A stretch of DNA of 64,000 nucleotides, taken from contig CASICJ010000004.1 in the NCBI GenBank assembly GCA_949373085.1, forward strand, positions 62,001 to 126,000, in the 5' to 3' direction. The translations under genes and the position numbers were made by a program. Under the pieces are notes generated by a model. That model did not search any database, was not told where the DNA came from, and saw only the letters and a program-made list of their open reading frames with translations. Below are positions 1 to 64,000 of the stretch, piece by piece; the stretch's first letter is position 1, and each line of letters starts with the position of its first letter. Origin of the DNA: an uncultured Verrucomicrobiales bacterium. Lineage in GTDB: Bacteria; Verrucomicrobiota; Verrucomicrobiia; Verrucomicrobiales; Akkermansiaceae.

Positions 1-509
1 TAGTGCCGGAGGACCGGAAGGGACAAGGTCTCATTCTCGATATGGCAGTTAAGGAAAATATGAGCCTCGCTTCGCTTCGTCGTGATTCCAAAGGTCCTTT
101 TTTGAATACTGATAAGGAGGAGGAGTTGGTGGCTGATATGACATCGGCTCTCAGTGTAAAGACGCCGGGATCATGGCAGTTAGCCCGTTTTCTTTCGGGA
201 GGAAATCAGCAGAAGATCGTTCTGGCCAAGTGGTTGGCGCTGAAGCCCAAGGTTTTACTCCTCGATGAACCAACGCGCGGTATTGATATTGGGGCGAAAG
301 AGGAGATTTATTTGCTCATGGAAAAATTCGCGCGCGAAGGAATGGCGGTTTTGTTTGTCTCTAGCGAGATGGAAGAGATTATGGGGATGGCAGATCGGAC
401 CTTGGTGATGCACGAAGGGCGGATTACGGGCGAGTTGGCTCGAGAAAATTTTAGTGAAGAGGCCATTATGGAATTGGCGACGGGTGGGAACATTAACAAA
501 GCAGAATAA
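1..509 (+). CDS. Sugar ABC transporter ATP-binding protein, C-terminal part (RbsA/MglA-like), partial
   Basis: This is the C-terminal end of the double-cassette ATPase of a ribose/galactose-type importer; it hydrolyses ATP at the inner membrane to drive sugar uptake. The frame is already open at the window edge, so roughly the first two thirds of a ~500-residue protein lie outside. Visible landmarks are [10 protein letters not shown] at the very start, the ABC signature LSGGNQQ (about residue 64), Walker [12 protein letters not shown] (85-95) and VSSEMEE in place of a canonical H-loop, as is common in the second cassette of this family. The permease gene follows one base after the stop, which fits an operon. 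The sugar cannot be told from sequence. Confidence 0.93.
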
Positions 510-510
510 G

Positions 511-1470
511 ATGAAAAAAATCAAAGGTATCCTGATCACCCTGATTATGATTTACGTCGCGACAGCGATTCTGGGCGAGAATTTTCTGGGAGGATACAAT
601 CAAGGGAAGTTGCTTGAGCGGACCGGGCTTTATGGCTTGTTGGCGATTGGGGTGGCCTTTGTAATTATCACGGGAGGAATAGACCTTTCGATTGGCTCGG
701 TAGTTTGTTTGGTGGGTTGCGGGGTTCCATGGCTGGTGATGAGACAAGGATGGTCACCGGGCAGTGCGGTGGCGATCGCGATGGTGGTTGCCCTCTGCGT
801 TGGGCTTTGGCATGGTTTTTTAATTACCAAGCTCAAGCTGCAGCCTTTCGTGGTGACTCTCTGTAGTTTGCTAATTTACCGGGGGGCAACGCGCGGGCTC
901 GCAGAGGATCAGTCGCAAGGATTTGGAGGAGAGCATGAGGCGTTTCGACAGTGGGGAACAGAAGCCATCGAAGTGACTGATAAATTTGGGATTCCTTATC
1001 CCTTTGTGATTTTGATCGTGGTGGCGATCATTGCGTGGGTTTTCTTGAACAAGACTATTTGGGGGCGATACCTTTTTGCCTTGGGAAATAACGAGGAGGC
1101 CGCCCGGTTAAGTGGGATTAACACCGACCGAATGGTTATTTTATCCTACGTGATTTGTTCGATGCTGGCAGCGCTCGGTGGGCTGTTGTTCATTTTAAAT
1201 GGTAATTCGGCTCAGCCGAGCGATTTTGGAAACTTTTATGAGCTTTATGCGATCGCTGCAGCAGTGCTTGGCGGTTGCAGTCTTCGTGGAGGGGAGGGCA
1301 CAATTGTGGGGGTGGTAATTGGAACGGCCGTGATGCAACTCTTAAAGAACATGATCAATCTGGTAGATTGGTTAAAATCGCACATGGAATTCTTAATTGT
1401 TGGAATCGTTTTGCTGGTGGCAGTGATTGCCGACGAAATGATCAAACAACGGGTGAGAAAATTGAAGTGA
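511..1470 (+). CDS. Sugar ABC transporter permease (RbsC-like)
   Basis: 319-residue inner-membrane permease of the BPD_transp_2 / RbsC family that pairs with the ATPase just upstream. It is almost entirely hydrophobic helices, with the family hallmark GIDLSIGS near residue 50, the LGGLLF segment and a conserved ...AAAVLGGCSLRGGEGT... region in the C-terminal half. I take the ATG at 511, one base after the ATPase stop; the frame is open further upstream but that stretch is hydrophilic and overlaps the ATPase gene. The substrate-binding protein of the importer is not in the window after this gene, so it probably lies upstream. Substrate unknown; ribose, xylose or another monosaccharide are all possible. 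Confidence 0.93.
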   Translation: MKKIKGILITLIMIYVATAILGENFLGGYNQGKLLERTGLYGLLAIGVAFVIITGGIDLSIGSVVCLVGCGVPWLVMRQGWSPGSAVAIAMVVALCVGLWHGFLITKLKLQPFVVTLCSLLIYRGATRGLAEDQSQGFGGEHEAFRQWGTEAIEVTDKFGIPYPFVILIVVAIIAWVFLNKTIWGRYLFALGNNEEAARLSGINTDRMVILSYVICSMLAALGGLLFILNGNSAQPSDFGNFYELYAIAAAVLGGCSLRGGEGTIVGVVIGTAVMQLLKNMINLVDWLKSHMEFLIVGIVLLVAVIADEMIKQRVRKLK

Positions 1471-1605
1471 TAATAATCAATTTGGGCGCCACGCCTGGGC
1501 ACTTTCTTCTTATTTTACAGTGCGCGGGAAAAGTCAGGGCTTTAATCGTTAGATCGAAAGCAAGCTGACGACACCAGACGGGCAAATCAGCGGTTTACGG
1601 GAAAA

Positions 1606-1887
1606 TCACCTCTTCAAAACCACCGTAATTGGTTTTGGGAGATTGAAGTTTACGAGTGGGTGGTTGCGATAGCCAACTTTTGAGACCTGCAGGTATTCGA
1701 TGGTGGGGAGATCTTGATGAACTAGAACCCCGCCCTCTTTATCGGTTGCTTTAGGTGGCCAGTTAAAGCTCCGACTCATCGGGACGACCTTGGCATCCTC
1801 AATTGGTCTCCCCGTCTCATCGACCACAAAAATAGTAGGCGAGCAAGAGCTGCAGATTAGAGCAAGAATTCCGAGGAAAGATCTCAT
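1606..1887 (-). CDS. Small lipoprotein with carboxypeptidase-regulatory-like fold
   Basis: 93-residue protein with a lipoprotein signal (ILALICSSC, lipid Cys near residue 15). It is followed by a segment of the type VVDETGRPIEDAKVVP, then YLQVSKVGYRNH, typical of the CarboxypepD_reg / transthyretin-like beta-sandwich found on many exported proteins. Its ATG overlaps the nuoF stop codon (ATGA), so it is translationally coupled to the last complex I gene although no role in complex I is implied by its sequence. Function unknown; probably an outer-membrane or periplasmic lipoprotein. Confidence 0.7.
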   Translation of the reverse strand: MRSFLGILALICSSCSPTIFVVDETGRPIEDAKVVPMSRSFNWPPKATDKEGGVLVHQDLPTIEYLQVSKVGYRNHPLVNFNLPKPITVVLKR

Positions 1888-3287
1888 TGAGGAACAGATG
1901 AGAGGAATTGTTCCTGAGCGATCCGCTCGGCTGACCGGGTGTCGTTGTCGTCGGAAGTTTCGCCAACGAGTTCGCCACGGAATTTGTCAATCATGGCTTC
2001 AACGGGCCAGGCGCTGGCCTCGCCGAAGGCACATACGGTCTTGCCGTCGATCTGATAGGCAATGTCTTCAAGAACCTGAACATCATTCGGAGTGGCTTTG
2101 CCGTCTTCGATTCGATCGGAAACCTTTTTCATCCAAGTTGATCCTTCGCGGCATGGGGTGCATTGTCCGCAGGATTCGTGAGCGTAGAAGTGGGTAATGT
2201 TGTTGAGGATCCAAGACATCCGGCGGGTATCATCCATCACAATAACACCGCCGGAACCTGCCATCGAGCCTGCTGCGGCGAGAGTGTCAAAGTCGAGAGG
2301 TAACTGCCAGAAAGTCATTTCCTCGGCATCATCACCACGACCGATTTTGAAAGTTTCGTTACAGCGTAGGATCTTCGACGACGAACCACCTGGGATGACT
2401 GCCTTGAGCGTCCGTCCATCCTTGGGGCCGCCGCACATATCGTAGAGAAGTTCTTGGAAGGTGACTTTGCCAACCTCAATTTCGAAGTATCCTGGGTTCT
2501 TAACATCGCCTGAAACACAGACGATACGGGTTCCTGAATTTCGCGGGGTCCCCAGTTTGATGTATTCGTCGCCCCCCATGCGGAGAATGTGAACGACATG
2601 GCAGAGTGACTCGACGTTGTTTACGATGGTTGGCGCCATGTAGAGGCCGATGGCAGCCGGGAAATAAGGTGGCTTGATTCGTGGGTATGGGCGTTTGCCT
2701 TCCAGCGACTCGATGAGTCCGGTCTCTTCTCCGCAGATGTAAGCGGCGGCTCCACGATGAACGTAAATTTCGAGGTCGAATCCCGACCCCTGAATATCCT
2801 TACCAAGGAAGCTGTTCTTCTTGGCTTCGGCGATGGCTTGTTCAAGGAGAATAGCAGCCTCTGGAAATTCTTCCCGAATGTAGATGTAGGCGACATGGGC
2901 TCCAACAGCATAGGCAGAGATTACCATACCCTCAATGAGTTGGTGAGGATCCTGATGGACAATGTAGCGGTCCTTAAAAGTGCCTGGCTCTGACTCGTCA
3001 CAGTTACAAATCAAGTAGATTGGCTTGGTGTTATTGGGAGGGATAAATCCCCATTTAATTCCAGTTGGGAAGCCCGCACCACCACGTCCACGAAGACCCG
3101 AAGCCTTAACTTCGTCGATGACTTCTTGAGGCTTCATCTTTAAAGCCTTCATAGCCATTTTGTAGCCGCCCTCCGTAAGGTAGGTCTTGATCTTTGGATT
3201 CCAGCCTTTGCGATCGATATTCCTGAAGATCAGACGGTGCTCTTTTTCGTGAGGTTCCTTTCCGGGGAGGTAGGTGATGTCAGACAT
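1884..3287 (-). CDS. nuoF: NADH-quinone oxidoreductase subunit F
   Basis: 467-residue NADH-oxidising subunit of respiratory complex I; it binds NADH, FMN and the N3 [4Fe-4S] cluster in the cytoplasmic arm. The Gly-rich FMN/NADH site GRGGAGFPTGIKWG is at about residues 67-80. The cluster ligands are seen in ESCGQCTPCREG (about 370-381) plus the distant Cys in TVCAFGE (about 417). Length is close to the usual 420-450 with a C-terminal extension of about 25 residues. It is the third gene of a minus-strand run nuoD-nuoE-nuoF; other nuo genes are not adjacent, so the complex is encoded at more than one locus or continues elsewhere. Confidence 0.98.
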   Translation of the reverse strand: MSDITYLPGKEPHEKEHRLIFRNIDRKGWNPKIKTYLTEGGYKMAMKALKMKPQEVIDEVKASGLRGRGGAGFPTGIKWGFIPPNNTKPIYLICNCDESEPGTFKDRYIVHQDPHQLIEGMVISAYAVGAHVAYIYIREEFPEAAILLEQAIAEAKKNSFLGKDIQGSGFDLEIYVHRGAAAYICGEETGLIESLEGKRPYPRIKPPYFPAAIGLYMAPTIVNNVESLCHVVHILRMGGDEYIKLGTPRNSGTRIVCVSGDVKNPGYFEIEVGKVTFQELLYDMCGGPKDGRTLKAVIPGGSSSKILRCNETFKIGRGDDAEEMTFWQLPLDFDTLAAAGSMAGSGGVIVMDDTRRMSWILNNITHFYAHESCGQCTPCREGSTWMKKVSDRIEDGKATPNDVQVLEDIAYQIDGKTVCAFGEASAWPVEAMIDKFRGELVGETSDDNDTRSAERIAQEQFLSSVPQ

Positions 3288-3314
3288 GAGCTTTGTGGTT
3301 TAGAGTAGTGAAAA

Positions 3315-4025
3315 TTAACTTTCGTATTGAGTGATGAGGCTTTCGGCCTTCTCTGGCGTTACGCCTTCGTGGAAGTCGTCGTTGACGAGACAGACCGGGG
3401 CAGTCCCGCAAGATGCGAGGCATTCGGCGTATTCGACTGAGTAGCTTCCGCAAGGGGAAATGGAAATTGGGTCCTTATGAGTATCAGCGGAGCTGCGATC
3501 GATTCCGGTTATTTCGCAAAGCTTGGCCATAAGTTCGTAGGACCCGCCCATGGCACAGGAGAGGGTTCGGCAAACTCGGAAGTGGAGCTTGCCAGGAGCC
3601 TTCTGACGGAAGCCGGGATAGAACGTGACGACCTCGACAACTTTGATCGCGGCGATGCCAAGCTTATTGGCCACCCATTCAATAGACTCCGGGCTGATGA
3701 AACCGTGACGATGCTGGACTTCGTGAAGAAGGGGAAGCACAGCCGAGCGGCGCTGATCATCGGGATATTGTGCGATGCGCTTATTGGCAGCTTTTTCGAG
3801 AGCAGGGGTGATCTTGAATTGAGGGAAGTGAACCACACCTGGGGTCACTGGTGAGTGAACATTCTTTTCAAGAACGGTGAGCACCGGACGGATGTATTCC
3901 ACAGCACTGCGATCAATAAGGCGAGGCTTTGGAACTTCGCTATCTTTTGGGGCGCTTGTGGAGACGTAACTCAGCTTCGATCGATCAACCGAGCGAGGGC
4001 GGGGGGCTTCAATTTTAGAACTCAC
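3315..4025 (-). CDS. nuoE: NADH-quinone oxidoreductase subunit E
   Basis: 236-residue 24-kDa subunit of complex I, a thioredoxin-fold protein carrying the N1a [2Fe-2S] cluster. The ligand pairs are visible as CRTLSC (about residue 150) and CLASC (about residue 200), with the conserved CGTAPV after the second pair. The first ~70 residues form a charged, proline-containing N-terminal extension not usual in the family (typical length about 160-180), but the frame is continuous and starts at an ATG. It lies between nuoD and nuoF with short gaps and is surely co-transcribed with them. Confidence 0.97.
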   Translation of the reverse strand: MSSKIEAPRPRSVDRSKLSYVSTSAPKDSEVPKPRLIDRSAVEYIRPVLTVLEKNVHSPVTPGVVHFPQFKITPALEKAANKRIAQYPDDQRRSAVLPLLHEVQHRHGFISPESIEWVANKLGIAAIKVVEVVTFYPGFRQKAPGKLHFRVCRTLSCAMGGSYELMAKLCEITGIDRSSADTHKDPISISPCGSYSVEYAECLASCGTAPVCLVNDDFHEGVTPEKAESLITQYES

Positions 4026-4063
4026 CTTGAGAAAAAATCAGGTTGGAAGAATTAGACGTGAAT

Positions 4064-5335
4064 TTAGCGGTCACACTCGCCCATTACGAAATCGAGCGAG
4101 CCGAGAATAGCTGGGATGTCAGAAACCATGTGGCCTTTGAGGAGGTCGGCACAGATACCAAGGTTGACAAAAGATGGGGCGCGAATCTTGAGCCGATTCG
4201 GCACTCCGCCGCCTTTTGAGTGAATGTAGAAGCCGAGTTCCCCTTTTGGGTTTTCAGCGGCAAAATAAACCTCACCCTCTGGGGCCTCAATCCCTTGGGT
4301 CGCGACAATGAAATGGTGTATAAGCTCCTCCATGGACATCAGCACGCGCTCTTTTTCGGGAAGAGTGGACTTGGTGTCGCCTACGTTAATTTCTCCTTCC
4401 GGGAAGTCAGCTAGAACCTGCTTGATAATTTTGATGGACTGGCGCATCTCCTCCATACGGATGAGGAAGCGGTCGTAGCAATCACCGTTTTCGCCGACTG
4501 GAATATCGAAGTCATACTTCTCGTAGCCCAAGTAAGGATTATCCTTGCGAAGGTCACGGGCAACTCCGCTGGCACGAAGGTTAGGGCCGGTCATTCCATA
4601 GCTTATGGCGTCCTCGCGGCTGATTACCCCAACGTCGCACATCCGTTCGAGGTAAATCTTATTATTATTAAGAAGGCTGGCGATTTCGCCGATGGTGTTT
4701 TCACACTCATCGAGGAATTTTAGAATATCCTTGTCTAGGCCTTCAGGAATGTCGCGGATTTGACCGCCGACTCGGGTGTAAGACGTGGTAAAACGAGCAC
4801 CAGTAAGTTGCTCGCAGAAATTGTAAATTTTTTCCCTTTCGGTGAAGGTATAGAGAAAGACGGTCATGGCGCCAACATCCATAGCGCACACGCCGACTCC
4901 CAGCATGTGGGAGGAAATCCGGGCCAGCTCACAGCAGAGGACACGGAGAGCTTGTCCTCGAGGTGGCAATTCCCACCCCATGAGTTTTTCAACTGCGCAG
5001 GCGTAGGCGACATTGTTTGCTAGAGGAGCTAGATAATCCAGCCGGTCGGTGTAGGGAACGAACTGGTTGTAATGCATGTTCTCAGCGATTTTTTCGTCGC
5101 CGCGATGCAGATATCCAATGTGAGGTTCGGCTTTTTCGATGATTTCGCCATCCAATTCCAGCACAAGGCGCAAAACTCCGTGCGTGGCGGGATGGGACGG
5201 GCCCATGTTAAGCACCATTTTTTCGCCAAGGACATCGTCGGTCTCCGCTTGGTAATCAGTAACGGCATTTGCTGCGACGGCAGCGGCGTCTGGGGCCTCG
5301 TAAGTAGTGGTCTTGGTCATTGTGAGCCGGGTCAA
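4064..5335 (-). CDS. nuoD: NADH-quinone oxidoreductase subunit D
   Basis: 423-residue 49-kDa subunit of complex I, which with NuoB lines the quinone-binding cavity. Diagnostic stretches include LNMGPSHPATHGVLR (about residues 43-57), EPHIGYLHRG and the C-terminal IPAILGSLDFVMGECDR, which ends in the family-typical acidic residue and Arg. The first ~35 residues are a variable extension; a second in-frame ATG lies five codons downstream, so the exact start is uncertain. First of the three contiguous nuo genes. Confidence 0.98.
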   Translation of the reverse strand: MTRLTMTKTTTYEAPDAAAVAANAVTDYQAETDDVLGEKMVLNMGPSHPATHGVLRLVLELDGEIIEKAEPHIGYLHRGDEKIAENMHYNQFVPYTDRLDYLAPLANNVAYACAVEKLMGWELPPRGQALRVLCCELARISSHMLGVGVCAMDVGAMTVFLYTFTEREKIYNFCEQLTGARFTTSYTRVGGQIRDIPEGLDKDILKFLDECENTIGEIASLLNNNKIYLERMCDVGVISREDAISYGMTGPNLRASGVARDLRKDNPYLGYEKYDFDIPVGENGDCYDRFLIRMEEMRQSIKIIKQVLADFPEGEINVGDTKSTLPEKERVLMSMEELIHHFIVATQGIEAPEGEVYFAAENPKGELGFYIHSKGGGVPNRLKIRAPSFVNLGICADLLKGHMVSDIPAILGSLDFVMGECDR

Positions 5336-5394
5336 TGAAACTCTCGTTCTTGTAGGCTCGCAAGGACTTTGTGAAATATTTCACAAAGTCGCGA

Positions 5395-5892
5395 TCAGAA
5401 GCCGGGGGGGAGAAGCGAAACCCAAGTAGGATAGTATTGATCGGAGGGGGAAAAGAGCCATCCCGGGCTGCGCTTAATGAGTTGATAGTCGGTGAGGATG
5501 AATTCAGGGAGAATCTGGTTACTGTTGGGTTCATAAAGCTCCCTTCCAGTGTATCGACCGTAAATCCGGTATTGATAATTATTATCGAATCCATAGCTCT
5601 TCCTTCCTTTTGTCTCGGGGAGACGATCAGGGTTGATCTTCCAAGATTCATTAAAAATGACCAATTGAGCCTTACTTGCCGACTGCCCCGGTTCGCGAAG
5701 GTACCCCCAGAAGCGGGTTTTTTCCACAAAGTAACGCCGGCCGTAGTAAAAATCGCCACGGGGTTCGGCGGCGATTTGAGCTTTTCGGTCACTGACGGTT
5801 GGGAGTAGCCCCATGTTTCCAGGGCTACTAGAGACTCTTGTGCACGAAGGGAGAAGGGGAATGATAAGAGCAAGTAAAAGAAGTGCGCGCAC
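5395..5892 (-). CDS. Putative lipoprotein of unknown function
   Basis: About 165 residues starting at a GTG that directly precedes a lipoprotein signal (VRALLLLALIIPLLPSC, lipid Cys at about 17). The mature part is rich in Tyr, Arg and Pro (GDFYYGRRYFVEKTRFWGYL, DNNYQYRIYGRYTG). I recognise no family. The frame is open upstream to 6144 but that stretch overlaps the divergent aldo/keto reductase and is not signal-like, so the GTG start is preferred. Located about 60 bases upstream of nuoD in the same orientation; it may be co-transcribed. Confidence 0.65.
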   Translation of the reverse strand: MRALLLLALIIPLLPSCTRVSSSPGNMGLLPTVSDRKAQIAAEPRGDFYYGRRYFVEKTRFWGYLREPGQSASKAQLVIFNESWKINPDRLPETKGRKSYGFDNNYQYRIYGRYTGRELYEPNSNQILPEFILTDYQLIKRSPGWLFSPSDQYYPTWVSLLPPGF

Positions 5893-5991
5893 GGGAGGAA
5901 TGTGAACTCTTTCGTCACTTGTGGTCAAGCTTAGCAGTCCGGAGGAAAAGTCCCGCTTGAAAGATGCAGTATCCTGCCGCTTATTTACGGC

Positions 5992-7113
5992 ATGGATTTG
6001 ACACAGACAGCATATGGGACCTGGAGCGGCGGACGGTTTATGCACTTTGGGGAGGTTCTTGATGAAGATCGCTACCAGAATTGTATTCGAGTTGCCTATA
6101 GGGCGGGGATTCGGACTTTTGTGACTGCTGATGTTTATGGTCAAGGCAAAGCTGATGCCGCATTGGGCAAGGTTTTATCGGAATACCCGCGCGAAAGTTA
6201 CTGCCTTGTTGGGATGCTCGGGCACGATTTTATCGATGGAGAGCGCGAGGGGAGTAAGGGGTATCCGAGATTCACTAGCCCATCGCTAAGGGGCGAATCT
6301 GGTTACCGTGACTTTTTGCGTCGGGCTTGTGAGAGTTCTCTCACAAGTTGCCAGACCGGCCACTTTGATCTTGTCATGTTGCACAATCCAGACGAGATCG
6401 GCTACACCAGTGACGCGGTTTGGAAAGGGATGAATGCCCTAAAGGAAGAGGGACTCTCGGAACGGCTCGGAATCGCTCCTGGACCTGCTAACGGATTTAC
6501 ACTCGACCTACTGCATGTCTTCGAAAATTTTGGGGATGTGCTTGATTGGGCTATGATCATTTTGAATCCATTAGAGCCATGGCCCGGACAACATGTGTTG
6601 GACTCAGCGATTGCTAACAAAGTCGATATTCTTACCCGTGTGGTGGATTACGGTGGGCTTTTCCATGGGGATATGAAGCCTGGCCACGAATTTCGGCCGG
6701 GTGATCACCGTACTTATCGCCCTGAGGGTTGGGTCGAGCGGGGCAATGACGCAATGCAGCCAATGCGCGAAATTGCCGATAAGCATGGTCTGAGCATGAT
6801 TCAATTCGCCTCACTTTGGAACCTCTCCCAGACTCCGGTGAAGTGTGTCGTGCCGACGGTGATTCAGGAGGCTGGAGAGAACGCAATTCCAATTGAAGAT
6901 AAGATCCGCGACTATGCCGCTACGCCAGCTGATTTTAAATTGTCATCTGAAGAAGTGGAGGCCATTCGTAAGATGGGTGACAACACTGGTTGCATGATAT
7001 TAAAGGGAGCGAGTCAGCGTCACGACGGCCCCTGTGAGCGCCCCGATGAGTGGCCAATGCGTGAAGAATTGCTTACTTTGGCCGGGGAGTATGGCTTGAC
7101 CACCAAGTGGTAA
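5992..7113 (+). CDS. Aldo/keto reductase family protein
   Basis: 373-residue TIM-barrel oxidoreductase of the aldo/keto reductase superfamily, normally NADPH-dependent. The barrel pattern includes AYRAGIRTFVTADVYGQGKAD, where D47 and Y49 match the catalytic Asp and Tyr, and LVMLHNPD, where H131 matches the catalytic His. C-terminal cofactor-binding stretches are KCVVPTVIQEA and the EEVEAIR helix. The strand that normally carries the catalytic Lys reads SYCLVGMLGHD and has no Lys, so activity or substrate class may differ from standard members. Convergent with the next gene, whose stop abuts this one. Substrate unknown. Confidence 0.85.
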   Translation: MDLTQTAYGTWSGGRFMHFGEVLDEDRYQNCIRVAYRAGIRTFVTADVYGQGKADAALGKVLSEYPRESYCLVGMLGHDFIDGEREGSKGYPRFTSPSLRGESGYRDFLRRACESSLTSCQTGHFDLVMLHNPDEIGYTSDAVWKGMNALKEEGLSERLGIAPGPANGFTLDLLHVFENFGDVLDWAMIILNPLEPWPGQHVLDSAIANKVDILTRVVDYGGLFHGDMKPGHEFRPGDHRTYRPEGWVERGNDAMQPMREIADKHGLSMIQFASLWNLSQTPVKCVVPTVIQEAGENAIPIEDKIRDYAATPADFKLSSEEVEAIRKMGDNTGCMILKGASQRHDGPCERPDEWPMREELLTLAGEYGLTTKW

Positions 7114-7809
7114 TTAACCGTTAGGATCCACAATGACGGTATCACCGGGTTGGATGTCGGGATAGCCGTCAGGCGAGTAGCCGTGGGGTCTCATGGTGGC
7201 GATATATTGCCCACTCGCATCAAGCCGCTCGATCACGATCGTTCCGATAATCCCGGTGTTCCGGCGTATTGCAAGGACACGGCTGGGTTGGAAGCTTGGC
7301 GCGTTAGCGGAAGGTTCATAGATCACAATGGCTTGTTCTTTGTTTGCCGATTTTACCGTTCCCATGTCCATGGCCATCTGGACTTTTTTGGCAGCCATAT
7401 TTTGCTCAATCGAGATCTGTCGCCGCTCTTCATTAGCGCGGTTATTTTCCTCTTCGAGCGCGAGAGCTTTTTCTTCAAGAGCTCGGTTTTTGTCCTCGAG
7501 TTCCTTTATTTTTCCCAGCGATTCTGAATCAGGATTAGAAGTTGCAGGTCCGGGGGCGATAGGAAGACCTGCCGAAGGTGGGGTCGTCGAAACCGAAGTT
7601 ACCGGATTGCTTGGGCGATTGGTCCGGGCATAATTACGCTCAAGAGCTCGATTTTCAGCGGCAAGTTGTTCGATTGCGTTCGTCAATTTAGCAAGTTCAT
7701 TCTTGCTGGCTTGGCTGTCGCGTCCTTCGTTAAAGCCCCCAAAGGAGAAGGCAAAAGCAACGACAATCAGGATTGAAGTCGTTCCGAGAAGGAAATTCGT
7801 AGTATTCAT
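7114..7809 (-). CDS. Membrane-anchored coiled-coil protein of unknown function
   Basis: 231 residues: one N-terminal membrane helix (TTNFLLGTTSILIVVAFAFSF), a long coiled coil rich in Glu, Leu and Asn (two segments about 38-60 and 100-145, broken by a Pro/Thr/Ser linker), then a C-terminal beta-rich domain of about 75 residues (VLAIRRNTGIIGTIVIERLD ... IQPGDTVIVDPNG). The ending resembles the beta-barrel endings of secretion or cell-shape accessory proteins, but I cannot assign a family. Not obviously in an operon with the Bax-inhibitor gene upstream, because a strong terminator lies between them. Confidence 0.75.
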   Translation of the reverse strand: MNTTNFLLGTTSILIVVAFAFSFGGFNEGRDSQASKNELAKLTNAIEQLAAENRALERNYARTNRPSNPVTSVSTTPPSAGLPIAPGPATSNPDSESLGKIKELEDKNRALEEKALALEEENNRANEERRQISIEQNMAAKKVQMAMDMGTVKSANKEQAIVIYEPSANAPSFQPSRVLAIRRNTGIIGTIVIERLDASGQYIATMRPHGYSPDGYPDIQPGDTVIVDPNG

Positions 7810-7868
7810 AAAAGCTGTGGTGAGTTAGCGACAAAAGGGCGAGTTTGTCAAAAACGGATCTTAGGGAG

Positions 7869-7905
7869 AAAAAAGAACCCGGAACGCTAATCGTGTCCGG
7901 GTTCT
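7869..7905 (-). terminator. Rho-independent terminator of the Bax-inhibitor-like gene
   Basis: Perfect 10-bp stem, agaacccgga (7874-7883) with tccgggttct (7896-7905), 12-nt loop. On the minus strand the stem is followed by a U tract (A run 7869-7874 on the plus strand). It sits just past the stop of the 7928-8647 gene. Confidence 0.85.
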
Positions 7906-7927
7906 GAAAGGCGTAGGATAAATCCGA

Positions 7928-8647
7928 TTAGTCGCTCGAGGAGAGAGACATCAGAATTTGCAGAACATACCAGAAGAGCAGGGCGACGCTTGCGAAGAGG
8001 CCAAGGGAGGCTGCTACGTGCTGACCTGGGCGGTAATTGTGGATAATATTGCTGGTTTGATGAAGAATAGAAATACCAGCGATTAGGACCATTGCTCCAG
8101 AGAACCAGATCCCCAGATTAAAGCCCATCAGGAGTGATGCCGCAATCAGGCCGAATGCAACGAAGAAACCTATCTTTAAAACTCCCCCGAGGAAGGAGAA
8201 ATCTTTCTTGGTGGTAAAGGCCACAAAAGTGAGACCTGCAAATAATCCCAAGGTAATAATAGCGGCCTGCCCGACTAAATGTGATTGTCCGGAGAAGCGG
8301 ACGGCGATCAAAAGAAGAGGAAGAAATAGGATAGCCTCAGCAACGACATAGAGTGCTAATCCCGCATATTGCATCCCGCGACTGGTATCAGAGGTCGCCC
8401 ATTTGTTGGCCACCCAGGAAGCGGCCATGAAGAGTCCGAGGACAATAAGCCAGGACATCCCTCCTCCGATCATTTTTAACACAAATAGATCGATCCCAGG
8501 GATCGTGAAAAGCATCGCTTCAAGGACAATAAAGGCCCCGATTGCTCCTGCGAGATGAAGATATGTTTTCTGGTAAAATTCAGTGCGGACGTTTTCGGGT
8601 GCCTGAGCAACTGAATATGGACTGGCGTAAGGGTTGTGACTTTCCAT
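7928..8647 (-). CDS. Bax inhibitor-1 / YccA family membrane protein
   Basis: 239-residue inner-membrane protein with about seven hydrophobic helices from residue 30 to the C-terminus and a short hydrophilic N-terminus (MESHNPYASPYSVAQ). The helix pattern and motifs such as GLFAGLTFVAF and SILHQTSNIIHNY match the BI-1/YbhL family, proposed pH-sensitive Ca2+ leak channels or membrane-protein quality-control partners in bacteria. Monocistronic: own terminator downstream and a divergent gene upstream. Confidence 0.88.
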   Translation of the reverse strand: MESHNPYASPYSVAQAPENVRTEFYQKTYLHLAGAIGAFIVLEAMLFTIPGIDLFVLKMIGGGMSWLIVLGLFMAASWVANKWATSDTSRGMQYAGLALYVVAEAILFLPLLLIAVRFSGQSHLVGQAAIITLGLFAGLTFVAFTTKKDFSFLGGVLKIGFFVAFGLIAASLLMGFNLGIWFSGAMVLIAGISILHQTSNIIHNYRPGQHVAASLGLFASVALLFWYVLQILMSLSSSD

Positions 8648-8711
8648 GTTTTTGTTGGTTTCTGATGGTAATTTAGGAAGATCTCGCGGAGATGCAAGTC
8701 AGATAGGACCT

Positions 8712-9020
8712 ATGAATTTTACCGAGATCGACCGCGAAGACTTTCGGAATCTTCTTCATGAGATTTCTGAAGCTTATATGCCTTTTGGTAAATATGGACC
8801 GGAGAAGTATCCGCCCTGTGGTGTTCCACTAACCGATTTGCCACCGGAGTATTTCTCATGGTTCGCGGAAAGGGGATGGCCCAAGGGAAGGTTGGGCGAG
8901 TTGATGGCGATGGTTTCGGAGATTAAGTCTACCGGAGCCGATCATGTCTTTGAGCCGATGCGCCGGGCACGTGGAGGGCGGGTTTCCATTCGGAACCAAC
9001 GGCCGAATACTGATTTCTAG
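8712..9020 (+). CDS. DUF3820 family protein
   Basis: 102 residues from the ATG at 8712. The core ...YMPFGKYGPEKYPPCGVPLTDLP..YFSWF.ERGWPKGRLGELM... matches the DUF3820 family (putative quorum-sensing-regulated virulence factor family), in which the phrase MPFGKYKG...DLP..YL.W is the hallmark. Biochemical role is unknown; related domains occur next to exonucleases. It is convergent with the following gene with four bases between the stops. Confidence 0.8.
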   Translation: MNFTEIDREDFRNLLHEISEAYMPFGKYGPEKYPPCGVPLTDLPPEYFSWFAERGWPKGRLGELMAMVSEIKSTGADHVFEPMRRARGGRVSIRNQRPNTDF

Positions 9021-9024
9021 GTCC

Positions 9025-10038
9025 CTAGCGATAGATGAAATCAGATACCACCATGCGGTGATCGGTCTTGTTTCTAGTGAAGGTTTGAGAGCGAACGGGA
9101 ATGAGCTTGGCGGATCCATAAATATAGTCGATCCGGAGTAGAGGAAGAGCGCGGTGGAAAGTGTTACCCCATCCCGTGCCGACTGCGTCGAACGAATCGG
9201 TGAATTCTTTCCGCATGATTCGGTGAACAGAGTCGTTCGCAGGAGCATTAAAATCACCAGCTACGATGGTCGGGAATCGTGGGTGGGAACCGTATTGTCT
9301 CAATCCGGCAAGCGAAGATGAGAGTTCAATTCTTCGAAGAGTGTGGTTCTTGACGTGCTCGCGCCAACAATCAAGTTGGTGAAGTTTCATATTGGTGGCT
9401 GCCGAGAGAAGGTGGAGATTTACAAGGTTGAGTTTACGGCCGTCGAACATTTCTGCTTTGACAAGTTGAGTGCGATATTTTGAAAATCGAAATTCTCTTT
9501 CAATCGTTCCTCGAACGATGACCGCGAATCGCAGGTTGCGGTTGTAGCGATAGTCGCCCTGTCCTTTAAAAAGAGAGTCAGTCAGTCTTTTAATCCGATA
9601 GCCAGGAGGAATCTCTTGAAGAAAGATAATGTCAGGGTCGAATTGGCGTGTCGCCTCGAGGGGGTCAGAATGGCTCGCGCAGTTTAAAGTAATCACGCGG
9701 AGAATTTGGCTTCCGGCATGTTCCTCGGGAGAAGTTTCCTCCATTGGTGCGGTTGCTAAACGGGCCAGCGAGCCGGCTTCGTCGGCGAGGCTGAGGATTG
9801 TAAAGGTCCAGAGAAGGATGATGGAAAGAGAACCTCGGGCCTTACTAAATAGATAACAAAAGGTAGCCAGTGCCAGTCCGATCGCTCCCCAGACCCAGAT
9901 CGGATAAATGGTGACCGCCGCAAGCTTAAGCGGAAGGCGGACGTAGAGAACGATGGTGAAAAAGTGCAGGCTCAGTGAGAGCAAAAGGAGAACCGGAGGA
10001 ATGCGTCGCAAAAATCCGCGAATTCTCATGACTCTCAA
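9025..10038 (-). CDS. Membrane-anchored endonuclease/exonuclease/phosphatase family protein
   Basis: 337 residues: three N-terminal membrane helices (about residues 12-100), then an extracytoplasmic EEP domain (DNase I-like). Metal and catalytic signatures are visible: LNCASHSDP, PDIIFLQEIPPG (the Glu is the expected metal ligand), VAGDFNAP (Asp/Asn pair) and KTDHRMVVSDF (catalytic His near the C-terminus). Members hydrolyse phosphodiesters in nucleic acids or lipids; the membrane anchor suggests a periplasmic phospholipid-like or nucleic-acid substrate. Follows dnaX with four bases between them and is probably co-transcribed. Confidence 0.88.
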   Translation of the reverse strand: MRVMRIRGFLRRIPPVLLLLSLSLHFFTIVLYVRLPLKLAAVTIYPIWVWGAIGLALATFCYLFSKARGSLSIILLWTFTILSLADEAGSLARLATAPMEETSPEEHAGSQILRVITLNCASHSDPLEATRQFDPDIIFLQEIPPGYRIKRLTDSLFKGQGDYRYNRNLRFAVIVRGTIEREFRFSKYRTQLVKAEMFDGRKLNLVNLHLLSAATNMKLHQLDCWREHVKNHTLRRIELSSSLAGLRQYGSHPRFPTIVAGDFNAPANDSVHRIMRKEFTDSFDAVGTGWGNTFHRALPLLRIDYIYGSAKLIPVRSQTFTRNKTDHRMVVSDFIYR

Positions 10039-10042
10039 AATT

Positions 10043-11491
10043 TCAGGAGATTAGGCGTCCTTTAAAAACCTTTAGAGCCTCGACGATAAGCGGATCGTTA
10101 TGAAATTCGTCCGCTTGAACGGTATTCTCTTTTTCTGCCTTCGCTTGATTAATCGGCTTTTGTTTTGGGTTTTCAGAGGCCGGATTCAGTTTGATAGGCT
10201 CAGGCTCTACCGCGTCGTCGGGGGCCTCGGCGATTAGACGGTCAATCGGGTCAAGGATAATGTCTTTACTAAGCGTTTTTTTTTCCGGTGCCGAATAAGG
10301 TTCTGGCTCGGCTGGAGGAGCGGCAGAGTCGTTTGAAAATGAGGCTGCAATCTCACTAGGGTCAGCTTTTCCAATCGCCGAAATTACGTCGGTGAGGCGG
10401 ATCTCTTTGAGGTTTTGGATTGCTTTGAGCGATGCAATCTCAAGGTGAAGTCGCTTATTTGAGGCCCACTTCATCCGACTTTCTGCCTCGGAGAAGGTAT
10501 CGATAACGGCGAGAAGGCGCTCAGGCTTTAGGGTTTCGGCTGCGGTGGAGAGATCACTCCAGAGAGCCTCCGGGAAGCCTTCGCGTTCGGCGTCAGGATC
10601 AAGTTTGGCTACGACGAGCGCACGGATCGCTCCGACGACTTCGGCGAGGAGTTGGCCTAAGTCTTTTCCTTTTTCAAATTGTTCGTAGATGACGGAGAGA
10701 ATGCGGGCAGGTTCCTTTTGTAAGATGCCGAGAAGAAGCGCTGCGACGGTTTCGCGTGAGGTAAATCCAAAAATATCGAGAACGTTGGGCTCAGTGATTT
10801 CGTTACCACAAAAAGCGACAAGCTGGTCGAGCATCGATTGTGCATCACGCATGCCGCCGTCAGCGCCTTTAGCGATGGCCCAGGCGGCGGCGTCATCAAG
10901 TTTGACGCTTTCTTCCGTGGCGATATGCTGGAGGTGCCCGGCGATGATGTCAGTTGGAATCGGCCGGAGGTCAAAGCGTTGGCACCGCGAAATGATTGTT
11001 GGAAGAATCTTATTCGGTTCGGTAGTTGCGAAGATAAACTTTACATGAGCTGGGGGCTCTTCGAGCGTTTTGAGGAGAGCATTAAAAGCACCAGTGGTGA
11101 GCATGTGAACCTCATCGATGTAAATGATGCGGAACCGGCTTGAGGCAGGTGCAAAACCAACGGTTTCAAGGAGTGAACGGACTTCATCGACCTTATTATT
11201 GGAAGCTCCATCAATTTCGAGAACGTCGAGCGACCGACCTTCGGCAATTTCAATGCAAATCGGATCATCGGGATCGAACTCGATTGAAGGTCCATTGGGG
11301 CAGTTGAGAGCTTTCGAGAAAATTCGAGAAGTTGAGGTCTTTCCCGTGCCACGCGGACCGACGAAAAGGTAAGCGTGCGCAAGCCGATCTTGTTCGATGG
11401 CATTACGAAGGGTTCGGACTACGTGATCCTGTCCAAGAACATCAGCAAAGGTGCGGGGGCGGTATTTTCTGGCAAAAACCTGGTAACTCAC
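10043..11491 (-). CDS. dnaX: DNA polymerase III subunits gamma and tau
   Basis: 482-residue clamp-loader ATPase. Start MSYQVFARKYRPRTFADVLGQ is canonical; Walker A GPRGTGKT at 45-52, Walker B IIYIDEVH at 122-129, and SRC (sensor/arginine finger) at 168-170. Most DnaX proteins have a four-Cys zinc module after ALNC; here only C64 and C79 remain. The C-terminal tail after residue 380 is acidic and Pro-rich. At codons 403-406 the mRNA has a run of nine A (see separate entry) that in the -1 frame leads directly to a stop, giving a possible 407-residue gamma form. The EEP-family gene follows after four bases. Confidence 0.97.
   Translation of the reverse strand: MSYQVFARKYRPRTFADVLGQDHVVRTLRNAIEQDRLAHAYLFVGPRGTGKTSTSRIFSKALNCPNGPSIEFDPDDPICIEIAEGRSLDVLEIDGASNNKVDEVRSLLETVGFAPASSRFRIIYIDEVHMLTTGAFNALLKTLEEPPAHVKFIFATTEPNKILPTIISRCQRFDLRPIPTDIIAGHLQHIATEESVKLDDAAAWAIAKGADGGMRDAQSMLDQLVAFCGNEITEPNVLDIFGFTSRETVAALLLGILQKEPARILSVIYEQFEKGKDLGQLLAEVVGAIRALVVAKLDPDAEREGFPEALWSDLSTAAETLKPERLLAVIDTFSEAESRMKWASNKRLHLEIASLKAIQNLKEIRLTDVISAIGKADPSEIAASFSNDSAAPPAEPEPYSAPEKKTLSKDIILDPIDRLIAEAPDDAVEPEPIKLNPASENPKQKPINQAKAEKENTVQADEFHNDPLIVEALKVFKGRLIS
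10268..10285 (-). other. Candidate slippage/frameshift site in dnaX (A9 run)
   Basis: The minus strand reads G then nine A then CGCTTAGTAA (A run at 10276-10284). In frame 0 it is GAA AAA AAA ACG CTT; a -1 shift or one extra transcribed A gives AAC GCT TAG, so the product would end two residues later. This is the arrangement by which gamma is made in other bacteria (ribosomal frameshifting in E. coli, transcriptional slippage on A9 in Thermus). Inferred, not shown. Confidence 0.55.
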
Positions 11492-11557
11492 GAAGCGATT
11501 GTACTGAGGAATGAAGGTTTGTCAGTGCTGAGTTTGGGAAATACTTTGAGGGCTACG

Positions 11558-12022
11558 ATGAGTTTTGAAAAAGAGACGAATTATCAACGATGCCGAGTCA
11601 GGATTGAGGCTCTTTGTGACGGGAATGATGATCAAATCTCCAAAATGGCTTCAGTTGTGGGTGTTTTGCACAATGAGATGAACAATTTCTTCTGGACGGG
11701 ATTTTATCGAGTGGTCGAAGGAAGGCTCGTGATCGGGCCTTACCAGGGAACGGTAGGGTGCTTGCGGATTGAGATTGGTCAGGGTGTGTGTGGCACGGCG
11801 GTAGCAATGGGAGAAACCCAAGTGGTTGAAAATGTAGATGATTTTCCGGGCCATATTGCCTGCGATGAGCGTTCCCAGAGTGAAATTGTGGTGCCAGTTA
11901 CGAATGAAAGCGGGGAGTTGATTGCCGTTTTGGATGTTGATTCTGTGGAAAAGGGGGCCTTTGATGACGTAGATCGGAAGTATCTCGAGGAGATCCTGGC
12001 TCATGTTTTAGGGGGGCGATGA
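11558..12022 (+). CDS. msrC: Free methionine-(R)-sulfoxide reductase (GAF domain)
   Basis: 154 residues from ATG 11558, a single GAF domain of the fRMsr family that reduces free Met-R-sulfoxide using thioredoxin. The family signature is intact: NNFFWTGFYRV, GPYQGTVGCLRI, GQGVCGTA and FPGHIACDERSQSEIVVP, including all three expected redox Cys (in GCL, GVCG and IACD). The reading frame is open upstream into the divergent dnaX gene but that part lacks family similarity. Part of oxidative damage repair; monocistronic by position. Confidence 0.93.
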   Translation: MSFEKETNYQRCRVRIEALCDGNDDQISKMASVVGVLHNEMNNFFWTGFYRVVEGRLVIGPYQGTVGCLRIEIGQGVCGTAVAMGETQVVENVDDFPGHIACDERSQSEIVVPVTNESGELIAVLDVDSVEKGAFDDVDRKYLEEILAHVLGGR

Positions 12023-12115
12023 CTCCTTAGGTTTCCGTGATAATCTTCCAATCGTAATTTTCCTAAAAGTGAGTAAAGACATTCACTCAATTATGGTTTA
12101 CTTCTTTTCTTAAGG

Positions 12116-12805
12116 ATGGCCCGCGAAAAGAAAGACAGTTCTGTTAAGAAAAAAAAAGAAGATGGCAAGGAAGTCGATCTCACCAAGGGATATGCCAAAA
12201 CGCGAAAGAGCCTGATTGCAAGATTAGAGAACTGGGAAGATCAGCGGACGTGGGATGAATTTTACCAAACTTACTGGAAGTTAATTTATTCGGTGGGGAT
12301 TAAAGCTGGGCTGCGACATGATGAAGCTTTCGATACGGTGCAGGAAACGATTCTTTCGATCGCGAAGCAAAGTAAGAAAAACCTCTACGATCCAAAGCAA
12401 GGTTCTTTTAAAACGTGGCTGATGAATATGACCCGCTGGCGGATCAATGATCAGTTTCGTAAGCGAAAGAAAGACACTGCCATGCCGGGAGGTGGCTGGG
12501 AAGATGACCGGAAAACCGCCATTATTGATCGGTTTGAGGATCCCAAAGGGGATCTTCTAGAGCGGATGTGGGATGTCGAGTGGAAGAAAAATGTTGCCGA
12601 TATGGCTTTGACACGAGTGAAGGCTCAGGTCTCGCCTAAGCAGTATCAAATTTTCGATTATTACGTGGTGAAACAGTGGGATGCTAAAAAGGTGCAGGAT
12701 TATCTAGGGGTCAGTATGGCCCAAGTTTATCTCGCTAAGCATCGCGTTGGTTCAGTTTTAAAGAAGGAGTTGGCGAAGCTCGAGAAGGATGCAAAAAAAG
12801 ATTAG
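12116..12805 (+). CDS. ECF-type RNA polymerase sigma factor
   Basis: 229 residues. After a very Lys-rich N-terminus (about 25 residues) come region 2 (WDEFYQTYWKLIYSVGIKAGL..DEAFDTVQETILSIA, then FKTWLMNMTRWRINDQFRKRKK, residues about 45-125) and region 4 (SPKQYQIFDYYVVKQWDAKKVQDYLGVSMAQVYLAKHRV, about 180-220). It overlaps the downstream kinase gene by 17 bases. Genetic pairing of an ECF sigma factor with a Ser/Thr kinase is a recurrent arrangement in Planctomycetes and Verrucomicrobia and suggests that the kinase controls sigma activity by phosphorylation. Target genes unknown. Confidence 0.92.
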   Translation: MAREKKDSSVKKKKEDGKEVDLTKGYAKTRKSLIARLENWEDQRTWDEFYQTYWKLIYSVGIKAGLRHDEAFDTVQETILSIAKQSKKNLYDPKQGSFKTWLMNMTRWRINDQFRKRKKDTAMPGGGWEDDRKTAIIDRFEDPKGDLLERMWDVEWKKNVADMALTRVKAQVSPKQYQIFDYYVVKQWDAKKVQDYLGVSMAQVYLAKHRVGSVLKKELAKLEKDAKKD

Positions 12806-15380
12806 GCCAGACCCGTTGATCCCCGATCACGATGTCCTCCGTAAAATCGGGGGCGGTTCCTATGGTGAAGTCTGGTTGGCGCGTGGTGTGACCGGCGCTA
12901 TGAGAGCTGTGAAGATCGTTTATCGCGAGGACTTTTCAGACGAACGGACCTTTGAACGTGAGTTCGAAGGTATTTTAAGATTTGAGCCAATCTCGCGGGA
13001 CCATCTTGGCTTCGTGAACATTCTTCATGTTGGACGTAGCAATGATCACACTGAGTTTTATTATTATGTTATGGAGCTGGGCGATGATGCCCATAGCGAC
13101 GATGAGATAAATCCGGTAGAATATGAGCCGCGGACCTTACGCACCGACATGACGCGGACGAACGGAAAACCTCTTTCAACGGATTTTTGTATCGAGACTG
13201 GCAAGCGGCTTGCCGAGGCGCTTGCTGAATTACACGAACGGGGATTGACCCACCGTGATGTGAAACCATCGAACGTGATCTTTGTTGATGGTAAGGCTAA
13301 GTTGGCTGATATCGGCTTGGTTGCAGCTAAAGATCAACGGACCTTTGTTGGGACGGAAGGATTCGTGCCACCCGAAGGGCCTGGGTCAGAGCAGGCGGAT
13401 ATTTACAGTCTTGGAAAAGTGCTTTATGAAATGGCGACTGGGATGGACCGGTTGGAGTTCCCCGAATTGCCCGATGAGACTCCGGGCGATGATTATCGAA
13501 AGAAATGGATCCGGTTGAATCGCATGATCTGTGACATCTGCGATCCCCGGATCACTAAACGGAAGATCCAAACCGGTCGTGAACTTGCTCATGCCCTGAG
13601 CCATCTCCAGCGTGGGAAAAATGCTCCTAAAAAAGTGCCTGGCTATGCAAAGGTTGCGCTTAGCGTGCTCTTTTTGATGGCGCTGTTTATGAGTCAGATC
13701 TGGCTCGAAAACACTTGGGGAACACATGTGATTGAAGGCCAGCTGGAGCCTTTGCCTGAAAGATATGTGATGGTTAAGGTTCTCACGACTCCGGCTGGGG
13801 CTGAGGTTTATGATAAGGCCGGAGATCTTTTGGGCTATACACCTGCTACTTTGACCGGGGTTGAGGTGGATTCGGTTTTGGAACTGCAAATCAAAGCTCC
13901 TAATCGGCGTGATCTCTTCGTTAACAGCGAGGTGATTGATGAGGGAAGGCAGGTCATGATTATTGATGAGGTCATGAGTCTTTTTTCTCCCCCTAAGGTC
14001 GACGAGATTTGGACAGACGCCCTTGGGAATGAGTATCTTCCGTATCTAGATCTGCATAAGGGTTCTGAGCATGTTGGTGAGAATGACTGGAAGCTCTACT
14101 TAAAAGAGACAAATCAAAATCTCAAGGCGATCACTTTTGAATATGGTAATCGTAAGGTAGTTGCAATTCCTGAATCGTGGACAACGAGTTACTCGAAGTG
14201 GCTGGAAACCAGGTGTATTGATCAGGGATACTTTGGCGAATATTCGGATGAAAATCCTGAGAGGAATCGGCAAATCATTCCGCACTATGACCTATCTTTC
14301 GATGCGACAAGACTTCCTGAAGAGGCAAAAAAGGGAGGCGAACTCTTACGACCTTTTTATTGCTGGGTTAGGCCTATTCCTTATGGCTCTTTGAGCATAG
14401 CCTCAGTGCCAAGTGGAGCAAGTCTCTACCTGAATGGGGTCTATGTAGATACGACTCCCTATGATGGTCCCAATATCGCGCCAGGTGATATTGAGATTTC
14501 TCTTGCGATGGGTGGTAAGAAGACCCAAGTCGACAACGTTTACCTTCCGGATCGAGGAAAGATTAACAGGATATTTACTCTGCAGCCTGACAAGAGTCTG
14601 ATCCCGGGGGAGCCCTGGACTAATAGTATTGAGATGAAATTAGTGCCATTTTCGAATACCCTAAGCATATCCAAGTGGGAGACTCGTAGTGTCGATTATA
14701 ACCGGTATCTTAAGGCTACTGGAAAGAAGTCTGGAGAGGTGATTTTAGATGATGATCCTTTGGTTCCTGTAGCGGGACTAACTCGGGCGGAGTGCGAGGA
14801 GTTTTGCCGATGGCTTACAAAGAGTGAACGCGATAATCCGAATCCAGATCTCAACCGGATTACGAAGGATTATCGTTATAGGTTACCGACCGATTTAGAA
14901 TGGAGTAAAATGGCGGGCTTGATTGAAGTTGGTGAAACCCCGGCCGAGCGGGAGAGTGAAATCGTGAATTCCGGGCAGTTTCCTTGGGGTCAGAGTTTCC
15001 CTCCTGATGAGGGTGTTGGAAACTATGCGGATCTCTCTGCGGTCGAGTTTCTTGAGAATGATCGTATCATTGAGGGCTACAACGATGGGTTTGAAAAGTT
15101 GGCTCCGGTGGGTAAATTTAATCCAAATATCATCGGTCTTTACGATATAGGGGGGAACGTACACGAATGGGTTTCAGATTCCTACGAGAACACCGAGCGT
15201 GGGATTTTGCGTGGCGGGGGTTGGGATACTTTTAGTGAAGAGCACCTGGAAATGCGGTGCCGCTTCCCGTTTGATGTCGAATATCGAAGTGAAAGTTTTG
15301 GGTTTCGGGTTGTTCTAATTCGGGATATCGAACAGGAATTAATTGAAGAAAGTGAAGACGATGGTGGAGATTCAAATTGA
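12789..15380 (+). CDS. Membrane Ser/Thr protein kinase with PEGA and SUMF1-like (formylglycine-enzyme-like) domains
   Basis: 863 residues. Cytoplasmic kinase domain 13-275: P-loop GGGSYGEV (21-28), ATP-binding K42 in AVKIV, catalytic HRDVKPSN (155-162), activation-loop start DIG (174-176, instead of DFG), GTEGFVPPE and DIYSLG. One membrane helix at about 286-304. Extracytoplasmic part: PEGA-like beta domain (about 325-375, KVLTTPAGAEVYDKAGDLLG), a middle region, a second PEGA domain (about 535-600, SLSIASVPSGASLYLNG), then a SUMF1/FGE-like domain (about 610-845, with YRLPTDLEWSKMAG, GLYDIGGNVHEWVSD, RGGGW and FGFRVVL). It looks like a receptor kinase with a ligand-binding C-type-lectin-like sensor; co-operonic with the ECF sigma factor. 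Confidence 0.93.
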   Translation: MQKKIRPDPLIPDHDVLRKIGGGSYGEVWLARGVTGAMRAVKIVYREDFSDERTFEREFEGILRFEPISRDHLGFVNILHVGRSNDHTEFYYYVMELGDDAHSDDEINPVEYEPRTLRTDMTRTNGKPLSTDFCIETGKRLAEALAELHERGLTHRDVKPSNVIFVDGKAKLADIGLVAAKDQRTFVGTEGFVPPEGPGSEQADIYSLGKVLYEMATGMDRLEFPELPDETPGDDYRKKWIRLNRMICDICDPRITKRKIQTGRELAHALSHLQRGKNAPKKVPGYAKVALSVLFLMALFMSQIWLENTWGTHVIEGQLEPLPERYVMVKVLTTPAGAEVYDKAGDLLGYTPATLTGVEVDSVLELQIKAPNRRDLFVNSEVIDEGRQVMIIDEVMSLFSPPKVDEIWTDALGNEYLPYLDLHKGSEHVGENDWKLYLKETNQNLKAITFEYGNRKVVAIPESWTTSYSKWLETRCIDQGYFGEYSDENPERNRQIIPHYDLSFDATRLPEEAKKGGELLRPFYCWVRPIPYGSLSIASVPSGASLYLNGVYVDTTPYDGPNIAPGDIEISLAMGGKKTQVDNVYLPDRGKINRIFTLQPDKSLIPGEPWTNSIEMKLVPFSNTLSISKWETRSVDYNRYLKATGKKSGEVILDDDPLVPVAGLTRAECEEFCRWLTKSERDNPNPDLNRITKDYRYRLPTDLEWSKMAGLIEVGETPAERESEIVNSGQFPWGQSFPPDEGVGNYADLSAVEFLENDRIIEGYNDGFEKLAPVGKFNPNIIGLYDIGGNVHEWVSDSYENTERGILRGGGWDTFSEEHLEMRCRFPFDVEYRSESFGFRVVLIRDIEQELIEESEDDGGDSN

Positions 15381-15771
15381 TTATAAAGGGCAGCTGCGCT
15401 GCGTGGCTGAACATATGCCGTCTGGGAATAAGGTAATGTCCGACGCTCCGGTTGATAATCAGGGGCGAGGCGAAAGTTTCTCTCCGACTGACATGGTAGC
15501 GACTGCTCTCGGAACATGCATTGTGACCATTATGGGCATTATTGCGGATCAGCGGGAGATCGATCTGAAGGGGCTACGTTTGATTATACAGAAGGAAATG
15601 TCTGCTGATCTGCCGCGTCGTATCGTCCGATTGAAATTGCAAATTAATGTTCCGATCTCTGAAAATCACCCGGACCGGAAAGTTCTGGAGGAAGCAGCTC
15701 AAAATTGCCCAGTGCAGCACAGCATTCACCCCGAGATTGAGGTGAATATTGACTGGCATTGGCAGGCTTAA
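15361..15771 (+). CDS. OsmC family peroxiredoxin-like protein
   Basis: 136 residues starting at ATG 15361, which overlaps the end of the kinase gene by 20 bases; an alternative in-frame start lies six codons upstream. OsmC/Ohr-fold proteins reduce organic hydroperoxides through two Cys residues. Here the expected pair is present: ALGTCIVTIMG and QNCPVQHSIHPEIEV. FSPTDMVATALGTC is the usual core. Likely cytoplasmic antioxidant protein, translationally coupled to the sigma/kinase operon, which may hint that this signalling pair responds to stress (inference). Confidence 0.9.
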   Translation: MVEIQIDYKGQLRCVAEHMPSGNKVMSDAPVDNQGRGESFSPTDMVATALGTCIVTIMGIIADQREIDLKGLRLIIQKEMSADLPRRIVRLKLQINVPISENHPDRKVLEEAAQNCPVQHSIHPEIEVNIDWHWQA

Positions 15772-15839
15772 GCCGAAAAATCCCGAAAGGTTGAAGTGGT
15801 GAAGATCATTCCCCCAGTAAGGATAGTGGGGAAGGAATT

Positions 15840-16439
15840 CTAACTAGGGATGTCGACTATTCCGTAGTCGCCATCTGGCTTTCTCCAAACGATTGAGGTC
15901 ACGTCACGTCGTGCATTCTTAAATATGACGAACGGGCGCTCGGTAAGGTCGAGCTCCATAACTGCCTCTTCCTTGAAGAGTTTGCGTAAGCTGAAGGATT
16001 CTTTGTGAACGAAGAAAGGCTCTGGTTCCTCAGTTTCGTTGACTTCTTCGGGCAGGTTATCAAGGAAATCGGCCCGGTAGTTCCTCTCGTCAAGATAGCG
16101 GATATTTTCCTCTTGCCCGGGATTACGCCGCTTGAGTAGGCGGGTCTTACATTTGCGCATACGCCTCGTGATTTTAGCGATGGTGAAGTCGATGCTCTTA
16201 TACATATCTTCAGTCTCAGATGAGGCGTCAATGACGATATGGTTGGCGCAGAAGAGGATGATTTCTGCTTTGTGGCGACGGTTTCCTTCCACATCGAGAA
16301 TGGCCTTAGCACCGATGATGCGTGGGTAATCAAGATGGATGCCGCTGATTTTTTCCTCAGCATATTGCCGAAGGGAATCAGTGACGTTTTCGTGACGCAC
16401 GGTCACGGTGATATCTGGGTCTACGTTTTTCGTCTGCAT
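15840..16439 (-). CDS. hpf: Long-form ribosome hibernation-promoting factor (HPF/RaiA)
   Basis: 199 residues. N-terminal S30AE domain (about 8-105: ITVTVRHENVTDSLRQYAEEKI, DVEGNRRHKAEIILFC, DMYKSIDFTIAKITRRMRKCK), a linker, and a C-terminal dimerisation domain (about 140-195: FSLRKLFKEEAVMELDLTERPFVIF ... NARRDVTSIVWRKPDGDYGIVD). The long form dimerises 70S ribosomes into 100S particles in stationary phase. It is convergent with osmC; a weak G/C hairpin (15809-15833) lies between the two stops. Confidence 0.95.
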   Translation of the reverse strand: MQTKNVDPDITVTVRHENVTDSLRQYAEEKISGIHLDYPRIIGAKAILDVEGNRRHKAEIILFCANHIVIDASSETEDMYKSIDFTIAKITRRMRKCKTRLLKRRNPGQEENIRYLDERNYRADFLDNLPEEVNETEEPEPFFVHKESFSLRKLFKEEAVMELDLTERPFVIFKNARRDVTSIVWRKPDGDYGIVDIPS

Positions 16440-16518
16440 AATGAATTAAGGTAATTTTTTATATTACTCAATAGATAGCAGAGGTGCGCGCACATCGCCA
16501 CACCTTTTGGACGAAAAT

Positions 16519-17856
16519 CTACCCTTTGATCTCAAGCAGCATCTGTGCATTGCTTGGGAACTTTCTCATAAAAAAAAGAAGTCTCTCCATGGCTTCTACC
16601 GGTTTGTGTCCGGCAAGTCCCCGCCGCACCATGTAGATTTTTTTCAGGCTCATTTCGGGGAGTATGAGTTCTTCTCGACGGGTGCCTGACTTAAAGATGT
16701 CAGCAGCCGGATAAACGTATTGCTCTGCGATACGGCGATCTAGAACAAGTTCCATATTACCGGTTCCCTTGAATTCTTGAAAAATCGCTTCGTCGGCCTT
16801 CGAGTTCGTTTGGATCAGAGCTGTGGCGATGATGGTCAGCGAGCCCGCTTCACGGGTGTTTCGTGCAGCTGCGAAAAGGCGACGGGGCATCTCGAGTGCT
16901 CCGGCTACGATTCCACCGGACTGATAACCACGCCCTCGGCTTTTTTTACTGCCGCCCATGTTATTATTATAAGCCCGAGCGAGTCGGGTAATGGAATCCA
17001 TCAGGATAAAGACGTGCTGACCGTCTTCAACCAAGCGCTTTGCCCGCTCGATACAGAGTTCGGCAAGTCGGCAGTGGTTTCTAGGAGATTCGTCGTTTGA
17101 GCTGGCATAGATTTCCGCCTCAGGGAGTTGTCGGCGAAATTCGGTGACCTCCTCGGGGCGTTCATCAACGAGTAATACGATAAGATGGAGGTGCTCCTCG
17201 TGTCTGTCTTGGACTGCTTGAGCCATATGGAGGAGGAGGGTGGTTTTGCCAGACCGGGGAGGGGAGACAATGAGCCCCCGTTGGCCACGCCCGACCGGTG
17301 CCATGAGGTCAACTAGCCGGGTGGTGTAGCGATCGGAGGCCGTTTCAAAACCAATTTGTTTACTGGGATTGATTGCCTTTAGCTCTTCGAAGGCTGGAAG
17401 TTTTCGGGCATCCTCAGGCTTTTGCCCGTTGATTGAAGTGACCTCGATCATTTGCGGGCCGCGGGAGCTGTCACGAGCAATTCCTTTGATCCAAACTCCT
17501 GGGCGGATTCCGTGCTGCCTTACTAGATCAGGTGGGACAAAGACGTCTTCTTTCCGTTGTTCAAAGTCTTGGTCCTGCTTGCGAAGGAATCCGAACCCCT
17601 TTAGAGCAACCTCGAAAAGACCATCCACTGAGACCGGATCTCCAGTAAATTCAAATGGTTTGCGTTCACGTGGTTCACGGCCGTCTCGATTTTCGTCGCG
17701 TGGACCGTATCCGCGAACTCGTCCCTGTCGCTGGCCACGATTGCGGTTTCGATTGCGGTTGCGGTTTCGATTGCGGTTCCGATTGTTATTTCCGTTGCCG
17801 GATTCGGAGGCCTGCTGGCCGCCGGAGTTCGCTGAATCAGAGTCAGGTGGAATCAT
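16519..17856 (-). CDS. rho: Transcription termination factor Rho
   Basis: 445 residues from the ATG at 17856; the frame continues upstream to 18117 but that portion is Pro/His-rich and not Rho-like. A disordered N-terminus contains alternating Asn-Arg dipeptides (about residues 18-36) and Arg/Gly-rich sequence, followed by the RNA-binding CSD (VDGLFEVALKGFGFLR, DVFVPPDLVRQHGIRPG). The ATPase core has DLMAPVGRGQRGLIVSPPRSGKTTLL (Walker A), LLVDERPEEVTE and the C-terminal SGTRREEL...MRRGLAGHKPVEAME. RN-rich insertions are known in Rho of several phyla and add RNA affinity. Confidence 0.97.
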   Translation of the reverse strand: MIPPDSDSANSGGQQASESGNGNNNRNRNRNRNRNRNRNRGQRQGRVRGYGPRDENRDGREPRERKPFEFTGDPVSVDGLFEVALKGFGFLRKQDQDFEQRKEDVFVPPDLVRQHGIRPGVWIKGIARDSSRGPQMIEVTSINGQKPEDARKLPAFEELKAINPSKQIGFETASDRYTTRLVDLMAPVGRGQRGLIVSPPRSGKTTLLLHMAQAVQDRHEEHLHLIVLLVDERPEEVTEFRRQLPEAEIYASSNDESPRNHCRLAELCIERAKRLVEDGQHVFILMDSITRLARAYNNNMGGSKKSRGRGYQSGGIVAGALEMPRRLFAAARNTREAGSLTIIATALIQTNSKADEAIFQEFKGTGNMELVLDRRIAEQYVYPAADIFKSGTRREELILPEMSLKKIYMVRRGLAGHKPVEAMERLLFFMRKFPSNAQMLLEIKG

Positions 17857-18164
17857 ATTAATATGGGAGATCTGGAAAGTTTGAGCCTTGGGTGGCCAAG
17901 CACCAATCAATCGGGTGACCAAAAGATTCGCCGGAACAGGTGCGAGGGGATGAGGGGGGTTCTGCAAGTGCCTCTGCCGAAGCGGCCGAGCGATATTGAT
18001 CGGATGGGCCGTGGGCGGAGATTGAGAATCTCTCAAAAAAGGAAGAGGGAAGTAGTCGGCGATGCGCCAATTCCCTTCAACCGGGAAGAGTCTGCGCCGT
18101 AAGCTCTGCAAAATCAACGATTTTTTCAGAGGCCCAAAGTTTCGGAACTTTCCTCGGTTTTCCC

Positions 18165-18192
18165 TTGACGATAGGGCGGTTTTTCATAGCTT
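18165..18192 (+). promoter_or_regulatory. Possible promoter of rpmG-rpsR
   Basis: A TTGACG hexamer (18165-18170) matches the -35 consensus at five of six positions. A poor -10 candidate, TAGCTT, begins 16 bases later (18187). It lies about 35 bases before the L33 start. Weak evidence, given by position only. Confidence 0.3.
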
Positions 18193-18223
18193 CCGCTTCC
18201 CGATTTCTGACTTTTCTTAGATT

Positions 18224-18397
18224 ATGGCACGCGATATTATCATTTTGGAATGCACTGAGGCCAAGGCCGAGGGCAAGCCGACCTCCCGTTACACAAGCAC
18301 TCGGAACAAAAAGAGCCTCCGCACTCCCGGCCGTCTTGAAAAGAAAAAGTATAATCCTTTCTTGAAGCGTCGTACTCTTCACCGTGAACTTCGATAG
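18224..18397 (+). CDS. rpmG: 50S ribosomal protein L33
   Basis: 57 codons, ATG at 18224 to TAG at 18395-18397. The product begins [19 protein letters not shown], continues [10 protein letters not shown] and ends [17 protein letters not shown], a good match to L33 (typical LECTE..GK..SRY.T.KNK and the C-terminal KYNPFLRRHTLH.E). It lacks the four zinc-binding Cys of the C+ form, so it is a zinc-independent L33. It stands 25 bases upstream of rpsR, with which it forms a two-gene operon ending in the terminator at 18695. Confidence 0.93.
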
Positions 18398-18422
18398 TCC
18401 CTGACCCCAACTACCTTTTATT

Positions 18423-18665
18423 ATGTCTGAGCCTAAGACCATCCAGCGTCGGATCAACTTCCGGAAGCACAATAAGTCGATGACCAACAAGCGTCTCGAC
18501 CTTCCTTTTGAGAAGATTAGCTATCAAAATCCTGAGGTGCTTTCCAAATTCACTACCGAGACTGGACGGATCCTTCCCCGCAAGGTGACTGGAGTTTCCG
18601 CCAAGATGCATCGCGCCATTACTCGTGAGATAAAGCGTGCCCGCGCTGTGAATCTTCTTCCATAG
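18423..18665 (+). CDS. rpsR: 30S ribosomal protein S18
   Basis: 80 residues. The conserved core ISYQNPEVLSKFTTETGRILPRKVTG followed by SAKMHRAITREIKRARAVNLLP is diagnostic of S18 (family pattern ...LL.FI.E.GKI.PRR.TG....Q..L..AIKRAR...LLP). S18 binds the platform of the 30S subunit next to S6 and S11. Zinc-binding Cys seen in some S18 are absent, as in the neighbouring L33. In many genomes rpsR neighbours rpsF and ssb; here it neighbours rpmG instead. Confidence 0.96.
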   Translation: MSEPKTIQRRINFRKHNKSMTNKRLDLPFEKISYQNPEVLSKFTTETGRILPRKVTGVSAKMHRAITREIKRARAVNLLP

Positions 18666-18694
18666 CGGAAGTTATCCTCAGAATCATTTCTAAG

Positions 18695-18730
18695 ATCCGT
18701 TCGGTGTTTTCCGGGCGGATTTTTTGTTTT
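18695..18730 (+). terminator. Rho-independent terminator after rpsR
   Basis: 10-bp stem with two G-U pairs: atccgttcgg (18695-18704) with ccgggcggat (18711-18720), 6-nt loop, followed directly by tttttgtttt. It is placed 30 bases past the S18 stop. Confidence 0.9.
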
Positions 18731-18791
18731 GCGGGTAAAGCCGTGATTCTCACTTGTCGCTCTTCCTCCTTTCCCGCAGAGTACGGATGTC

Positions 18792-20348
18792 ATGCGAAAC
18801 TTGTTTCCGATCCTTGTCTTTTTTTCCACGCTTTCGATAGGCGCTCTTTTTGCTGAGGAGGCCAAGGCTTCAGCAGCCACAAATGAGGAAATTGTTTTTA
18901 GCCAAGCTCCGGATGAGTGGATCGACCAAAATTTAGGACCTTATTTAGATGAAGTGACTGGCAAGGTTTTCTATGGGGTGGAGATTGCGAAGGATGCTGA
19001 AGGCAATCCGGTCAAACTTCCTCTTGTTGTGGTTTGGTTGGCATTAGCTGCAGTCGTCATCACGGTCTATTTTAAGTTCTTGAATCTTCGGTCGTGGCGC
19101 TTGGCAGCTCGCACCATCAGCGGGAAATATAGCTCGGCAACTGATCCTGGCGAGATTACCCACTTTCAGGCTCTCTGTGCGGCACTTTCTGGCACTGTTG
19201 GTCTTGGGAATATCGCGGGTGTCGCAATTGCAATAAGTGTTGGGGGGCCGGGTGCAACTTTCTGGATGATCCTGATTGGTTTGTTTGGGATGACTTCGAA
19301 ATTTTGCGAATGTACGCTTGGCGTGAAATATCGCACGATTGAAGACGGCAAGGTTTATGGCGGGCCCATGCAGTATTTAAAAAAGGGATTTGCTGAAAAG
19401 GGGATGGGAATGTTCGGGTTTATTCTTGCTGGGGTATTCGCCTTCCTTTGCATCGGTGGATCGTTTGGAGGCGGTAACATGGTTCAAGCTAACCAGGCTT
19501 GCGAGCAGTTGGTTGGAGTTGTTGGAGAGGGTTCATTTTTGGATGAAAACCGTTGGGCCTTTGGTTTGATTATGGCTGTTGCGGTCGGGCTCGTGATTAT
19601 TGGTGGAATTAAAAGTATTGCTTCGGTGACTGCCACTTTAGTCCCATTTATGTGTGGAATTTACATGCTCGCTGGGTTGTTTGTGATTCTTGTGAACTTT
19701 GGCCAAATTGGAGTCGCGCTTCGTGTGATCTTCGAAGGAGCATTTATGCCAACTGCCATTGGAGGTGGCATCATTGGGGTTATGATTCAGGGTATGAAGC
19801 GGGCTACATTTTCCAACGAAGCTGGAATTGGTTCGGCCCCGATTGCTCACTCGGCGGCGAAGACAAAGTATGCTGCAAGTGAAGGGATTGTTGCATTGCT
19901 TGAGCCGTTTATTGATACGGTTGTAGTCTGCACCACAACAGCTTTAGTGATCATTATGGCTGGAACCTACAATAACCCAGAGTTGAAAGGGGTAACGATG
20001 ACTTCGGCTGCTTTTGAGTCGGTCATTAGTTGGTTCCCAATCATTTTGACGGTGGCGGTGATTCTTTTCGCCTTTTCAACTATGATTTCCTGGTCTTATT
20101 ACGGAGTTCAAGCTTGGAGCCACTTGTTCGGTCGGAGTAAACGTGCAGAATTAGTTTATAAGTTACTTTTCTGTCTGTTCGTCGTCATTGGTTCATCGCT
20201 GAGTATGAGCAAGGTTTTTAACTTCTCGGATGCCATGATCTTCGCGATGTCGGTGCCGAACGTGATCGCAATGTATATTCTTATGCCTAAGGTGAAGGAT
20301 GAATACGCTCGCTACATTGACTACACTAAAAGTAGCGATGCTTCCTAA
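18792..20348 (+). CDS. Sodium:alanine symporter (AGCS family)
   Basis: 518-residue inner-membrane symporter that takes up alanine or glycine with Na+. Family signatures: LCAALSGTVGLGNIAGVAIA (about 130-150), GGPGATFWM, the KFCECTLGVKYR segment and FSNEAGIGSAPIAHSAAKT. About ten membrane helices. Unusual for the family, the N-terminus looks like a cleavable signal (MRNLFPILVFFSTLSIGALFA) followed by about 50 hydrophilic residues before the first conserved helix. The helicase gene starts two bases after its stop, so they may share a transcript. Confidence 0.93.
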   Translation: MRNLFPILVFFSTLSIGALFAEEAKASAATNEEIVFSQAPDEWIDQNLGPYLDEVTGKVFYGVEIAKDAEGNPVKLPLVVVWLALAAVVITVYFKFLNLRSWRLAARTISGKYSSATDPGEITHFQALCAALSGTVGLGNIAGVAIAISVGGPGATFWMILIGLFGMTSKFCECTLGVKYRTIEDGKVYGGPMQYLKKGFAEKGMGMFGFILAGVFAFLCIGGSFGGGNMVQANQACEQLVGVVGEGSFLDENRWAFGLIMAVAVGLVIIGGIKSIASVTATLVPFMCGIYMLAGLFVILVNFGQIGVALRVIFEGAFMPTAIGGGIIGVMIQGMKRATFSNEAGIGSAPIAHSAAKTKYAASEGIVALLEPFIDTVVVCTTTALVIIMAGTYNNPELKGVTMTSAAFESVISWFPIILTVAVILFAFSTMISWSYYGVQAWSHLFGRSKRAELVYKLLFCLFVVIGSSLSMSKVFNFSDAMIFAMSVPNVIAMYILMPKVKDEYARYIDYTKSSDAS

Positions 20349-20350
20349 CA

Positions 20351-22369
20351 ATGGCTCGGCAATATCAGCTTAAAAAAGGACCCCGGAAGGGTGTTTCTGG
20401 AATCGATTATCAGGCAGAGCTCAACGAGCAGCAGTATGCCGCCGTGAGCTCTGCTCCCGGCCCTTCTTTGGTGATTGCTGGCGCAGGGTCCGGTAAAACG
20501 CGGACTCTAACCTACCGTGTCGCCTATCTGCTTGATCAAGGGGTTGATCCCAAGAGTTTGCTTCTTCTGACTTTCACGAACAAGGCGGCTCGCGAGATGA
20601 TGGAGCGGGTCCGTGAGTTGATCTCTCTTGATCTTAGCGAGCTCTGGAGCGGAACTTTTCACGCGATTGGGAATCGAATCCTACGAAGGCATGCTGATGA
20701 AGTGGGGCTTACGCGTTCATTTTCAATCATGGATCGCGATGATCAAAAGTCGCTTATGAACACCGTGGTTGCGGAGTGCAATATCGACACCAAGTCACGG
20801 CGATTCCCCAAAGCTGACGTTCTTATATCAATTTTTTCCTTAGTCGAAAATACCGGCGTCGAACTCGAAGATTTATTGGAGGCGCGCTATCCTTATTTTG
20901 AGGAATGGGGTGATGAAATTGCGAAGGTCGGAAAGGCCTACACAGCGAAGAAGCTCGAAACGAATTCGGTTGATTTTGATGATCTATTGATCCTTCCACT
21001 AAAGTTGTTGAAGGAAAATGAGGAGCTCTGCAGCCTCTACCAGAAGCGTTTCCAATACCTGCTGGTTGATGAGTATCAGGATACGAATGCTGTCCAAAGC
21101 GAGCTAATCCATTTGTTAGCTCGGCCTCATAACTCAGTGATGGTGGTAGGCGATGATGCTCAGTCGATTTACTCATGGCGGGGGGCCGATATGGATAATA
21201 TTCTGTCGTTTCCTGAGCATTACCCGAGTGCTACGGTCTATAAGATTGAGACCAATTACCGGAGTGTGCCCGAAGTGATTGATCTTTCAAATGCTGCGAT
21301 TTCTGCGAACAAAAAGCAGTTTAAAAAGGCCCTTAGAGCGGCTCGGGTTGGCGGATCGATGACTCCGGCTTTGGTGCCAGTAGAAGATCCAAGGGCACAA
21401 GCCGATTTCGTGGCGCAACGTGTTTTGGAACTTCGTGACGAAGGAATAGAGCTTGATGAAATGGCGATTCTTTATCGTGCCCATCACCAAAGTTTGGAGA
21501 TTCAGATGGAGTTGACTTCACGGGGGATTCCCTTTGAAATCACAAGTGGTCTTCGCTTTTTTGAGCAAGCCCATATTAAAGATGTCGCGGCCTTTTTGCG
21601 CTTTACGACGAATCGTCGAGATGAGGTGAGCTTTAAACGGTTTTGCCTGCTGCTCCCAGGTATTGGTGCAGCGACTGCGACGAGGCTTTGGCGGGCTTGG
21701 CTCAAAGTTGGGATATCGAAGAAGGAAGAACCACCAAAGCGTTTTTCCGACCACATGCTGAAATTTCCGGTTCCAGCGAAAGCAAAAAAGGATTGGGAGC
21801 AGCTCTGTTATACCTTGGACGAATTGATTGTCGGTGATGGTTATGCGCGCCCTTCTGAAATGCTTACGAGCGTTTTGGAGGGAGTTTATGACGACTACAT
21901 GAAAGCTAGTTTTGAGAACTATGATAATCGACGTCAGGACATTGAGCAGCTAATTTTGTATTCCGAAACCTTTGATGATGTTTTGGAATTGTTGGGCCAA
22001 TTATCATTGATGAGCTCGGTCGATGGTGAGCCAACTGGAAGCATGGCTGAGCCTGATGATGAAAAGGTTGTTCTTTCTTCTATTCATCAGGCGAAGGGAC
22101 TAGAATGGAAAGTCGTGTTTTTGATTTGGCTCGCTGATGGCATGTTTCCAAATGGACGGATACTGGAAGCTGATGATCAGGATATGTTTGAGGAGGAACG
22201 GAGGCTTTTTTATGTGGCGCTGACCCGTTCGAAGGATGAGCTTTATCTGACCTACCCACAGATTAATCCCAAGAGCTACAGTGGCGATATCATTACGCGC
22301 CCATCGCGATTTCTCGAGGATTGTCCAGAGGAGATGCTGGAGACCTGGGAAGTGGGGCCGGCGTGGTAA
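20351..22369 (+). CDS. UvrD/Rep/PcrA-type ATP-dependent DNA helicase
   Basis: 672-residue superfamily 1A 3'-5' helicase. Motifs in order: Q motif LNEQQYAAV (25-33), Walker A AGAGSGKT (43-50), Ia LLLLTFTNKAAREMMER, II LLVDEYQDTN, III VVGDDAQSIYSWRGAD, IV YKIETNYRS, V SSIHQAKGLEWKVVFL and VI FYVALTRSKDELYL. Slightly shorter than Rep or UvrD (670-720), with a complete core. It would act in DNA repair or replication restart. It sits two bases after the symporter; no functional link is obvious. Confidence 0.95.
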   Translation: MARQYQLKKGPRKGVSGIDYQAELNEQQYAAVSSAPGPSLVIAGAGSGKTRTLTYRVAYLLDQGVDPKSLLLLTFTNKAAREMMERVRELISLDLSELWSGTFHAIGNRILRRHADEVGLTRSFSIMDRDDQKSLMNTVVAECNIDTKSRRFPKADVLISIFSLVENTGVELEDLLEARYPYFEEWGDEIAKVGKAYTAKKLETNSVDFDDLLILPLKLLKENEELCSLYQKRFQYLLVDEYQDTNAVQSELIHLLARPHNSVMVVGDDAQSIYSWRGADMDNILSFPEHYPSATVYKIETNYRSVPEVIDLSNAAISANKKQFKKALRAARVGGSMTPALVPVEDPRAQADFVAQRVLELRDEGIELDEMAILYRAHHQSLEIQMELTSRGIPFEITSGLRFFEQAHIKDVAAFLRFTTNRRDEVSFKRFCLLLPGIGAATATRLWRAWLKVGISKKEEPPKRFSDHMLKFPVPAKAKKDWEQLCYTLDELIVGDGYARPSEMLTSVLEGVYDDYMKASFENYDNRRQDIEQLILYSETFDDVLELLGQLSLMSSVDGEPTGSMAEPDDEKVVLSSIHQAKGLEWKVVFLIWLADGMFPNGRILEADDQDMFEEERRLFYVALTRSKDELYLTYPQINPKSYSGDIITRPSRFLEDCPEEMLETWEVGPAW

Positions 22370-22424
22370 GAAAAAGACTGTTGGTGGTCTATGAGGGAGG
22401 CTTATTCTCTCGACTGAAAAAAGT

Positions 22425-23405
22425 ATGACTAAAATTGCTGCCAATTTTACAGCCTCTTTCCTTGCTTGTTTGTGCCTGACTCAATGTTCGAGCGTTCCCG
22501 GATTTTCGGGCTCGAGGGCAGCTACGCTTTCCAAGTTGGGTTATCAGAAGGTGCCACTTCAAAAGCTCAGTGAAGATAGCCGTTATTCTGGCGTCTTTCA
22601 GGTCAATGGAAAGCCCATGCGTTTTTTAATCGATTCGGGTGCAAATAGTACGGACCTGGATCAGGAATTGGCAACTTTAGCTGGAGTGATCGAAGATCGC
22701 TCGGTTCGGGTGATTACTCGCGGCGCGCTGGGGCGCGAAGTTTCTAGTGGAAGGGGGTATGCAACTCTTGAAATTGGCGGGATGAGGGCAGATCGATTTC
22801 CGTTTACGATTGCACCAAGTCCTGAACGTAAGACTTCGACAAGCAGCTATGCGGGTCAAATTGGCTTAGATGCACTCGCGGCGACTGGCGCTTTGGTCGA
22901 TATTCCATCGGGCCAAATGTGGGTGCCGGAGTCGGGAACATCACGGTCTCATAGAATGGGACCTTTACCTCTTGGGGTGCGCTCAGATTTAGGGAAACAG
23001 ATTTTCAGGTTGGGGACGGCGGGCCGATTGCCGCACTTAATTCTGACCGGAACCCTGCAGGGTGTTCCTGTTTCATGGGTCGTTGATACTGGAGCTGAAG
23101 TTTCCGTAATGGCGGCAGAAAGCTTTGATCGCTTTAATTTGCGGAGCTATGCCACTAATTCACGGATGATCGATGCTTCGGGTGATCGTATTCCGCTGCG
23201 ACATGCGAGGTTACAGAATCTGATTTTTGGACAGGTTCAGGTGGCTGTGTTCGATGTTTCAGTTGCTCCGCTTGGGACAGTCCGTAAATATTTCCGGGAC
23301 TCGACCGGCCGGCCTGTGGACGGAATCCTAGGGATGGATTTCCTGACGGAAGGACAGGCTCTTTTAGACGCGAGGTCAGGGCTGATCTATCTCGGTCAGC
23401 CTTAG
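22425..23405 (+). CDS. Lipoprotein with two retropepsin-like aspartyl protease domains
   Basis: 326 residues. Lipoprotein signal with lipobox LTQC (Cys21). Two retropepsin-like halves follow: FLIDSGANS (catalytic-type Asp70) and WVVDTGAEV (Asp221), each with downstream hydrophobic-Gly motifs (IGLDALAA and ILGMDFL). Retroviral proteases work as homodimers with one D-[ST]-G per chain; having both in one chain resembles a fused, self-sufficient enzyme. Anchored in the envelope; substrate unknown. It ends 10 bases before the tRNA gene on the opposite strand. Confidence 0.88.
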   Translation: MTKIAANFTASFLACLCLTQCSSVPGFSGSRAATLSKLGYQKVPLQKLSEDSRYSGVFQVNGKPMRFLIDSGANSTDLDQELATLAGVIEDRSVRVITRGALGREVSSGRGYATLEIGGMRADRFPFTIAPSPERKTSTSSYAGQIGLDALAATGALVDIPSGQMWVPESGTSRSHRMGPLPLGVRSDLGKQIFRLGTAGRLPHLILTGTLQGVPVSWVVDTGAEVSVMAAESFDRFNLRSYATNSRMIDASGDRIPLRHARLQNLIFGQVQVAVFDVSVAPLGTVRKYFRDSTGRPVDGILGMDFLTEGQALLDARSGLIYLGQP

Positions 23406-23415
23406 ATTATAAAAG

Positions 23416-23488
<73 letters not shown>

Positions 23489-23565
23489 TTTATAGGTTTT
23501 AAGCGATCTTCGTTGTCGGGTGCATCCCGGTAGTGCATCCCCTGCAGGCAACAAAAAGCAACAGT

Positions 23566-23883
23566 ATGCGTAAGCCTGCACAGTTCAGTAAATCCAAGAT
23601 TTCCAACCTTCATGTCCATCGTTCGGGGACTTATTACGCTGTCACGAAGGTATTTGGAAAGACAATTCGGAGGACTCTTGCAACCACAGACTACAATATA
23701 GCGAAAAATAGATTACCCTTAATGCTCGATGAGATAAAAGGGGCGAAAAATGCGGCAAAAGCAGGGACGCTTAGGTAGGCTGTCCACGATGAGGGTCATT
23801 GGTCGGACCCCAATATGAGGCCATCGACTCAGCATTATTATGAGCAGATTTCAATTGCGCTCGCCAAGTTGTTGAAATGTTAG
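23566..23883 (+). pseudogene. Tyrosine recombinase (phage-type integrase) remnant
   Basis: From ATG 23566 the frame encodes an Arm/AP2-type integrase N-terminus (NLHVHRSGTYYAVTKVFGK, then TIRRTLATTDYNIAKNRL), is broken by TAG at 23776, and continues in the same frame with EGHWSDPNMRPSTQHYYEQI up to TAG 23881. The second part matches the SAM-like core-binding region (..PST..YYEQ..) of such integrases. The catalytic domain with the R-H-R-Y residues is not found downstream, so the gene is dead and truncated. It lies 78 bases from the tRNA, on the tRNA's 5' side, which is not the usual side for an element integrated at a tRNA 3' end. Confidence 0.7.
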
Positions 23884-24132
23884 CCACCTTACGAAGGCTT
23901 AATTTATCAGCGACTAATCGCTGGCGTAATCACCTGCGACACAATCCCCCTCATCACGAAATGGCAAAGTCTATAACGAGCATCAGGTGAATAATTTCGC
24001 TAAGAAACGTTTTAACCTAGCTGATGAAATAACTGCAGTTGAAGAATTCCCAGTATTGTTATTGCGGGAAGTTGATGCAATGAACTAGCTCTTGGAAATA
24101 AACAGTTCGATTACAGAATCGACCTTTTGGGC

Positions 24133-24168
24133 AACCGCTCACCCTCAATTGTGTGGGCGGTTTTCTTT
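24133..24168 (+). terminator. Rho-independent terminator in the decayed region
   Basis: 10-bp stem aaccgctcac (24133-24142) with gtgggcggtt (24153-24162), one G-U pair, followed by ttcttt. No intact gene precedes it on the plus strand, so it probably belonged to a gene now lost. Confidence 0.75.
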
Positions 24169-24183
24169 AAAAAATCAAAACAC

Positions 24184-24208
24184 AAGTGTGTCATTTGTTG
24201 ACACACTT
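24184..24208. repeat. Perfect 10-bp inverted repeat
   Basis: aagtgtgtca (24184-24193) and tgacacactt (24199-24208) with a 5-base spacer. It could be an operator or recombinase site, or a second hairpin just after the preceding terminator; it is not followed by a clean T tract. Confidence 0.6.
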
Positions 24209-24677
24209 TTACCCCTTTTCACGGGTTGCGAGCTATTCAGTCTCTACTCACCAAAATTTTATTCTCCGCCACCACAACCGCCAGAACATTTCTTTTTAAA
24301 GAAAAACTGATAAAACAAAATAAGATCTGTAATATTCTCTTTTAATTAGGTGCGCAAAAAATTGGTAGACGAGGACGTGATGAATTATGCTTATTTAGCT
24401 AAGATCACCCTCACCGATCTCTTTAGGATCACCGATCTCAAAGCATATACCTTCAAAGCTTGGCGGTGCATCCGTCAAACGCGTTTTAAATTCTTTGGAT
24501 TGGATCGAAACGTGGTGTTTAAGCTTCGCAGTAGATTCAAACTCCCTCTCATTAGTCACTAATTACACATTTTCATGGCACTTTTTGCAGTGATGTTCTG
24601 CTGGGTTAGGAGTTTATTCTAATTGATGCCACTGCATCTCACACTGAAACGAAAGCTTGGCTCAGCTAGGGGTATTA

Positions 24678-24712
24678 GGGGGAGAGGTGCGGCAGTTTTG
24701 AACCTGTCCGAT
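24678..24712 (-). other. Possible relic of a tmRNA 3' end / attachment site
   Basis: The minus strand reads ATCGGACAGGTTCAAAACTG then CCGCACCTCTCCCCC. This resembles the 3' end of tmRNA (consensus about GGACGCGGGTTC-A-CTCCCGCCACCTCCA), a frequent integrase target. The T-stem is no longer complementary, so it would be a decayed copy. No rest of ssrA is seen upstream. Confidence 0.3.
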
Positions 24713-24807
24713 CTCTTCGCTCGTTCCCTTTTACGGTAGCAAGTTGGGTAGACAAAAAAATGGCTTCTAGCACGCATGCCTCCAAGAGCAGTAATGCTTA
24801 ATGAGCG

Positions 24808-24936
24808 TTATAAAAACTTACTGAGATTGTAATATCTTGGATTCGTTTGCTTCGTCATTGTGTGATCCTCATCAATGAAGCCATCTAAATCACCCTTCAA
24901 TCCGGCCAAAACTTCTCCAATAGTAATTGCGGTCAT
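24808..24936 (-). CDS. Possible small acidic protein
   Basis: 42 codons from ATG 24936 (MTAITIGEVLAGLKGDLDGF ... NPRYYNLSKFL). No family recognised and no clear Shine-Dalgarno sequence. It is divergent from the DUF805 gene, 62 bases away. Listed because the surrounding DNA is otherwise empty; it may not be real. Confidence 0.2.
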   Translation of the reverse strand: MTAITIGEVLAGLKGDLDGFIDEDHTMTKQTNPRYYNLSKFL

Positions 24937-24998
24937 TATTTTTTCTGTAGGGTGTTTAGTTTGGGGAAAAAAATCCTTGAACAAAAAATAGAAAAAAA

Positions 24999-25370
24999 AT
25001 GGAATATTATTTAAAAGCATTAAAAAACTACGCGAATTTCAGTGGTCGAGCTCGGCGGAAAGAGTATTGGCTATTTACCCTATGGAATATCGTTATCTAC
25101 TTTGTGCTTCTTATCCTTGGGTTAATGGCGGGCTTTCTTCCAGAGGGTGCTGAGGGAGCCTTAGGGGGGCTTTATATGCTTGCGGTTTTAATTCCGGGAT
25201 TAGCTGTATTCGTTCGGCGGATGCATGATACTGGGCGCAGTGGATGGTGGTTCTTTCTTAACTTCGTGCCGTTTGGCGCGATTGTCGTAATTGTATTTTT
25301 GGCTCAGGATAGTAACCCTGATGCGAATAAGTTTGGAGAGAACCCGAAAAGATCACGGCCTAAATACTGA
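24999..25370 (+). CDS. DUF805 family membrane protein
   Basis: 123 residues. The start MEYYLKALKNYANFSGRARR followed by KEYWLF and the late VRRMHDTGRSGWWFFLNFVP are the hallmarks of DUF805 (family pattern ..Y..F.GRA.R.E.W.F.......RR.HD.G.SGWW). About four membrane helices and a hydrophilic tail (QDSNPDANKFGENPK). DUF805 proteins (YhaH/YhaI in E. coli) are small inner-membrane proteins without established function and often occur as multiple paralogues in accessory DNA. Confidence 0.9.
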   Translation: MEYYLKALKNYANFSGRARRKEYWLFTLWNIVIYFVLLILGLMAGFLPEGAEGALGGLYMLAVLIPGLAVFVRRMHDTGRSGWWFFLNFVPFGAIVVIVFLAQDSNPDANKFGENPKRSRPKY

Positions 25371-25375
25371 GACTG

Positions 25376-25404
25376 GCAACACCGAAGCTGTGCCTCGGTG
25401 TTGC
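25376..25404 (+). terminator. Strong hairpin after DUF805 gene (no T tract)
   Basis: Perfect 10-bp stem gcaacaccga (25376-25385) with tcggtgttgc (25395-25404), 9-base loop, six bases after the stop codon. Position suggests termination or 3'-end protection, but no U tract follows. Confidence 0.45.
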
Positions 25405-25553
25405 GATGCTACTCGCTAGAAAAGAGGGGAGCTTCCTAGATTTTGCTTGTAGTCCTGACCGAGCGGTTATCACCTTTGAACGTGCTACAAATGAAAATTG
25501 TTAGAAAAAAAGTTTTTTAGAATAGCTCCAAACTTCAATTAACCGAAACAAAT

Positions 25554-26109
25554 ATGAATCCACCAGCACAATCAATGGCCCCTGCGGCACCACAGAAGAA
25601 AGACAAACGGATGCCTGATCGCCCTTGCCGTAGTCGGCATCCTAGTGGTCTTAACGATAGGCGGATGCGTTCTGATGGGCGGATTTATAGTCAAGGAGGT
25701 AAGCGACGCAATCGACGAATCTAATAAGGAGACTCAGGACAAGATTGCATCGCTGCCGAGCGCATCCCCGTCCAGTTTGAGTCCGACTGGTGATCTTGCA
25801 GCTAAGTTTGGAGCAATGCCCGAGAATACCGATATTCAGCGCGAGAATGCAGAGAGGGAGATTATGGGCGAGATCGTCCAATGGACACTTGAGGTTCAGG
25901 AAGTAAGCAAGCGGGGTGACTACTACCGAATCCAGACTTCAGGTTCGGACTCAGTGGTGGGGACGTTTGTTTCTATCTACCCTCAGTCCAATGAAGACTC
26001 GTCATATATTGAGTCTTTGAAAACTGGCGATACCCTAAAAGTAAAAGGCTACATCGCGGGAATAACAATGCGAAACGTTGATATTAATCCTGCTATCCTG
26101 GTGAAGTAA
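25554..26109 (+). pseudogene. Membrane-anchored OB-fold (tRNA_anti-like) protein, frameshifted near the start
   Basis: ATG 25554 encodes MNPPAQSMAPAAPQKKDK; the frame then goes off, while the +1 frame reads GCLIALAVVGILVVLTIGGC, a membrane anchor, from 25609 and stays open to 26109. Downstream is a Ser/Pro linker and a C-terminal OB-fold-like domain (EIVQWTLEVQEVSKRGDYYR, then TGDTLKVKGYIAGITM) resembling tRNA_anti-like proteins. The join between the two frames lies around 25600-25610 and looks like a one-base insertion, a two-base loss or a sequencing error. If real, translation could still start at GTG 25645 but would lose half the membrane helix. Confidence 0.6.
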
Positions 26110-26221
26110 CTGCCGAGCCTCTTTAGCAATTTAACACTCATATTGATAATTATTAATCTCTGAGGGTTTACCACTTTAGCACTTTTGGAGTTCCATTATA
26201 CGGCCGACATCTTGCCTCAAG

Positions 26222-26404
26222 ATGGATGATAACAATTCCGAGCCAGTTGAGGTGTATGGTGTGAGAGATTTTTCTGATTGGAAGCAGCTTTCGGACGCCA
26301 TTGGCCGGAATCTTTTTACTATTAAAATATCCGTGAAGATGACCTACGTCTATGCAGGCGATGAAACAATGGTCATCGCGAACGTGCTGATGAACAGAAA
26401 TTGA
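26222..26404 (+). CDS. Possible small hypothetical protein
   Basis: 60 codons from ATG 26222 (MDDNNSEPVEVYGVRDFSDW ... GDETMVIANVLMNRN). No family recognised. It is the only candidate gene in the gap 26110-26505, which otherwise shows nothing I can name. Low support. Confidence 0.3.
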   Translation: MDDNNSEPVEVYGVRDFSDWKQLSDAIGRNLFTIKISVKMTYVYAGDETMVIANVLMNRN

Positions 26405-26505
26405 AGTTTCATTTTGTTAGTTACCTCGTTTGTCTTACCGTTTCCGCATGAGAGGGATTACTGTCTCCCTTTGATTCAAGTGGTTGTTCAGTAAGTCTAT
26501 CGTGA

Positions 26506-29500
26506 TTAGGGAGCGGGTGGAGCCCACTCGATTCGACTTCGGAAGTATGCCCGCTGCGCGGCCCCAGATGCGGTGAAAGTGTGTGCGGCTCCCGCTTCGG
26601 TTGGAACGGGAGCAAAGGCATCGATGGCCACCCAGTCAGATGTGGATCCTAGATCTTCACTCCGTTCCAGGATGTAGACTCGGCCCTCCAAGGTTTGGCC
26701 TTCTGATAAGTTGAGTTCCACATTGGTTCCCGGTGGAACCTCGATCAGGAGCGGCAATAAATCCCTCGCATTCAGCAAGTCCGAGCCCACTAGGAATTCT
26801 TTAGCGTTGGTGTGGCCGTCGCCATCGAGATCACCTTTCCCGTCAGTCGGATCATTCTTGTCGAGTCCCGGCGTGGCATCCTCCACCGAGTCCGGGATGA
26901 GGTCGCCATCGGTATCGGGATCAGAAGTTGAGCTGCTCTCCGCGACGAGCCGCACGTCATCGATCAGGTAACGGTCACCGCGATTCGGGGCGAAGCCGCC
27001 CACATCATTCCCGAGCACCCCATCGTCGTCGTGATGAAAATATACTCCGACGTGGTTTCCTGCTATCACATCGGCGGCGGCGAGATTCGCGGCGGTCAAC
27101 GTGATCGAGAAGGTTCCCGTATCTCCTGCTGATCCGTTGCCAGAAGTTTCACCGAAAATTTGGCTGTCAGCGACGGTGCCCGCATCAGGATCGAATCCGA
27201 TGGTCTGGACCAGCGCTCCGGTGGTGGCATCGAATTCCGCAAGTCCGGCGATGAAGCCAAGGGCTAAATCCTGGGCGATGTAAAGTTCCCAGGAACCGCC
27301 GAAGGTGTAGTCCTGGCCGAGGTCGAATACCGTTCCGCTGTTGTAGAGCAGGCGGACTTCGTCGAAGCCGAAGCCTAGGTGAAACTCCTTGTCCGCATCG
27401 CCGAGGGTATCCAAATTGTTGAAGGTTGTTGAATAGGTACTGCCGCTGCCTGGGTGCTCCTCGGTGGACCAATGGAAGTTGCTGTTCGGATTGGTCGGGG
27501 TGTCATCGACGTCCTGTTGATACCAGGTGCCGGTCGGCTTGGGATCGCTGGCGAGCACATTGGCCGGATTCCCCCCCCCATCGAAATCATCAGTGAAGAT
27601 GGATTCGCTGCCGCTGTTAAAGGGATTTACGGTGGGGGTGATCACTTCGGCCACCTGTTCCGCAGTGGGGATCGGCTTTCCGTCGCCATCCCGTATTTCC
27701 ACCTTGTAGGCATAGCGGGTATCAGGCAACAGGCCTGTATCGAGATTTGTGGGGCTCGCTTGCCAGTCTGAATCTGTTCCACCCCAGTTACCGGTTGTCT
27801 CCGTGAAGCGGTATTCGACCGGCCCCACCGCCGCAACCCCGTTCACCGAGGTCATCGTTACCTCATCCGCCCCACGGGCCATCGGCGAAATGGCGAATCC
27901 GTCGGTGTCATAGGCGGTGGTGGTTCGAAGTGAACTGACGTCGTCGTGCCTCATGAACAGAGCGTAGAGTTCGTCGCGCAGCGCGAGCACGTCCAGCGGC
28001 ACGGTATTGTTTAGGTAGGTCGCCGGGTCGACCAGGTTGATAGACTGGGACAAGTCTTCCGCAAGGTTGAACAGTTCCTGTGGCGACCGGTTCCGGTTGA
28101 TGATCAGAACGTGGTCACCTCGGCGGATCCCGAAAGCATCCGGCTGGTTGTTACCTTGCCCGGCCTGATGCAGCACGAAAGGACGCACCGCTTCGGATTC
28201 CTCCTGATGCCCGAGCAGGATGGGAAGCAGGTTCACACTGTCCATGCACTGGTTCCCGGCGATATCTTGTTCGGTCAGCGCATACATGGTCGCCACCCAG
28301 TCTTGACCGGCGATGACCTGCTTGCTGATGGTTCCCGGAGCGATGGTGGATCCGGCTGACGTACCATCGCCCCAGTGCGCGATGAACGGCACCCGATGAC
28401 CACCCTCGTAGCTGCGCCCCTTGGACGCGCGGAGGCTCCCGGTGCTGTCGTAGCCGGCTGGAACGAGATTCCCTCCCAATCCACCATTGTCCGAGGTGAA
28501 TATGATCAAGGTGTCCGCAAGGACACTGTCATTGGTCAGCGGGTTGCCGTCCGGATCGTCCAACTTGGCGAGGATGCCCCCCACTTGGAGGTCTACCTCA
28601 TGGACCATGTCGGAATGGGCGTTGCCCCCCCAGGATGCATTGACTCCCTGCACCGGCACGTTGGGTGGACTGCCTGGATTGCCGTTGGCGTCTGGTTCGA
28701 AGTCAACTGGCGGGGTGTGCGGAATATGCACCTGCGGAGAGTTGTAGTAGAGCAGGAACGGCTGGCTGCCATGATTTGCAAGTTGGCCGTCAATGAACTC
28801 GACAGCTTTGCGTGTGTTAATGATGCCGTTTTGACTGCCGTTCCAGTTGATATCTCGCCAACCGTCCTTGTGACTCCCCGTGCCGTTGGGGCCAATCGGA
28901 TTTCCGGACGAGCCGTTGACCAGGTCCGAGGCTGTTCCCCAAGTGTTAATCGCGGAATGGTTCGCTGGATCGACGCGGGCAAAGCGGTCGTTTTCGAAGT
29001 AAACATACGGCGGCGCCTGGATGCCGTCGTGCACCAGGAAGGTATAGTCGAAGCCGTAGGAGGTTGGAAACGTCGGGATGGGCAAATACGGCTCGCTAAA
29101 ACTGAAGGTGTTCCCTCCGCCGATATGCATCTTCCCCATCATCGAGGTCCGGTATCCTGCCGCCTGCATGATCTCGCCCACCGTAGTGTGCTTGCGGTTC
29201 CTCAACACCGCTGCGGTTTCGCTGAAGTTCCAGGTGCCGTAGCGCTTTCCGATGCGGAACGGAAGCGAACCGGTCAACATGGCAAAGCGGGTCGGAGCGC
29301 ACAGCGAGCACGGACTGTGCGCATCAGTGAACATCAGGCCACCCGCCACGAGGCGGTCGAGATTAGGGGTGGGGATCGGGGTGGCTCCCTCGGCCTCGAG
29401 TCCCTGCTGCACTCGGTAAGCAGCCACGTCTGACCATCCCAGGTCATCGGCCATGATCATGACGACATTGGGAAGTTTGCCCGCAGTCGTTGGAATACAA

Positions 29501-29610
29501 GAAATCACTGTCAGCAGAGCTACCAGGGGGGCGCGGGCGATGCTCCTGGCTAGCTTGTTCGGGATGGTCGGTTCGTTGTTCAAGACGTCGGTGCGGTTGA
29601 GCTTTTTCAT
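26506..29610 (-). CDS. Secreted sulfatase with C-terminal calcium-binding repeat region
   Basis: 1034 residues. Signal peptide (about 20-44), then a sulfatase (alkaline-phosphatase-like) domain starting NVVMIMADDLGWSD, whose Asp55/Asp56 are metal ligands. The activation motif is CAPTRFAMLTG: C104 would become formylglycine (Cys-type, with Thr in place of Ser/Ala at the fourth position). FTSDNGGLGG supplies further metal ligands, SKGRSYEGGHRVPFIAHW follows. After about residue 560 come a Fn3-like and a jelly-roll-like region and a thrombospondin-type-3 stretch (DPDTDGDLIPDSVEDATPGL, DGKGDLDGDGHTNAKEFL). It would desulfate a polysaccharide or similar ester outside the cell. By eye it is GC-richer than its neighbours, which suggests acquisition. 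Confidence 0.93.
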   Translation of the reverse strand: MKKLNRTDVLNNEPTIPNKLARSIARAPLVALLTVISCIPTTAGKLPNVVMIMADDLGWSDVAAYRVQQGLEAEGATPIPTPNLDRLVAGGLMFTDAHSPCSLCAPTRFAMLTGSLPFRIGKRYGTWNFSETAAVLRNRKHTTVGEIMQAAGYRTSMMGKMHIGGGNTFSFSEPYLPIPTFPTSYGFDYTFLVHDGIQAPPYVYFENDRFARVDPANHSAINTWGTASDLVNGSSGNPIGPNGTGSHKDGWRDINWNGSQNGIINTRKAVEFIDGQLANHGSQPFLLYYNSPQVHIPHTPPVDFEPDANGNPGSPPNVPVQGVNASWGGNAHSDMVHEVDLQVGGILAKLDDPDGNPLTNDSVLADTLIIFTSDNGGLGGNLVPAGYDSTGSLRASKGRSYEGGHRVPFIAHWGDGTSAGSTIAPGTISKQVIAGQDWVATMYALTEQDIAGNQCMDSVNLLPILLGHQEESEAVRPFVLHQAGQGNNQPDAFGIRRGDHVLIINRNRSPQELFNLAEDLSQSINLVDPATYLNNTVPLDVLALRDELYALFMRHDDVSSLRTTTAYDTDGFAISPMARGADEVTMTSVNGVAAVGPVEYRFTETTGNWGGTDSDWQASPTNLDTGLLPDTRYAYKVEIRDGDGKPIPTAEQVAEVITPTVNPFNSGSESIFTDDFDGGGNPANVLASDPKPTGTWYQQDVDDTPTNPNSNFHWSTEEHPGSGSTYSTTFNNLDTLGDADKEFHLGFGFDEVRLLYNSGTVFDLGQDYTFGGSWELYIAQDLALGFIAGLAEFDATTGALVQTIGFDPDAGTVADSQIFGETSGNGSAGDTGTFSITLTAANLAAADVIAGNHVGVYFHHDDDGVLGNDVGGFAPNRGDRYLIDDVRLVAESSSTSDPDTDGDLIPDSVEDATPGLDKNDPTDGKGDLDGDGHTNAKEFLVGSDLLNARDLLPLLIEVPPGTNVELNLSEGQTLEGRVYILERSEDLGSTSDWVAIDAFAPVPTEAGAAHTFTASGAAQRAYFRSRIEWAPPAP

Positions 29611-29623
29611 GACGTTTTGGTTA

Positions 29624-29693
29624 GACTGCTAGGAAGTTGCTTTTGGCGGGAAATAGTTGGAGTTGTATTTGGCCTGAAGGTGGTTGGAATACA
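29624..29693 (-). repeat. Imperfect ~70-bp direct repeat, copy A (sulfatase leader)
   Basis: Shares about three quarters of its bases with 30045-30113, including tag.aa.tt.cttttggcgg and tgtatttgg/cgcatttgg. It ends 14 bases before the sulfatase start, so it is its 5' leader or promoter region. Confidence 0.5.
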
Positions 29694-29721
29694 GTGGATA
29701 TAGATTTGTCGTTTGTTAGGA

Positions 29722-29955
29722 TCAAAGATTGTGTTCTTTCAAAAAGGGCACGAGCTCCTCGACGCCAAAGTCGGCAAGTTTGAGATCTCCCACGGTCATG
29801 GAGGGAGCAGACGTTGTCCCGAATATCTCGCTCATACGTTCAAAGGCTGCTCGGTCAGCGATGACATTTATGCGCTCGTATTCGTAGCCGTTTTTCTTGA
29901 GGTAGGCTTCAACGTCGATGCACCAGGGGCATCCAGGTTTGATGTAAATGGTCAT
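29722..29955 (-). CDS. Glutaredoxin-family protein
   Basis: 77 residues, single thioredoxin-fold domain: MTIYIKPGCPWCIDVEAYL with the dithiol CPWC (Cys9, Cys12), the cis-Pro segment TSAPSMTV and a C-terminal helix (GVEELVPFL). Small glutaredoxin or NrdH-like proteins reduce disulfides or glutathione mixed disulfides in the cytoplasm. The active site CPWC differs from the classical CPYC. It lies upstream of the sulfatase on the same strand, about 110 bases from it, with repeat copy A between. Confidence 0.9.
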   Translation of the reverse strand: MTIYIKPGCPWCIDVEAYLKKNGYEYERINVIADRAAFERMSEIFGTTSAPSMTVGDLKLADFGVEELVPFLKEHNL

Positions 29956-30366
29956 GATAGTGGATGGGGAAAAGAGAAATTTGGAGTGATAAGTTCCCGG
30001 CCTCTCAATTCGAGATTGCCGGAGTCGTTGATATCATTAATTGAGCTGGCTACTAGAAAATTACTTTTGGCGGAAAAGGATTGAAGTCGCATTTGGATCG
30101 GAGCTGATGGAAAGAAGAGCTCGGGACTTTTGGTCGAGATGATGAAGTTCAATCTGACTTGACACGATGAATACTCAACACAAGCCGTTACTACAACAGC
30201 GTGGTGATTCTGCTCAAAATCTACACGCAGGTATGACATGCTTATCACATCCGTTAGGCCGCGCGCGGCTTTACGGTGGAAGCTAACTCGTTTAATTTTC
30301 ACTTATGGACTTGAATAACTCTAGGAGGTTAATTAACCCTCTTTAATCGCTGTCGATGTGAAGGTT
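29956..30366. other. Intergenic stretch with repeat copy B and a palindrome
   Basis: No credible gene; a 116-codon reverse frame here lacks coding character. It contains the second copy of the ~70-bp repeat (30045-30113) and a perfect 12-base palindrome ggttaattaacc (30327-30338), 28 bases before the lipoprotein start, which could be an operator. aggagg at 30323-30328 is too far from the start to be its ribosome-binding site. Confidence 0.5.
30045..30113 (-). repeat. Imperfect ~70-bp direct repeat, copy B
   Basis: Second copy of the sequence at 29624-29693, same orientation, 421 bases away. It lies about 90 bases upstream of the glutaredoxin start, again in a leader position. Confidence 0.5.
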
Positions 30367-31851
30367 ATGCAAATGTTTAAGCTAAAGATATTTCTTGCCG
30401 CCCTGCTCGCAGCCATGGCCTTGGGCGGTTGCAATAGATCTAAGAGGAGTGAAAAAGATCCAGTTACAAGAGATATCGAGGGCCAAGCCTTCATCGTGAC
30501 AGAGAGTAGGGATAATGTGAAATTGGGACTTCTTGGCGTCTACGTCGCAGATCAACAAGCTGTCTCTAACTTACTCAGTGATTTAAGAGGCCAAATTAGC
30601 TTGGAACTTAAGAGGGAACGGCAAATGGCATTTGATCGTATTAAATTCGAGGGTGAGTTTAACTCGTTTAAATCGGCTCTCGATGACTGGGCAAAGGCGC
30701 CAAACATTTTCGTCTCTGATCCTAGGAAAAAATTGGCTGAAAAATGGGATGATAGATTTGTGTTAAAATGTGCCTCTATAATTACGAGTTATGAGTCAAA
30801 ATTTCCTAAGGGAAGTTCAGACGAAGAATCTCTTCAATCAATTACGAACAGGATTAGTGACAGGCTTGATCAGTTGCGACGGAAAGGTCACGGCGTGACT
30901 GTTCTCACGACAGACGCGGATGGAAGATTTTCAACTACCTTGGCGGGAGAACGTAATTTGATTTTCGCACAATCGGAACTAAAGATCAGCGGTAACAATA
31001 GACTTCACGTTTGGTTTCACATAATTAGCCCTGACTCTAAACAGTTTTTGGCGAACACCGATTTAATCAAGTCTGTGGGGGATCTTTACAAAAGACTGGC
31101 AATGATAGGTGATTGGGATCCTTCATACAGCGACGTAGATGCGACAGAAATTTCTTCTGCTGCGAGAAACTTTATTAGAAAGTGCAACGGCGAATTACTT
31201 CAGGAAAGGGGCTTGCTCATTTCTAGATCTGAAAAAGAAAAAGAATCGGAGAAAAAACGTCTCCGAATTCTTGAAGAGGAACGGATTCTTAAAGAAGAAA
31301 AAAATGAAGAGATGAGGATTGCTGAGGCGGAGGAGAAGAGGGCGAAAAGTGAAAGCGATGCAGCCAACAAAATTGAATTGTTCTCAGAACGGCTGGAACG
31401 GCTGAAAAAACTTAAGCTTACAGACCCGGATAAGTTGTTAGGCTTTGTAGAACTTATGCCTGCGCATCAATCCAATGGTAGGGGCCGCCGATCTGATCCG
31501 CTCTCCAAGGATGACGATTATATCGAACCTACAATCAATTCATTAGGTTTTCGATTGAGTAGAACCGAAAAGGGAAAGCTGCATGAAAAGAGATACGTTC
31601 TTCAAAAAATTCTAGATAGACTTAATAGTAATTTAGGGAGGTTTGGAAAGGAGCCTCTGAACAATGATCAATTTTTAAGCGTGATTAAGGCTGGAATTCC
31701 CGTTCATGTTTTTGTCGAAAGTAAATTGAAGTGTGGGACATGTTTTGGAGATGGTAAGTTAGGTAGAATAGAGAATTTTAAACAGTGTCCAAAGTGCCGC
31801 GGATCAGGGGGCTTTGAAACTACCACCCTTTACAAAGTTACATGGAAGTGA
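30367..31851 (+). CDS. Lipoprotein with coiled coil and C-terminal zinc-ribbon motif
   Basis: About 494 residues from ATG 30367 (an in-frame GTG three codons earlier and an ATG two codons later are alternatives). Signal FLAALLAAMALGGC with lipid Cys. A first domain includes a Tyr/Thr-rich stretch and GVTVLTTDADGRFSTTLAGE, which looks like a carboxypeptidase-regulatory-like fold. A charged coiled coil (Glu/Lys/Arg, about 285-350) follows. The C-terminus has a DnaJ-type double CxxC, CGTCFGDGKLGRIENF then QCPKCRGSGG, likely to bind zinc. No family recognised; the envelope location of a CxxCxGxG zinc motif is unusual. Confidence 0.75.
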   Translation: MQMFKLKIFLAALLAAMALGGCNRSKRSEKDPVTRDIEGQAFIVTESRDNVKLGLLGVYVADQQAVSNLLSDLRGQISLELKRERQMAFDRIKFEGEFNSFKSALDDWAKAPNIFVSDPRKKLAEKWDDRFVLKCASIITSYESKFPKGSSDEESLQSITNRISDRLDQLRRKGHGVTVLTTDADGRFSTTLAGERNLIFAQSELKISGNNRLHVWFHIISPDSKQFLANTDLIKSVGDLYKRLAMIGDWDPSYSDVDATEISSAARNFIRKCNGELLQERGLLISRSEKEKESEKKRLRILEEERILKEEKNEEMRIAEAEEKRAKSESDAANKIELFSERLERLKKLKLTDPDKLLGFVELMPAHQSNGRGRRSDPLSKDDDYIEPTINSLGFRLSRTEKGKLHEKRYVLQKILDRLNSNLGRFGKEPLNNDQFLSVIKAGIPVHVFVESKLKCGTCFGDGKLGRIENFKQCPKCRGSGGFETTTLYKVTWK

Positions 31852-31894
31852 ATAGAAGCTCCATTAAATCGCTCACTTGTTAGGGTTTTACTTC

Positions 31895-32140
31895 TTAACC
31901 TTTAGCTATCGTGCTAGCCGATCCTAATGGGATTTGTGCCCATACTCTTTCGTGCGCAAAATAGAGTAAGTATTTTATGAAAAATTCAATCGCGCCAATT
32001 TCTAGCGCAGATTCGATTTCTCCCGTCTTCACGTAGACGATTAAAATAATCGTCAGCGTCGCTATGATTCTCCAGGAAAGACCTTTCAAGGCGCTTCTGA
32101 CTTTAGATTCTTTGACGTTTGCGTCACTTTTCATTTGCAA
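31895..32140 (-). CDS. DUF2061 family membrane protein
   Basis: 81 residues: KVRSALKGLSWRIIATLTIILIVYVKTGEIESALEIGAIEFFIKYLLYFAHERVW is the characteristic DUF2061 core (K...SWR..AT..T......TG....A..I...E...K...Y..HER.W), split here for length: SALKGLSWRIIATLTIILIV, then YVKTGEIESALEIGAIEFF, then IKYLLYFAHERVW. Two membrane helices. Family function is unknown, although some members sit next to sulfate-assimilation genes. A fragment of a second copy lies upstream at 33636-33698. Confidence 0.9.
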   Translation of the reverse strand: MQMKSDANVKESKVRSALKGLSWRIIATLTIILIVYVKTGEIESALEIGAIEFFIKYLLYFAHERVWAQIPLGSASTIAKG

Positions 32141-32383
32141 AGGGAGTCTATTTTGAAGGGGTAAGATTGTTTGTTGCTCTAGCGGCTTATACAGGGTGAT
32201 TCTCGTTGGCTAGAATTTCTTGTCTTAGTTTCAACCAGAATTCGTAGGGAGCGATTGGTTGGCGAAATTTGGCGCTGTCTCTAAAAAATTGTGCCTTTTT
32301 CGTAATCAATACCGAGAGGTGGGCCTTCTTTGTGGTGGCAGGCTGGCCTCGGCCGGAGTTTTGGTTCAAACTGCCGCAGTCAA

Positions 32384-33637
32384 ATGAAAATACTTCTTAG
32401 CATTTTAGTTCTACTAGCCCCTTTCAATTTTGCCGCCTTTGCTTGGCCGCCGATACAGGCCGAACACCCGAAGGAAGAGACCAGCGTCAATGACCGTAAG
32501 ATCGAAGTGTTTCAGCACGGTGTGCAACCGGAGTGGGAATACCAAGCGCCGCAGCAAGACACGTTTATCGTGATGCACCCCAAAATCGCTCGTGATAATG
32601 CGGCCTTGTATGTTGTTTTGCACTCGGCTGGTCATGATGTTTTTTCTTGTGTTAATTGCACTAAGACAGTCGGTAATCACGACATCTACCGCTCGCCTGA
32701 CAACCACTATGCTCTCTACCTCGATTGTCGAAAGAACAAGGGCGATTGGTGGTGGGGAGGCATGCACCGCGGAGACAAGGAGCTTACTATGAAAAACTCT
32801 GGAGGTGAAACTAAGCCGGTTGAAAAACGCGTGATGGCCACCGTCGCGTGGGCGATTAAAAATTACAAGATCGATCCAAATCGCGTCTATCTTTCGGGTA
32901 ATTCGATGGGCGGTAGCGGGACGCTCGGGATCGGACTGCGTCACGGTGATGTGTTCGCAGCGATCAAAGCAAATGTCCCCGCCGGGGTGGAGCACGCTTT
33001 CCAACGAATGTTTTTACCTCCAAACAAAATTCCCGACGGTGTAATTTTTCCTGATCCACCGCTCTGCATCGACTACTCCGGGCACAATGATCGGTGGTCC
33101 GAAGGGCACGATCTGTTCTCGAAGGCGATGAACGATCGAAATTACGCATTTCTTTGCTACTGGGGTCCTTTCGGTCACGCCAACAATTCAGCAAACATCA
33201 AAAAGACTAACGACCTGATCGATTCCTTCGACTGGCTTAGCGTACGCAAGGATCAACCCTATCCGGTCTTCGCCAATGCTTCGTGTAACTCGAAACTTCC
33301 TTGGCCCGATAATCTAAACAGTAAAGAAGCAGGTCAGCTCAATGCGTTCTTTCGTTGGAAGAATTTTAAGGATACTGCGGAGATTTTGGAGATGTCTTTA
33401 TTCCTTGTTACCGTCAACGATTTGGATACTAAATTTGAAATCCCCGATTTTGCCACTTCTGATGTCACGTTGCGACGATTGCAACACTTCAAGCTCAAGC
33501 CTGGAGAATGGTTCAAATGGGAATTCGGCTCTGCAAAAGGTGAAAGCAAAGTCGACGCTCTAGGGTTGATAATCATTCCTGGCCTAAAGATAACCGACGC
33601 TCGTACCATTCTTCGTATCAGGGCTAAAAAAAGTTAA
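32384..33637 (+). CDS. Secreted alpha/beta-hydrolase (esterase-like)
   Basis: 417 residues from ATG 32384 with an N-terminal signal (MKILLSILVLLAPFNFAAFA). The hydrolase core has the nucleophile elbow GNSMGGSG (Ser174), preceded by DPNRVYLS typical of PHB-depolymerase/feruloyl-esterase-like enzymes. A candidate acidic residue is in CIDYSGHND and the His in GPFGHANN. The C-terminal ~100 residues form a separate beta-rich domain. It would cleave an ester of a polymer or carbohydrate outside the cytoplasm; substrate unknown. The region 32153-32383 before it holds no recognisable gene. Confidence 0.82.
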   Translation: MKILLSILVLLAPFNFAAFAWPPIQAEHPKEETSVNDRKIEVFQHGVQPEWEYQAPQQDTFIVMHPKIARDNAALYVVLHSAGHDVFSCVNCTKTVGNHDIYRSPDNHYALYLDCRKNKGDWWWGGMHRGDKELTMKNSGGETKPVEKRVMATVAWAIKNYKIDPNRVYLSGNSMGGSGTLGIGLRHGDVFAAIKANVPAGVEHAFQRMFLPPNKIPDGVIFPDPPLCIDYSGHNDRWSEGHDLFSKAMNDRNYAFLCYWGPFGHANNSANIKKTNDLIDSFDWLSVRKDQPYPVFANASCNSKLPWPDNLNSKEAGQLNAFFRWKNFKDTAEILEMSLFLVTVNDLDTKFEIPDFATSDVTLRRLQHFKLKPGEWFKWEFGSAKGESKVDALGLIIIPGLKITDARTILRIRAKKS

Positions 33638-33698
33638 TTGATCCAATTTTAGGCGCGGATTCGATTTCTGCTGTCTTCACGTATACGTGGGTTACTAT
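33636..33698 (-). pseudogene. Fragment of a second DUF2061 gene
   Basis: The minus strand encodes IVTHVYVKTAEIESAPKIGSI, aligning with LIVYVKTGEIESALEIGAIE of the intact DUF2061 gene at 31895-32140. DNA identity is high over cgc(a/g)gattcgatttct..tgtcttcacgta.acg. Only about 21 codons survive and they have no start. Together with the intact copy it brackets the esterase gene. Confidence 0.65.
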
Positions 33699-33827
33699 GG
33701 AGCCAAAGGGCCGGAAATAGACTATTTGGCAAAAGAAGAAGTATTCGGGTGATTGTTTAAACGTGAGTATGAATTGAGCTCTCTTCATACTGCTTGCAGA
33801 TTAAGCTGCAACGATTCAAACAAGGGC

Positions 33828-34802
33828 GTGAGCTTTTCGGTTATCTTGCAGGCGATCCTTCCAGTCTACCTCTTGGTAGGAGTAGGATTGTTTCTTAGGG
33901 CCACGAAAGTGGTGACTCCGGAAATGGAAAAGGGGATGCTGAAGATGGTAATTCATTGTCTCTATCCTTGTCTAATTTTGGATAAAACTTTGGGTAACGA
34001 TTTGGTGAGACACTTTGATGTCTTGGCATGGGGCGTGGGGTTGGGATTTGGACTGGTAATTCTAGGTATGGCGGTCGCTTATTTGATGGCACTTGGGCTC
34101 GGATTGAAGCCTGGGAATGGGCGACGGACTTTTTGTGTTGCGGTGGGAACGCAGAATTATGGCTATATTGCGATCCCTCTGTTGGGAGCACTGTTCGTCA
34201 CAATGAATGGTAACGAGCAGGTTTATGGGGTCCTCTTTATACACAGTCTCGGTGTTGAAATCGCGTTATGGATGGTCGGGGTTATGATCATGACGGGGTC
34301 GGTTTTTGGTAATCCCAAGCTCCTAATAAACGGGCCGACGGTTTCGGTTGTATTGGGAGTGCTCCTTTCTTCAACTGGGGGATGGCAGTTTTTTGAAGAA
34401 TCAGGCGGAGGAATCGTGGGCGCTGGCGTCCGTCAGATGATCTCGTGGCTCGGGGTCTGCGCTTTTCCGATGGGACTGGTTTTGATTGGAGCGATGATGT
34501 ATGACCTGATTGGAAAGGAGCGAATTTCCAAAAAGGTGGCGACTGGATCGCTTTTAGTACGAATCGTAATAATGCCTTTTGTTTTCCTAGCGGCGGCCAA
34601 ATGGTTGCCTGTGATCCCAGAGCTAAAGCAGGTCCTTTTGGTTCAGGCTTCAATGCCGGCCGCGGTGGGGCCTATCATTGTGGCGCGCCACTACGGTGGG
34701 AGTCCAGGGGTGGCAGTGCAGGGTGTCATCGTAACTTCGATCGTGGCTCTTGTGACAATGCCGTTATGGATTTCTTGGGGGATTCAGTTTGTTTTCGAGT
34801 GA
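33828..34802 (+). CDS. AEC family transporter (auxin efflux carrier type)
   Basis: About 324 residues, ten predicted membrane helices in two blocks of five. Family traits: SVILQAILPVYLLVGVGLFL at the N-terminus, AVGTQNYGYIAIPLLGALF in helix 4-5 (the conserved N-G-IP segment), and QASMPAAVGPIIVARHYGG near the end. Members such as MdcF and MleP export or import carboxylates; YfdV is related. Start chosen at GTG 33828, directly before the first helix, because the upstream open part is hydrophilic and unlike the family. Substrate unknown. Confidence 0.85.
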   Translation: MSFSVILQAILPVYLLVGVGLFLRATKVVTPEMEKGMLKMVIHCLYPCLILDKTLGNDLVRHFDVLAWGVGLGFGLVILGMAVAYLMALGLGLKPGNGRRTFCVAVGTQNYGYIAIPLLGALFVTMNGNEQVYGVLFIHSLGVEIALWMVGVMIMTGSVFGNPKLLINGPTVSVVLGVLLSSTGGWQFFEESGGGIVGAGVRQMISWLGVCAFPMGLVLIGAMMYDLIGKERISKKVATGSLLVRIVIMPFVFLAAAKWLPVIPELKQVLLVQASMPAAVGPIIVARHYGGSPGVAVQGVIVTSIVALVTMPLWISWGIQFVFE

Positions 34803-34907
34803 GATAATTCGGCATCCGTTCTTAGTATTCTTAGATTAGGCGGGCCGTTTGATCTCATTGTGATTTTGGTCTGTTGCAATTTTAGAAAAATCATAAACAT
34901 TATCAGG

Positions 34908-36047
34908 ATGAATCGGATGATCCTGATTAGTGCTGTTCTCGTTCTATTTTCTCACGCTGAAGAGGTTGAAAAGAAGGAGGAAAAGGTTGTTCGCGGCCAT
35001 GTCTTTGCTTGGCCTTTCTCGGAGGTTGAGAAAATGCAACCTCGCGGTGGGACGAGTCGAGGCCAAGACGTTGTGCTTGATGAGAAGCTTTCTGATCACT
35101 GGAAAAGGCTTCAAAAGAAGGTGGGATCTAAAATCGAGAAGGATCGTCGGGCAATTCTGGCCTTGGCAGGGAGTTACCGGGTCAGTTTTGATTTTATTGA
35201 GACGATGGGCTTCACGAAGGGATACAAGCCACCTAAGCCCTACTTTTCTTGGGGCACTGAGCATGTTCAGGTTCTTGCGTCCGAGGATCAGTTTATCAGT
35301 CTTCAGCACACCCTTGTGATGTATTTTAAGGATGAAGATGGGAAGGAAATGGGTCCGATGGTCATGAAACACTGGCGCCAGGATTGGAACTTTGAAGATA
35401 CTGATCTTCAAACGTTCCGCGGTAATTCCACCTGGGCTAAGGAAAAAATGAAGCCTCGAAAGGTAAAGGGGAAGTGGACGCAGGCGGTTTTTCAAGTGGA
35501 TGACTCGCCGCGCTACGAGGTCCATGGTGAGTGGGATCATCGTGGCGGCATATCAATTTGGCGGAGTGAATCCTGTTGGCGACCTCTGCCCCGGAGGGAG
35601 TTTGCGGTTCGCAGTGATTATCAGGTCTTACAAAGTGTCCACGAGTTGACAATCACCACCAATGGTTGGGTTCACACCCAACAGAATCAAAAGGTTTCTC
35701 TCGGAAAGGACGGACAAGTTTCAATCGTCGGCCAAGAATTAGGTGTGAACCGCTACGAGCGGATTAGTGAGCCCTCACTCATGGCAGCTGAAACAACTTG
35801 GGAAAAGACCGGGGAATATTGGAAAGACGTCCGGGAAGCGTGGGTCGAAGTTTACCAAAAGCACTCGGCCTTCTCTCTAAGATCGGAGGTCGATGGGAAG
35901 AAGCTTTACCAACTTCACTTTGGCTACGCGATGAAGCTTGAGGGATCTGATGAAGCTTACGATGCCCAAGCTGGGAAGATTCATGCCAAGGAGACTATCG
36001 CGAAGTTCGTCCAGCCCGTAGATGCCGGAGAGGTCCGCAAATACTGA
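34908..36047 (+). CDS. DUF6607 family secreted protein
   Basis: 379 residues from ATG 34908 (MNRMILISAVLVLFSHAEE, signal peptide). The body contains ILALAGSYRVSFDFIETMGF, KHWRQDWNFED, GKWTQAVFQVDDSPRYEV and RSDYQVLQSVHELTITTNGW, matching the DUF6607 family as I know it, a family without known function common in Bacteroidetes and PVC bacteria. It ends overlapping by one base (TGATG) the next gene, so the two are translationally coupled. Confidence 0.75.
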   Translation: MNRMILISAVLVLFSHAEEVEKKEEKVVRGHVFAWPFSEVEKMQPRGGTSRGQDVVLDEKLSDHWKRLQKKVGSKIEKDRRAILALAGSYRVSFDFIETMGFTKGYKPPKPYFSWGTEHVQVLASEDQFISLQHTLVMYFKDEDGKEMGPMVMKHWRQDWNFEDTDLQTFRGNSTWAKEKMKPRKVKGKWTQAVFQVDDSPRYEVHGEWDHRGGISIWRSESCWRPLPRREFAVRSDYQVLQSVHELTITTNGWVHTQQNQKVSLGKDGQVSIVGQELGVNRYERISEPSLMAAETTWEKTGEYWKDVREAWVEVYQKHSAFSLRSEVDGKKLYQLHFGYAMKLEGSDEAYDAQAGKIHAKETIAKFVQPVDAGEVRKY

Positions 36048-36556
36048 TGAGCCAGCTTTGGGTCATTTGTGGTCCCGCTGGAGCCGGAAAGAGCACCTAT
36101 GGAAGGAAGCTGGCAGCCGAAAAGGGGGCCTGTTTTCTGGATAGTGATACCGTGACTGAGCCGGCAGTGCGTGCTGGAATGGTTCTCGCTGGATTAGACC
36201 CCGATGATAGAGATTCCCCGGAATACAAAGGCGCCTTTCGAGCGCCAGTTTATGAGTGTCTGTTCGCAGCAGCAGCCGAAAATTTATCCCACACTGACGT
36301 GGTTCTCGTGGGGCCTTTCACGTCGGAAATCCGGAATCCCGGTTGGCGCGACGGGCTCGAAGAGCGCTTTAAAGCGCCGGTTCGAGTCATTTTTGTAAGT
36401 TGTGATGTTATTGAGCGAAAGCGCCGGATCGAGCTTCGTGGTAATCCACGGGATGATTTCAAACTTCGGAATTGGTCAGAATACACCGACCTAGGAGATT
36501 TGAGGGCACCTGTTTTTGAGCACGAACATATTGTGAGTCAGTTTCTTAAGTCTTGA
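36047..36556 (+). CDS. P-loop kinase / zeta-toxin-like ATPase
   Basis: 169 residues: Walker A GPAGAGKST (9-17), a DSDTV motif at the end of strand 2 (as in gluconate kinase, shikimate kinase and zeta-toxin-like folds), a central VVLVGPFTSE strand and a C-terminal lid region with KRRIELRGNPRDD. Such single-domain kinases phosphorylate small molecules or nucleotides; specificity is not deducible. Coupled by a one-base overlap to the upstream DUF6607 gene and 31 bases upstream of prmA. Confidence 0.75.
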   Translation: MSQLWVICGPAGAGKSTYGRKLAAEKGACFLDSDTVTEPAVRAGMVLAGLDPDDRDSPEYKGAFRAPVYECLFAAAAENLSHTDVVLVGPFTSEIRNPGWRDGLEERFKAPVRVIFVSCDVIERKRRIELRGNPRDDFKLRNWSEYTDLGDLRAPVFEHEHIVSQFLKS

Positions 36557-36587
36557 TGTCTTTGGTCTGTCTTATTAATCTTATCTA

Positions 36588-37406
36588 ATGTGGGTTTGGT
36601 CGAAATTGTCCGCCGTCAAATGGGTAGACGCATGGGAGGAAAGATTTTACGGGAATCCAAACTCGGTCATAAGTGGAATCAAGGGTGGTAAATCGGTGAG
36701 GGTCGAGGTCTATTGCGAGACTCAGGGAGGAGCGCTCGAGATCCAGGAGCAATTCGGAGGAACGGTCCGTGAGTTGAAATCACGGAATTGGGTGGTAATG
36801 AGTGCTCCTAAGGCGGAGCCCTTGATGATTCGAGGTCGTTTAATCATTTCTCAAGTTGAAGTGGCGGAGGGAACCTACCCTGATAAAAAAGTCATTGTAG
36901 TTCCTCCGGAGATGGCTTTTGGCACCGGCGATCACCCAACTACTGCGACCTGCCTGAGATTGTTGGTTGACTATTCGGAGAGTGTTCCTTCTGGTTGGAG
37001 CTGTTTAGATCTGGGAACCGGTAGTGGGGTATTAGCAATAGCTGGCAAGCTCTTAGGTGCAGGGGAGGTCAAGGCATTTGACTTCGACGCCAAGGCTGTT
37101 GAGGTGGCGGCTTTAAATATCGAGCGAAACCAAATTACTGGTATTGAGATCTTTGAAGCTGATGTTTTCGAATGGGAAAACTCTCAAAGGTTTCAGGTGG
37201 TGGCAGCCAATCTATTTTCGACAGTCCTGGTCGAGGCCCTTCCTCTGATGACAAAATGGATTGAAAGTAAAGGACGTCTGATTTTATCAGGAATCCTTGC
37301 CGAGCAATGGCAGGAAGTTTTGGATAAGGCCGAGGAATGTGGATTCCAGCTGGTCTCAGATAAAAAGATCGGAAAGTGGATGACTGCCAGTTTCGATGCC
37401 CCCTGA
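36588..37406 (+). CDS. prmA: Ribosomal protein L11 methyltransferase
   Basis: 272-residue SAM-dependent methyltransferase that trimethylates ribosomal protein L11. The family signature VVPPEMAFGTGDHPTTATCL (about 104-123) and SAM motif I DLGTGSGVLAIAGKLLG (141-157) are clear, followed by FDFDAKAVEVA and VVAANLFSTVL (in place of the usual NI). N-terminal ~90 residues form the substrate-recognition domain, divergent in sequence. Third gene of the DUF6607-kinase-prmA run. Confidence 0.93.
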   Translation: MWVWSKLSAVKWVDAWEERFYGNPNSVISGIKGGKSVRVEVYCETQGGALEIQEQFGGTVRELKSRNWVVMSAPKAEPLMIRGRLIISQVEVAEGTYPDKKVIVVPPEMAFGTGDHPTTATCLRLLVDYSESVPSGWSCLDLGTGSGVLAIAGKLLGAGEVKAFDFDAKAVEVAALNIERNQITGIEIFEADVFEWENSQRFQVVAANLFSTVLVEALPLMTKWIESKGRLILSGILAEQWQEVLDKAEECGFQLVSDKKIGKWMTASFDAP

Positions 37407-37573
37407 TAGGGTTGAGCCACTGAGGCACAAAAAAATCCACTGACAAAGCTCATTTGCCTTGCAAGGAGGACTCCTCAGGTGCAGAAATCACCCGCTCCTC
37501 GGGGAGAAACGCGCCGATCGCTACCATAGATGTTTTTTCCCGGTTTTGGGGTTTTACTTATCTAAACAACATC

Positions 37574-38746
37574 ATGGAAAGTCTCTCAAATCGTGTAACT
37601 TCAGTCACTCCTTCGCTGACCCTCTCTGTTACCAATCAGGCCAAGGCACTCCGGGCCGCAGGTGAAGAAATTTATGGGCTTGCTGGCGGTGAGCCAGACT
37701 GTGATACCCCTGATTTCATCAAACAGGCGGCTTACACTGCCCTAGCGGAAGGTAAGACGAAATACACTCCCGCTGCAGGGATTCCCGAGCTGCGTGAGGC
37801 GCTCTCAACCAAGCTAAAGACTCAAAACAACGTTGACTACAACCCAAGCCAGATTTGTGTCACTTCAGGTGCAAAACAAGCTTGTTTCAACGCGATCCTT
37901 GCCGTTGTTGAAGAAGGAGATGAAGTCATTATTCCTTCTCCATACTGGGTGAGCTACCCCGAGATGGTAAAATTAGCTGGTGGTGTTCCGGTGATGGTAG
38001 AGACCAAGGAAAGTAACAAGTGGAAGATCACCGCCGAGGAGTTCGAAGACGCAATGTCTCCTCGCACCAAGATGATCGTGCTGAATACTCCGGGAAATCC
38101 GACAGGTTCGGTGTATAGCCGCGAGGATATTGAGAGGATTGTTGAAGTCGCCTCCTACGAGGATATCATAATTCTTGCTGACGAAATCTACGAGCATCTT
38201 GTCTATGGGGATGAGAAGCACGTTAGCGTAGCTTCGGTCAATGAAGATGCCTACAATCTCACCATAACTGTCAATGGATTCTCCAAGTCGCACTCAATGA
38301 CAGGTTGGCGTGTTGGTTATACCGCCGCTCCCGAAGCTATTGCGAAAGCACTCTCGACCATCCAGGGGCATACCAGTTCGAATGCGACTAGCTTTGCTCA
38401 ATATGGAGCACTCGCTGCGCTCACTGACGAAGCCTCAGCGCCGTTTATCGATAACTTGCGTGGTGAGTATGATGTGCGTCGCCAATTTATGCTGGCTCGT
38501 CTTAAGGCGATTCCGAATGTGAGTGTCGTTGAACCGAAGGGGGCGTTTTACTTTTTTGTGAATTGCACTGGCCTCGGTCTCAAATCGGTCAACCTTTGCG
38601 ACAAACTTCTGACTCGCTACAAAGTGGCTGCAGTTCCTGGCGTGGCTTTTGGTCACGACATGGGTGTTCGTATCAGTTATTGCACCACTTTGGATGTTCT
38701 TAACGAGGGGATTGGTCGCTTCGAGGAGTTCTGCCGATCTCACTAG
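37574..38746 (+). CDS. Aspartate aminotransferase (class I/II PLP enzyme)
   Basis: 390 residues from ATG 37574 (MESLSNRVTSVTPSLTLSVT). Transfers the amino group between aspartate and 2-oxoglutarate, in the Igamma subgroup of bacterial aspartate/prephenate transaminases. Landmarks: LAGGEPDCDTP, KTKYTPAAGIPELREAL, TSGAKQACFNAI, NTPGNPTGSVYS, ILADEIYEHL and the PLP-lysine site NGFSKSHSMTGWRVGY (Lys238). The C-terminal VPGVAFGHDMGVRISY is typical. The frame extends upstream through a GC-rich leader that I consider untranslated. Ends before a clear terminator. Confidence 0.95.
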   Translation: MESLSNRVTSVTPSLTLSVTNQAKALRAAGEEIYGLAGGEPDCDTPDFIKQAAYTALAEGKTKYTPAAGIPELREALSTKLKTQNNVDYNPSQICVTSGAKQACFNAILAVVEEGDEVIIPSPYWVSYPEMVKLAGGVPVMVETKESNKWKITAEEFEDAMSPRTKMIVLNTPGNPTGSVYSREDIERIVEVASYEDIIILADEIYEHLVYGDEKHVSVASVNEDAYNLTITVNGFSKSHSMTGWRVGYTAAPEAIAKALSTIQGHTSSNATSFAQYGALAALTDEASAPFIDNLRGEYDVRRQFMLARLKAIPNVSVVEPKGAFYFFVNCTGLGLKSVNLCDKLLTRYKVAAVPGVAFGHDMGVRISYCTTLDVLNEGIGRFEEFCRSH

Positions 38747-38768
38747 GAGGGTCTAGGATTCAGATTTT

Positions 38769-38798
38769 AAAGGGTAAGGGAAACCGTGCCCTTTTTTT
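38769..38798 (+). terminator. Rho-independent terminator after the aminotransferase
   Basis: Stem aaagggtaagg (38769-38779) with ccgtgcccttt (38784-38794), GAAA loop, one mismatch, then a run of seven T (38792-38798). It separates the plus-strand aminotransferase from the convergent tatD operon. Confidence 0.88.
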
Positions 38799-38810
38799 AG
38801 GCTGGCGATG

Positions 38811-39575
38811 CTACTTTTCTTCGCCCCAAAAGGCATATGTGTTTGTGGTGAACGTTTCCTGTCCGGTGTCGCAAATTTTTGCAAGTTCGCAGGAGATCAA
38901 TGCAAGATTTGCAGGATGATTAAGCCTGTTGAATTGGAACTTTGGATAGGGTGGCGCCATCTCTGGAGCATCGGTTTCAACAAGGATTCGCTCAATGGGT
39001 AGGCGACTAAAGATCGCGCGCGTCTTAGCTTTTCTGGTTTGAAGAAAGTATCCCGAAAACGAAAAGTAGGCGCCCATATGAGCGGCTTCTTTCCCTATTT
39101 CTAGTGACCCGCCAAACGAGTGGAGGAGAAAGCGAGGAAGGCGTGGGAAATTCCTGAGTTCGGACATTAGTGGACCCCAGGATTTTAGACAGTGGATGGT
39201 AACCGAGCGATTTAGGGAAAGAGCAAGATTCATTTGTTCCTGGAAGACTTGGTGCTGATCTTCAAGGTTTGGAGATTTCATCCAGCGATCGAGGCCACAC
39301 TCACCGAGCATGGCGTGGGGAAACCGATTGAGATAGTTTTTCAGAGTTTCTAGCCAACCCGATGAGCGGGAGTTAACTTTCCAAGGATGAAGTCCAAAAG
39401 CTGGACGGATAAAATCCGAGAATTGATCAGCCAGTCGGGCGACTTCCGGCCAATCGGCTTCCGATGTTCCCGTCACGACACAACCTTTGATGCCGACCTC
39501 TTTCATGGTTTCGATGATCTCGCTTTGTCTACCGAGAAATCGAGGATCTTGCAGGTGATTGTGGACGTCAATCAC
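38811..39575 (-). CDS. TatD family metal-dependent hydrolase
   Basis: 254 residues, TIM-barrel metallo-hydrolase. Metal ligands: HNH in MIDVHNHLQDPRF (5-7), Glu in GECGLDRW, His in SVTIHCLKSW and LLHSFGG, Asp in VETDAPEMAP. TatD enzymes are 3'-5' DNA exonucleases acting in DNA repair or DNA turnover. Last gene of an eight-gene minus-strand operon; its start overlaps the end of mnmH by four bases (ATGA). Confidence 0.93.
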   Translation of the reverse strand: MIDVHNHLQDPRFLGRQSEIIETMKEVGIKGCVVTGTSEADWPEVARLADQFSDFIRPAFGLHPWKVNSRSSGWLETLKNYLNRFPHAMLGECGLDRWMKSPNLEDQHQVFQEQMNLALSLNRSVTIHCLKSWGPLMSELRNFPRLPRFLLHSFGGSLEIGKEAAHMGAYFSFSGYFLQTRKAKTRAIFSRLPIERILVETDAPEMAPPYPKFQFNRLNHPANLALISCELAKICDTGQETFTTNTYAFWGEEK

Positions 39576-40630
39576 GAGTGTTTAGCGATCAGGTCATCCG
39601 CCGCCTTTTCATAATCGCTATCGCTAGCGCTGGCGACTGAGACAGTGGCAATGGGTGCGGGATAAATAGAATCTTCCGACCCAGGTCGCCGGTAGCAAAG
39701 GTCGTAGTGCTTCAAGAGAATTGACTCGAGGAAGGTGGACCAATCTCTGGCGTCAATTTGACGATGCCATTCTTCGACTTGCTCGTGACCACGCAGCCTC
39801 CGTAAGCCATCCAAGGTGTCCTTGAGTGATTGAGGGTTTGCGATGAAATGTTCGTATTCGAAAGCGAGTAATTTGCCTCGCTCTGGTAGGGGTAGATCAA
39901 CCAATACCACTTTCCCTTCCCCGAGGCGTTTCCACAAAGGTGGCGGACACTGTAGGCGACCAATTCGATTGGACTCAGCTTCAGTAAATACGGGTTTGTT
40001 TGGATCAAACTTCTTAAATACTTCCCAAAGTCGGGATTCAAAGCGCTTCTGACCCGGTTGCGGACTGTCGGGAGCGTTGCCTAAGATTGATCCTTTGTGG
40101 TTTGCAAGTCCTTCAAGATCGAGAATCTGAGCACCTTGGCGATTTAGTTCATGAAGTAAGCGGGTTTTTCCACAGCCAGTCAGCCCGCCCAGAATGATTA
40201 ATCTTGGCTTGCTTGCGCCGATCAGTGGAACGAGGTCTGCGCTCAGGAACTTACGCCAAGCCTGATAGCCCCCAGTTAGAACCCGGGATCTCCAACCAAT
40301 AGCTCGAAAAATAAGGGCCATCGAGTTGGATCGTAGATTACCACGCCAGCAATAAACGAGCGGTGCGAATGAGTTAGGATTATCCTTTAGGGATCCGTCG
40401 AGGTGGCGGTGGATATTCTTTGTGATCAAGGTCGCACCAAGTCTCCGCGCCTTATAGGGGTTTTGAGCATGAAGGAGTCCGACTTCATGACGCTCTTGAT
40501 CGTCCAAAACCGGCAAATTAATGGCGCCAGGAATGTGGTCGATCTCGAATTCAGCAGGCGAGCGAACGTCAATAAGTTCCGGAAACTCTTCGAGGGAAAA
40601 TGGAGAAGTGACGCGCTCGGGAAGTTCCAT
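39572..40630 (-). CDS. mnmH: tRNA 2-selenouridine synthase
   Basis: 352 residues. N-terminal rhodanese domain (about 10-130: IDVRSPAEFEIDHIPGAINLPVL, then VYCWRGNLRS with catalytic Cys94, and TGGYQAWRKFL), followed by a P-loop domain (IILGGLTGCGKTRLLHEL, Walker A about 148-156). MnmH (SelU/YbbB) replaces sulfur by selenium at the 2-thiouridine of tRNA-Lys, -Glu and -Gln wobble positions via a geranylated intermediate, using selenophosphate from SelD. Its presence implies that the cell makes selenophosphate, which bears on the selenoprotein gene at 59090. Six bases separate it from the RidA-like gene upstream. Confidence 0.93.
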   Translation of the reverse strand: MELPERVTSPFSLEEFPELIDVRSPAEFEIDHIPGAINLPVLDDQERHEVGLLHAQNPYKARRLGATLITKNIHRHLDGSLKDNPNSFAPLVYCWRGNLRSNSMALIFRAIGWRSRVLTGGYQAWRKFLSADLVPLIGASKPRLIILGGLTGCGKTRLLHELNRQGAQILDLEGLANHKGSILGNAPDSPQPGQKRFESRLWEVFKKFDPNKPVFTEAESNRIGRLQCPPPLWKRLGEGKVVLVDLPLPERGKLLAFEYEHFIANPQSLKDTLDGLRRLRGHEQVEEWHRQIDARDWSTFLESILLKHYDLCYRRPGSEDSIYPAPIATVSVASASDSDYEKAADDLIAKHS

Positions 40631-40635
40631 GAAAT

Positions 40636-41094
40636 TCAGGGTTTCATCTCAATAACAAGGCTGACTTCAACAGCAACGCCAAGAGGCAGAGAGGAACAGC
40701 CAACCGCAGTGCGGGAATGTTTTCCGATCTCACCGAAGACTTCGACAAGGAGATCAGAAGCCCCATTGACAACTTGAGGGTGGTCAGTGAAATCGGGAGC
40801 GGCGTTCACAAAGCCTGCGACCGAAACAATACGAGCAACCTGATTAATTGAACCAAGTTCCGATTGAATAACGGCGAGGCGCGTGATGACGGCCAAGCGG
40901 GCTGCTTTGTTGGCATCTTCGACACTGCATTGGGTCGGCACTTTGCCCAGATATTTCTCATCGCCCATAATCGGGAGTCCACCCGAAATATGAAGGAGGT
41001 TTCCGGACCGGCTGGCATTAAGGTATGAGCCCAGTGGTGTAGCAACATTGGGGAGTTCGATACCAAGCGAGGCTAGCTTTTCATCAGGATTCAT
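40636..41094 (-). CDS. RidA/YjgF family protein
   Basis: 152 residues from ATG 41094 (MNPDEKLASLGIELPNVATP). The YjgF-like fold is recognisable from LGSYLNASRSGNLLHISGGLP, a middle helix EDANKAARLAVITRLAVIQ and the C-terminal GKHSRTAVGCSSLPLGVAVEVSLVIEM. This second RidA subfamily (longer, starting L..LGI.LP....P...Y) differs from classical RidA and often lacks the enamine-deaminase Arg context; R in KHSRTAVG could correspond. Function probably removal of reactive enamine/imine intermediates or unknown. Tightly packed between the M23 peptidase and mnmH. Confidence 0.88.
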   Translation of the reverse strand: MNPDEKLASLGIELPNVATPLGSYLNASRSGNLLHISGGLPIMGDEKYLGKVPTQCSVEDANKAARLAVITRLAVIQSELGSINQVARIVSVAGFVNAAPDFTDHPQVVNGASDLLVEVFGEIGKHSRTAVGCSSLPLGVAVEVSLVIEMKP

Positions 41095-41119
41095 CAGGTT
41101 CTTCGGCAGTTGGTCTGGA

Positions 41120-42136
41120 TTAGGGCTTCGTATATTCGTTTGTGAACAGCGCAACAAATTTACGCCCATTACGTGTGAGGCTGGCCTTGCGACCGATCCC
41201 GCTTAAGCGTCCCCTCGTATAAAATTCGTGCTTTGAGCGGGTGGTGCGAACGAACGTGATAGTGGCCTTTGTCACTTTACGGTGGCTCGGAACAACAGAA
41301 AGCGGGATGCCCGAATCGGTAAACGAAATTTCCAAAGATGGACTACCGGAATCATGATCTCCTCTTTTTAGCCAGGGATAGCGTTTGGTGATTTCTAATT
41401 CCTTTTTTCGTGGGATCGCTACTTTAAAATAAGGCGAAGCACTTTTAAAAAAATTAGGAATTGTTACCTTGTCACTCTCTTTCGTTGCCAGAAAAAGGGA
41501 GGCAAGATCGACGCCTATGAGGTTTCGTCCATCGTAGATTCCATGGGGGGCTTTCGTCCCGATCCAATCAGTAAAGTTTTTGGTCGAGAGCATGCAGAGT
41601 TCGAGGTGGAGATGGGCCCGGGTTCGGCTGATACCAGTTCCGCTATAGCCCATGATAGCGATGGGAGATCCGCCAGTGACTTTATCACCTACCTTTGCAT
41701 TAACCCGTGAAAGATGAGCATAAAGGCTGAAAAAGGGGCCGCAGTCCCAGTCGTGTTTAATGACGATATATCTACCGTAGGTGCTCCCACCTGCGCTGTT
41801 ATTGATGTAAACGACCTCACCATCTGCAATAGATCGAACCTCATCAAGCGGGTTTCCGCTGCGATCCCGTTTCGTTGGTTTGATATCGAGCCCTTCGTGA
41901 AACTTTGTAGCGATCGGTCCCTCTTTTTCAGTATCAATAATCGTACGAACAAATCCGTATTGGCCCGCAGTCCAATGTTGAGATGCTTTGGTTCCGGAGT
42001 ATCTGAGGACGTACATGTAAAAATCCTCGGGCTTTCCATCAAAGATGGCCCGGTTATCAGTGGGGAGAACTAGCTTGAGCGGTTCGGCTGCTGTGAGAGC
42101 CAGAGGGAAGAATAAGAGAATCCCGAGAAATTTCAT
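41120..42136 (-). CDS. Secreted M23 family metallopeptidase
   Basis: 338 residues from ATG 42136; signal peptide MKFLGILLFFPLALTAAEP. LytM/peptidase M23 domain with zinc ligands in FHEGLDIKP (HxxxD) and the HLHLEL motif, plus the connecting ...YGRYIVIKHDWDCGPFFSLYAHLS region. The C-terminal ~110 residues are beta-rich and specific. It would cleave peptidoglycan cross-links in cell-wall remodelling. Two bases after the preceding secreted-protein gene, so co-translated. Confidence 0.92.
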   Translation of the reverse strand: MKFLGILLFFPLALTAAEPLKLVLPTDNRAIFDGKPEDFYMYVLRYSGTKASQHWTAGQYGFVRTIIDTEKEGPIATKFHEGLDIKPTKRDRSGNPLDEVRSIADGEVVYINNSAGGSTYGRYIVIKHDWDCGPFFSLYAHLSRVNAKVGDKVTGGSPIAIMGYSGTGISRTRAHLHLELCMLSTKNFTDWIGTKAPHGIYDGRNLIGVDLASLFLATKESDKVTIPNFFKSASPYFKVAIPRKKELEITKRYPWLKRGDHDSGSPSLEISFTDSGIPLSVVPSHRKVTKATITFVRTTRSKHEFYTRGRLSGIGRKASLTRNGRKFVALFTNEYTKP

Positions 42137-42138
42137 CG

Positions 42139-42711
42139 TTAGTTGTTTCGGCGGCGGTTCCGTTCGTCTTGTGATTCTTGTGCTTCTTTTTGAGCGGTTT
42201 TTCGTTGTCTTTCGTGACCTTTGATTCTCTCTTTCCATTGCTTGCTTGTTTCTCCGGTAAGGGGCATGGCGTACTCAAAGCGAATGATTTCGACTTGCTT
42301 GATTCCGCGCCATATGACGAGCCTTCCGTCACCAACTGGTTTGTCAATAAAGACGGCGTCTACGGGGCGCCCGTTCAGCATGGCGACGAGCCATTTGTCT
42401 AGATTACTGGTAGTGATGGCGGCAATTCGCCCGGCGGCAGTCTTATTAAAAGAGAAAGTTGCACCATAAGTTCCATCTTCCGTGATGAAGTGCTTAAGTG
42501 AGACAATTTCCTTATTGAAAGTGACAGGGCTCTTTCTGAAAAAACGCTTTTTGTTTCCCATGGGTAGGGGGAAAACCATTTTGGGCCCATCAGACTGGTC
42601 TCCCTGTAGGTGAAAGCTGAGACTGTTTTTTTCGGGACGTTTCCCCATTGCTGCGACATTAGGCGCGGCGATTACACAGGCCAGCAGGGTGAGAATAAGG
42701 CGTTGGGTCAT
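42139..42711 (-). CDS. Secreted protein of unknown function
   Basis: 190 residues with a cleavable signal (MTQRLILTLLACVIAAPNVAA). The centre (VSLKHFITEDGTYGATFSFN, then RIAAITTSNLDKWLVAMLNG, RPVDAVFIDKPVGDGRLVIW) resembles the small alpha/beta head domain in SecD/preprotein-translocase-type folds, but the match is loose. The C-terminal 40 residues are a highly charged Lys/Glu/Arg/Gln tail. No family assigned; co-operonic with the M23 peptidase two bases downstream. Confidence 0.75.
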   Translation of the reverse strand: MTQRLILTLLACVIAAPNVAAMGKRPEKNSLSFHLQGDQSDGPKMVFPLPMGNKKRFFRKSPVTFNKEIVSLKHFITEDGTYGATFSFNKTAAGRIAAITTSNLDKWLVAMLNGRPVDAVFIDKPVGDGRLVIWRGIKQVEIIRFEYAMPLTGETSKQWKERIKGHERQRKTAQKEAQESQDERNRRRNN

Positions 42712-42723
42712 GCTTTGGGTCTT

Positions 42724-43341
42724 CTAGATGTTAGGGAAAAATGGATTAGTTTGCTTTTCCCGACCAATGCTAGTCCGTGGACCATGTCCGGGAAAGACTG
42801 CCGTTTCGTCCGGCAGAGAATAGAGTTTCTGGCGGATGGAGTCGAGGAGTTGCTCGTGATTCCCTCCGGGAAGATCGGTTCGACCAATGCTGCCATTAAA
42901 CAAGGTATCTCCGGCAAAAAGAAAGGATTTCGAACACAGATAAAAGCAAATTGAGTCGGGCGAGTGGCCGGGAACACGATGAATCTCGAAGTTATAGTCA
43001 CTGACTTTTAGGGTAGTGCTTTCGCCAATTACTTCATCGACTTCAAAGGCTGATGCCTCGACGGGCAGGCCCATTTCCTGAAGCCGCTTCTCCATGATGA
43101 TTTCTGGAGCGTAGTCCTGAAATGCTAAGACTTTGACTCCCTGTGCTCTTAGCTTAGCGGCATCTTCAATATGGTCGAGGTGTTGGTGAGTGAGCAGAAG
43201 GTGGCTAGCTCGGAGGGAGTTTTGATCTAAGAAATCAGCGGTTTCAGCTGGTGCATCGATGACGATACAAGTGCCATTATCCTCTGCAAGGATGTAGCCG
43301 TTAGTTTGGAAGACGCCGCCAGTATGGACTAGAATCTTCAT
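42724..43341 (-). CDS. MBL-fold metallo-hydrolase (glyoxalase II-like)
   Basis: 205 residues. Metallo-beta-lactamase fold with the dinuclear site LLTHQHLDHIEDAAKL (HxHxDH), HRVPGHSPDSICFYL (third His), LFAGDTLF (bridging Asp) and VFPGHGPRTSIGREK (last His). Small stand-alone members hydrolyse thioesters such as S-lactoylglutathione or act on persulfides; the true substrate is open. Its start overlaps the aroB stop by four bases (ATGA). Confidence 0.92.
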   Translation of the reverse strand: MKILVHTGGVFQTNGYILAEDNGTCIVIDAPAETADFLDQNSLRASHLLLTHQHLDHIEDAAKLRAQGVKVLAFQDYAPEIIMEKRLQEMGLPVEASAFEVDEVIGESTTLKVSDYNFEIHRVPGHSPDSICFYLCSKSFLFAGDTLFNGSIGRTDLPGGNHEQLLDSIRQKLYSLPDETAVFPGHGPRTSIGREKQTNPFFPNI

Positions 43342-44417
43342 GAGCGGAGGGAGTCCACGGTGAGGATTATTTCTTCAAAAGGAATACTACTACAAGTGAT
43401 CCCGTTTCCGGGACGATCGAGAAGAACGAATGTTTTTGTCCCGCCGGAGAACTTTTTGTCCCGCAGGAGCTTTTCTATGACAAGGTCGGTGGGGACATCA
43501 TCGCTAAGCTTGAGCGGGAGTTGGTAGTGAGTGAGAAGGGCGAGAATGCGCTGGCTTGCTTCGGCGGCGAGGTCGGCGTAATTTTCCGACAGTCTGAGTG
43601 CAGCTCGGATACCGAGCGAGATCGCTTCTCCATGAAGAAGGGTGCCATACGGAACAGCTGCTTCGATCCCATGGCCAATGGTATGGCCGAAGTTGAGAAG
43701 GGCGCGCGTTCCAGAAGTCTCTTGTTCGTCTTCTTCGACTATCCGGGCTTTGATGCTCACGTTACGAGCGATCAACTCGGAGGGAACATTTTGATCCATC
43801 GGGTCGAGAGCTTCTAGATCGGCAAACATTTTTTCATCGCGAATAGCGGCATGCTTGATGACCTCGGCGAAGCCTTCCCTGAATTCGCGGCCTGGCAGGG
43901 TGAGCAGGGTGTCGGGGTCGGTGAGGACGAGCCGGGGTTGGTGAAAAGCGCCAATAAGGTTCTTCCCCTCGGGTGTGTTGACACCTGTTTTCCCTCCCAC
44001 GGCGGAGTCGACTTGAGAGACGATTGTAGTTGGGATTTGAACAAATGGCACCCCGCGATAAAAAATAGAGGCGACAAATCCAGCAAGGTCACCAGTGACT
44101 CCGCCGCCAAGGGCGATCACGAAGGAAGATCGGTTATGCCCTGCCTGAATTAGTTCGCGGTTCAGATTCTCAGCTACGGCCATTGATTTGGAGGCCTCAC
44201 CCGCGGGGAAAATGTGAGAGGAAAAAGTGTAACCTATCTTCAGAAGCGAGCCTTCGAGTTGTTCTAGAAAATGTGGTGCGACATTATCATCAGTGATGAT
44301 CGCAGCCATACCGGTGAGTCCGGCGGCTTGGATGCGCGAACCGGATTCGGCGAGCAGACCTGGAGCGACGAGAATTTCGTAGGATCGAGAGCCTAGGTTG
44401 ACGTGAACGGTGTTCAT
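43338..44417 (-). CDS. aroB: 3-Dehydroquinate synthase
   Basis: 359 residues, second step of the shikimate pathway (DAHP to 3-dehydroquinate, NAD+ and Zn2+). Clear features: FVIALGGGVTGDLAGFVASIFYRG, VPTTIVSQVDSAVGGKTGVN, ALLNFGHTIGHGIE with the zinc His, and HGEAISLGI. Normal length. It overlaps the exonuclease gene upstream and the MBL gene downstream by four bases each, so it belongs to the same translationally coupled operon. Confidence 0.97.
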   Translation of the reverse strand: MNTVHVNLGSRSYEILVAPGLLAESGSRIQAAGLTGMAAIITDDNVAPHFLEQLEGSLLKIGYTFSSHIFPAGEASKSMAVAENLNRELIQAGHNRSSFVIALGGGVTGDLAGFVASIFYRGVPFVQIPTTIVSQVDSAVGGKTGVNTPEGKNLIGAFHQPRLVLTDPDTLLTLPGREFREGFAEVIKHAAIRDEKMFADLEALDPMDQNVPSELIARNVSIKARIVEEDEQETSGTRALLNFGHTIGHGIEAAVPYGTLLHGEAISLGIRAALRLSENYADLAAEASQRILALLTHYQLPLKLSDDVPTDLVIEKLLRDKKFSGGTKTFVLLDRPGNGITCSSIPFEEIILTVDSLRS

Positions 44418-45007
44418 TGATGACGGGAGCGGTGCCAGACGGATGTATCTGGTTGGACTAAAACCTCGACAGGTAGTTCTGCTAGGTTTTGTTGGGTGAT
44501 AAGGTGCTTGAGAAGGGCGAGTGAGGCAAGCGAATCGTAAAGAGCATCGTGCCAGGTTTTTCCGGGGGCATGTCGGCAGAAATTGTCCAGTCCCAGCGAG
44601 GTGCAGAGATCTCCGAGAGAGTGGGACTTTTCACCAGGCCAAGCAGCTCGGGCCAGCTGAAGGGTGTCAATCCAAGGCCCGAAGGAGTGGCCGGGGAATG
44701 CACGCAGAAATCTTTTCTCTGTGCCGTGGCCGTGAGCAACGATTGGGCCACGGTTTAGTTGTCTTTTCAGGACGGGCCACAGCGATAAGAGGGATGGGGC
44801 GTTAAGGAGGTCCTCAGTGGTGATGCCATGAACTCTTTGCGCGGCCCAAGTGATGTTTTGATCACAATGAAGGAAGGAAACGAAGGGCTCGTGAATGTCT
44901 TTTTTAGCCGACCAGGTTCCGAGCCCGACTTGCACAGGAGAATCGGTTTTTCCTTTGGCTGTGCCAGCGGATTCGAAATCGATGGCGGTAAAGATGGCGT
45001 CACAAAT
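44414..45007 (-). CDS. DEDDh-type 3'-5' exonuclease (DNA polymerase III epsilon-like), unusual start
   Basis: About 197 residues. Exonuclease motif I is FTAIDFESAG, lying upstream of the first GTG in frame (44935). Motif II is degenerate (IVAHGHGTEKRFL, Glu where Asp is usual) and motif III is WHDALYDSLAS (His and Asp present). Between the upstream in-frame TAG and motif I no ATG, GTG or TTG occurs in frame; only ATT (45007), ATC (44995) or CTG could initiate. I set the start at ATT 45007 for lack of better. First gene of the operon leading to aroB. If translation really begins at 44935 the protein lacks motif I and is inactive. Confidence 0.72.
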   Translation of the reverse strand: MCDAIFTAIDFESAGTAKGKTDSPVQVGLGTWSAKKDIHEPFVSFLHCDQNITWAAQRVHGITTEDLLNAPSLLSLWPVLKRQLNRGPIVAHGHGTEKRFLRAFPGHSFGPWIDTLQLARAAWPGEKSHSLGDLCTSLGLDNFCRHAPGKTWHDALYDSLASLALLKHLITQQNLAELPVEVLVQPDTSVWHRSRHQ

Positions 45008-45128
45008 CTTGATGTGTTGAGGTAACCAAAAAGTCAGCGATTGCCAAGACTATCGATGGTCCCCGTAAAAATCGGTCAAATTGTGACGCGATTTTGAGAA
45101 CTTACCGTATTTTTTCCGTAGAATAGGA

Positions 45129-48100
45129 GTGAAGACGGCTTGGATTGGAATTTTGTCAATTGGATTTGCCGTTGCGGCGGAGGTGAAGGTTGACTTTCAG
45201 CGAGAGGTTCGCCCGATCCTTTCAGATAAATGCTTCTTCTGCCATGGCTTTGATCCAGAGACCCGTGAAGCGGATCTGCGATTGGATACGCCCGAGGGTG
45301 CTTATGAAGATTTGGGCGGGTATTCTGCGGTGGTTCCTGGAAAGGTAAAGAAATCGGAGCTGTATTTGAGAATCACTAGCACAAAGAAAAAAGAGGTTAT
45401 GCCTCCTCCGGAATCTCACAAAGCCTTGAATCCTGAGGAAATTGAAACGCTCAGAAAGTGGATTGAGCAAGGTGCTGGATATCAAGAACATTGGGCCTAC
45501 GAGGAAATCAAGAAAGCCGACGCTCCGAAAGGAGAGGAGATTGATCATTTCGTATCCCAAAAATGGGGTGCTGCCGGGATACAGGGAAGTAAACCTGCCT
45601 CAAAGGAGGTTTTACTACGTCGACTTTCTTGGGATCTACGGGGTATCCCGCCTTCGGCCCAGGATCGGGAAGAATTTTTAGGAGATCAGTCTCCTGGTGC
45701 TTGGGGCTCATTGGTAGATCGTTTTTTGGCGGATCCAAAATACGGCGAGCGCATGGCGGTGTGGTGGCTCGATTTGGTTCGTTATGCAGACACTATCGGA
45801 TATCACAGCGACAACCCGATGATGGTTTCTCCCTATCGCGACTATGTCATCAATGCCTTTAATCAGAATAAGCCTTTTACGGATTTTACGACCGAGCAGC
45901 TTGCGGGTGACCTTTTGCCGAATGCTAGCCTCGAACAGAAGGTTGCCTCGGGCTACAATCGGCTCCTTCAAACTACTGAAGAAGGAGGAGCACAAGACAA
46001 GGAATATCGCGCTATTTATGCGGCCGATCGGGTGAGAAATGTTACGGAAGTCTGGCTAGGATCAACTCTGGGGTGTGCCCAGTGTCATGACCACAAATAT
46101 GATCCGTTTACAGCGCGCGATTTCTATTCAATGGCTGCATTTTTCGATGATATTCGTGAGAACGGAATCGGGAAACGTCAGCCGAACTTACTAGTTCCGG
46201 GGTCCGAAGAAGAGACCCGCATTACCGAACTCAAAAAGGCGATCGAGAACGGCAAGGTAGAAAAACTCCTCGAAAATGATTCTGATTTTAGTGCGAAGTT
46301 TTCCGCGGGATTCAAGGCGTGGCTTGCCGGGGCTAAATTGGGGCGCTCGGTGTGGCGTCCAGTAAAGTTTAGTGATTTTAAGACGCCAGAGGGCACCACA
46401 TTAAAAGTCCTAGATGACGGAACAGTTCTGGAAGGTGGGAAGATTGCACCTACCGCAACTTATTCCTTTAAAGTCTCTTCTCCTGGAAAGGTTTCGGCAA
46501 TTAAACTAGAGGCTCTGACCCACGAAAGTTTTTCAGTGAAAGATGGTTTTTCACGAGGGAATGGAAATTTTGTCCTCACCGAAATTGAGATCAAAAAAGG
46601 TAGGAAGAAGCTGAAGGTTTCCTCTGTTACTGCTGATGTGGAGCAGCCCAACTTTCCTGCAAAAGCTGTGGTTGATGGGGATCAAAAGACAGGTTGGGCT
46701 GTTGGGGCAAATATACCGAAAGGGCGTAAGGGGACTCGTCGTGCGGCGTTTGTTCTCGAGAAGCCAGTTGAGCTTAAAGGGGACGATGCTCTCGAGGTAA
46801 CGTTGCATTATCAATCGCCTTACGAATCCCACAATATTGCACGCTTCGCTCTTTCGATGACGGCTGTGGGTCACGCCGGTCTGAAAGATTCACTCGGGCC
46901 AGCTCCTGAAGTTATGGAAGCTTTTGCGAGTTCCAAAAAGACTCCGAAACAGAATGAAGTTTTAAGAAACTATTATCTTTCGATTGCTCCCGAAATTCTT
47001 GCTCAAAATTCTAAACTACGGTCACTCGAGGAAGAGTTGAAAAAAACTGAAGGCGGGATGCGCAAGATGCTTGTTTCTGAGGCAATGGAGACGCCCCGAG
47101 TCACACGTATCCTACCGCGAGGAAACTGGATGGATGACTCTGGCGAAGTCGTTCAACCTGCGGTGCCTGAGTTTTTGCAAAAGGAGATGTGGAACGTGGA
47201 TGGCCGGGCAAGTCGTCTTGATTTAGCGAGGTGGATTTTACATAAGGATAATCCTCTTACAGCTCGGTCCACGATTAACCGAGTTTGGCGTTTGTTCTTT
47301 GGCCGCGGGCTATCTCCTAATGTCACCGATTTGGGTGGTCAGGGTGATGTTCCGACGCATCCCAAGTTGCTCGACTGGTTGGCTGCTGATTTCCGTGATG
47401 AAGGTTGGGATATGAAACGGATGGTGAAGAAAATAGTCTCTAGTCAGATCTATCTTCAGCAGTCTGGGGTGAGTTCATTTCTGCGTGAAAAAGATCCTTC
47501 GAATAATCTACTTGCGAGGCAAGGCCGGTGGCGGGTGGATGCTGAATTTGTTCGCGATGGTGCACTTAAAATTTCTGATCTTCTCAATGATGAAAAGTTG
47601 GGCGGTGTAAGTGTGAAGCCCTATCAACCGGCTGGGTTTTGGCAGCACTTGAATTTCCCGAGGAAAGTTTGGAAGGCGAGTGAAGGAGGTGATCTCTATC
47701 GACGCTCGGTGTATACTTTTCGTTGCCGAACTTTTCCCCATCCCTCGATGGTTGCCTTTGATGCTACGAGTCGCGAGGAATGCACTGCCGAGCGTTCAAG
47801 ATCAAATATTCCCCAACAGGCGCTGGCGATGCTAAATGATCCAATCTTTGTGGAAGCCTCTCGCGTTTTTGGAGCGCGGATGGCGGAACATAAAGGCACG
47901 GCCTCAGAGAAAATAGCGTGGGGTTTTATTGAGGCATTATCGCGGGAGGGAACTACGGAAGAGGTTGAGCTTTTGGTGAAGGTTTATCAGTCGCAAATGA
48001 AAAAATTTAAAGATGATCCCGAGGCAGCTGGCGCTTTTCTTTCCACCGGTAAGTGGCCATCGACCGCTAAGGTTCCTGCACACGAAGCGGCAGCCTGGGG

Positions 48101-48152
48101 GCAGGTTGGCCGAGTCATTCTTAATGCTTACGAAACAACCTCACGATTCTAG
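45129..48152 (+). CDS. PSD1 / DUF1549-DUF1553 cytochrome c-domain protein (copy 1)
   Basis: 1007 residues starting at GTG 45129, preceded by an AGGA-type ribosome-binding site. Signal peptide (GILSIGFAVAA), then the Planctomycete cytochrome c domain PSCyt1 with heme motif CFFCH and MPPPES, DUF1549 (PSCyt2, about 155-360: LLRRLSWDLRGIPPSAQDRE, YGERMAVWWLDLVRYADTIG, GCAQCHDHKYDPF with a second CxxCH), a central beta-sandwich of carbohydrate-binding/discoidin type (about 400-610) and DUF1553 (PSD1, about 690-960: NPLTARSTINRVWRLFFGRG, FPHPSMVAFDATSREECTAER). Found next to DUF1501 genes across PVC bacteria; thought to oxidise or bind polysaccharide-derived substrates, but the activity is unproven. 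Confidence 0.95.
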   Translation: MKTAWIGILSIGFAVAAEVKVDFQREVRPILSDKCFFCHGFDPETREADLRLDTPEGAYEDLGGYSAVVPGKVKKSELYLRITSTKKKEVMPPPESHKALNPEEIETLRKWIEQGAGYQEHWAYEEIKKADAPKGEEIDHFVSQKWGAAGIQGSKPASKEVLLRRLSWDLRGIPPSAQDREEFLGDQSPGAWGSLVDRFLADPKYGERMAVWWLDLVRYADTIGYHSDNPMMVSPYRDYVINAFNQNKPFTDFTTEQLAGDLLPNASLEQKVASGYNRLLQTTEEGGAQDKEYRAIYAADRVRNVTEVWLGSTLGCAQCHDHKYDPFTARDFYSMAAFFDDIRENGIGKRQPNLLVPGSEEETRITELKKAIENGKVEKLLENDSDFSAKFSAGFKAWLAGAKLGRSVWRPVKFSDFKTPEGTTLKVLDDGTVLEGGKIAPTATYSFKVSSPGKVSAIKLEALTHESFSVKDGFSRGNGNFVLTEIEIKKGRKKLKVSSVTADVEQPNFPAKAVVDGDQKTGWAVGANIPKGRKGTRRAAFVLEKPVELKGDDALEVTLHYQSPYESHNIARFALSMTAVGHAGLKDSLGPAPEVMEAFASSKKTPKQNEVLRNYYLSIAPEILAQNSKLRSLEEELKKTEGGMRKMLVSEAMETPRVTRILPRGNWMDDSGEVVQPAVPEFLQKEMWNVDGRASRLDLARWILHKDNPLTARSTINRVWRLFFGRGLSPNVTDLGGQGDVPTHPKLLDWLAADFRDEGWDMKRMVKKIVSSQIYLQQSGVSSFLREKDPSNNLLARQGRWRVDAEFVRDGALKISDLLNDEKLGGVSVKPYQPAGFWQHLNFPRKVWKASEGGDLYRRSVYTFRCRTFPHPSMVAFDATSREECTAERSRSNIPQQALAMLNDPIFVEASRVFGARMAEHKGTASEKIAWGFIEALSREGTTEEVELLVKVYQSQMKKFKDDPEAAGAFLSTGKWPSTAKVPAHEAAAWGQVGRVILNAYETTSRF

Positions 48153-48157
48153 ACGGC

Positions 48158-49555
48158 ATGATTGATACGACAAACAGACGAACATTTTTGAATCAAGCTA
48201 CGGTAGGAATCGGGGCACTTGCATTTCAGCGTCAGCTTTTTGCAGAGGGTATTCCTGAAGACATTAAGATGGCGGGTAATCCCAAGGCCAAGCGGGTTAT
48301 TTTTCTTTGCATGGCGGGTGGACCATCCCATCTCGAGACGCTCGATTACAAGCCGACTCTTGCTAAGATGCATGGTCAGCCCATGCCTGAATCGATCACC
48401 AAAGGACAGCCAATCGCGCAGTTGCAAGGCAAGGCTTTAAAGTGTCTTGGGCCACAATGGGATTTTATCAAGCAGGGTAAATCGGGGCAGGAGATTTCCT
48501 CGCAGCTTCCGTTTATCGGAAAAATGGCTGACGATATCGCGATCGTTCGATCGATGACAACCAAGCAAATTAATCACGATCCGGCTCATACTTTTATGAA
48601 TTCGGGGACTCAGATCTCAGGTCGTCCGTGCATGGGTTCATGGATTCAATACGGCCTCGGTAGCGAGACTAAAGATCTCCCAGGATTCGTGGTCCTTACC
48701 TCTGTGGGTGGAGGTCAGAGTCAGCCGATTGCCTCACGCCAGTGGCACAGCGGGTTCTTGCCAAGTAAATACCAAGGGGTTCATTTTCACTCGAAAGGAG
48801 ATCCGGTGCTCTATGTCGGGAACCCTAAGGGAGTTGGGCGTGCCGACCAACGCCAAGTAATTGATGCTGTGAAAGGTCTGAATTCGATTCGTAACGGCCT
48901 TGCTGACGACCCTGAAATTGCGACTAAAATTGCGCAGTATGAAATGGCATTTCGAATGCAGGCAAGTGTCCCTGAGTTGGTGGACTTAAAAGGGGAGTCG
49001 AAGGATACCCTTGAAATGTATGGAGCGAAACCCGGTGATGGTTCTTTCGCGAGTAATTGTTTGCTGGCTCGGCGTCTTGCGGAGCGGGGAGTTCGGTTTA
49101 TTCAGTTGTACCATCGTGGATGGGATCACCATGGTGGAGTGAAGAATGGAGTGGCAGGGACCGCAAAATTGGTGGATCGCGCGAGCTGGGCTCTGGTGCA
49201 GGATTTAAAACAACGAGGAATGCTCGATGATACTTTGGTGATTTGGGGTGGAGAGTTTGGCCGCACGCCGATGTCACAAGGAGGAGGCAACAATCCTGGC
49301 CGAGATCATCACATTAAGGGATTTTCTCTTTGGATGGCCGGAGGAGGAATTAAAGGTGGTGTGACCCACGGAGCTACTGATGACTTCGGCTATAACGCGG
49401 TCGGAGATGTGGTTACAGTGCATGATCTGCATGCCACAATGCTTCATCAGCTGGGGATTGATCACCAGAAGTTTAGCTATAAGTTTCAGGGGCTGGATAT
49501 GCGTCTTACTGGCGTCGAACCCGGCGTGAAAGTCATTAAGAATATCTTGTCTTAG
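48158..49555 (+). CDS. DUF1501 family Tat-exported protein (copy 1)
   Basis: 465 residues with a twin-arginine signal (NRRTFLNQATVGIGALAF). DUF1501 proteins have an alkaline-phosphatase/sulfatase-like fold: KRVIFLCMAGGPSHLETLDY at the N-terminus, FIQLYHRGWDHHGGVKNG, LVIWGGEFGRTPM and GRDHHIKGFSLWMAGGGIKGG. Metal-coordinating Asp/His positions are recognisable, activity unknown. It starts five bases after the PSD1 gene, the standard gene pair in Planctomycetes and Verrucomicrobia; they likely work together at the envelope. Confidence 0.95.
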   Translation: MIDTTNRRTFLNQATVGIGALAFQRQLFAEGIPEDIKMAGNPKAKRVIFLCMAGGPSHLETLDYKPTLAKMHGQPMPESITKGQPIAQLQGKALKCLGPQWDFIKQGKSGQEISSQLPFIGKMADDIAIVRSMTTKQINHDPAHTFMNSGTQISGRPCMGSWIQYGLGSETKDLPGFVVLTSVGGGQSQPIASRQWHSGFLPSKYQGVHFHSKGDPVLYVGNPKGVGRADQRQVIDAVKGLNSIRNGLADDPEIATKIAQYEMAFRMQASVPELVDLKGESKDTLEMYGAKPGDGSFASNCLLARRLAERGVRFIQLYHRGWDHHGGVKNGVAGTAKLVDRASWALVQDLKQRGMLDDTLVIWGGEFGRTPMSQGGGNNPGRDHHIKGFSLWMAGGGIKGGVTHGATDDFGYNAVGDVVTVHDLHATMLHQLGIDHQKFSYKFQGLDMRLTGVEPGVKVIKNILS

Positions 49556-49615
49556 ATTTTTCTTGGAGAGGGGGTGCTAAAAAGGCGCGATCATTCAAGG
49601 TGATCCTGGCTTAAG

Positions 49616-50575
49616 TTAAACGTTGGGAAGGGTTGTTCGTAGTATTTGGCAATCTCCTTCAACGGTCAGCGGACTGGCGTTTCTCGGCAAGATTAGGAAG
49701 TCGCCAGTTTTAAAAACTCGCCCTTCGCTTGAGCGTATTTCCCCAGAAATAACTGTGATGATTGAAAAAGAATCGTTTGTGTTCGTGATTTCTTCGGGCT
49801 TCGAAAGCTTATGACGCTGGACCACAAAGTATTCACAGGATGCAAGAGAGTCGCCATCTGGTTGATCCATTTCAGGTTCGAAATCATTGAAGTCGATGGA
49901 GGCCATAGATTCTTCAATGTGTAGGTCTCGTGGGGCGCCGTTGAGACCGACGCGATTCCAATCAAAAACCCGGTAAGTGGTGTCTGAGTTTTGCTGGATT
50001 TCATAAATGAGGAATCCGGCGCCGATTGCGTGAAGCCGACCTGATGGAATGAAAATGGATTCGCCCGGTTCTGGGCTGACGGCGTGGATTTGCTTTTCGA
50101 CGGTCCCTTCAGAGAGGGACTGCTGGAACGACTCACGTGTACATTTATCCTTCAGGCCAATGTAAAGGTTGGCTCCGGGATCGCAGTCGGCGACATACCA
50201 CATTTCGGTTTTTGGTTCGCCACCTAATTCACGAGAGAGGTTCTCAGGGGGATGGACCTGAATAGAGAGGTCGTCGCGAGCATCGAGGATTTTTATGAGA
50301 AGAGGGAAACGGTCTTCGGTGAATCCTTTTCCAAAGATTGCCTCGCGGTGATTGGTCCAGAGATCATGGAGCGATTTTCCGGCGTATCGGCCAGACGAAA
50401 CAATGGATTGTTCATCAGAACGATCGCTTATTTCCCAGGATTCCCCGTAGGGCTGATCATCGGGTAGGTTTCGCTGGTAGATCGTTTCCAGCGAGCGACC
50501 TCCCCATACGCGAGTCATGTAAATTGGGGAAAATGAAATTGGTTCCACCCCTTGAAAATGCGGTGGAGGGGACAT
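49616..50575 (-). CDS. manA: Mannose-6-phosphate isomerase, class I
   Basis: 319-residue cupin-fold zinc enzyme that interconverts fructose-6-P and mannose-6-P, feeding GDP-mannose and polysaccharide synthesis. Zinc ligands: SIQVHPP (Gln106, His108), KTEMWYV (Glu124) and IPSGRLHAIGAG (His). N-terminal MTRVWGGRSLETIYQ and GESWEISDRSDEQS are typical of the short bacterial form. An in-frame ATG at 50518 is an alternative start but would cut conserved sequence. Convergent with DUF1501. Confidence 0.95.
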   Translation of the reverse strand: MSPPPHFQGVEPISFSPIYMTRVWGGRSLETIYQRNLPDDQPYGESWEISDRSDEQSIVSSGRYAGKSLHDLWTNHREAIFGKGFTEDRFPLLIKILDARDDLSIQVHPPENLSRELGGEPKTEMWYVADCDPGANLYIGLKDKCTRESFQQSLSEGTVEKQIHAVSPEPGESIFIPSGRLHAIGAGFLIYEIQQNSDTTYRVFDWNRVGLNGAPRDLHIEESMASIDFNDFEPEMDQPDGDSLASCEYFVVQRHKLSKPEEITNTNDSFSIITVISGEIRSSEGRVFKTGDFLILPRNASPLTVEGDCQILRTTLPNV

Positions 50576-50697
50576 TTCGACAAGAAAACTGAGGTTTGAG
50601 CGATTATTTAAGAAATCCAGACTATGTAGATACCTTTAAGTTCCTTCTTGCCTGATCTACTGTTCTTATGCGAAATTAGTTCTCACAGGGGAGTTGA

Positions 50698-53166
50698 GTG
50701 TCTCCGTTTATGATCATGGCCAAGCAAAAAAAGCCGAGGAGGCAGCACGCGGTGTTGAAGAAAGAGGGTGGCCAGGAGCTGATTGGGATCGGGTTAATCT
50801 TGATGGGGCTACTGATTTTCTGCTCTCTAATCAGATTTACTACTGTCGACTTTGTCGATTGGAAGTTCTTCGGAAGCTTTGCTCCGGAAGGCGTCGAGTC
50901 GCGCGACACCCAAAATTTGATCGGTCCGGTGGGTGCTTTGATCGGATTTGTCTTTATTGCTCTTTTCGGAGCAGCAGCCTATTTGCTTGCGGTCGGAACA
51001 ATCTGGCTTGGGTTTGTAGTGGCATGGTTTAAGAGCCGGCTGGGTCTTCATACTTTGCTCGGTTTCGGTTCGCTGATGTTTGCGAGTGCTGCTCTATTTA
51101 GCGTCCTTGAGATCTTTGGAAGCGTCCACTTTGGGAATTGGCCTGGTGGTGCTGTTGGCGAGGGTCTTGGTAATTTTGTCTTCAAAAGCCTGCTTGGACC
51201 GTGGGGATCGGCCATTGTTTTGGTGGGGGTTTATCTTGCCAGCGTGATTCTTTTAACCGGGTGGCATCCAGTTGCCTTTGCCCGTACCTCTCTGGTAACG
51301 GTTCGTGAATTCATTTCCAATTCACGTGCGAAGCGGGCTGCCAGACCGGCACCACCTGCACCCGCGAAAAAACGTGCCAAGCGTAAGAAGGGCCAATCTC
51401 TCGCTGATCCAGCCCTTGGTTCAGAATCCAGTGTTGAGGAAGATGGTCAGGGCGTCCTTCAATTGAGGCAGATCCCAACACCGCAAATCATTGATTCATC
51501 CCAGAAAAAGGTCGCTCCTCTCGCTGGAGCTCGTCCGTTTGAGCGTAAGAAGCCGACTCATACTGGACTTAGCACCGAGGGGTTTGAGAATTACGAGTTG
51601 CCCGGATTTGATCTTCTTGAATTTGACGAAGAAAATGATGTCGAGCCAGAGGACTTTAGTGAAGAGCTTCTGGCGACCCAGACGATTATTATCGAGACTT
51701 GCCGCGCTTTTGGTGTCGAGGTCACAGCGGGCGATATCACTCGTGGACCTACTATTACGCGTTATGAAATCTACCCGGCTATTGGCTTGCGGGTGAGTCG
51801 TATTACACAACTTGAAGCTGATCTTGCGCGTGCCACGAAAGCCGAGCGAATCAATATTCTCGCGCCAATTCCAGGTAAGGATACGGTGGGAATCGAGATT
51901 GCGAATGATGACCGGGTGGCGGTTGCGCTTCGTGAACTTCTTCAGGATGAGTCGTTTCGTAGCTCCAAGAGAAAGATTCCTCTTGCACTTGGTAAGGATG
52001 TTTATGGAAACACCGTGGTGGGGGATCTCGCTGCAATGCCCCACTGTCTTGTGGCCGGTGCGACCGGCGCCGGTAAGTCAGTTTGTATTAATTCCATCAT
52101 CACAAGTATTCTTTATAAATTTGGACCCGATGAACTTCGTTTTATCATGATCGACCCAAAGGTCGTGGAAATGCAGGTCTACGCCAAGTTGCCACATCTT
52201 GTCGTGCCAGTTGTCACTGATCCCAAGCGGGTTGTTGGGGCCTTGAACTGGTGTGTCAATGAGATGGAGCGCCGCTACAAGATTTTCGCAAAACTTGGAG
52301 TAAGAAACTTCGACAGTTTCAACAGCCGAGTTCGTAGCGAGGAAGAAGTTCTCACGCCGGGAGAGCAAGAGGATCTTGATTCCATTGTGGATGAGGAAGC
52401 GGTTGAATCTATGGCCAAGGCTTTTGAGGATGGGGATCTCGGCCCAACTGCTTCGGAGGAGGATGAGGTTCATGAAGACGATCTCGAGGTGCCGGACCGT
52501 TTTCCTTATATTGTTGTCATTATTGATGAGCTTGCCGATCTCATGCAGACCGCTCCGGCTGATGTCGAGGGGGCGATTGCCCGGATCGCTCAAAAGGCTA
52601 GAGCTGCCGGTATCCATTTAATCGTAGCGACCCAAACTCCACGTGCCGATGTTGTCACGGGTATTATCAAAGCGAATATTCCAAGCCGCATTGCGTTTCA
52701 GGTTTCGTCCTCACTCGATAGCCGGGTGATTCTCGATAATAAGGGCGCTGAGAAATTGGTTGGTAAAGGAGACATGCTCTTCCTGCCCCCAGGCTCAGCC
52801 AAATTGGAACGCGCCCAAGGTGCTTTTGTTTCAGATGAAGAAGTCGAGCAAATCGTCAACTTCTGTGCGAACCAAACCGAACAGCGGTTTGAAGAGAGTA
52901 TTCAGAAGGTCATCGAAAGCGGCGGGTCTGGTGGCGATGGTGGTGGTGAAGAAGTCTCAGATGCTGATGAGGAGGCACTCGAGCGCTGTATGGAAGTGCT
53001 TCGTGCCGAAGGAAAGGCCAGTACCTCGCTTCTACAGCGCCGCCTTCGTCTAGGTTATACTCGTGCCGCCCGCATGATTGATATCCTTGAAGCTCGTGGC
53101 ATCGTGGGGCCAGCGGACGGTGCTAAGCCACGGGAGGTTCTTATTCCTGACGCAGGCATCGAATAA
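50698..53166 (+). CDS. ftsK: DNA translocase FtsK
   Basis: 822 residues. GTG 50698 has an aggggag ribosome-binding site four bases upstream and is preferred over ATG 50716. Four N-terminal membrane helices (about 25-190), a basic/acidic linker, then the motor: alpha domain (TRYEIYPAIGLRVSRITQLE, LARATKAERINILAPIPGKD), Walker A VAGATGAGKSVCINSI (about 452-467), Walker B VVIIDELADLM, and the C-terminal gamma winged helix (STSLLQRRLRLGYTRAARMI) that reads KOPS. FtsK pumps chromosome termini through the division septum. An acidic insert of about 50 residues sits between NFDSFN and the Walker B strand. Confidence 0.96.
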   Translation: MSPFMIMAKQKKPRRQHAVLKKEGGQELIGIGLILMGLLIFCSLIRFTTVDFVDWKFFGSFAPEGVESRDTQNLIGPVGALIGFVFIALFGAAAYLLAVGTIWLGFVVAWFKSRLGLHTLLGFGSLMFASAALFSVLEIFGSVHFGNWPGGAVGEGLGNFVFKSLLGPWGSAIVLVGVYLASVILLTGWHPVAFARTSLVTVREFISNSRAKRAARPAPPAPAKKRAKRKKGQSLADPALGSESSVEEDGQGVLQLRQIPTPQIIDSSQKKVAPLAGARPFERKKPTHTGLSTEGFENYELPGFDLLEFDEENDVEPEDFSEELLATQTIIIETCRAFGVEVTAGDITRGPTITRYEIYPAIGLRVSRITQLEADLARATKAERINILAPIPGKDTVGIEIANDDRVAVALRELLQDESFRSSKRKIPLALGKDVYGNTVVGDLAAMPHCLVAGATGAGKSVCINSIITSILYKFGPDELRFIMIDPKVVEMQVYAKLPHLVVPVVTDPKRVVGALNWCVNEMERRYKIFAKLGVRNFDSFNSRVRSEEEVLTPGEQEDLDSIVDEEAVESMAKAFEDGDLGPTASEEDEVHEDDLEVPDRFPYIVVIIDELADLMQTAPADVEGAIARIAQKARAAGIHLIVATQTPRADVVTGIIKANIPSRIAFQVSSSLDSRVILDNKGAEKLVGKGDMLFLPPGSAKLERAQGAFVSDEEVEQIVNFCANQTEQRFEESIQKVIESGGSGGDGGGEEVSDADEEALERCMEVLRAEGKASTSLLQRRLRLGYTRAARMIDILEARGIVGPADGAKPREVLIPDAGIE

Positions 53167-53214
53167 GGGGCGTGGCTATTCCTCCCTGATTATTAGAGGC
53201 CATTGAAACGGGAA

Positions 53215-54435
53215 TCAATTTTGTTTTCCAATACAGAAAAGGTGCTCTTCACCACGGAGGAACCAATATCCATTAGTAATAACCGGTGAAGCCCAAAGTG
53301 GTTCACTGAGCTCCATTTTAGCTGCTTCCTGAAATTCTGGACCAGGTTTGACCACGGTGATCAGTCCCTTTTCGGATCCAAAAACAACATGATCTTGTAA
53401 GACCACGAGGGAGGCTGAATGTTCACGCCCAATTTTCTGCTTCCAAAGTAATTTACCTTCTTGTGCTTTCCAACAGGTCGCCGTGCCCGAATCGGAAACT
53501 GCGAGATAGTAACCGTTCACTACTACCGGGCTGGGAACGTAGGATGGATTCTTGCGGGTGTGCCAGATCACATGAGTATCGGTGACGTTTCCGGTGCCGG
53601 TGGGGTCGATCGCCATCATGTGTTTAGTGGGAAATCCACACGTCATATAGAGGTATTTTTGATCGTAGACCAAAGAGGCGACAAACTGATCGGTAGGTCC
53701 ATCGATGATCCAGTGTTGCTCACCAGTGTCTGGATCGTAAGAAGCCACGCTTTTACTCCCCGAGAGAATGAGTTGGTTTCGTCCACCGATGGTTCGGATT
53801 AAGGGGGTGCAATAACTTCGTGTCTTATTTGGTCTTGGCGTTTTCCAAATTTCGTCACCGGTTTCTTTATTCAGGGCCACGATGTAGGCATTCCCGTCGT
53901 GGTCACCGTTAATGATCAGCTTGTCTTTCCAAAGGATTGGGCTTGAGCAGTAACCGTGGATACTTGAGAAAATGCCAGGTCGTTTTTCCCAGAGCTTCTC
54001 CCCCTCCAAATTATAGGCCGCGATAAACATCTTCTCTTGATCAAGGAAACTTACGTAGATTGACTGACCATCGGTCACTGGAGTGCTCGAAGCTCGGCTG
54101 TTTTTGCGGTGTACTTTTTCGATAGGCGATTCGAGCACAGTTTTTTTCCAAAGGGTCTTTCCTGACTTGATGCTAAGGCACATGAGCAGCCGTTCTCCTG
54201 AATCTTCGTCAGCCGAAACCAGAAAGAGCTCGTCGCCCCAAATGATTGGTGAAGCATGTCCCTTGCCGGGAATCTTAGCTTTCCACTTCACATCCTTTTC
54301 TATCGACCACTTTAGCGGAGCTTTTTCGTCGGGAACTATGCCATCCCCGGTTGGACCACGCCATCCTGGCCATTCGCCTGCGGAGCTGTTCGCAAAAAGG
54401 CTTAAGAGAATAACCGTGTTTTTTAAGAACGTCAT
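53215..54435 (-). CDS. PQQ-like beta-propeller repeat protein (BamB-like), secreted
   Basis: 406 residues: signal peptide, then WPGWRGPTGDGIVPDEKAPLKW, a start shared by many Planctomycete/Verrucomicrobial PQQ-propeller proteins. Repeated blades follow, with motifs such as GKTLWKKTVLESP, GEKLWEKRPGIF, GDEIWKTPRPN, GTATCWKAQEGKLLWKQKIG. Calcium- or PQQ-binding enzyme residues are not evident, so it is more likely a structural or binding protein than a dehydrogenase. Its gene is divergent from the second PSD1 gene and convergent with ftsK; such proteins are frequent companions of PSD1/DUF1501 pairs. Confidence 0.9.
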   Translation of the reverse strand: MTFLKNTVILLSLFANSSAGEWPGWRGPTGDGIVPDEKAPLKWSIEKDVKWKAKIPGKGHASPIIWGDELFLVSADEDSGERLLMCLSIKSGKTLWKKTVLESPIEKVHRKNSRASSTPVTDGQSIYVSFLDQEKMFIAAYNLEGEKLWEKRPGIFSSIHGYCSSPILWKDKLIINGDHDGNAYIVALNKETGDEIWKTPRPNKTRSYCTPLIRTIGGRNQLILSGSKSVASYDPDTGEQHWIIDGPTDQFVASLVYDQKYLYMTCGFPTKHMMAIDPTGTGNVTDTHVIWHTRKNPSYVPSPVVVNGYYLAVSDSGTATCWKAQEGKLLWKQKIGREHSASLVVLQDHVVFGSEKGLITVVKPGPEFQEAAKMELSEPLWASPVITNGYWFLRGEEHLFCIGKQN

Positions 54436-54555
54436 TCATCTCATTACGTCGAAAAGCGAGAGGTCGTTTCAATCGTTAAAAAATCAATATCATGAAAGCA
54501 AGATCGGAGGTTGGACAACCGTAATCCTATTGTAAGGTTCGCAAGACAATTTCTG

Positions 54556-57546
54556 ATGCTCATTCGTTTTATTTTTGCTCACATTCTCGGTTTTTCTGTT
54601 CTTAGTGCGAAAGTCAGTTTTAACGACGAAATTCGCCCTCTGCTCTCCAATAGTTGTTACCGCTGTCACGGTCCGGATGAAGAGGATCGTAAGGCTAAGC
54701 TTCGACTTGATACTCGTGAGGGGGCCATAAGGGATCACAAGGGTTTCACCGCCATTTTGCCGGGGAAAATCGAGGACAGTGAGTTGATCTATCGTATTGT
54801 TACGGATGATGAAGATGAAATGATGCCGCCACCGGGAAAGGGGAAGCGCTTTACGAAGGAACAAATTGAACTTTTTAAGCGGTGGATCGAAGAAGGAGCG
54901 GAATACGAGGTCCACTGGTCATACGCAAAGCCCGTTCGAGCTGAAGTTCCTCGGGTTGATGAGACCATGATGAAGGTTTGCAATCCGATAGATGCCTTCA
55001 TTCTCAGCCGACTTAATAAAGAAGATCTTACGCCTAGCAAGGAAGCTGATGCTCAGACCTTAATTCGGCGTGTTGCTCTCGATCTTACCGGACTTCCGCC
55101 TACCAAGGCGGAGGTCGACGCATTCCTTGCCGATGAGGGTGCCAAGGCATACGAAAATTTGGTCAACCGCCTTCTTGCCAAGCCTGCTTTCGGCGAGCAC
55201 TGGGCTCGTATGTGGCTGGATCTTGCTCGTTATGCGGACTCAGCTGGTTATGCGGATGACCCTGGCCGTACGATTTGGGCCTATCGAGACTGGGTTATCC
55301 GTGCCCTCAATGAGAATATGCCTTTTGATCAATTTACAATTGACCAAATTGCGGGCGACCTAGTTCCCAACCCCACTGAAGATCAACTCATTGCTACCGC
55401 TTTCCACCGCAACACTAAGACAAATAACGAAGGCGGAACGAGTGATGAAGAATTCCGCAACGCAGCGGTCGTTGATCGTGTCAATACGACCATGGCGACT
55501 TGGATGGGAACCACCGCAGCTTGTGCTCAATGTCATACCCACAAATATGATCCAATCAGTCATGCTGAGTATTTTCAGATGTTCGCCATTTTTAATCAAT
55601 CGGAAGACGCCGATCGACGGAATGAAGCTCCAATCATCCAGGTGATGGGGGATCGAAATAAGAAACAAGCCGCTCATTTTTCCGCCGAGATCGCAAAGCT
55701 GAAAAAGGAAATGGAACCTGCCAAAAAGCTGGGTCTTAAGGCCTTTGCGGAATGGGAAGCTAATTCCAAGGCTAAGGTAGCTCGTTGGAAGGTCCTCACG
55801 CCAGGAAAGATGACTGCGGCTTCTGGTGCGAAATTCAAGGCAGGTTCTGACGGATCTATCCTCGTAAGTGGAAAAACTGCCGGGATTGATGATTATACAA
55901 TTGCCGCTACGAGTAAGCTGAAAAAAATCACCGCAATCAAAATCGAGGCTCTTGCTTATGATAAGCTGGGTAGCGGTGGTCCAGGTCGGAATGGCAACTT
56001 TGTCCTTAGCGAAATCGAACTCAGTGGCGGTAAGACCAAAGCTTCTTTTTCGAATGCCTCTTCCACTTATTCTCAGAATAAGTTCGGGGCGGCCTCTGCG
56101 ATCGATGGCAACGCTGGCAGTGATTCCGGATGGGCTGTTGGCGGATCACTGGGTAAGGATCATTACATCGTGATCGAGTTAGACAATCCTCTCGATGGGC
56201 GGGATCTCGAACTTAAACTTTTGCAACGTTATTCAAACCATGCTCTTGGCCGTTTCCGGATTTTGGTAACTGATTCTGCAGGTCCTTCTATTGCGCTTTC
56301 CTCTGAGATAATAGCGATCCTTGAAAAGTCTCCTGCCAAACGTAGCGCTGCTGAGAAGGCTCAATTAGTTGCTGCTTATCGTAAGACCAATCCCAGCGTT
56401 CTTGCTGACACTAAGAAGCTCGCGGATCTCGAAAAGCAACTGGCTTCCGTCAAGCCTCTCACCTCGGTTCCCATTATGCGTGACCTGCCTAAGGATAAGC
56501 ATCGTAAGACCCATATTCAACTTCGTGGGAGCTATTTGAGTCTTGGGGAAGAAGTCGGGCCGGGGGTGCCCCAAGTTTTTGGGTCGCTTCCTAAGGGCTC
56601 GAATCCCGATCGACTCGCGATAGCGAAATGGTTGGTGGACCGAGAGAATCCTCTGACTGCTCGCGTGGTCGCCAATCGGTTTTGGGAGAATCTCTTCGGC
56701 GTCGGAATCGTCCTTACAAGCGAGGAATTTGGATCTCAGGGCGAACGGCCTTCTCATCCCGAACTCCTTGATTGGCTTGCGGTCGAATTCATGGATGGGG
56801 GATGGGATGTTAAGAATTTTCTTCGCCTTCTCGTGACTTCATCGGCCTATCGCCAGAATTCTCATGTCAGCGATGAGATGGCTGCTCTGGATCCCGACAA
56901 TCGTCTTGTTGCCCGTGGCCCTCGGGTTCGGCTTTCCGCAGAAATGATCCGCGACCAGGCTCTTGCGATCTCGGGCTTGTTGAGTTCGAAAATGTATGGT
57001 GTTCCGGTTCGTCCGCCCCAGCCAAATCTTGGTCTCAAGGCTGCCTTCGGAGGCGGGACCGATTGGAGCACGAGCTCGGGCGAGGATAAGTTCCGTCGCG
57101 GCCTTTACACTAGCTGGCGTCGTTCGAGTCCGTATCCTTCCATGGCGACCTTCGGAGCTCCCAATCGCGAGGTTTGCACTGTGCGCCGTGGCAATACCAA
57201 CACACCGTTGCAAGCCCTTGTGACCTTAAACGACCCTGTTTATATTGAAGCTGCTCAGGCTCTCTCACGACGAATGGCGGCGTGCAAAGGGACGGTCGCT
57301 GACATGATCAGACATGGCTTCCAACTCTGCCTTTCTCGCTATCCCAATAAGGTCGAAACTTCCCGCTTGATCGCTTTGTATGATTCTACACGCAACAAGT
57401 ATGCAGCCGACCTAAAGCTCGCGCAGGAAATGGCCACCAATCCTATCGGTCCAGTTCCTAAAGACATCGATGTCGTAGAGCTCGCCACTCTCACAGTTGT
57501 CGCAAATATCCTTCTCAATCTCGATGAGACCTTGATGAAGCGATAA
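54556..57546 (+). CDS. PSD1 / DUF1549-DUF1553 cytochrome c-domain protein (copy 2)
   Basis: 996 residues from ATG 54556 (MLIRFIFAHILGFSVLSAKV, signal peptide). Same architecture as the protein at 45129: PSCyt1 with heme motif CYRCH, MPPPGKGKRF, DUF1549 (TLIRRVALDLTGLPPTKAEV, WARMWLDLARYADSAGYADD, ACAQCHTHKYDPI), a central discoidin-like beta domain (KKITAIKIEALAYDKLGSGG ... NGNFVLSEIEL) and DUF1553 (NPLTARVVANRFWENLFGVG, YPSMATFGAPNREVCTVRRG). The shared insert domain shows that the two copies are true paralogues. It precedes its own DUF1501 partner by 23 bases. Confidence 0.95.
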   Translation: MLIRFIFAHILGFSVLSAKVSFNDEIRPLLSNSCYRCHGPDEEDRKAKLRLDTREGAIRDHKGFTAILPGKIEDSELIYRIVTDDEDEMMPPPGKGKRFTKEQIELFKRWIEEGAEYEVHWSYAKPVRAEVPRVDETMMKVCNPIDAFILSRLNKEDLTPSKEADAQTLIRRVALDLTGLPPTKAEVDAFLADEGAKAYENLVNRLLAKPAFGEHWARMWLDLARYADSAGYADDPGRTIWAYRDWVIRALNENMPFDQFTIDQIAGDLVPNPTEDQLIATAFHRNTKTNNEGGTSDEEFRNAAVVDRVNTTMATWMGTTAACAQCHTHKYDPISHAEYFQMFAIFNQSEDADRRNEAPIIQVMGDRNKKQAAHFSAEIAKLKKEMEPAKKLGLKAFAEWEANSKAKVARWKVLTPGKMTAASGAKFKAGSDGSILVSGKTAGIDDYTIAATSKLKKITAIKIEALAYDKLGSGGPGRNGNFVLSEIELSGGKTKASFSNASSTYSQNKFGAASAIDGNAGSDSGWAVGGSLGKDHYIVIELDNPLDGRDLELKLLQRYSNHALGRFRILVTDSAGPSIALSSEIIAILEKSPAKRSAAEKAQLVAAYRKTNPSVLADTKKLADLEKQLASVKPLTSVPIMRDLPKDKHRKTHIQLRGSYLSLGEEVGPGVPQVFGSLPKGSNPDRLAIAKWLVDRENPLTARVVANRFWENLFGVGIVLTSEEFGSQGERPSHPELLDWLAVEFMDGGWDVKNFLRLLVTSSAYRQNSHVSDEMAALDPDNRLVARGPRVRLSAEMIRDQALAISGLLSSKMYGVPVRPPQPNLGLKAAFGGGTDWSTSSGEDKFRRGLYTSWRRSSPYPSMATFGAPNREVCTVRRGNTNTPLQALVTLNDPVYIEAAQALSRRMAACKGTVADMIRHGFQLCLSRYPNKVETSRLIALYDSTRNKYAADLKLAQEMATNPIGPVPKDIDVVELATLTVVANILLNLDETLMKR

Positions 57547-57569
57547 AATCACCAATCAATTTTCATCGT

Positions 57570-59018
57570 ATGAATCCACAGTTAGAAAGCCTACAATACA
57601 AAACGAGGCGGCACTTTTTCAAACAATGCTCCATGGGGCTCGGCGGGGTTGCACTTAGTGAGATGCTTGCGACTGATTCTATGGGCTTAGAAGCTCCGGC
57701 CAATCCGCTTCTGCCTAAGCTTCCGCACTTCGCGTCCAAGGCGAAGCGCGTAATCTACCTCCACCTCACCGGATCGCCGCCCCATCTCGACATGTGGGAC
57801 CATAAGCCCGAGCTCGTGAAGCGCGACGGTCAAGAATGCCCGGACGAATACATCAAGGGTAAGAAGTTCGCCTTCACCTCAGGTAAGCCCAAGCTGATGG
57901 GGAGCCCACGCACTTTTAAACAGTACGGCAAAAATGGTCTTTGGATGTCCGATGCGATTCCGCACTTGCATGGCGTGGCTGACGATCTCTGCATCATCAA
58001 CTCGATGACTACTGATCATTTCAATCATGCTCCCGCTGAGCTTTTCGTACACACTGGTTTCCAGCAGCCGGGCCGTCCTTCCTTCGGGGCTTGGACCACC
58101 TATGGTCTGGGATCGGAAAACCAAAACCTGCCTGGATACGTGGTTCTTATCTCTAGTGGAGTGCAGCCGAATGGCGGAAAGAGTTCTTTCGATTCGGGGT
58201 TTATTCCGTCTGTCCATCAAGGCGTGCAGTGTCGTTCAAAAGGGGATCCTGTTCTTTATGTTACTGACCCTCCGGGCATAGATCGTAGCTTGCGTCGCTC
58301 CAGCCTCGACGCACTCCGGGATCTCAATGAGGCCGCCTCCAAAGACTTTGCCCATCCTGAAACCCTGACTCGCATGGCGCAATATGAGCTTGCGTTCCGT
58401 ATGCAAATGTCAGTCCCCGAGGTTATGGATATCTCGAAGGAATCGAAGAAGACTCTCGACTCCTACGGTGCTCAACTCGGTGCCTCGAGCTTCGCTAACA
58501 ACTGCCTTCTCGCGCGGCGTCTCGCCGAAGACGGAGTTCGTTTTGTTCAGCTCTTTGACTGGGGCTGGGATTTCCACGGGACAAATCCCAAGGAGGACAT
58601 CCGGGACGGACTCACCAACAAATGCGCCACAATGGACAAACCCATTGCGGCCTTGATCAATGACCTCAAGGAGCGTGGACTCTTTGAAGACACCCTTATT
58701 ATTCTCGGCGGAGAATTTGGGCGGACTCCATTCCGTGAAGGCCGGACGGCCAAGGGAAAGGTCCTTGGTCGCGATCACTTTCCTGATTGTTACACCATGG
58801 TCATGGCTGGTGGGGGAGTGAAAGGGGGATACACCCACGGTGCGTCCGATGATCTTGGTTTTTCGGTCGCTCGTGACAAGGTCCATGTTCACGATTTACA
58901 GGCAACTTGGATGCATCTTCTTGGGTTTGATCACGAGAAACTCACCTACCGCTTTCAGGGTCGTGATTACCGGCTCACTGATGTCCATGGCAAGGTCGTG
59001 AAAGATCTCTTGGCCTAG
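57570..59018 (+). CDS. DUF1501 family Tat-exported protein (copy 2)
   Basis: 482 residues; Tat-type N-terminus (KTRRHFFKQCSMGLGGVALS). Same signatures as copy 1: KRVIYLHLTGSPPHLDMWDH, FVQLFDWGWDFHGTNPKEDI, IILGGEFGRTPFREG and GRDHFPDCYTMVMAGGGVKG. Longer by about 17 residues in the N-terminal part. Partner of the PSD1 gene upstream. The selenoprotein gene begins 71 bases after its stop with no terminator evident between, so it may be on the same transcript. Confidence 0.95.
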   Translation: MNPQLESLQYKTRRHFFKQCSMGLGGVALSEMLATDSMGLEAPANPLLPKLPHFASKAKRVIYLHLTGSPPHLDMWDHKPELVKRDGQECPDEYIKGKKFAFTSGKPKLMGSPRTFKQYGKNGLWMSDAIPHLHGVADDLCIINSMTTDHFNHAPAELFVHTGFQQPGRPSFGAWTTYGLGSENQNLPGYVVLISSGVQPNGGKSSFDSGFIPSVHQGVQCRSKGDPVLYVTDPPGIDRSLRRSSLDALRDLNEAASKDFAHPETLTRMAQYELAFRMQMSVPEVMDISKESKKTLDSYGAQLGASSFANNCLLARRLAEDGVRFVQLFDWGWDFHGTNPKEDIRDGLTNKCATMDKPIAALINDLKERGLFEDTLIILGGEFGRTPFREGRTAKGKVLGRDHFPDCYTMVMAGGGVKGGYTHGASDDLGFSVARDKVHVHDLQATWMHLLGFDHEKLTYRFQGRDYRLTDVHGKVVKDLLA

Positions 59019-59089
59019 GGTGAAGGGGCTGAATCGGAATCCTGTGGCATTGGCTTGCCATGAAGGTTCTACTGGCTAGTCTTCTCAGG

Positions 59090-59485
59090 ATGAAAAAACC
59101 AATCGTTTGGATGGTCGCAGCTGTGGCGCCCATTCTCTTAATCACTACTGCTTCCGCAGACGTGTCCAAGGCTCCTGTGGTGAAGGCCGCTGCTGAGGCT
59201 AAGATCCCCACGCTTACCTATTATTATTTCGACGGATGACCGCTTTGTGCAAAAATTTCGGTCATCGTGAATGATCTCAAAAAGACAAAGGGAAAAGAAA
59301 TAACCTTCAAGAATGTCCTCGTCGGAACCGGCAAGAGCAAAGAAGAAATCAAAAAGGCTAAGCTGAAGGGGCATGGTATTATCGCCAAGGACAAGAGCGG
59401 TAAGCTCGTCGATACGATCGAAGGCCACACATATGGCAAAAAAGAAGTCGATGCCGTTGTGGCCAAGCTTCTCGCCAAAAAGTAA
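59090..59485 (+). CDS. Secreted thioredoxin-like selenoprotein (in-frame TGA as selenocysteine)
   Basis: ATG 59090 (an in-frame ATG at 59060 is possible) opens a signal peptide MKKPIVWMVAAVAPILLITT-ASA, cut after Ala23. The mature part reaches TYYYFDG, then TGA at 59237-59239 (codon 50), then PLCAKISVIVNDLKKTKGKE and stays open in the same frame to TAA 59483-59485, 131 residues in all. Reading TGA as Sec gives FDG-U-P-L-C, a UxxC redox motif at the end of the first beta strand of a thioredoxin fold; the rest (ITFKNVLVGTG, HGIIAKDKSGKLVDTIEGHT, YGKKEVDAVVAKLL) fits that fold. Hairpins overlap and follow the TGA, and mnmH in this window shows selenium use. The alternative, a stop codon followed by a dead 82-codon tail, is less likely given the motif fit. 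Confidence 0.8.
59234..59276 (+). promoter_or_regulatory. Candidate bacterial SECIS element
   Basis: Two mutually exclusive hairpins. (1) Perfect 8-bp stem gatgaccg (59235-59242) with cggtcatc (59259-59266), enclosing the TGA. (2) ggtcat (59260-59265) with atgatc (59271-59276), one G-U pair, whose 5-base loop cgtga holds a GU and begins 27 bases past the last base of the TGA, within the distance usual for bacterial SECIS loops. Either could recruit SelB; structure is inferred only. Confidence 0.55.
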
Positions 59486-59512
59486 GCAGATTTGATTATT
59501 TTATAACTCAAG

Positions 59513-59540
59513 AAACCGGAGGAATTCTTCCGGTTTTTTT
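59513..59540 (+). terminator. Rho-independent terminator after the selenoprotein gene
   Basis: Stem aaaccggag (59513-59521) with ttccggttt (59528-59536), one G-U pair, loop gaattc, followed by a T run to 59540. It lies 27 bases after the TAA, supporting the view that the transcript, and hence the gene, runs past the TGA. Confidence 0.9.
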
Positions 59541-59716
59541 ATGCCCCCATAGAACAGCAGGCTGCAACGGAGATTTGGAGCCCCTGAAAGAAGATCGATT
59601 TTTTTTGGCTTATTCCTTCATCCAGTGATCTTATCATTTTTAGAAGGGAGGCTTAAAAAGAGATTTTTGAACAGGCCGAGAAGTTTAAGAAACATCAAGG
59701 GGCTTGATACGCTAAT

Positions 59717-61336
59717 TTAGCGAGCGATTCGCTGAAGGTCGGTTCTCAACCTCTGCGATTCCCGCGGGCTCAAATAGAAAGGCTTGGGATTGTCGTAGCC
59801 AATCCAGACAACAATCACTTTCTCAGGGCTAAGAATGGCCGCCCAATGATCAGTGCTGGGAAGAGATAAGCCACTGATGAAATCGGGAATTTTTTTCAAT
59901 CGAGAATGATCTGCGAAGGCTGGGAAGGAGGCGGCAGGGCGCGAAAAGAGTGTCCTTTCCTTTTGGATCAGTTCGCGGACGAAGACGGGAGTCGGCCGTA
60001 AGCCATTTTGGAGAAGGGTGGCATAAGCAGTAGCCAATTCAAGAGGTGAGACACTGAGTGTTCCTCGATAAAGGTCTTCGCCTTCTCCAAAAGTCCCCTC
60101 AAATCCAAATCTTTTGAGTAGTTGGATCGCGTCTTGGGACTGAAGTTGGCGTCCAGTGGCGACTGGGTTTCCGGCAATCGGTAAGTGACCGCGTTCGAGG
60201 GCAATCGTCCCGATCAGGGGCTCAATCATGAGTGGGCCAAGGTCGCGATGTGAATCAAGGGCTCGGTTGAAGCCGGTGGGTTTTTTTTCACGGCATCCGA
60301 CTACTCCAAGAAGATCTCCGTTACGGGGATCGATAGCGATCGAAGCCATTTGGCATCCATCGGGAATCGAGGCTTCTTGAACGAGCTTTTCGAGTTTACG
60401 TTGAAGTTGAAAATCAATTGAGGTTATGACCTCCAAGCCACCAGTCGTAATCTGTGTTTCGTTGAGAACGATTTCGAGAGGGCGTCGTAGCACGCGGGTT
60501 CCGTGGTCAGTTTCAAGATCTCCGGCGTTGGGATTACGAAGATCGAGAGATTGGGATTTGATGGTATCAGCTTGTTCTGGGGTGATCACTTCAGTGGTGA
60601 TGAGCCGGTCGAGGACTTCATTGCGCTGGCGGACTGCTCCCTCAAGATTGCGCCAAGGACTGCAGGCGTGTGGTGCTCTAATTATCCCTACGAGGAGGGC
60701 AGATTGACCTTTTGTGAGTCTGGAGGTAGGGCGGCCAAAATAGTTGAGGGAAGCTTCCTCGATACCATTGAAGCCGGATCCAAAATAAATACGATTTAGA
60801 TAAGCGGTTAGGATTTCTGATTTTGAGAATTTTGATTCGATGCGGTAGGTGATCGCAATCTCGAGAAATTTCCGGTTTAGGGATTTCTTTTCACGTAAAT
60901 CGAAAGTATTTCGTGCCAGTTGCATTGAAAGGGTAGAAGCCCCTTGAGTGAAATCGAGGTCTTTGGCATTCCTCAAGGTCGCGCGGGCTAGGCCCCAAAA
61001 ATCGACGCCTTCGTGGTCCATGAACCGGGCGTCTTCCCGGGCAAAAAGGCAGATTTTCAGGAAAGTGGGGATTTCTTCGGATTCAACAAGGCGGCGGTTG
61101 GCTCCATGGATCGTCCCGATTTCGATTCCATTGCGGTCAAGCAAGACGGTGCGCTCGGGCATGCGGGAGGTCTCGGATAGGTCAAACTTGCTGGCATGCC
61201 AGGCATACCATCCGATCATTAACAAGAGGGGGATGAGTAGTGTAAGACCGCCTTTCCAGGCGAATTCCCATAGGCGTTTTAGGATCTTTACCCATTTGCT
61301 CCAGCGCTGTTGACGATTTTGGTAACTCAAGCTCAT
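59717..61336 (-). CDS. Peptidoglycan glycosyltransferase (class A PBP-like) with degenerate transpeptidase domain
   Basis: 539 residues: cytoplasmic Arg/Lys-rich start, one membrane helix (about 28-47), GT51 domain (about 75-240) with catalytic Glu101 in REDARFMDHEG, QGASTLSMQLARN (131-143) and the RK..LE motif; this half looks fully active and would polymerise lipid II into glycan strands. The C-terminal half has the transpeptidase fold (GLEVITSIDFQLQRKLE, SIAIDPRNGDLLGVVG) but the SxxK site reads RDLGPLMIEP and the KTG box is missing (SPEKVIVVWIGYDN). So cross-linking activity is probably lost. It is the last gene of a minus-strand set with a membrane protein and an IscA-like protein. Confidence 0.9.
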   Translation of the reverse strand: MSLSYQNRQQRWSKWVKILKRLWEFAWKGGLTLLIPLLLMIGWYAWHASKFDLSETSRMPERTVLLDRNGIEIGTIHGANRRLVESEEIPTFLKICLFAREDARFMDHEGVDFWGLARATLRNAKDLDFTQGASTLSMQLARNTFDLREKKSLNRKFLEIAITYRIESKFSKSEILTAYLNRIYFGSGFNGIEEASLNYFGRPTSRLTKGQSALLVGIIRAPHACSPWRNLEGAVRQRNEVLDRLITTEVITPEQADTIKSQSLDLRNPNAGDLETDHGTRVLRRPLEIVLNETQITTGGLEVITSIDFQLQRKLEKLVQEASIPDGCQMASIAIDPRNGDLLGVVGCREKKPTGFNRALDSHRDLGPLMIEPLIGTIALERGHLPIAGNPVATGRQLQSQDAIQLLKRFGFEGTFGEGEDLYRGTLSVSPLELATAYATLLQNGLRPTPVFVRELIQKERTLFSRPAASFPAFADHSRLKKIPDFISGLSLPSTDHWAAILSPEKVIVVWIGYDNPKPFYLSPRESQRLRTDLQRIAR

Positions 61337-61348
61337 TATCGACTTCGC

Positions 61349-62089
61349 TTATGGGTAAGCTGGGAAAGAGGCCTCGGGATTAGCCATTGCTGGAGGGTTA
61401 ATTGTGAAAGTTGCGCCGCTTGCAGTGGTGTGCTCTACCGCTGCGAGCGGAACTACGGTCACAAAAACAGTTTTACGATCCTCAAAAGCAGTCTCTCCAA
61501 TATTCAGAATAGCAGCGCATTCCCGCTGTTTTTTGAGTGTCAGTATATCTCCTAGCTGAAAGCTTTCAGGAGTGGCGTCTTCTGATGGAAAGAGGCATTC
61601 GAGGAAGACTGGGTAGGGAAGGGGTTCGGCGACCGCATCGGGCCGGATCATGGCTTGGGCTTTTACCACAATACCTGGACTGAGAAAATCCTCTTCAGTG
61701 AGATTTTCGACTCCGATGATACGGTATTCTCCGGTGACATAGGTGAGGAATTTTGGTTTTTTGAAATTGCTGAGGTAGGCGCGGCGGAGCTCTTTGTTGA
61801 GGGCCTCTAGATCGGTTTGGCTGTAGCTTTGAAATTGAGCCTCGAGCTCCTTTGGGTCACTGTCCTTCATGGGGACAGGTGTCTCGAGAGGAGAGAAAGC
61901 TTTTGGTGATTCGAGTCTTCCTACCTTCATCATAAGTTTATAGCTAGTCGGGTTAGTGGGGTCCCGGAAGAGGTTGAGACAAATAATCCATGAGGTGATC
62001 GCAAAAGAGACAGCTAGGATGTTAGCGAGAAACCACCAAAAAAGTGGGGTCCGCTTCTTTAGGGAATCATCGAAATCCGATAGAGCCAT
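61349..62089 (-). CDS. Membrane protein of unknown function
   Basis: 246 residues. N-terminal cytoplasmic tail with one helix (LFWWFLANILAVSFAITSWI, about 16-36), then a periplasmic region that begins with a heptad-like helix (ELEAQFQSYSQTDLEALNKE) and continues as a beta-rich domain (FLTYVTGEYRIIGVENLTEE, IVVKAQAMIRPDAVAEPLPY, FQLGDILTLKKQRECAAILN). No family recognised. Located 12 bases upstream of the GT51 gene in the same direction, so possibly a partner in envelope synthesis (inference from position only). Confidence 0.75.
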   Translation of the reverse strand: MALSDFDDSLKKRTPLFWWFLANILAVSFAITSWIICLNLFRDPTNPTSYKLMMKVGRLESPKAFSPLETPVPMKDSDPKELEAQFQSYSQTDLEALNKELRRAYLSNFKKPKFLTYVTGEYRIIGVENLTEEDFLSPGIVVKAQAMIRPDAVAEPLPYPVFLECLFPSEDATPESFQLGDILTLKKQRECAAILNIGETAFEDRKTVFVTVVPLAAVEHTTASGATFTINPPAMANPEASFPAYP

Positions 62090-62095
62090 ACTGGG

Positions 62096-62476
62096 CTATT
62101 TGCAGTTGGTCCCGTCGAGGGCAGGATCGTATTCGGGCTTTTTCCCTTCTTCAGAAGGCTCAAAAGAGGTTCCACATCCACAAGAGCGTGAAGCGTTGGG
62201 GTTGAAAATCTTAAAGCCCCGGTCTGAGAGTTCATCGGCAAAATCGACAGTGCATCCCTCGAGAAACTCGAAAGAATCGTGAGACACAATAAAGCGAGTT
62301 CCATTTAGGTTGATGATTTCGTCCCCCTCCTCCGGTTCTCCAATGCGCATGGTATAAGCAAGGCCCGCGCAACCCCCGCGTTCTACGCCAAGGCGTAGCC
62401 CGGATCCTTCCGGGGCATTCTTAGAAGCAAGGAGGATAGCGAGTTCGCTAGCAGCTTTTTCAGTCACTGTGATCAT
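62096..62476 (-). CDS. Iron-sulfur cluster assembly protein, IscA/ErpA/HesB family
   Basis: 126 residues, A-type Fe-S carrier. Conserved Cys ligands: RGGCAGLAY (Cys36) and SRSCGCGTSF (Cys99, Cys101). N-terminus MITVTEKAASELAILL is typical, the C-terminus is about 15 residues longer than usual and acidic. It delivers Fe-S clusters to apo-proteins, for example those of complex I. Followed six bases later by the membrane-protein gene. Confidence 0.93.
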   Translation of the reverse strand: MITVTEKAASELAILLASKNAPEGSGLRLGVERGGCAGLAYTMRIGEPEEGDEIINLNGTRFIVSHDSFEFLEGCTVDFADELSDRGFKIFNPNASRSCGCGTSFEPSEEGKKPEYDPALDGTNCK

Positions 62477-62657
62477 GGCTCTTCACGGACAAGATATGAG
62501 CGAAAATTGAGTTCTTCCAGTGTTCTTTTCTCAAAGAAGCTCTAGATGACTCAGTTGTGCTCGATTTTTTTGTCAGTGAGGTTCCTTTTCGAGATTGTTG
62601 ATCTCTTTTTTGAGCTTTCCGTAATCGATTTTATTGTGAAAGGATCATTGATGCTCT

Positions 62658-63410
62658 ATGCATTGGACTACGATCGCATTTGGCGCATTGCATCGGTCTC
62701 GTAACCTAGGGGCAGAAAACTCGATCACTTTGAAATCCGATAACCAAATCCGAACATCAAGGAAAGCTCGTTTGAGCGGAAAGCTTGTAGGCTGGTTGAT
62801 TCGTTTTCTTGGTGTGACTCTGCGTCGCGAAGTGATCGGGAACGTCACTGGTTTGAATACGCGTGATCAACCGATAATACATGTCATGTGGCATAATCAG
62901 ATTTTTGCTGCTGCCTATTTGTGGAGGAAACTGTATCCGAGACGAAAGTGTGTTGTGCTCACTAGCGCCAGTAAGGATGGGGTCGTATTAGCCTCGGCGG
63001 TAAAAGTTTTTAAGTTTGGTGCGGTTCATGGCTCTAGTAGTCGTCGCGGTGCGGCTGCAATTGTGGCATTGAGACGAGCAGCAAAGAATGGGAAGGATCT
63101 TGTCTTCACCCCTGATGGCCCTCGGGGGCCTCGATATCAACTTCAGCCCGGTGTGATTAAAATTGCCCAAACAACCGGACTCCCAATGGTGGCTATGAGG
63201 ATTGATTATCTCTCCTGTTGGACTCTTAAGACTTGGGATCGGTTTCGGATCCCTAAACCTTTTAGTAAGGTCAGGATCAACCTGGAGGAACCGATACTGG
63301 TGCCGCGCCAGCTCGATAACGAAGAATTCGAGAAAGAGCGGCTTAGGCTTGAGAAATGCCTACTTCAAGATATCACAGACCGCGAAGAGAATCATGGCAA
63401 CGATCATTGA
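62658..63410 (+). CDS. Lysophospholipid acyltransferase family protein (DUF374)
   Basis: 250 residues. After a variable, basic N-terminus come a short hydrophobic segment ([13 protein letters not shown]), [16 protein letters not shown], a [18 protein letters not shown]-type stretch, [17 protein letters not shown] and [20 protein letters not shown]. The DGPRGP and G(S)S(S)RRG motifs identify the DUF374 branch of the PlsC-like acyltransferases, thought to acylate lipid A or related glycolipids. The classical HxxxxD box is replaced by HNQ. It overlaps folD by 17 bases. Confidence 0.88.
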
Positions 63411-64000
63411 TGGAAAAAAGGTGGCGGAGGAAGTCCTAGCGGAGTGTTCCCGTGAAATCGAAGAGTTGAAGGTCCATGGAATTACTCCGGGTTTGGCCGT
63501 TGTTTTGGTGGGTGAAGATCCGGCCAGCCAGGTCTACGTTAATTCAAAAGTTCGGAAGTGTGCCGAGTTGGGAATTCATTCAGAAAAAGTAGTGCTTTCA
63601 AAAGACGCTTCTCAAGACGAAGTTTTGGCCACCGTGAAGCGCCTCAATGAAGATGCTGCCATTCACGGAATTTTGGTGCAATCGCCGCCGCCATCGCAAA
63701 TCGATGAAGAGGAGATTATACGCACAATTGATCCGGCTAAAGATGTGGATGGATTTCATCCTGAGAATGTCGCTAAGTTGGCGTTAGAAGACCCTTCAGG
63801 TTTCGTTCCATGCACTCCGGCGGGTTGTATGAGGCTTCTCGAAGCGAGCGGTGTTAAAACTTCTGGCGCTGATGCGGTCGTTGTGGGGCGAAGCATGATA
63901 GTCGGTAAACCAATGGCGCTTTTACTGATGGCAAGAGGAAGTGATGCGACAGTGACGGTGGCTCATTCTAGGACTGAGGATCTAGCGGAGGTCTGTCGGC
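63394..64000 (+). CDS. folD: Bifunctional methylenetetrahydrofolate dehydrogenase/cyclohydrolase, 3' end outside window
   Basis: ATG 63394, open to the window end (202 codons visible of a usual ~285-300). It begins [20 protein letters not shown] and continues with [20 protein letters not shown] (catalytic Lys in YVNSKVRKC), [38 protein letters not shown] and [16 protein letters not shown] (NADP-binding loop). FolD interconverts 5,10-methylene-, methenyl- and 10-formyl-THF for purine and formyl-Met synthesis. It starts inside the end of the acyltransferase gene, so the pair is translationally coupled. Confidence 0.96.

Follow-up and report, generated by a model that had tools for sequence, protein, structure and literature searches.

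A predicted exported selenoprotein family with a UxxC motif in Verrucomicrobia

Relation to described selenoprotein families

Selenoproteins that use a UxxC motif for thiol-disulfide chemistry are well established among the thioredoxins and glutaredoxins. The gene analyzed here encodes a protein with such a motif and lies in a 64,000-nucleotide stretch of DNA (the window) from an uncultured Verrucomicrobiales bacterium. A 2026 inventory recognizes 119 prokaryotic selenoprotein families, several of which are thioredoxin-like with UxxC (PMC13188914). The window family was matched to none of these 119, and the thioredoxin-like UxxC families of the inventory that have NCBIfam models give no match to it above cut-off. 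The window protein itself scores below the cut-off of every Pfam and NCBIfam model, the NCBI selenoprotein models included. The family is also absent from the results of a literature search on selenoproteins of Verrucomicrobia, which found almost no literature.

Several described groups come close. Sec-thioredoxins (PF00085) and the GOS groups Trx-like 1-3, to the extent that the 2008 account characterizes them (PMC2398784), share with the window family a thioredoxin fold and a UxxC motif that begins with Sec. The window family differs from them in lacking both WCGPC and the cis-proline, in carrying an invariant His-Gly, in its predicted export, in having almost no Cys relatives and in falling below the Pfam cut-off (12.9 bits for PF00085, where the curated score is 23.5). 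GOS_C (NF045500), from marine metagenomes, is presented in the same account as another group with a thioredoxin-like fold and UxxC (PMC2398784); at E 0.1 its model picks up none of 18 window family members. SaoT (NF040730), likewise thioredoxin-like with UxxC, is matched by three of the 18 members (best E 0.034), and the DF family selenoprotein model (NF049942) by four (best E 0.016). The window protein matches neither, in the case of SaoT at E 0.1. DsbA/DsbG-like UxxC selenoproteins have in common with the family Sec in UxxC and periplasmic thiol-disulfide chemistry, which is predicted here, and the motif region weakly resembles DsbA (E 0.02-0.05). In contrast to them, the window family lacks the helical insert and the cis-proline and gives no family match.

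Trx-like 3 deserves separate mention. It is a loosely defined metagenomic group that is compared with the window family here by its table description alone (PMC2398784). Single metagenome reads of the family might have been filed under this name in 2008, in which case the genome context alone would be new. According to that description Trx-like 3 is marine, thioredoxin-like, bears UxxC and is defined solely by a weak match to cd02950 (PMC2398784), and 17 of the 18 window family members weakly match the thylakoid thioredoxin-like model NF038096 (best E 0.001). However, the table counts 183 Cys homologues beside 212 selenoproteins (PMC2398784), whereas no close Cys homologues exist here, and we consider such an earlier count unlikely. 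The preliminary description of this locus had guessed that the protein was undescribed. That guess holds for the curated models and the literature covered here, and Trx-like 3, compared by description, remains a candidate for an earlier record. The window protein probably represents a family not described before within a known class, marked by loss of the cis-proline and near absence of Cys relatives. It adds a well-supported selenoprotein family to a phylum for which almost no selenoprotein literature was found.

Gene structure and reading frame

The predicted selenoprotein gene occupies positions 59090..59485 of the + strand, the TAA being counted in these coordinates, and specifies 131 residues. 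This assignment draws on the reading frame, on homologues and on dN/dS. From an ATG at 59090 the frame passes through TGA at 59237-59239 (codon 50) and continues for 81 sense codons to a TAA at 59483-59485, as had been read before. The product is MKKPIVWMVAAVAPILLITTASADVSKAPVVKAAAEAKIPTLTYYYFDG-U-PLCAKISVIVNDLKKTKGKEITFKNVLVGTGKSKEEIKKAKLKGHGIIAKDKSGKLVDTIEGHTYGKKEVDAVVAKLLAKK, with U encoded by the TGA at 59237. This Sec codon (U50, 59237..59239, + strand) opens a U-P-L-C motif (59237-59248), and its column is conserved in homologues.

A signal peptide is probable at residues 1-23 (59090..59158, + strand). Its end, MKKPIVWMVAAVAPILLITTASA followed by D, was assigned by eye, and the relatives likewise start with a hydrophobic stretch that ends in a similar way, in agreement with the earlier proposal of an export signal. 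The terminator claimed to follow the TAA corresponds to a hairpin at 59510..59539 (+ strand) that overlaps a T run and is very stable on folding (-16.9 kcal/mol, z -4.7). A scan for simple terminator patterns did not report this hairpin, though folding shows it. A promoter scan gave no signal above chance.

Gene finders of the standard type would truncate or miss this gene in each genome that carries it. The machine-made list of open reading frames contains a sole frame over the gene, 72 residues long and starting from a GTG at 59267. Such a list is what favors reading the TGA as a real stop, which would leave a 49-residue peptide followed by either a decaying pseudogene or a separate small gene with a later start. 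A later start would, however, cut the predicted fold after its active site. The comparative evidence below also bears on this explanation.

Conservation of the TGA and selection

Homologues with exactly one in-frame TGA occur in 21 of 58 related genomes, and the TGA always falls in the U50 column. One further genome (G050) carries a distant form without the stop. Across 84,980 species genomes, a single scan returned 42 loci. Of these, 41 belong to the family, and each of the 41 has TGA as its U50 codon. Their hosts are Akkermansiaceae, Rubritalea, Roseibacillus and other Verrucomicrobiales, mostly marine Verrucomicrobia, together with one bin labelled Lentisphaerales. At the order level, a profile search returned 43 sequences carrying one TGA and four carrying Cys, plus a fragment that lies outside the active site and a single ordinary thioredoxin. 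The three sets overlap, so these counts are not additive. In the alignment, the U50 and C53 columns of U-P-L-C are both invariant. The TGA was correctly placed on the first position of a CxxC-type site, and the column is kept in all Sec members, well beyond what chance would give.

Downstream of the TGA, with the window gene as reference, dS climbs to saturation while dN/dS stays at 0-0.17 wherever dS is measurable. Purifying selection is strong on both sides of the TGA, and the part after it is the better conserved half of the protein. These values exclude a true stop with a degenerating remainder behind it. A real stop is further opposed by the alignment of UPLC across the TGA, by the identical TGA in all Sec members and by Cys at the same column in relatives that have no stop. 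Taken as a whole, the real-stop explanation is extremely improbable. A base error is excluded too, since dozens of genomes that were assembled separately share the TGA.

The codon preceding the Sec TGA (window 59234-59236) is GGA in 37 of the 40 members that have Gly there, and it is far less varied than other Gly codons of the family. This bias is possibly a context effect on UGA reading.

A probable SECIS hairpin

A probable bacterial SECIS hairpin, GGUCAU-CGUGA-AUGAUC, lies at 59260..59276 on the + strand and is supported by frozen codons, covariation, folding and likeness to selD. Its loop (59266-59270) starts 26 nt past the UGA. Across the family it takes the form GGUCAU-CGUGA-AUGAYC, with a stem of 6 bp and a 5-nt N-G-U-N-N loop, and G-U occupies loop positions 2-3 in every sequence (CGUGA, AGUUA, AGUUG). 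Synonymous variation at codons +8 to +11 (GTC ATC GTG AAT) is 0-0.09 of that expected from the family's own codon usage. The remaining columns average about 0.9 of expectation. The wobble positions of the hairpin are frozen across genera.

Pairing is maintained in 96.6% of cells among 34 distinct sequences, against 14-47% for slid versions of the hairpin. Compensatory double changes replace U-A by C-G in three cells and G-C by A-U in one, a number that none of 500 shuffles reached. Over 30 sequences the covariation count was at first weak, the stem being nearly constant; it became clear when more divergent members were added. In seven family-bearing genomes, the selD genes carry a hairpin with an N-G-U-N-N loop about 33 nt past their own UGA. 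Like loops after the selD and the selenoprotein UGA would follow if a single SelB recognizes the two. The hairpin sequence is missing from the Cys homologues.

Published bSECIS rules call for a stem of 4-16 bp and a loop of 3-9 nt with G at position 1 or 2, at a distance of 16-37 nt from the UGA (PMC13188914). The window hairpin agrees with them in stem (6 bp), loop (5-nt NGUNN) and distance (26 nt). One predictor also requires a minimum free energy no higher than -7.5 kcal/mol, a model into which some known elements reportedly do not fit (PMC13188914); the window hairpin alone, at -4.4 kcal/mol, does not reach this limit.

A weak point of the assignment is that in the closest relatives the UGA can itself pair into a competing hairpin, UGACCG with CGGUCA. 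The competitor (window 59237-59264) and the SECIS hairpin are mutually exclusive, and the competitor, which may be chance or a switch, is missing in distant members. When the region after the UGA is folded singly, z is near zero and the competing hairpin wins. A ribosome positioned at the UGA would presumably cover its 5' arm.

Selenocysteine machinery and genetic code

The window's own genome (G000) encodes selA (G000:C41, 483 bits) and selB (G000:C28, 318 bits), both over their curated cut-offs. At G000:C27, two programs identify a tRNA-Sec whose anticodon is UCA. The selD of this genome (G000:C8) has its own in-frame TGA and is split by a frame break in the assembly. This break lies about 80 codons into the gene (L146, G000:C8:1300-2800). 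It is probably an assembly error, and the selD genes of relatives are whole.

Among the related genomes, selA accompanies the TGA gene in 20 of 21. The one lacking selA, G022, is 72% complete; its selB and tRNA-Sec both score over cut-off. No genome without any sign of Sec machinery carries the TGA gene. The association with selA is significant when kinship is ignored (Fisher p 1.4e-4). Another genome, G036, has a whole selD without an in-frame TGA (L054, G036:C75) and no selA match; its SelD may serve another selenium use.

That a TGA is translated would also be seen if the genetic code had changed or if the stop were simply read through. The code is unchanged, since TGA terminates 11 of the 29 long frames of the window. 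The sole tRNA examined with anticodon UCA is tRNA-Sec. The TGA also sits at the position of a catalytic Cys, and selA and selB co-occur with the gene. A frozen hairpin, moreover, stands at SECIS distance. Reassignment or readthrough is therefore hardly credible as an explanation.

Absence of the selenocysteine genes, lack of Cys-containing homologues aligning across the TGA or a different base on resequencing had been named beforehand as grounds for abandoning the selenoprotein interpretation. Instead, selA, selB, selD and tRNA-Sec(UCA) are all in the genome, four distant relatives with Cys align across the TGA, and the same TGA stands in dozens of separate assemblies. The sequence evidence shows that the TGA is translated, in a genome where the selenocysteine machinery is complete, and by computation the family is a genuine selenoprotein family. 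With high confidence, its UGA would be read by SelB and Sec-tRNA(UCA), guided by the hairpin 26 nt downstream.

Predicted fold and redox site

AlphaFold2, run on the family alignment, predicts a single domain of about 95 residues with pLDDT near or above 90 over approximately residues 41-129. The order of elements in this model is strand-helix-strand-helix-strand-strand-helix. Fold searches with the model lead to thioredoxins (Foldseek E 2.6e-5; VIA-align Z 13.8, rmsd 1.6 over 87 residues), which bears out the original view of the protein as thioredoxin-like. Gly96 aligns onto the cis-proline of the thioredoxin PDB chains 8xyw and 1thx and is preceded by the invariant His95. The codons of this invariant His95-Gly96 pair, which occupies the cis-proline place of thioredoxins, are at 59372..59377 on the + strand.

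Other profile matches were set aside. Two at the phylum level (G419, G121) and one at the order level (G494) are ordinary thioredoxins with proline at the usual place, and L098 is a glutaredoxin-like chance match.

Proposed function

We estimate a probability of roughly 0.7 that the protein is an exported thioredoxin-fold oxidoreductase with selenocysteine as the attacking residue. Most likely it would be a periplasmic selenol-based thiol-disulfide reductase, because it combines a predicted thioredoxin fold, UxxC and an export signal and because its own genome encodes a DsbD_TM protein. With moderate confidence, the U50 selenol of the exported protein would attack a periplasmic disulfide or other oxidised group. 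C53 would then resolve the intermediate. A membrane donor, for instance the DsbD-type protein of the genome, would re-reduce U50/C53; we hold these steps with equally moderate confidence. His95-Gly96, in place of the cis-proline loop, may shape substrate choice or tune the selenol. The missing cis-proline, which is expected in a reductase of the thioredoxin kind, counts against this reading.

With the usual loop replaced by an invariant His, a different role is conceivable. Sco-type copper chaperones carry a Cys pair and a His on a thioredoxin fold. By analogy, U50, C53 and His95 might form a metal site, for example for copper, rather than the center of a reductase. The invariant His95-Gly96 where cis-proline is expected fits this arrangement, as do a very weak match of the family profile to Sco1 over the His-Gly loop (E 0.66) and the failure to find a Sco protein in the window's own genome, which is 81% complete. 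However, the spacing is UxxC and not the CxxxC of Sco (PF02630), to which there is no significant sequence match; His95 is invariant, but the CxxxC that accompanies His in the Sco copper site is not present. The fold search puts thioredoxins first, and the Sco1 match is not significant. A Sco-type site is decidedly unlikely. A broader version, in which an obligate-Sec family uses selenol, Cys and invariant His for non-thioredoxin chemistry such as a metal site or periplasmic handling of peroxide or selenium, is improbable as well, if slightly less so.

For the reductase reading, no conserved neighbor hints at a donor or substrate, and distant members sit elsewhere. Inferring function from neighboring genes was discarded, as a PSCyt1/PSD1 gene, a DUF1501 gene and a transglycosylase gene are common to the nearest relatives only. 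In the window, genes for a PSCyt1/PSCyt2/PSD1 protein and a DUF1501 protein lie upstream at 54511-59018. Genes of the PSCyt1/PSD1 and DUF1501 types are also found near two distant members (L081, L086), where they are perhaps merely common genes.

Cys relatives and evolution

The four Cys relatives (L129-L132, from G507, G488, G524 and G050) come from one genus only and are lipoprotein-like, with a lipobox-like end in place of the signal-peptide end of the window protein. A tree of 50 sequences groups the Sec members together (support 93/88) and places the four Cys members in a neighboring group (85/61); it is built on few columns, and the Cys branches are long. Thioredoxins fall outside the Sec and Cys groups, and a single label change is enough for each group. 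No reversion to Cys is seen within the Sec clade of this tree, so Sec seems hard to replace. That recommends the family for studying what makes selenium necessary in an exported redox protein.

The deep-Sep authors state as a limit that predictors ask for Cys homologues (PMC12013277). Families with almost none tend to be dropped by current predictors. One member (L093) is from the bin labelled Lentisphaerales and reflects either a transfer that crossed phyla or a wrong bin. In G507, a Sec copy and a Cys copy are present together.
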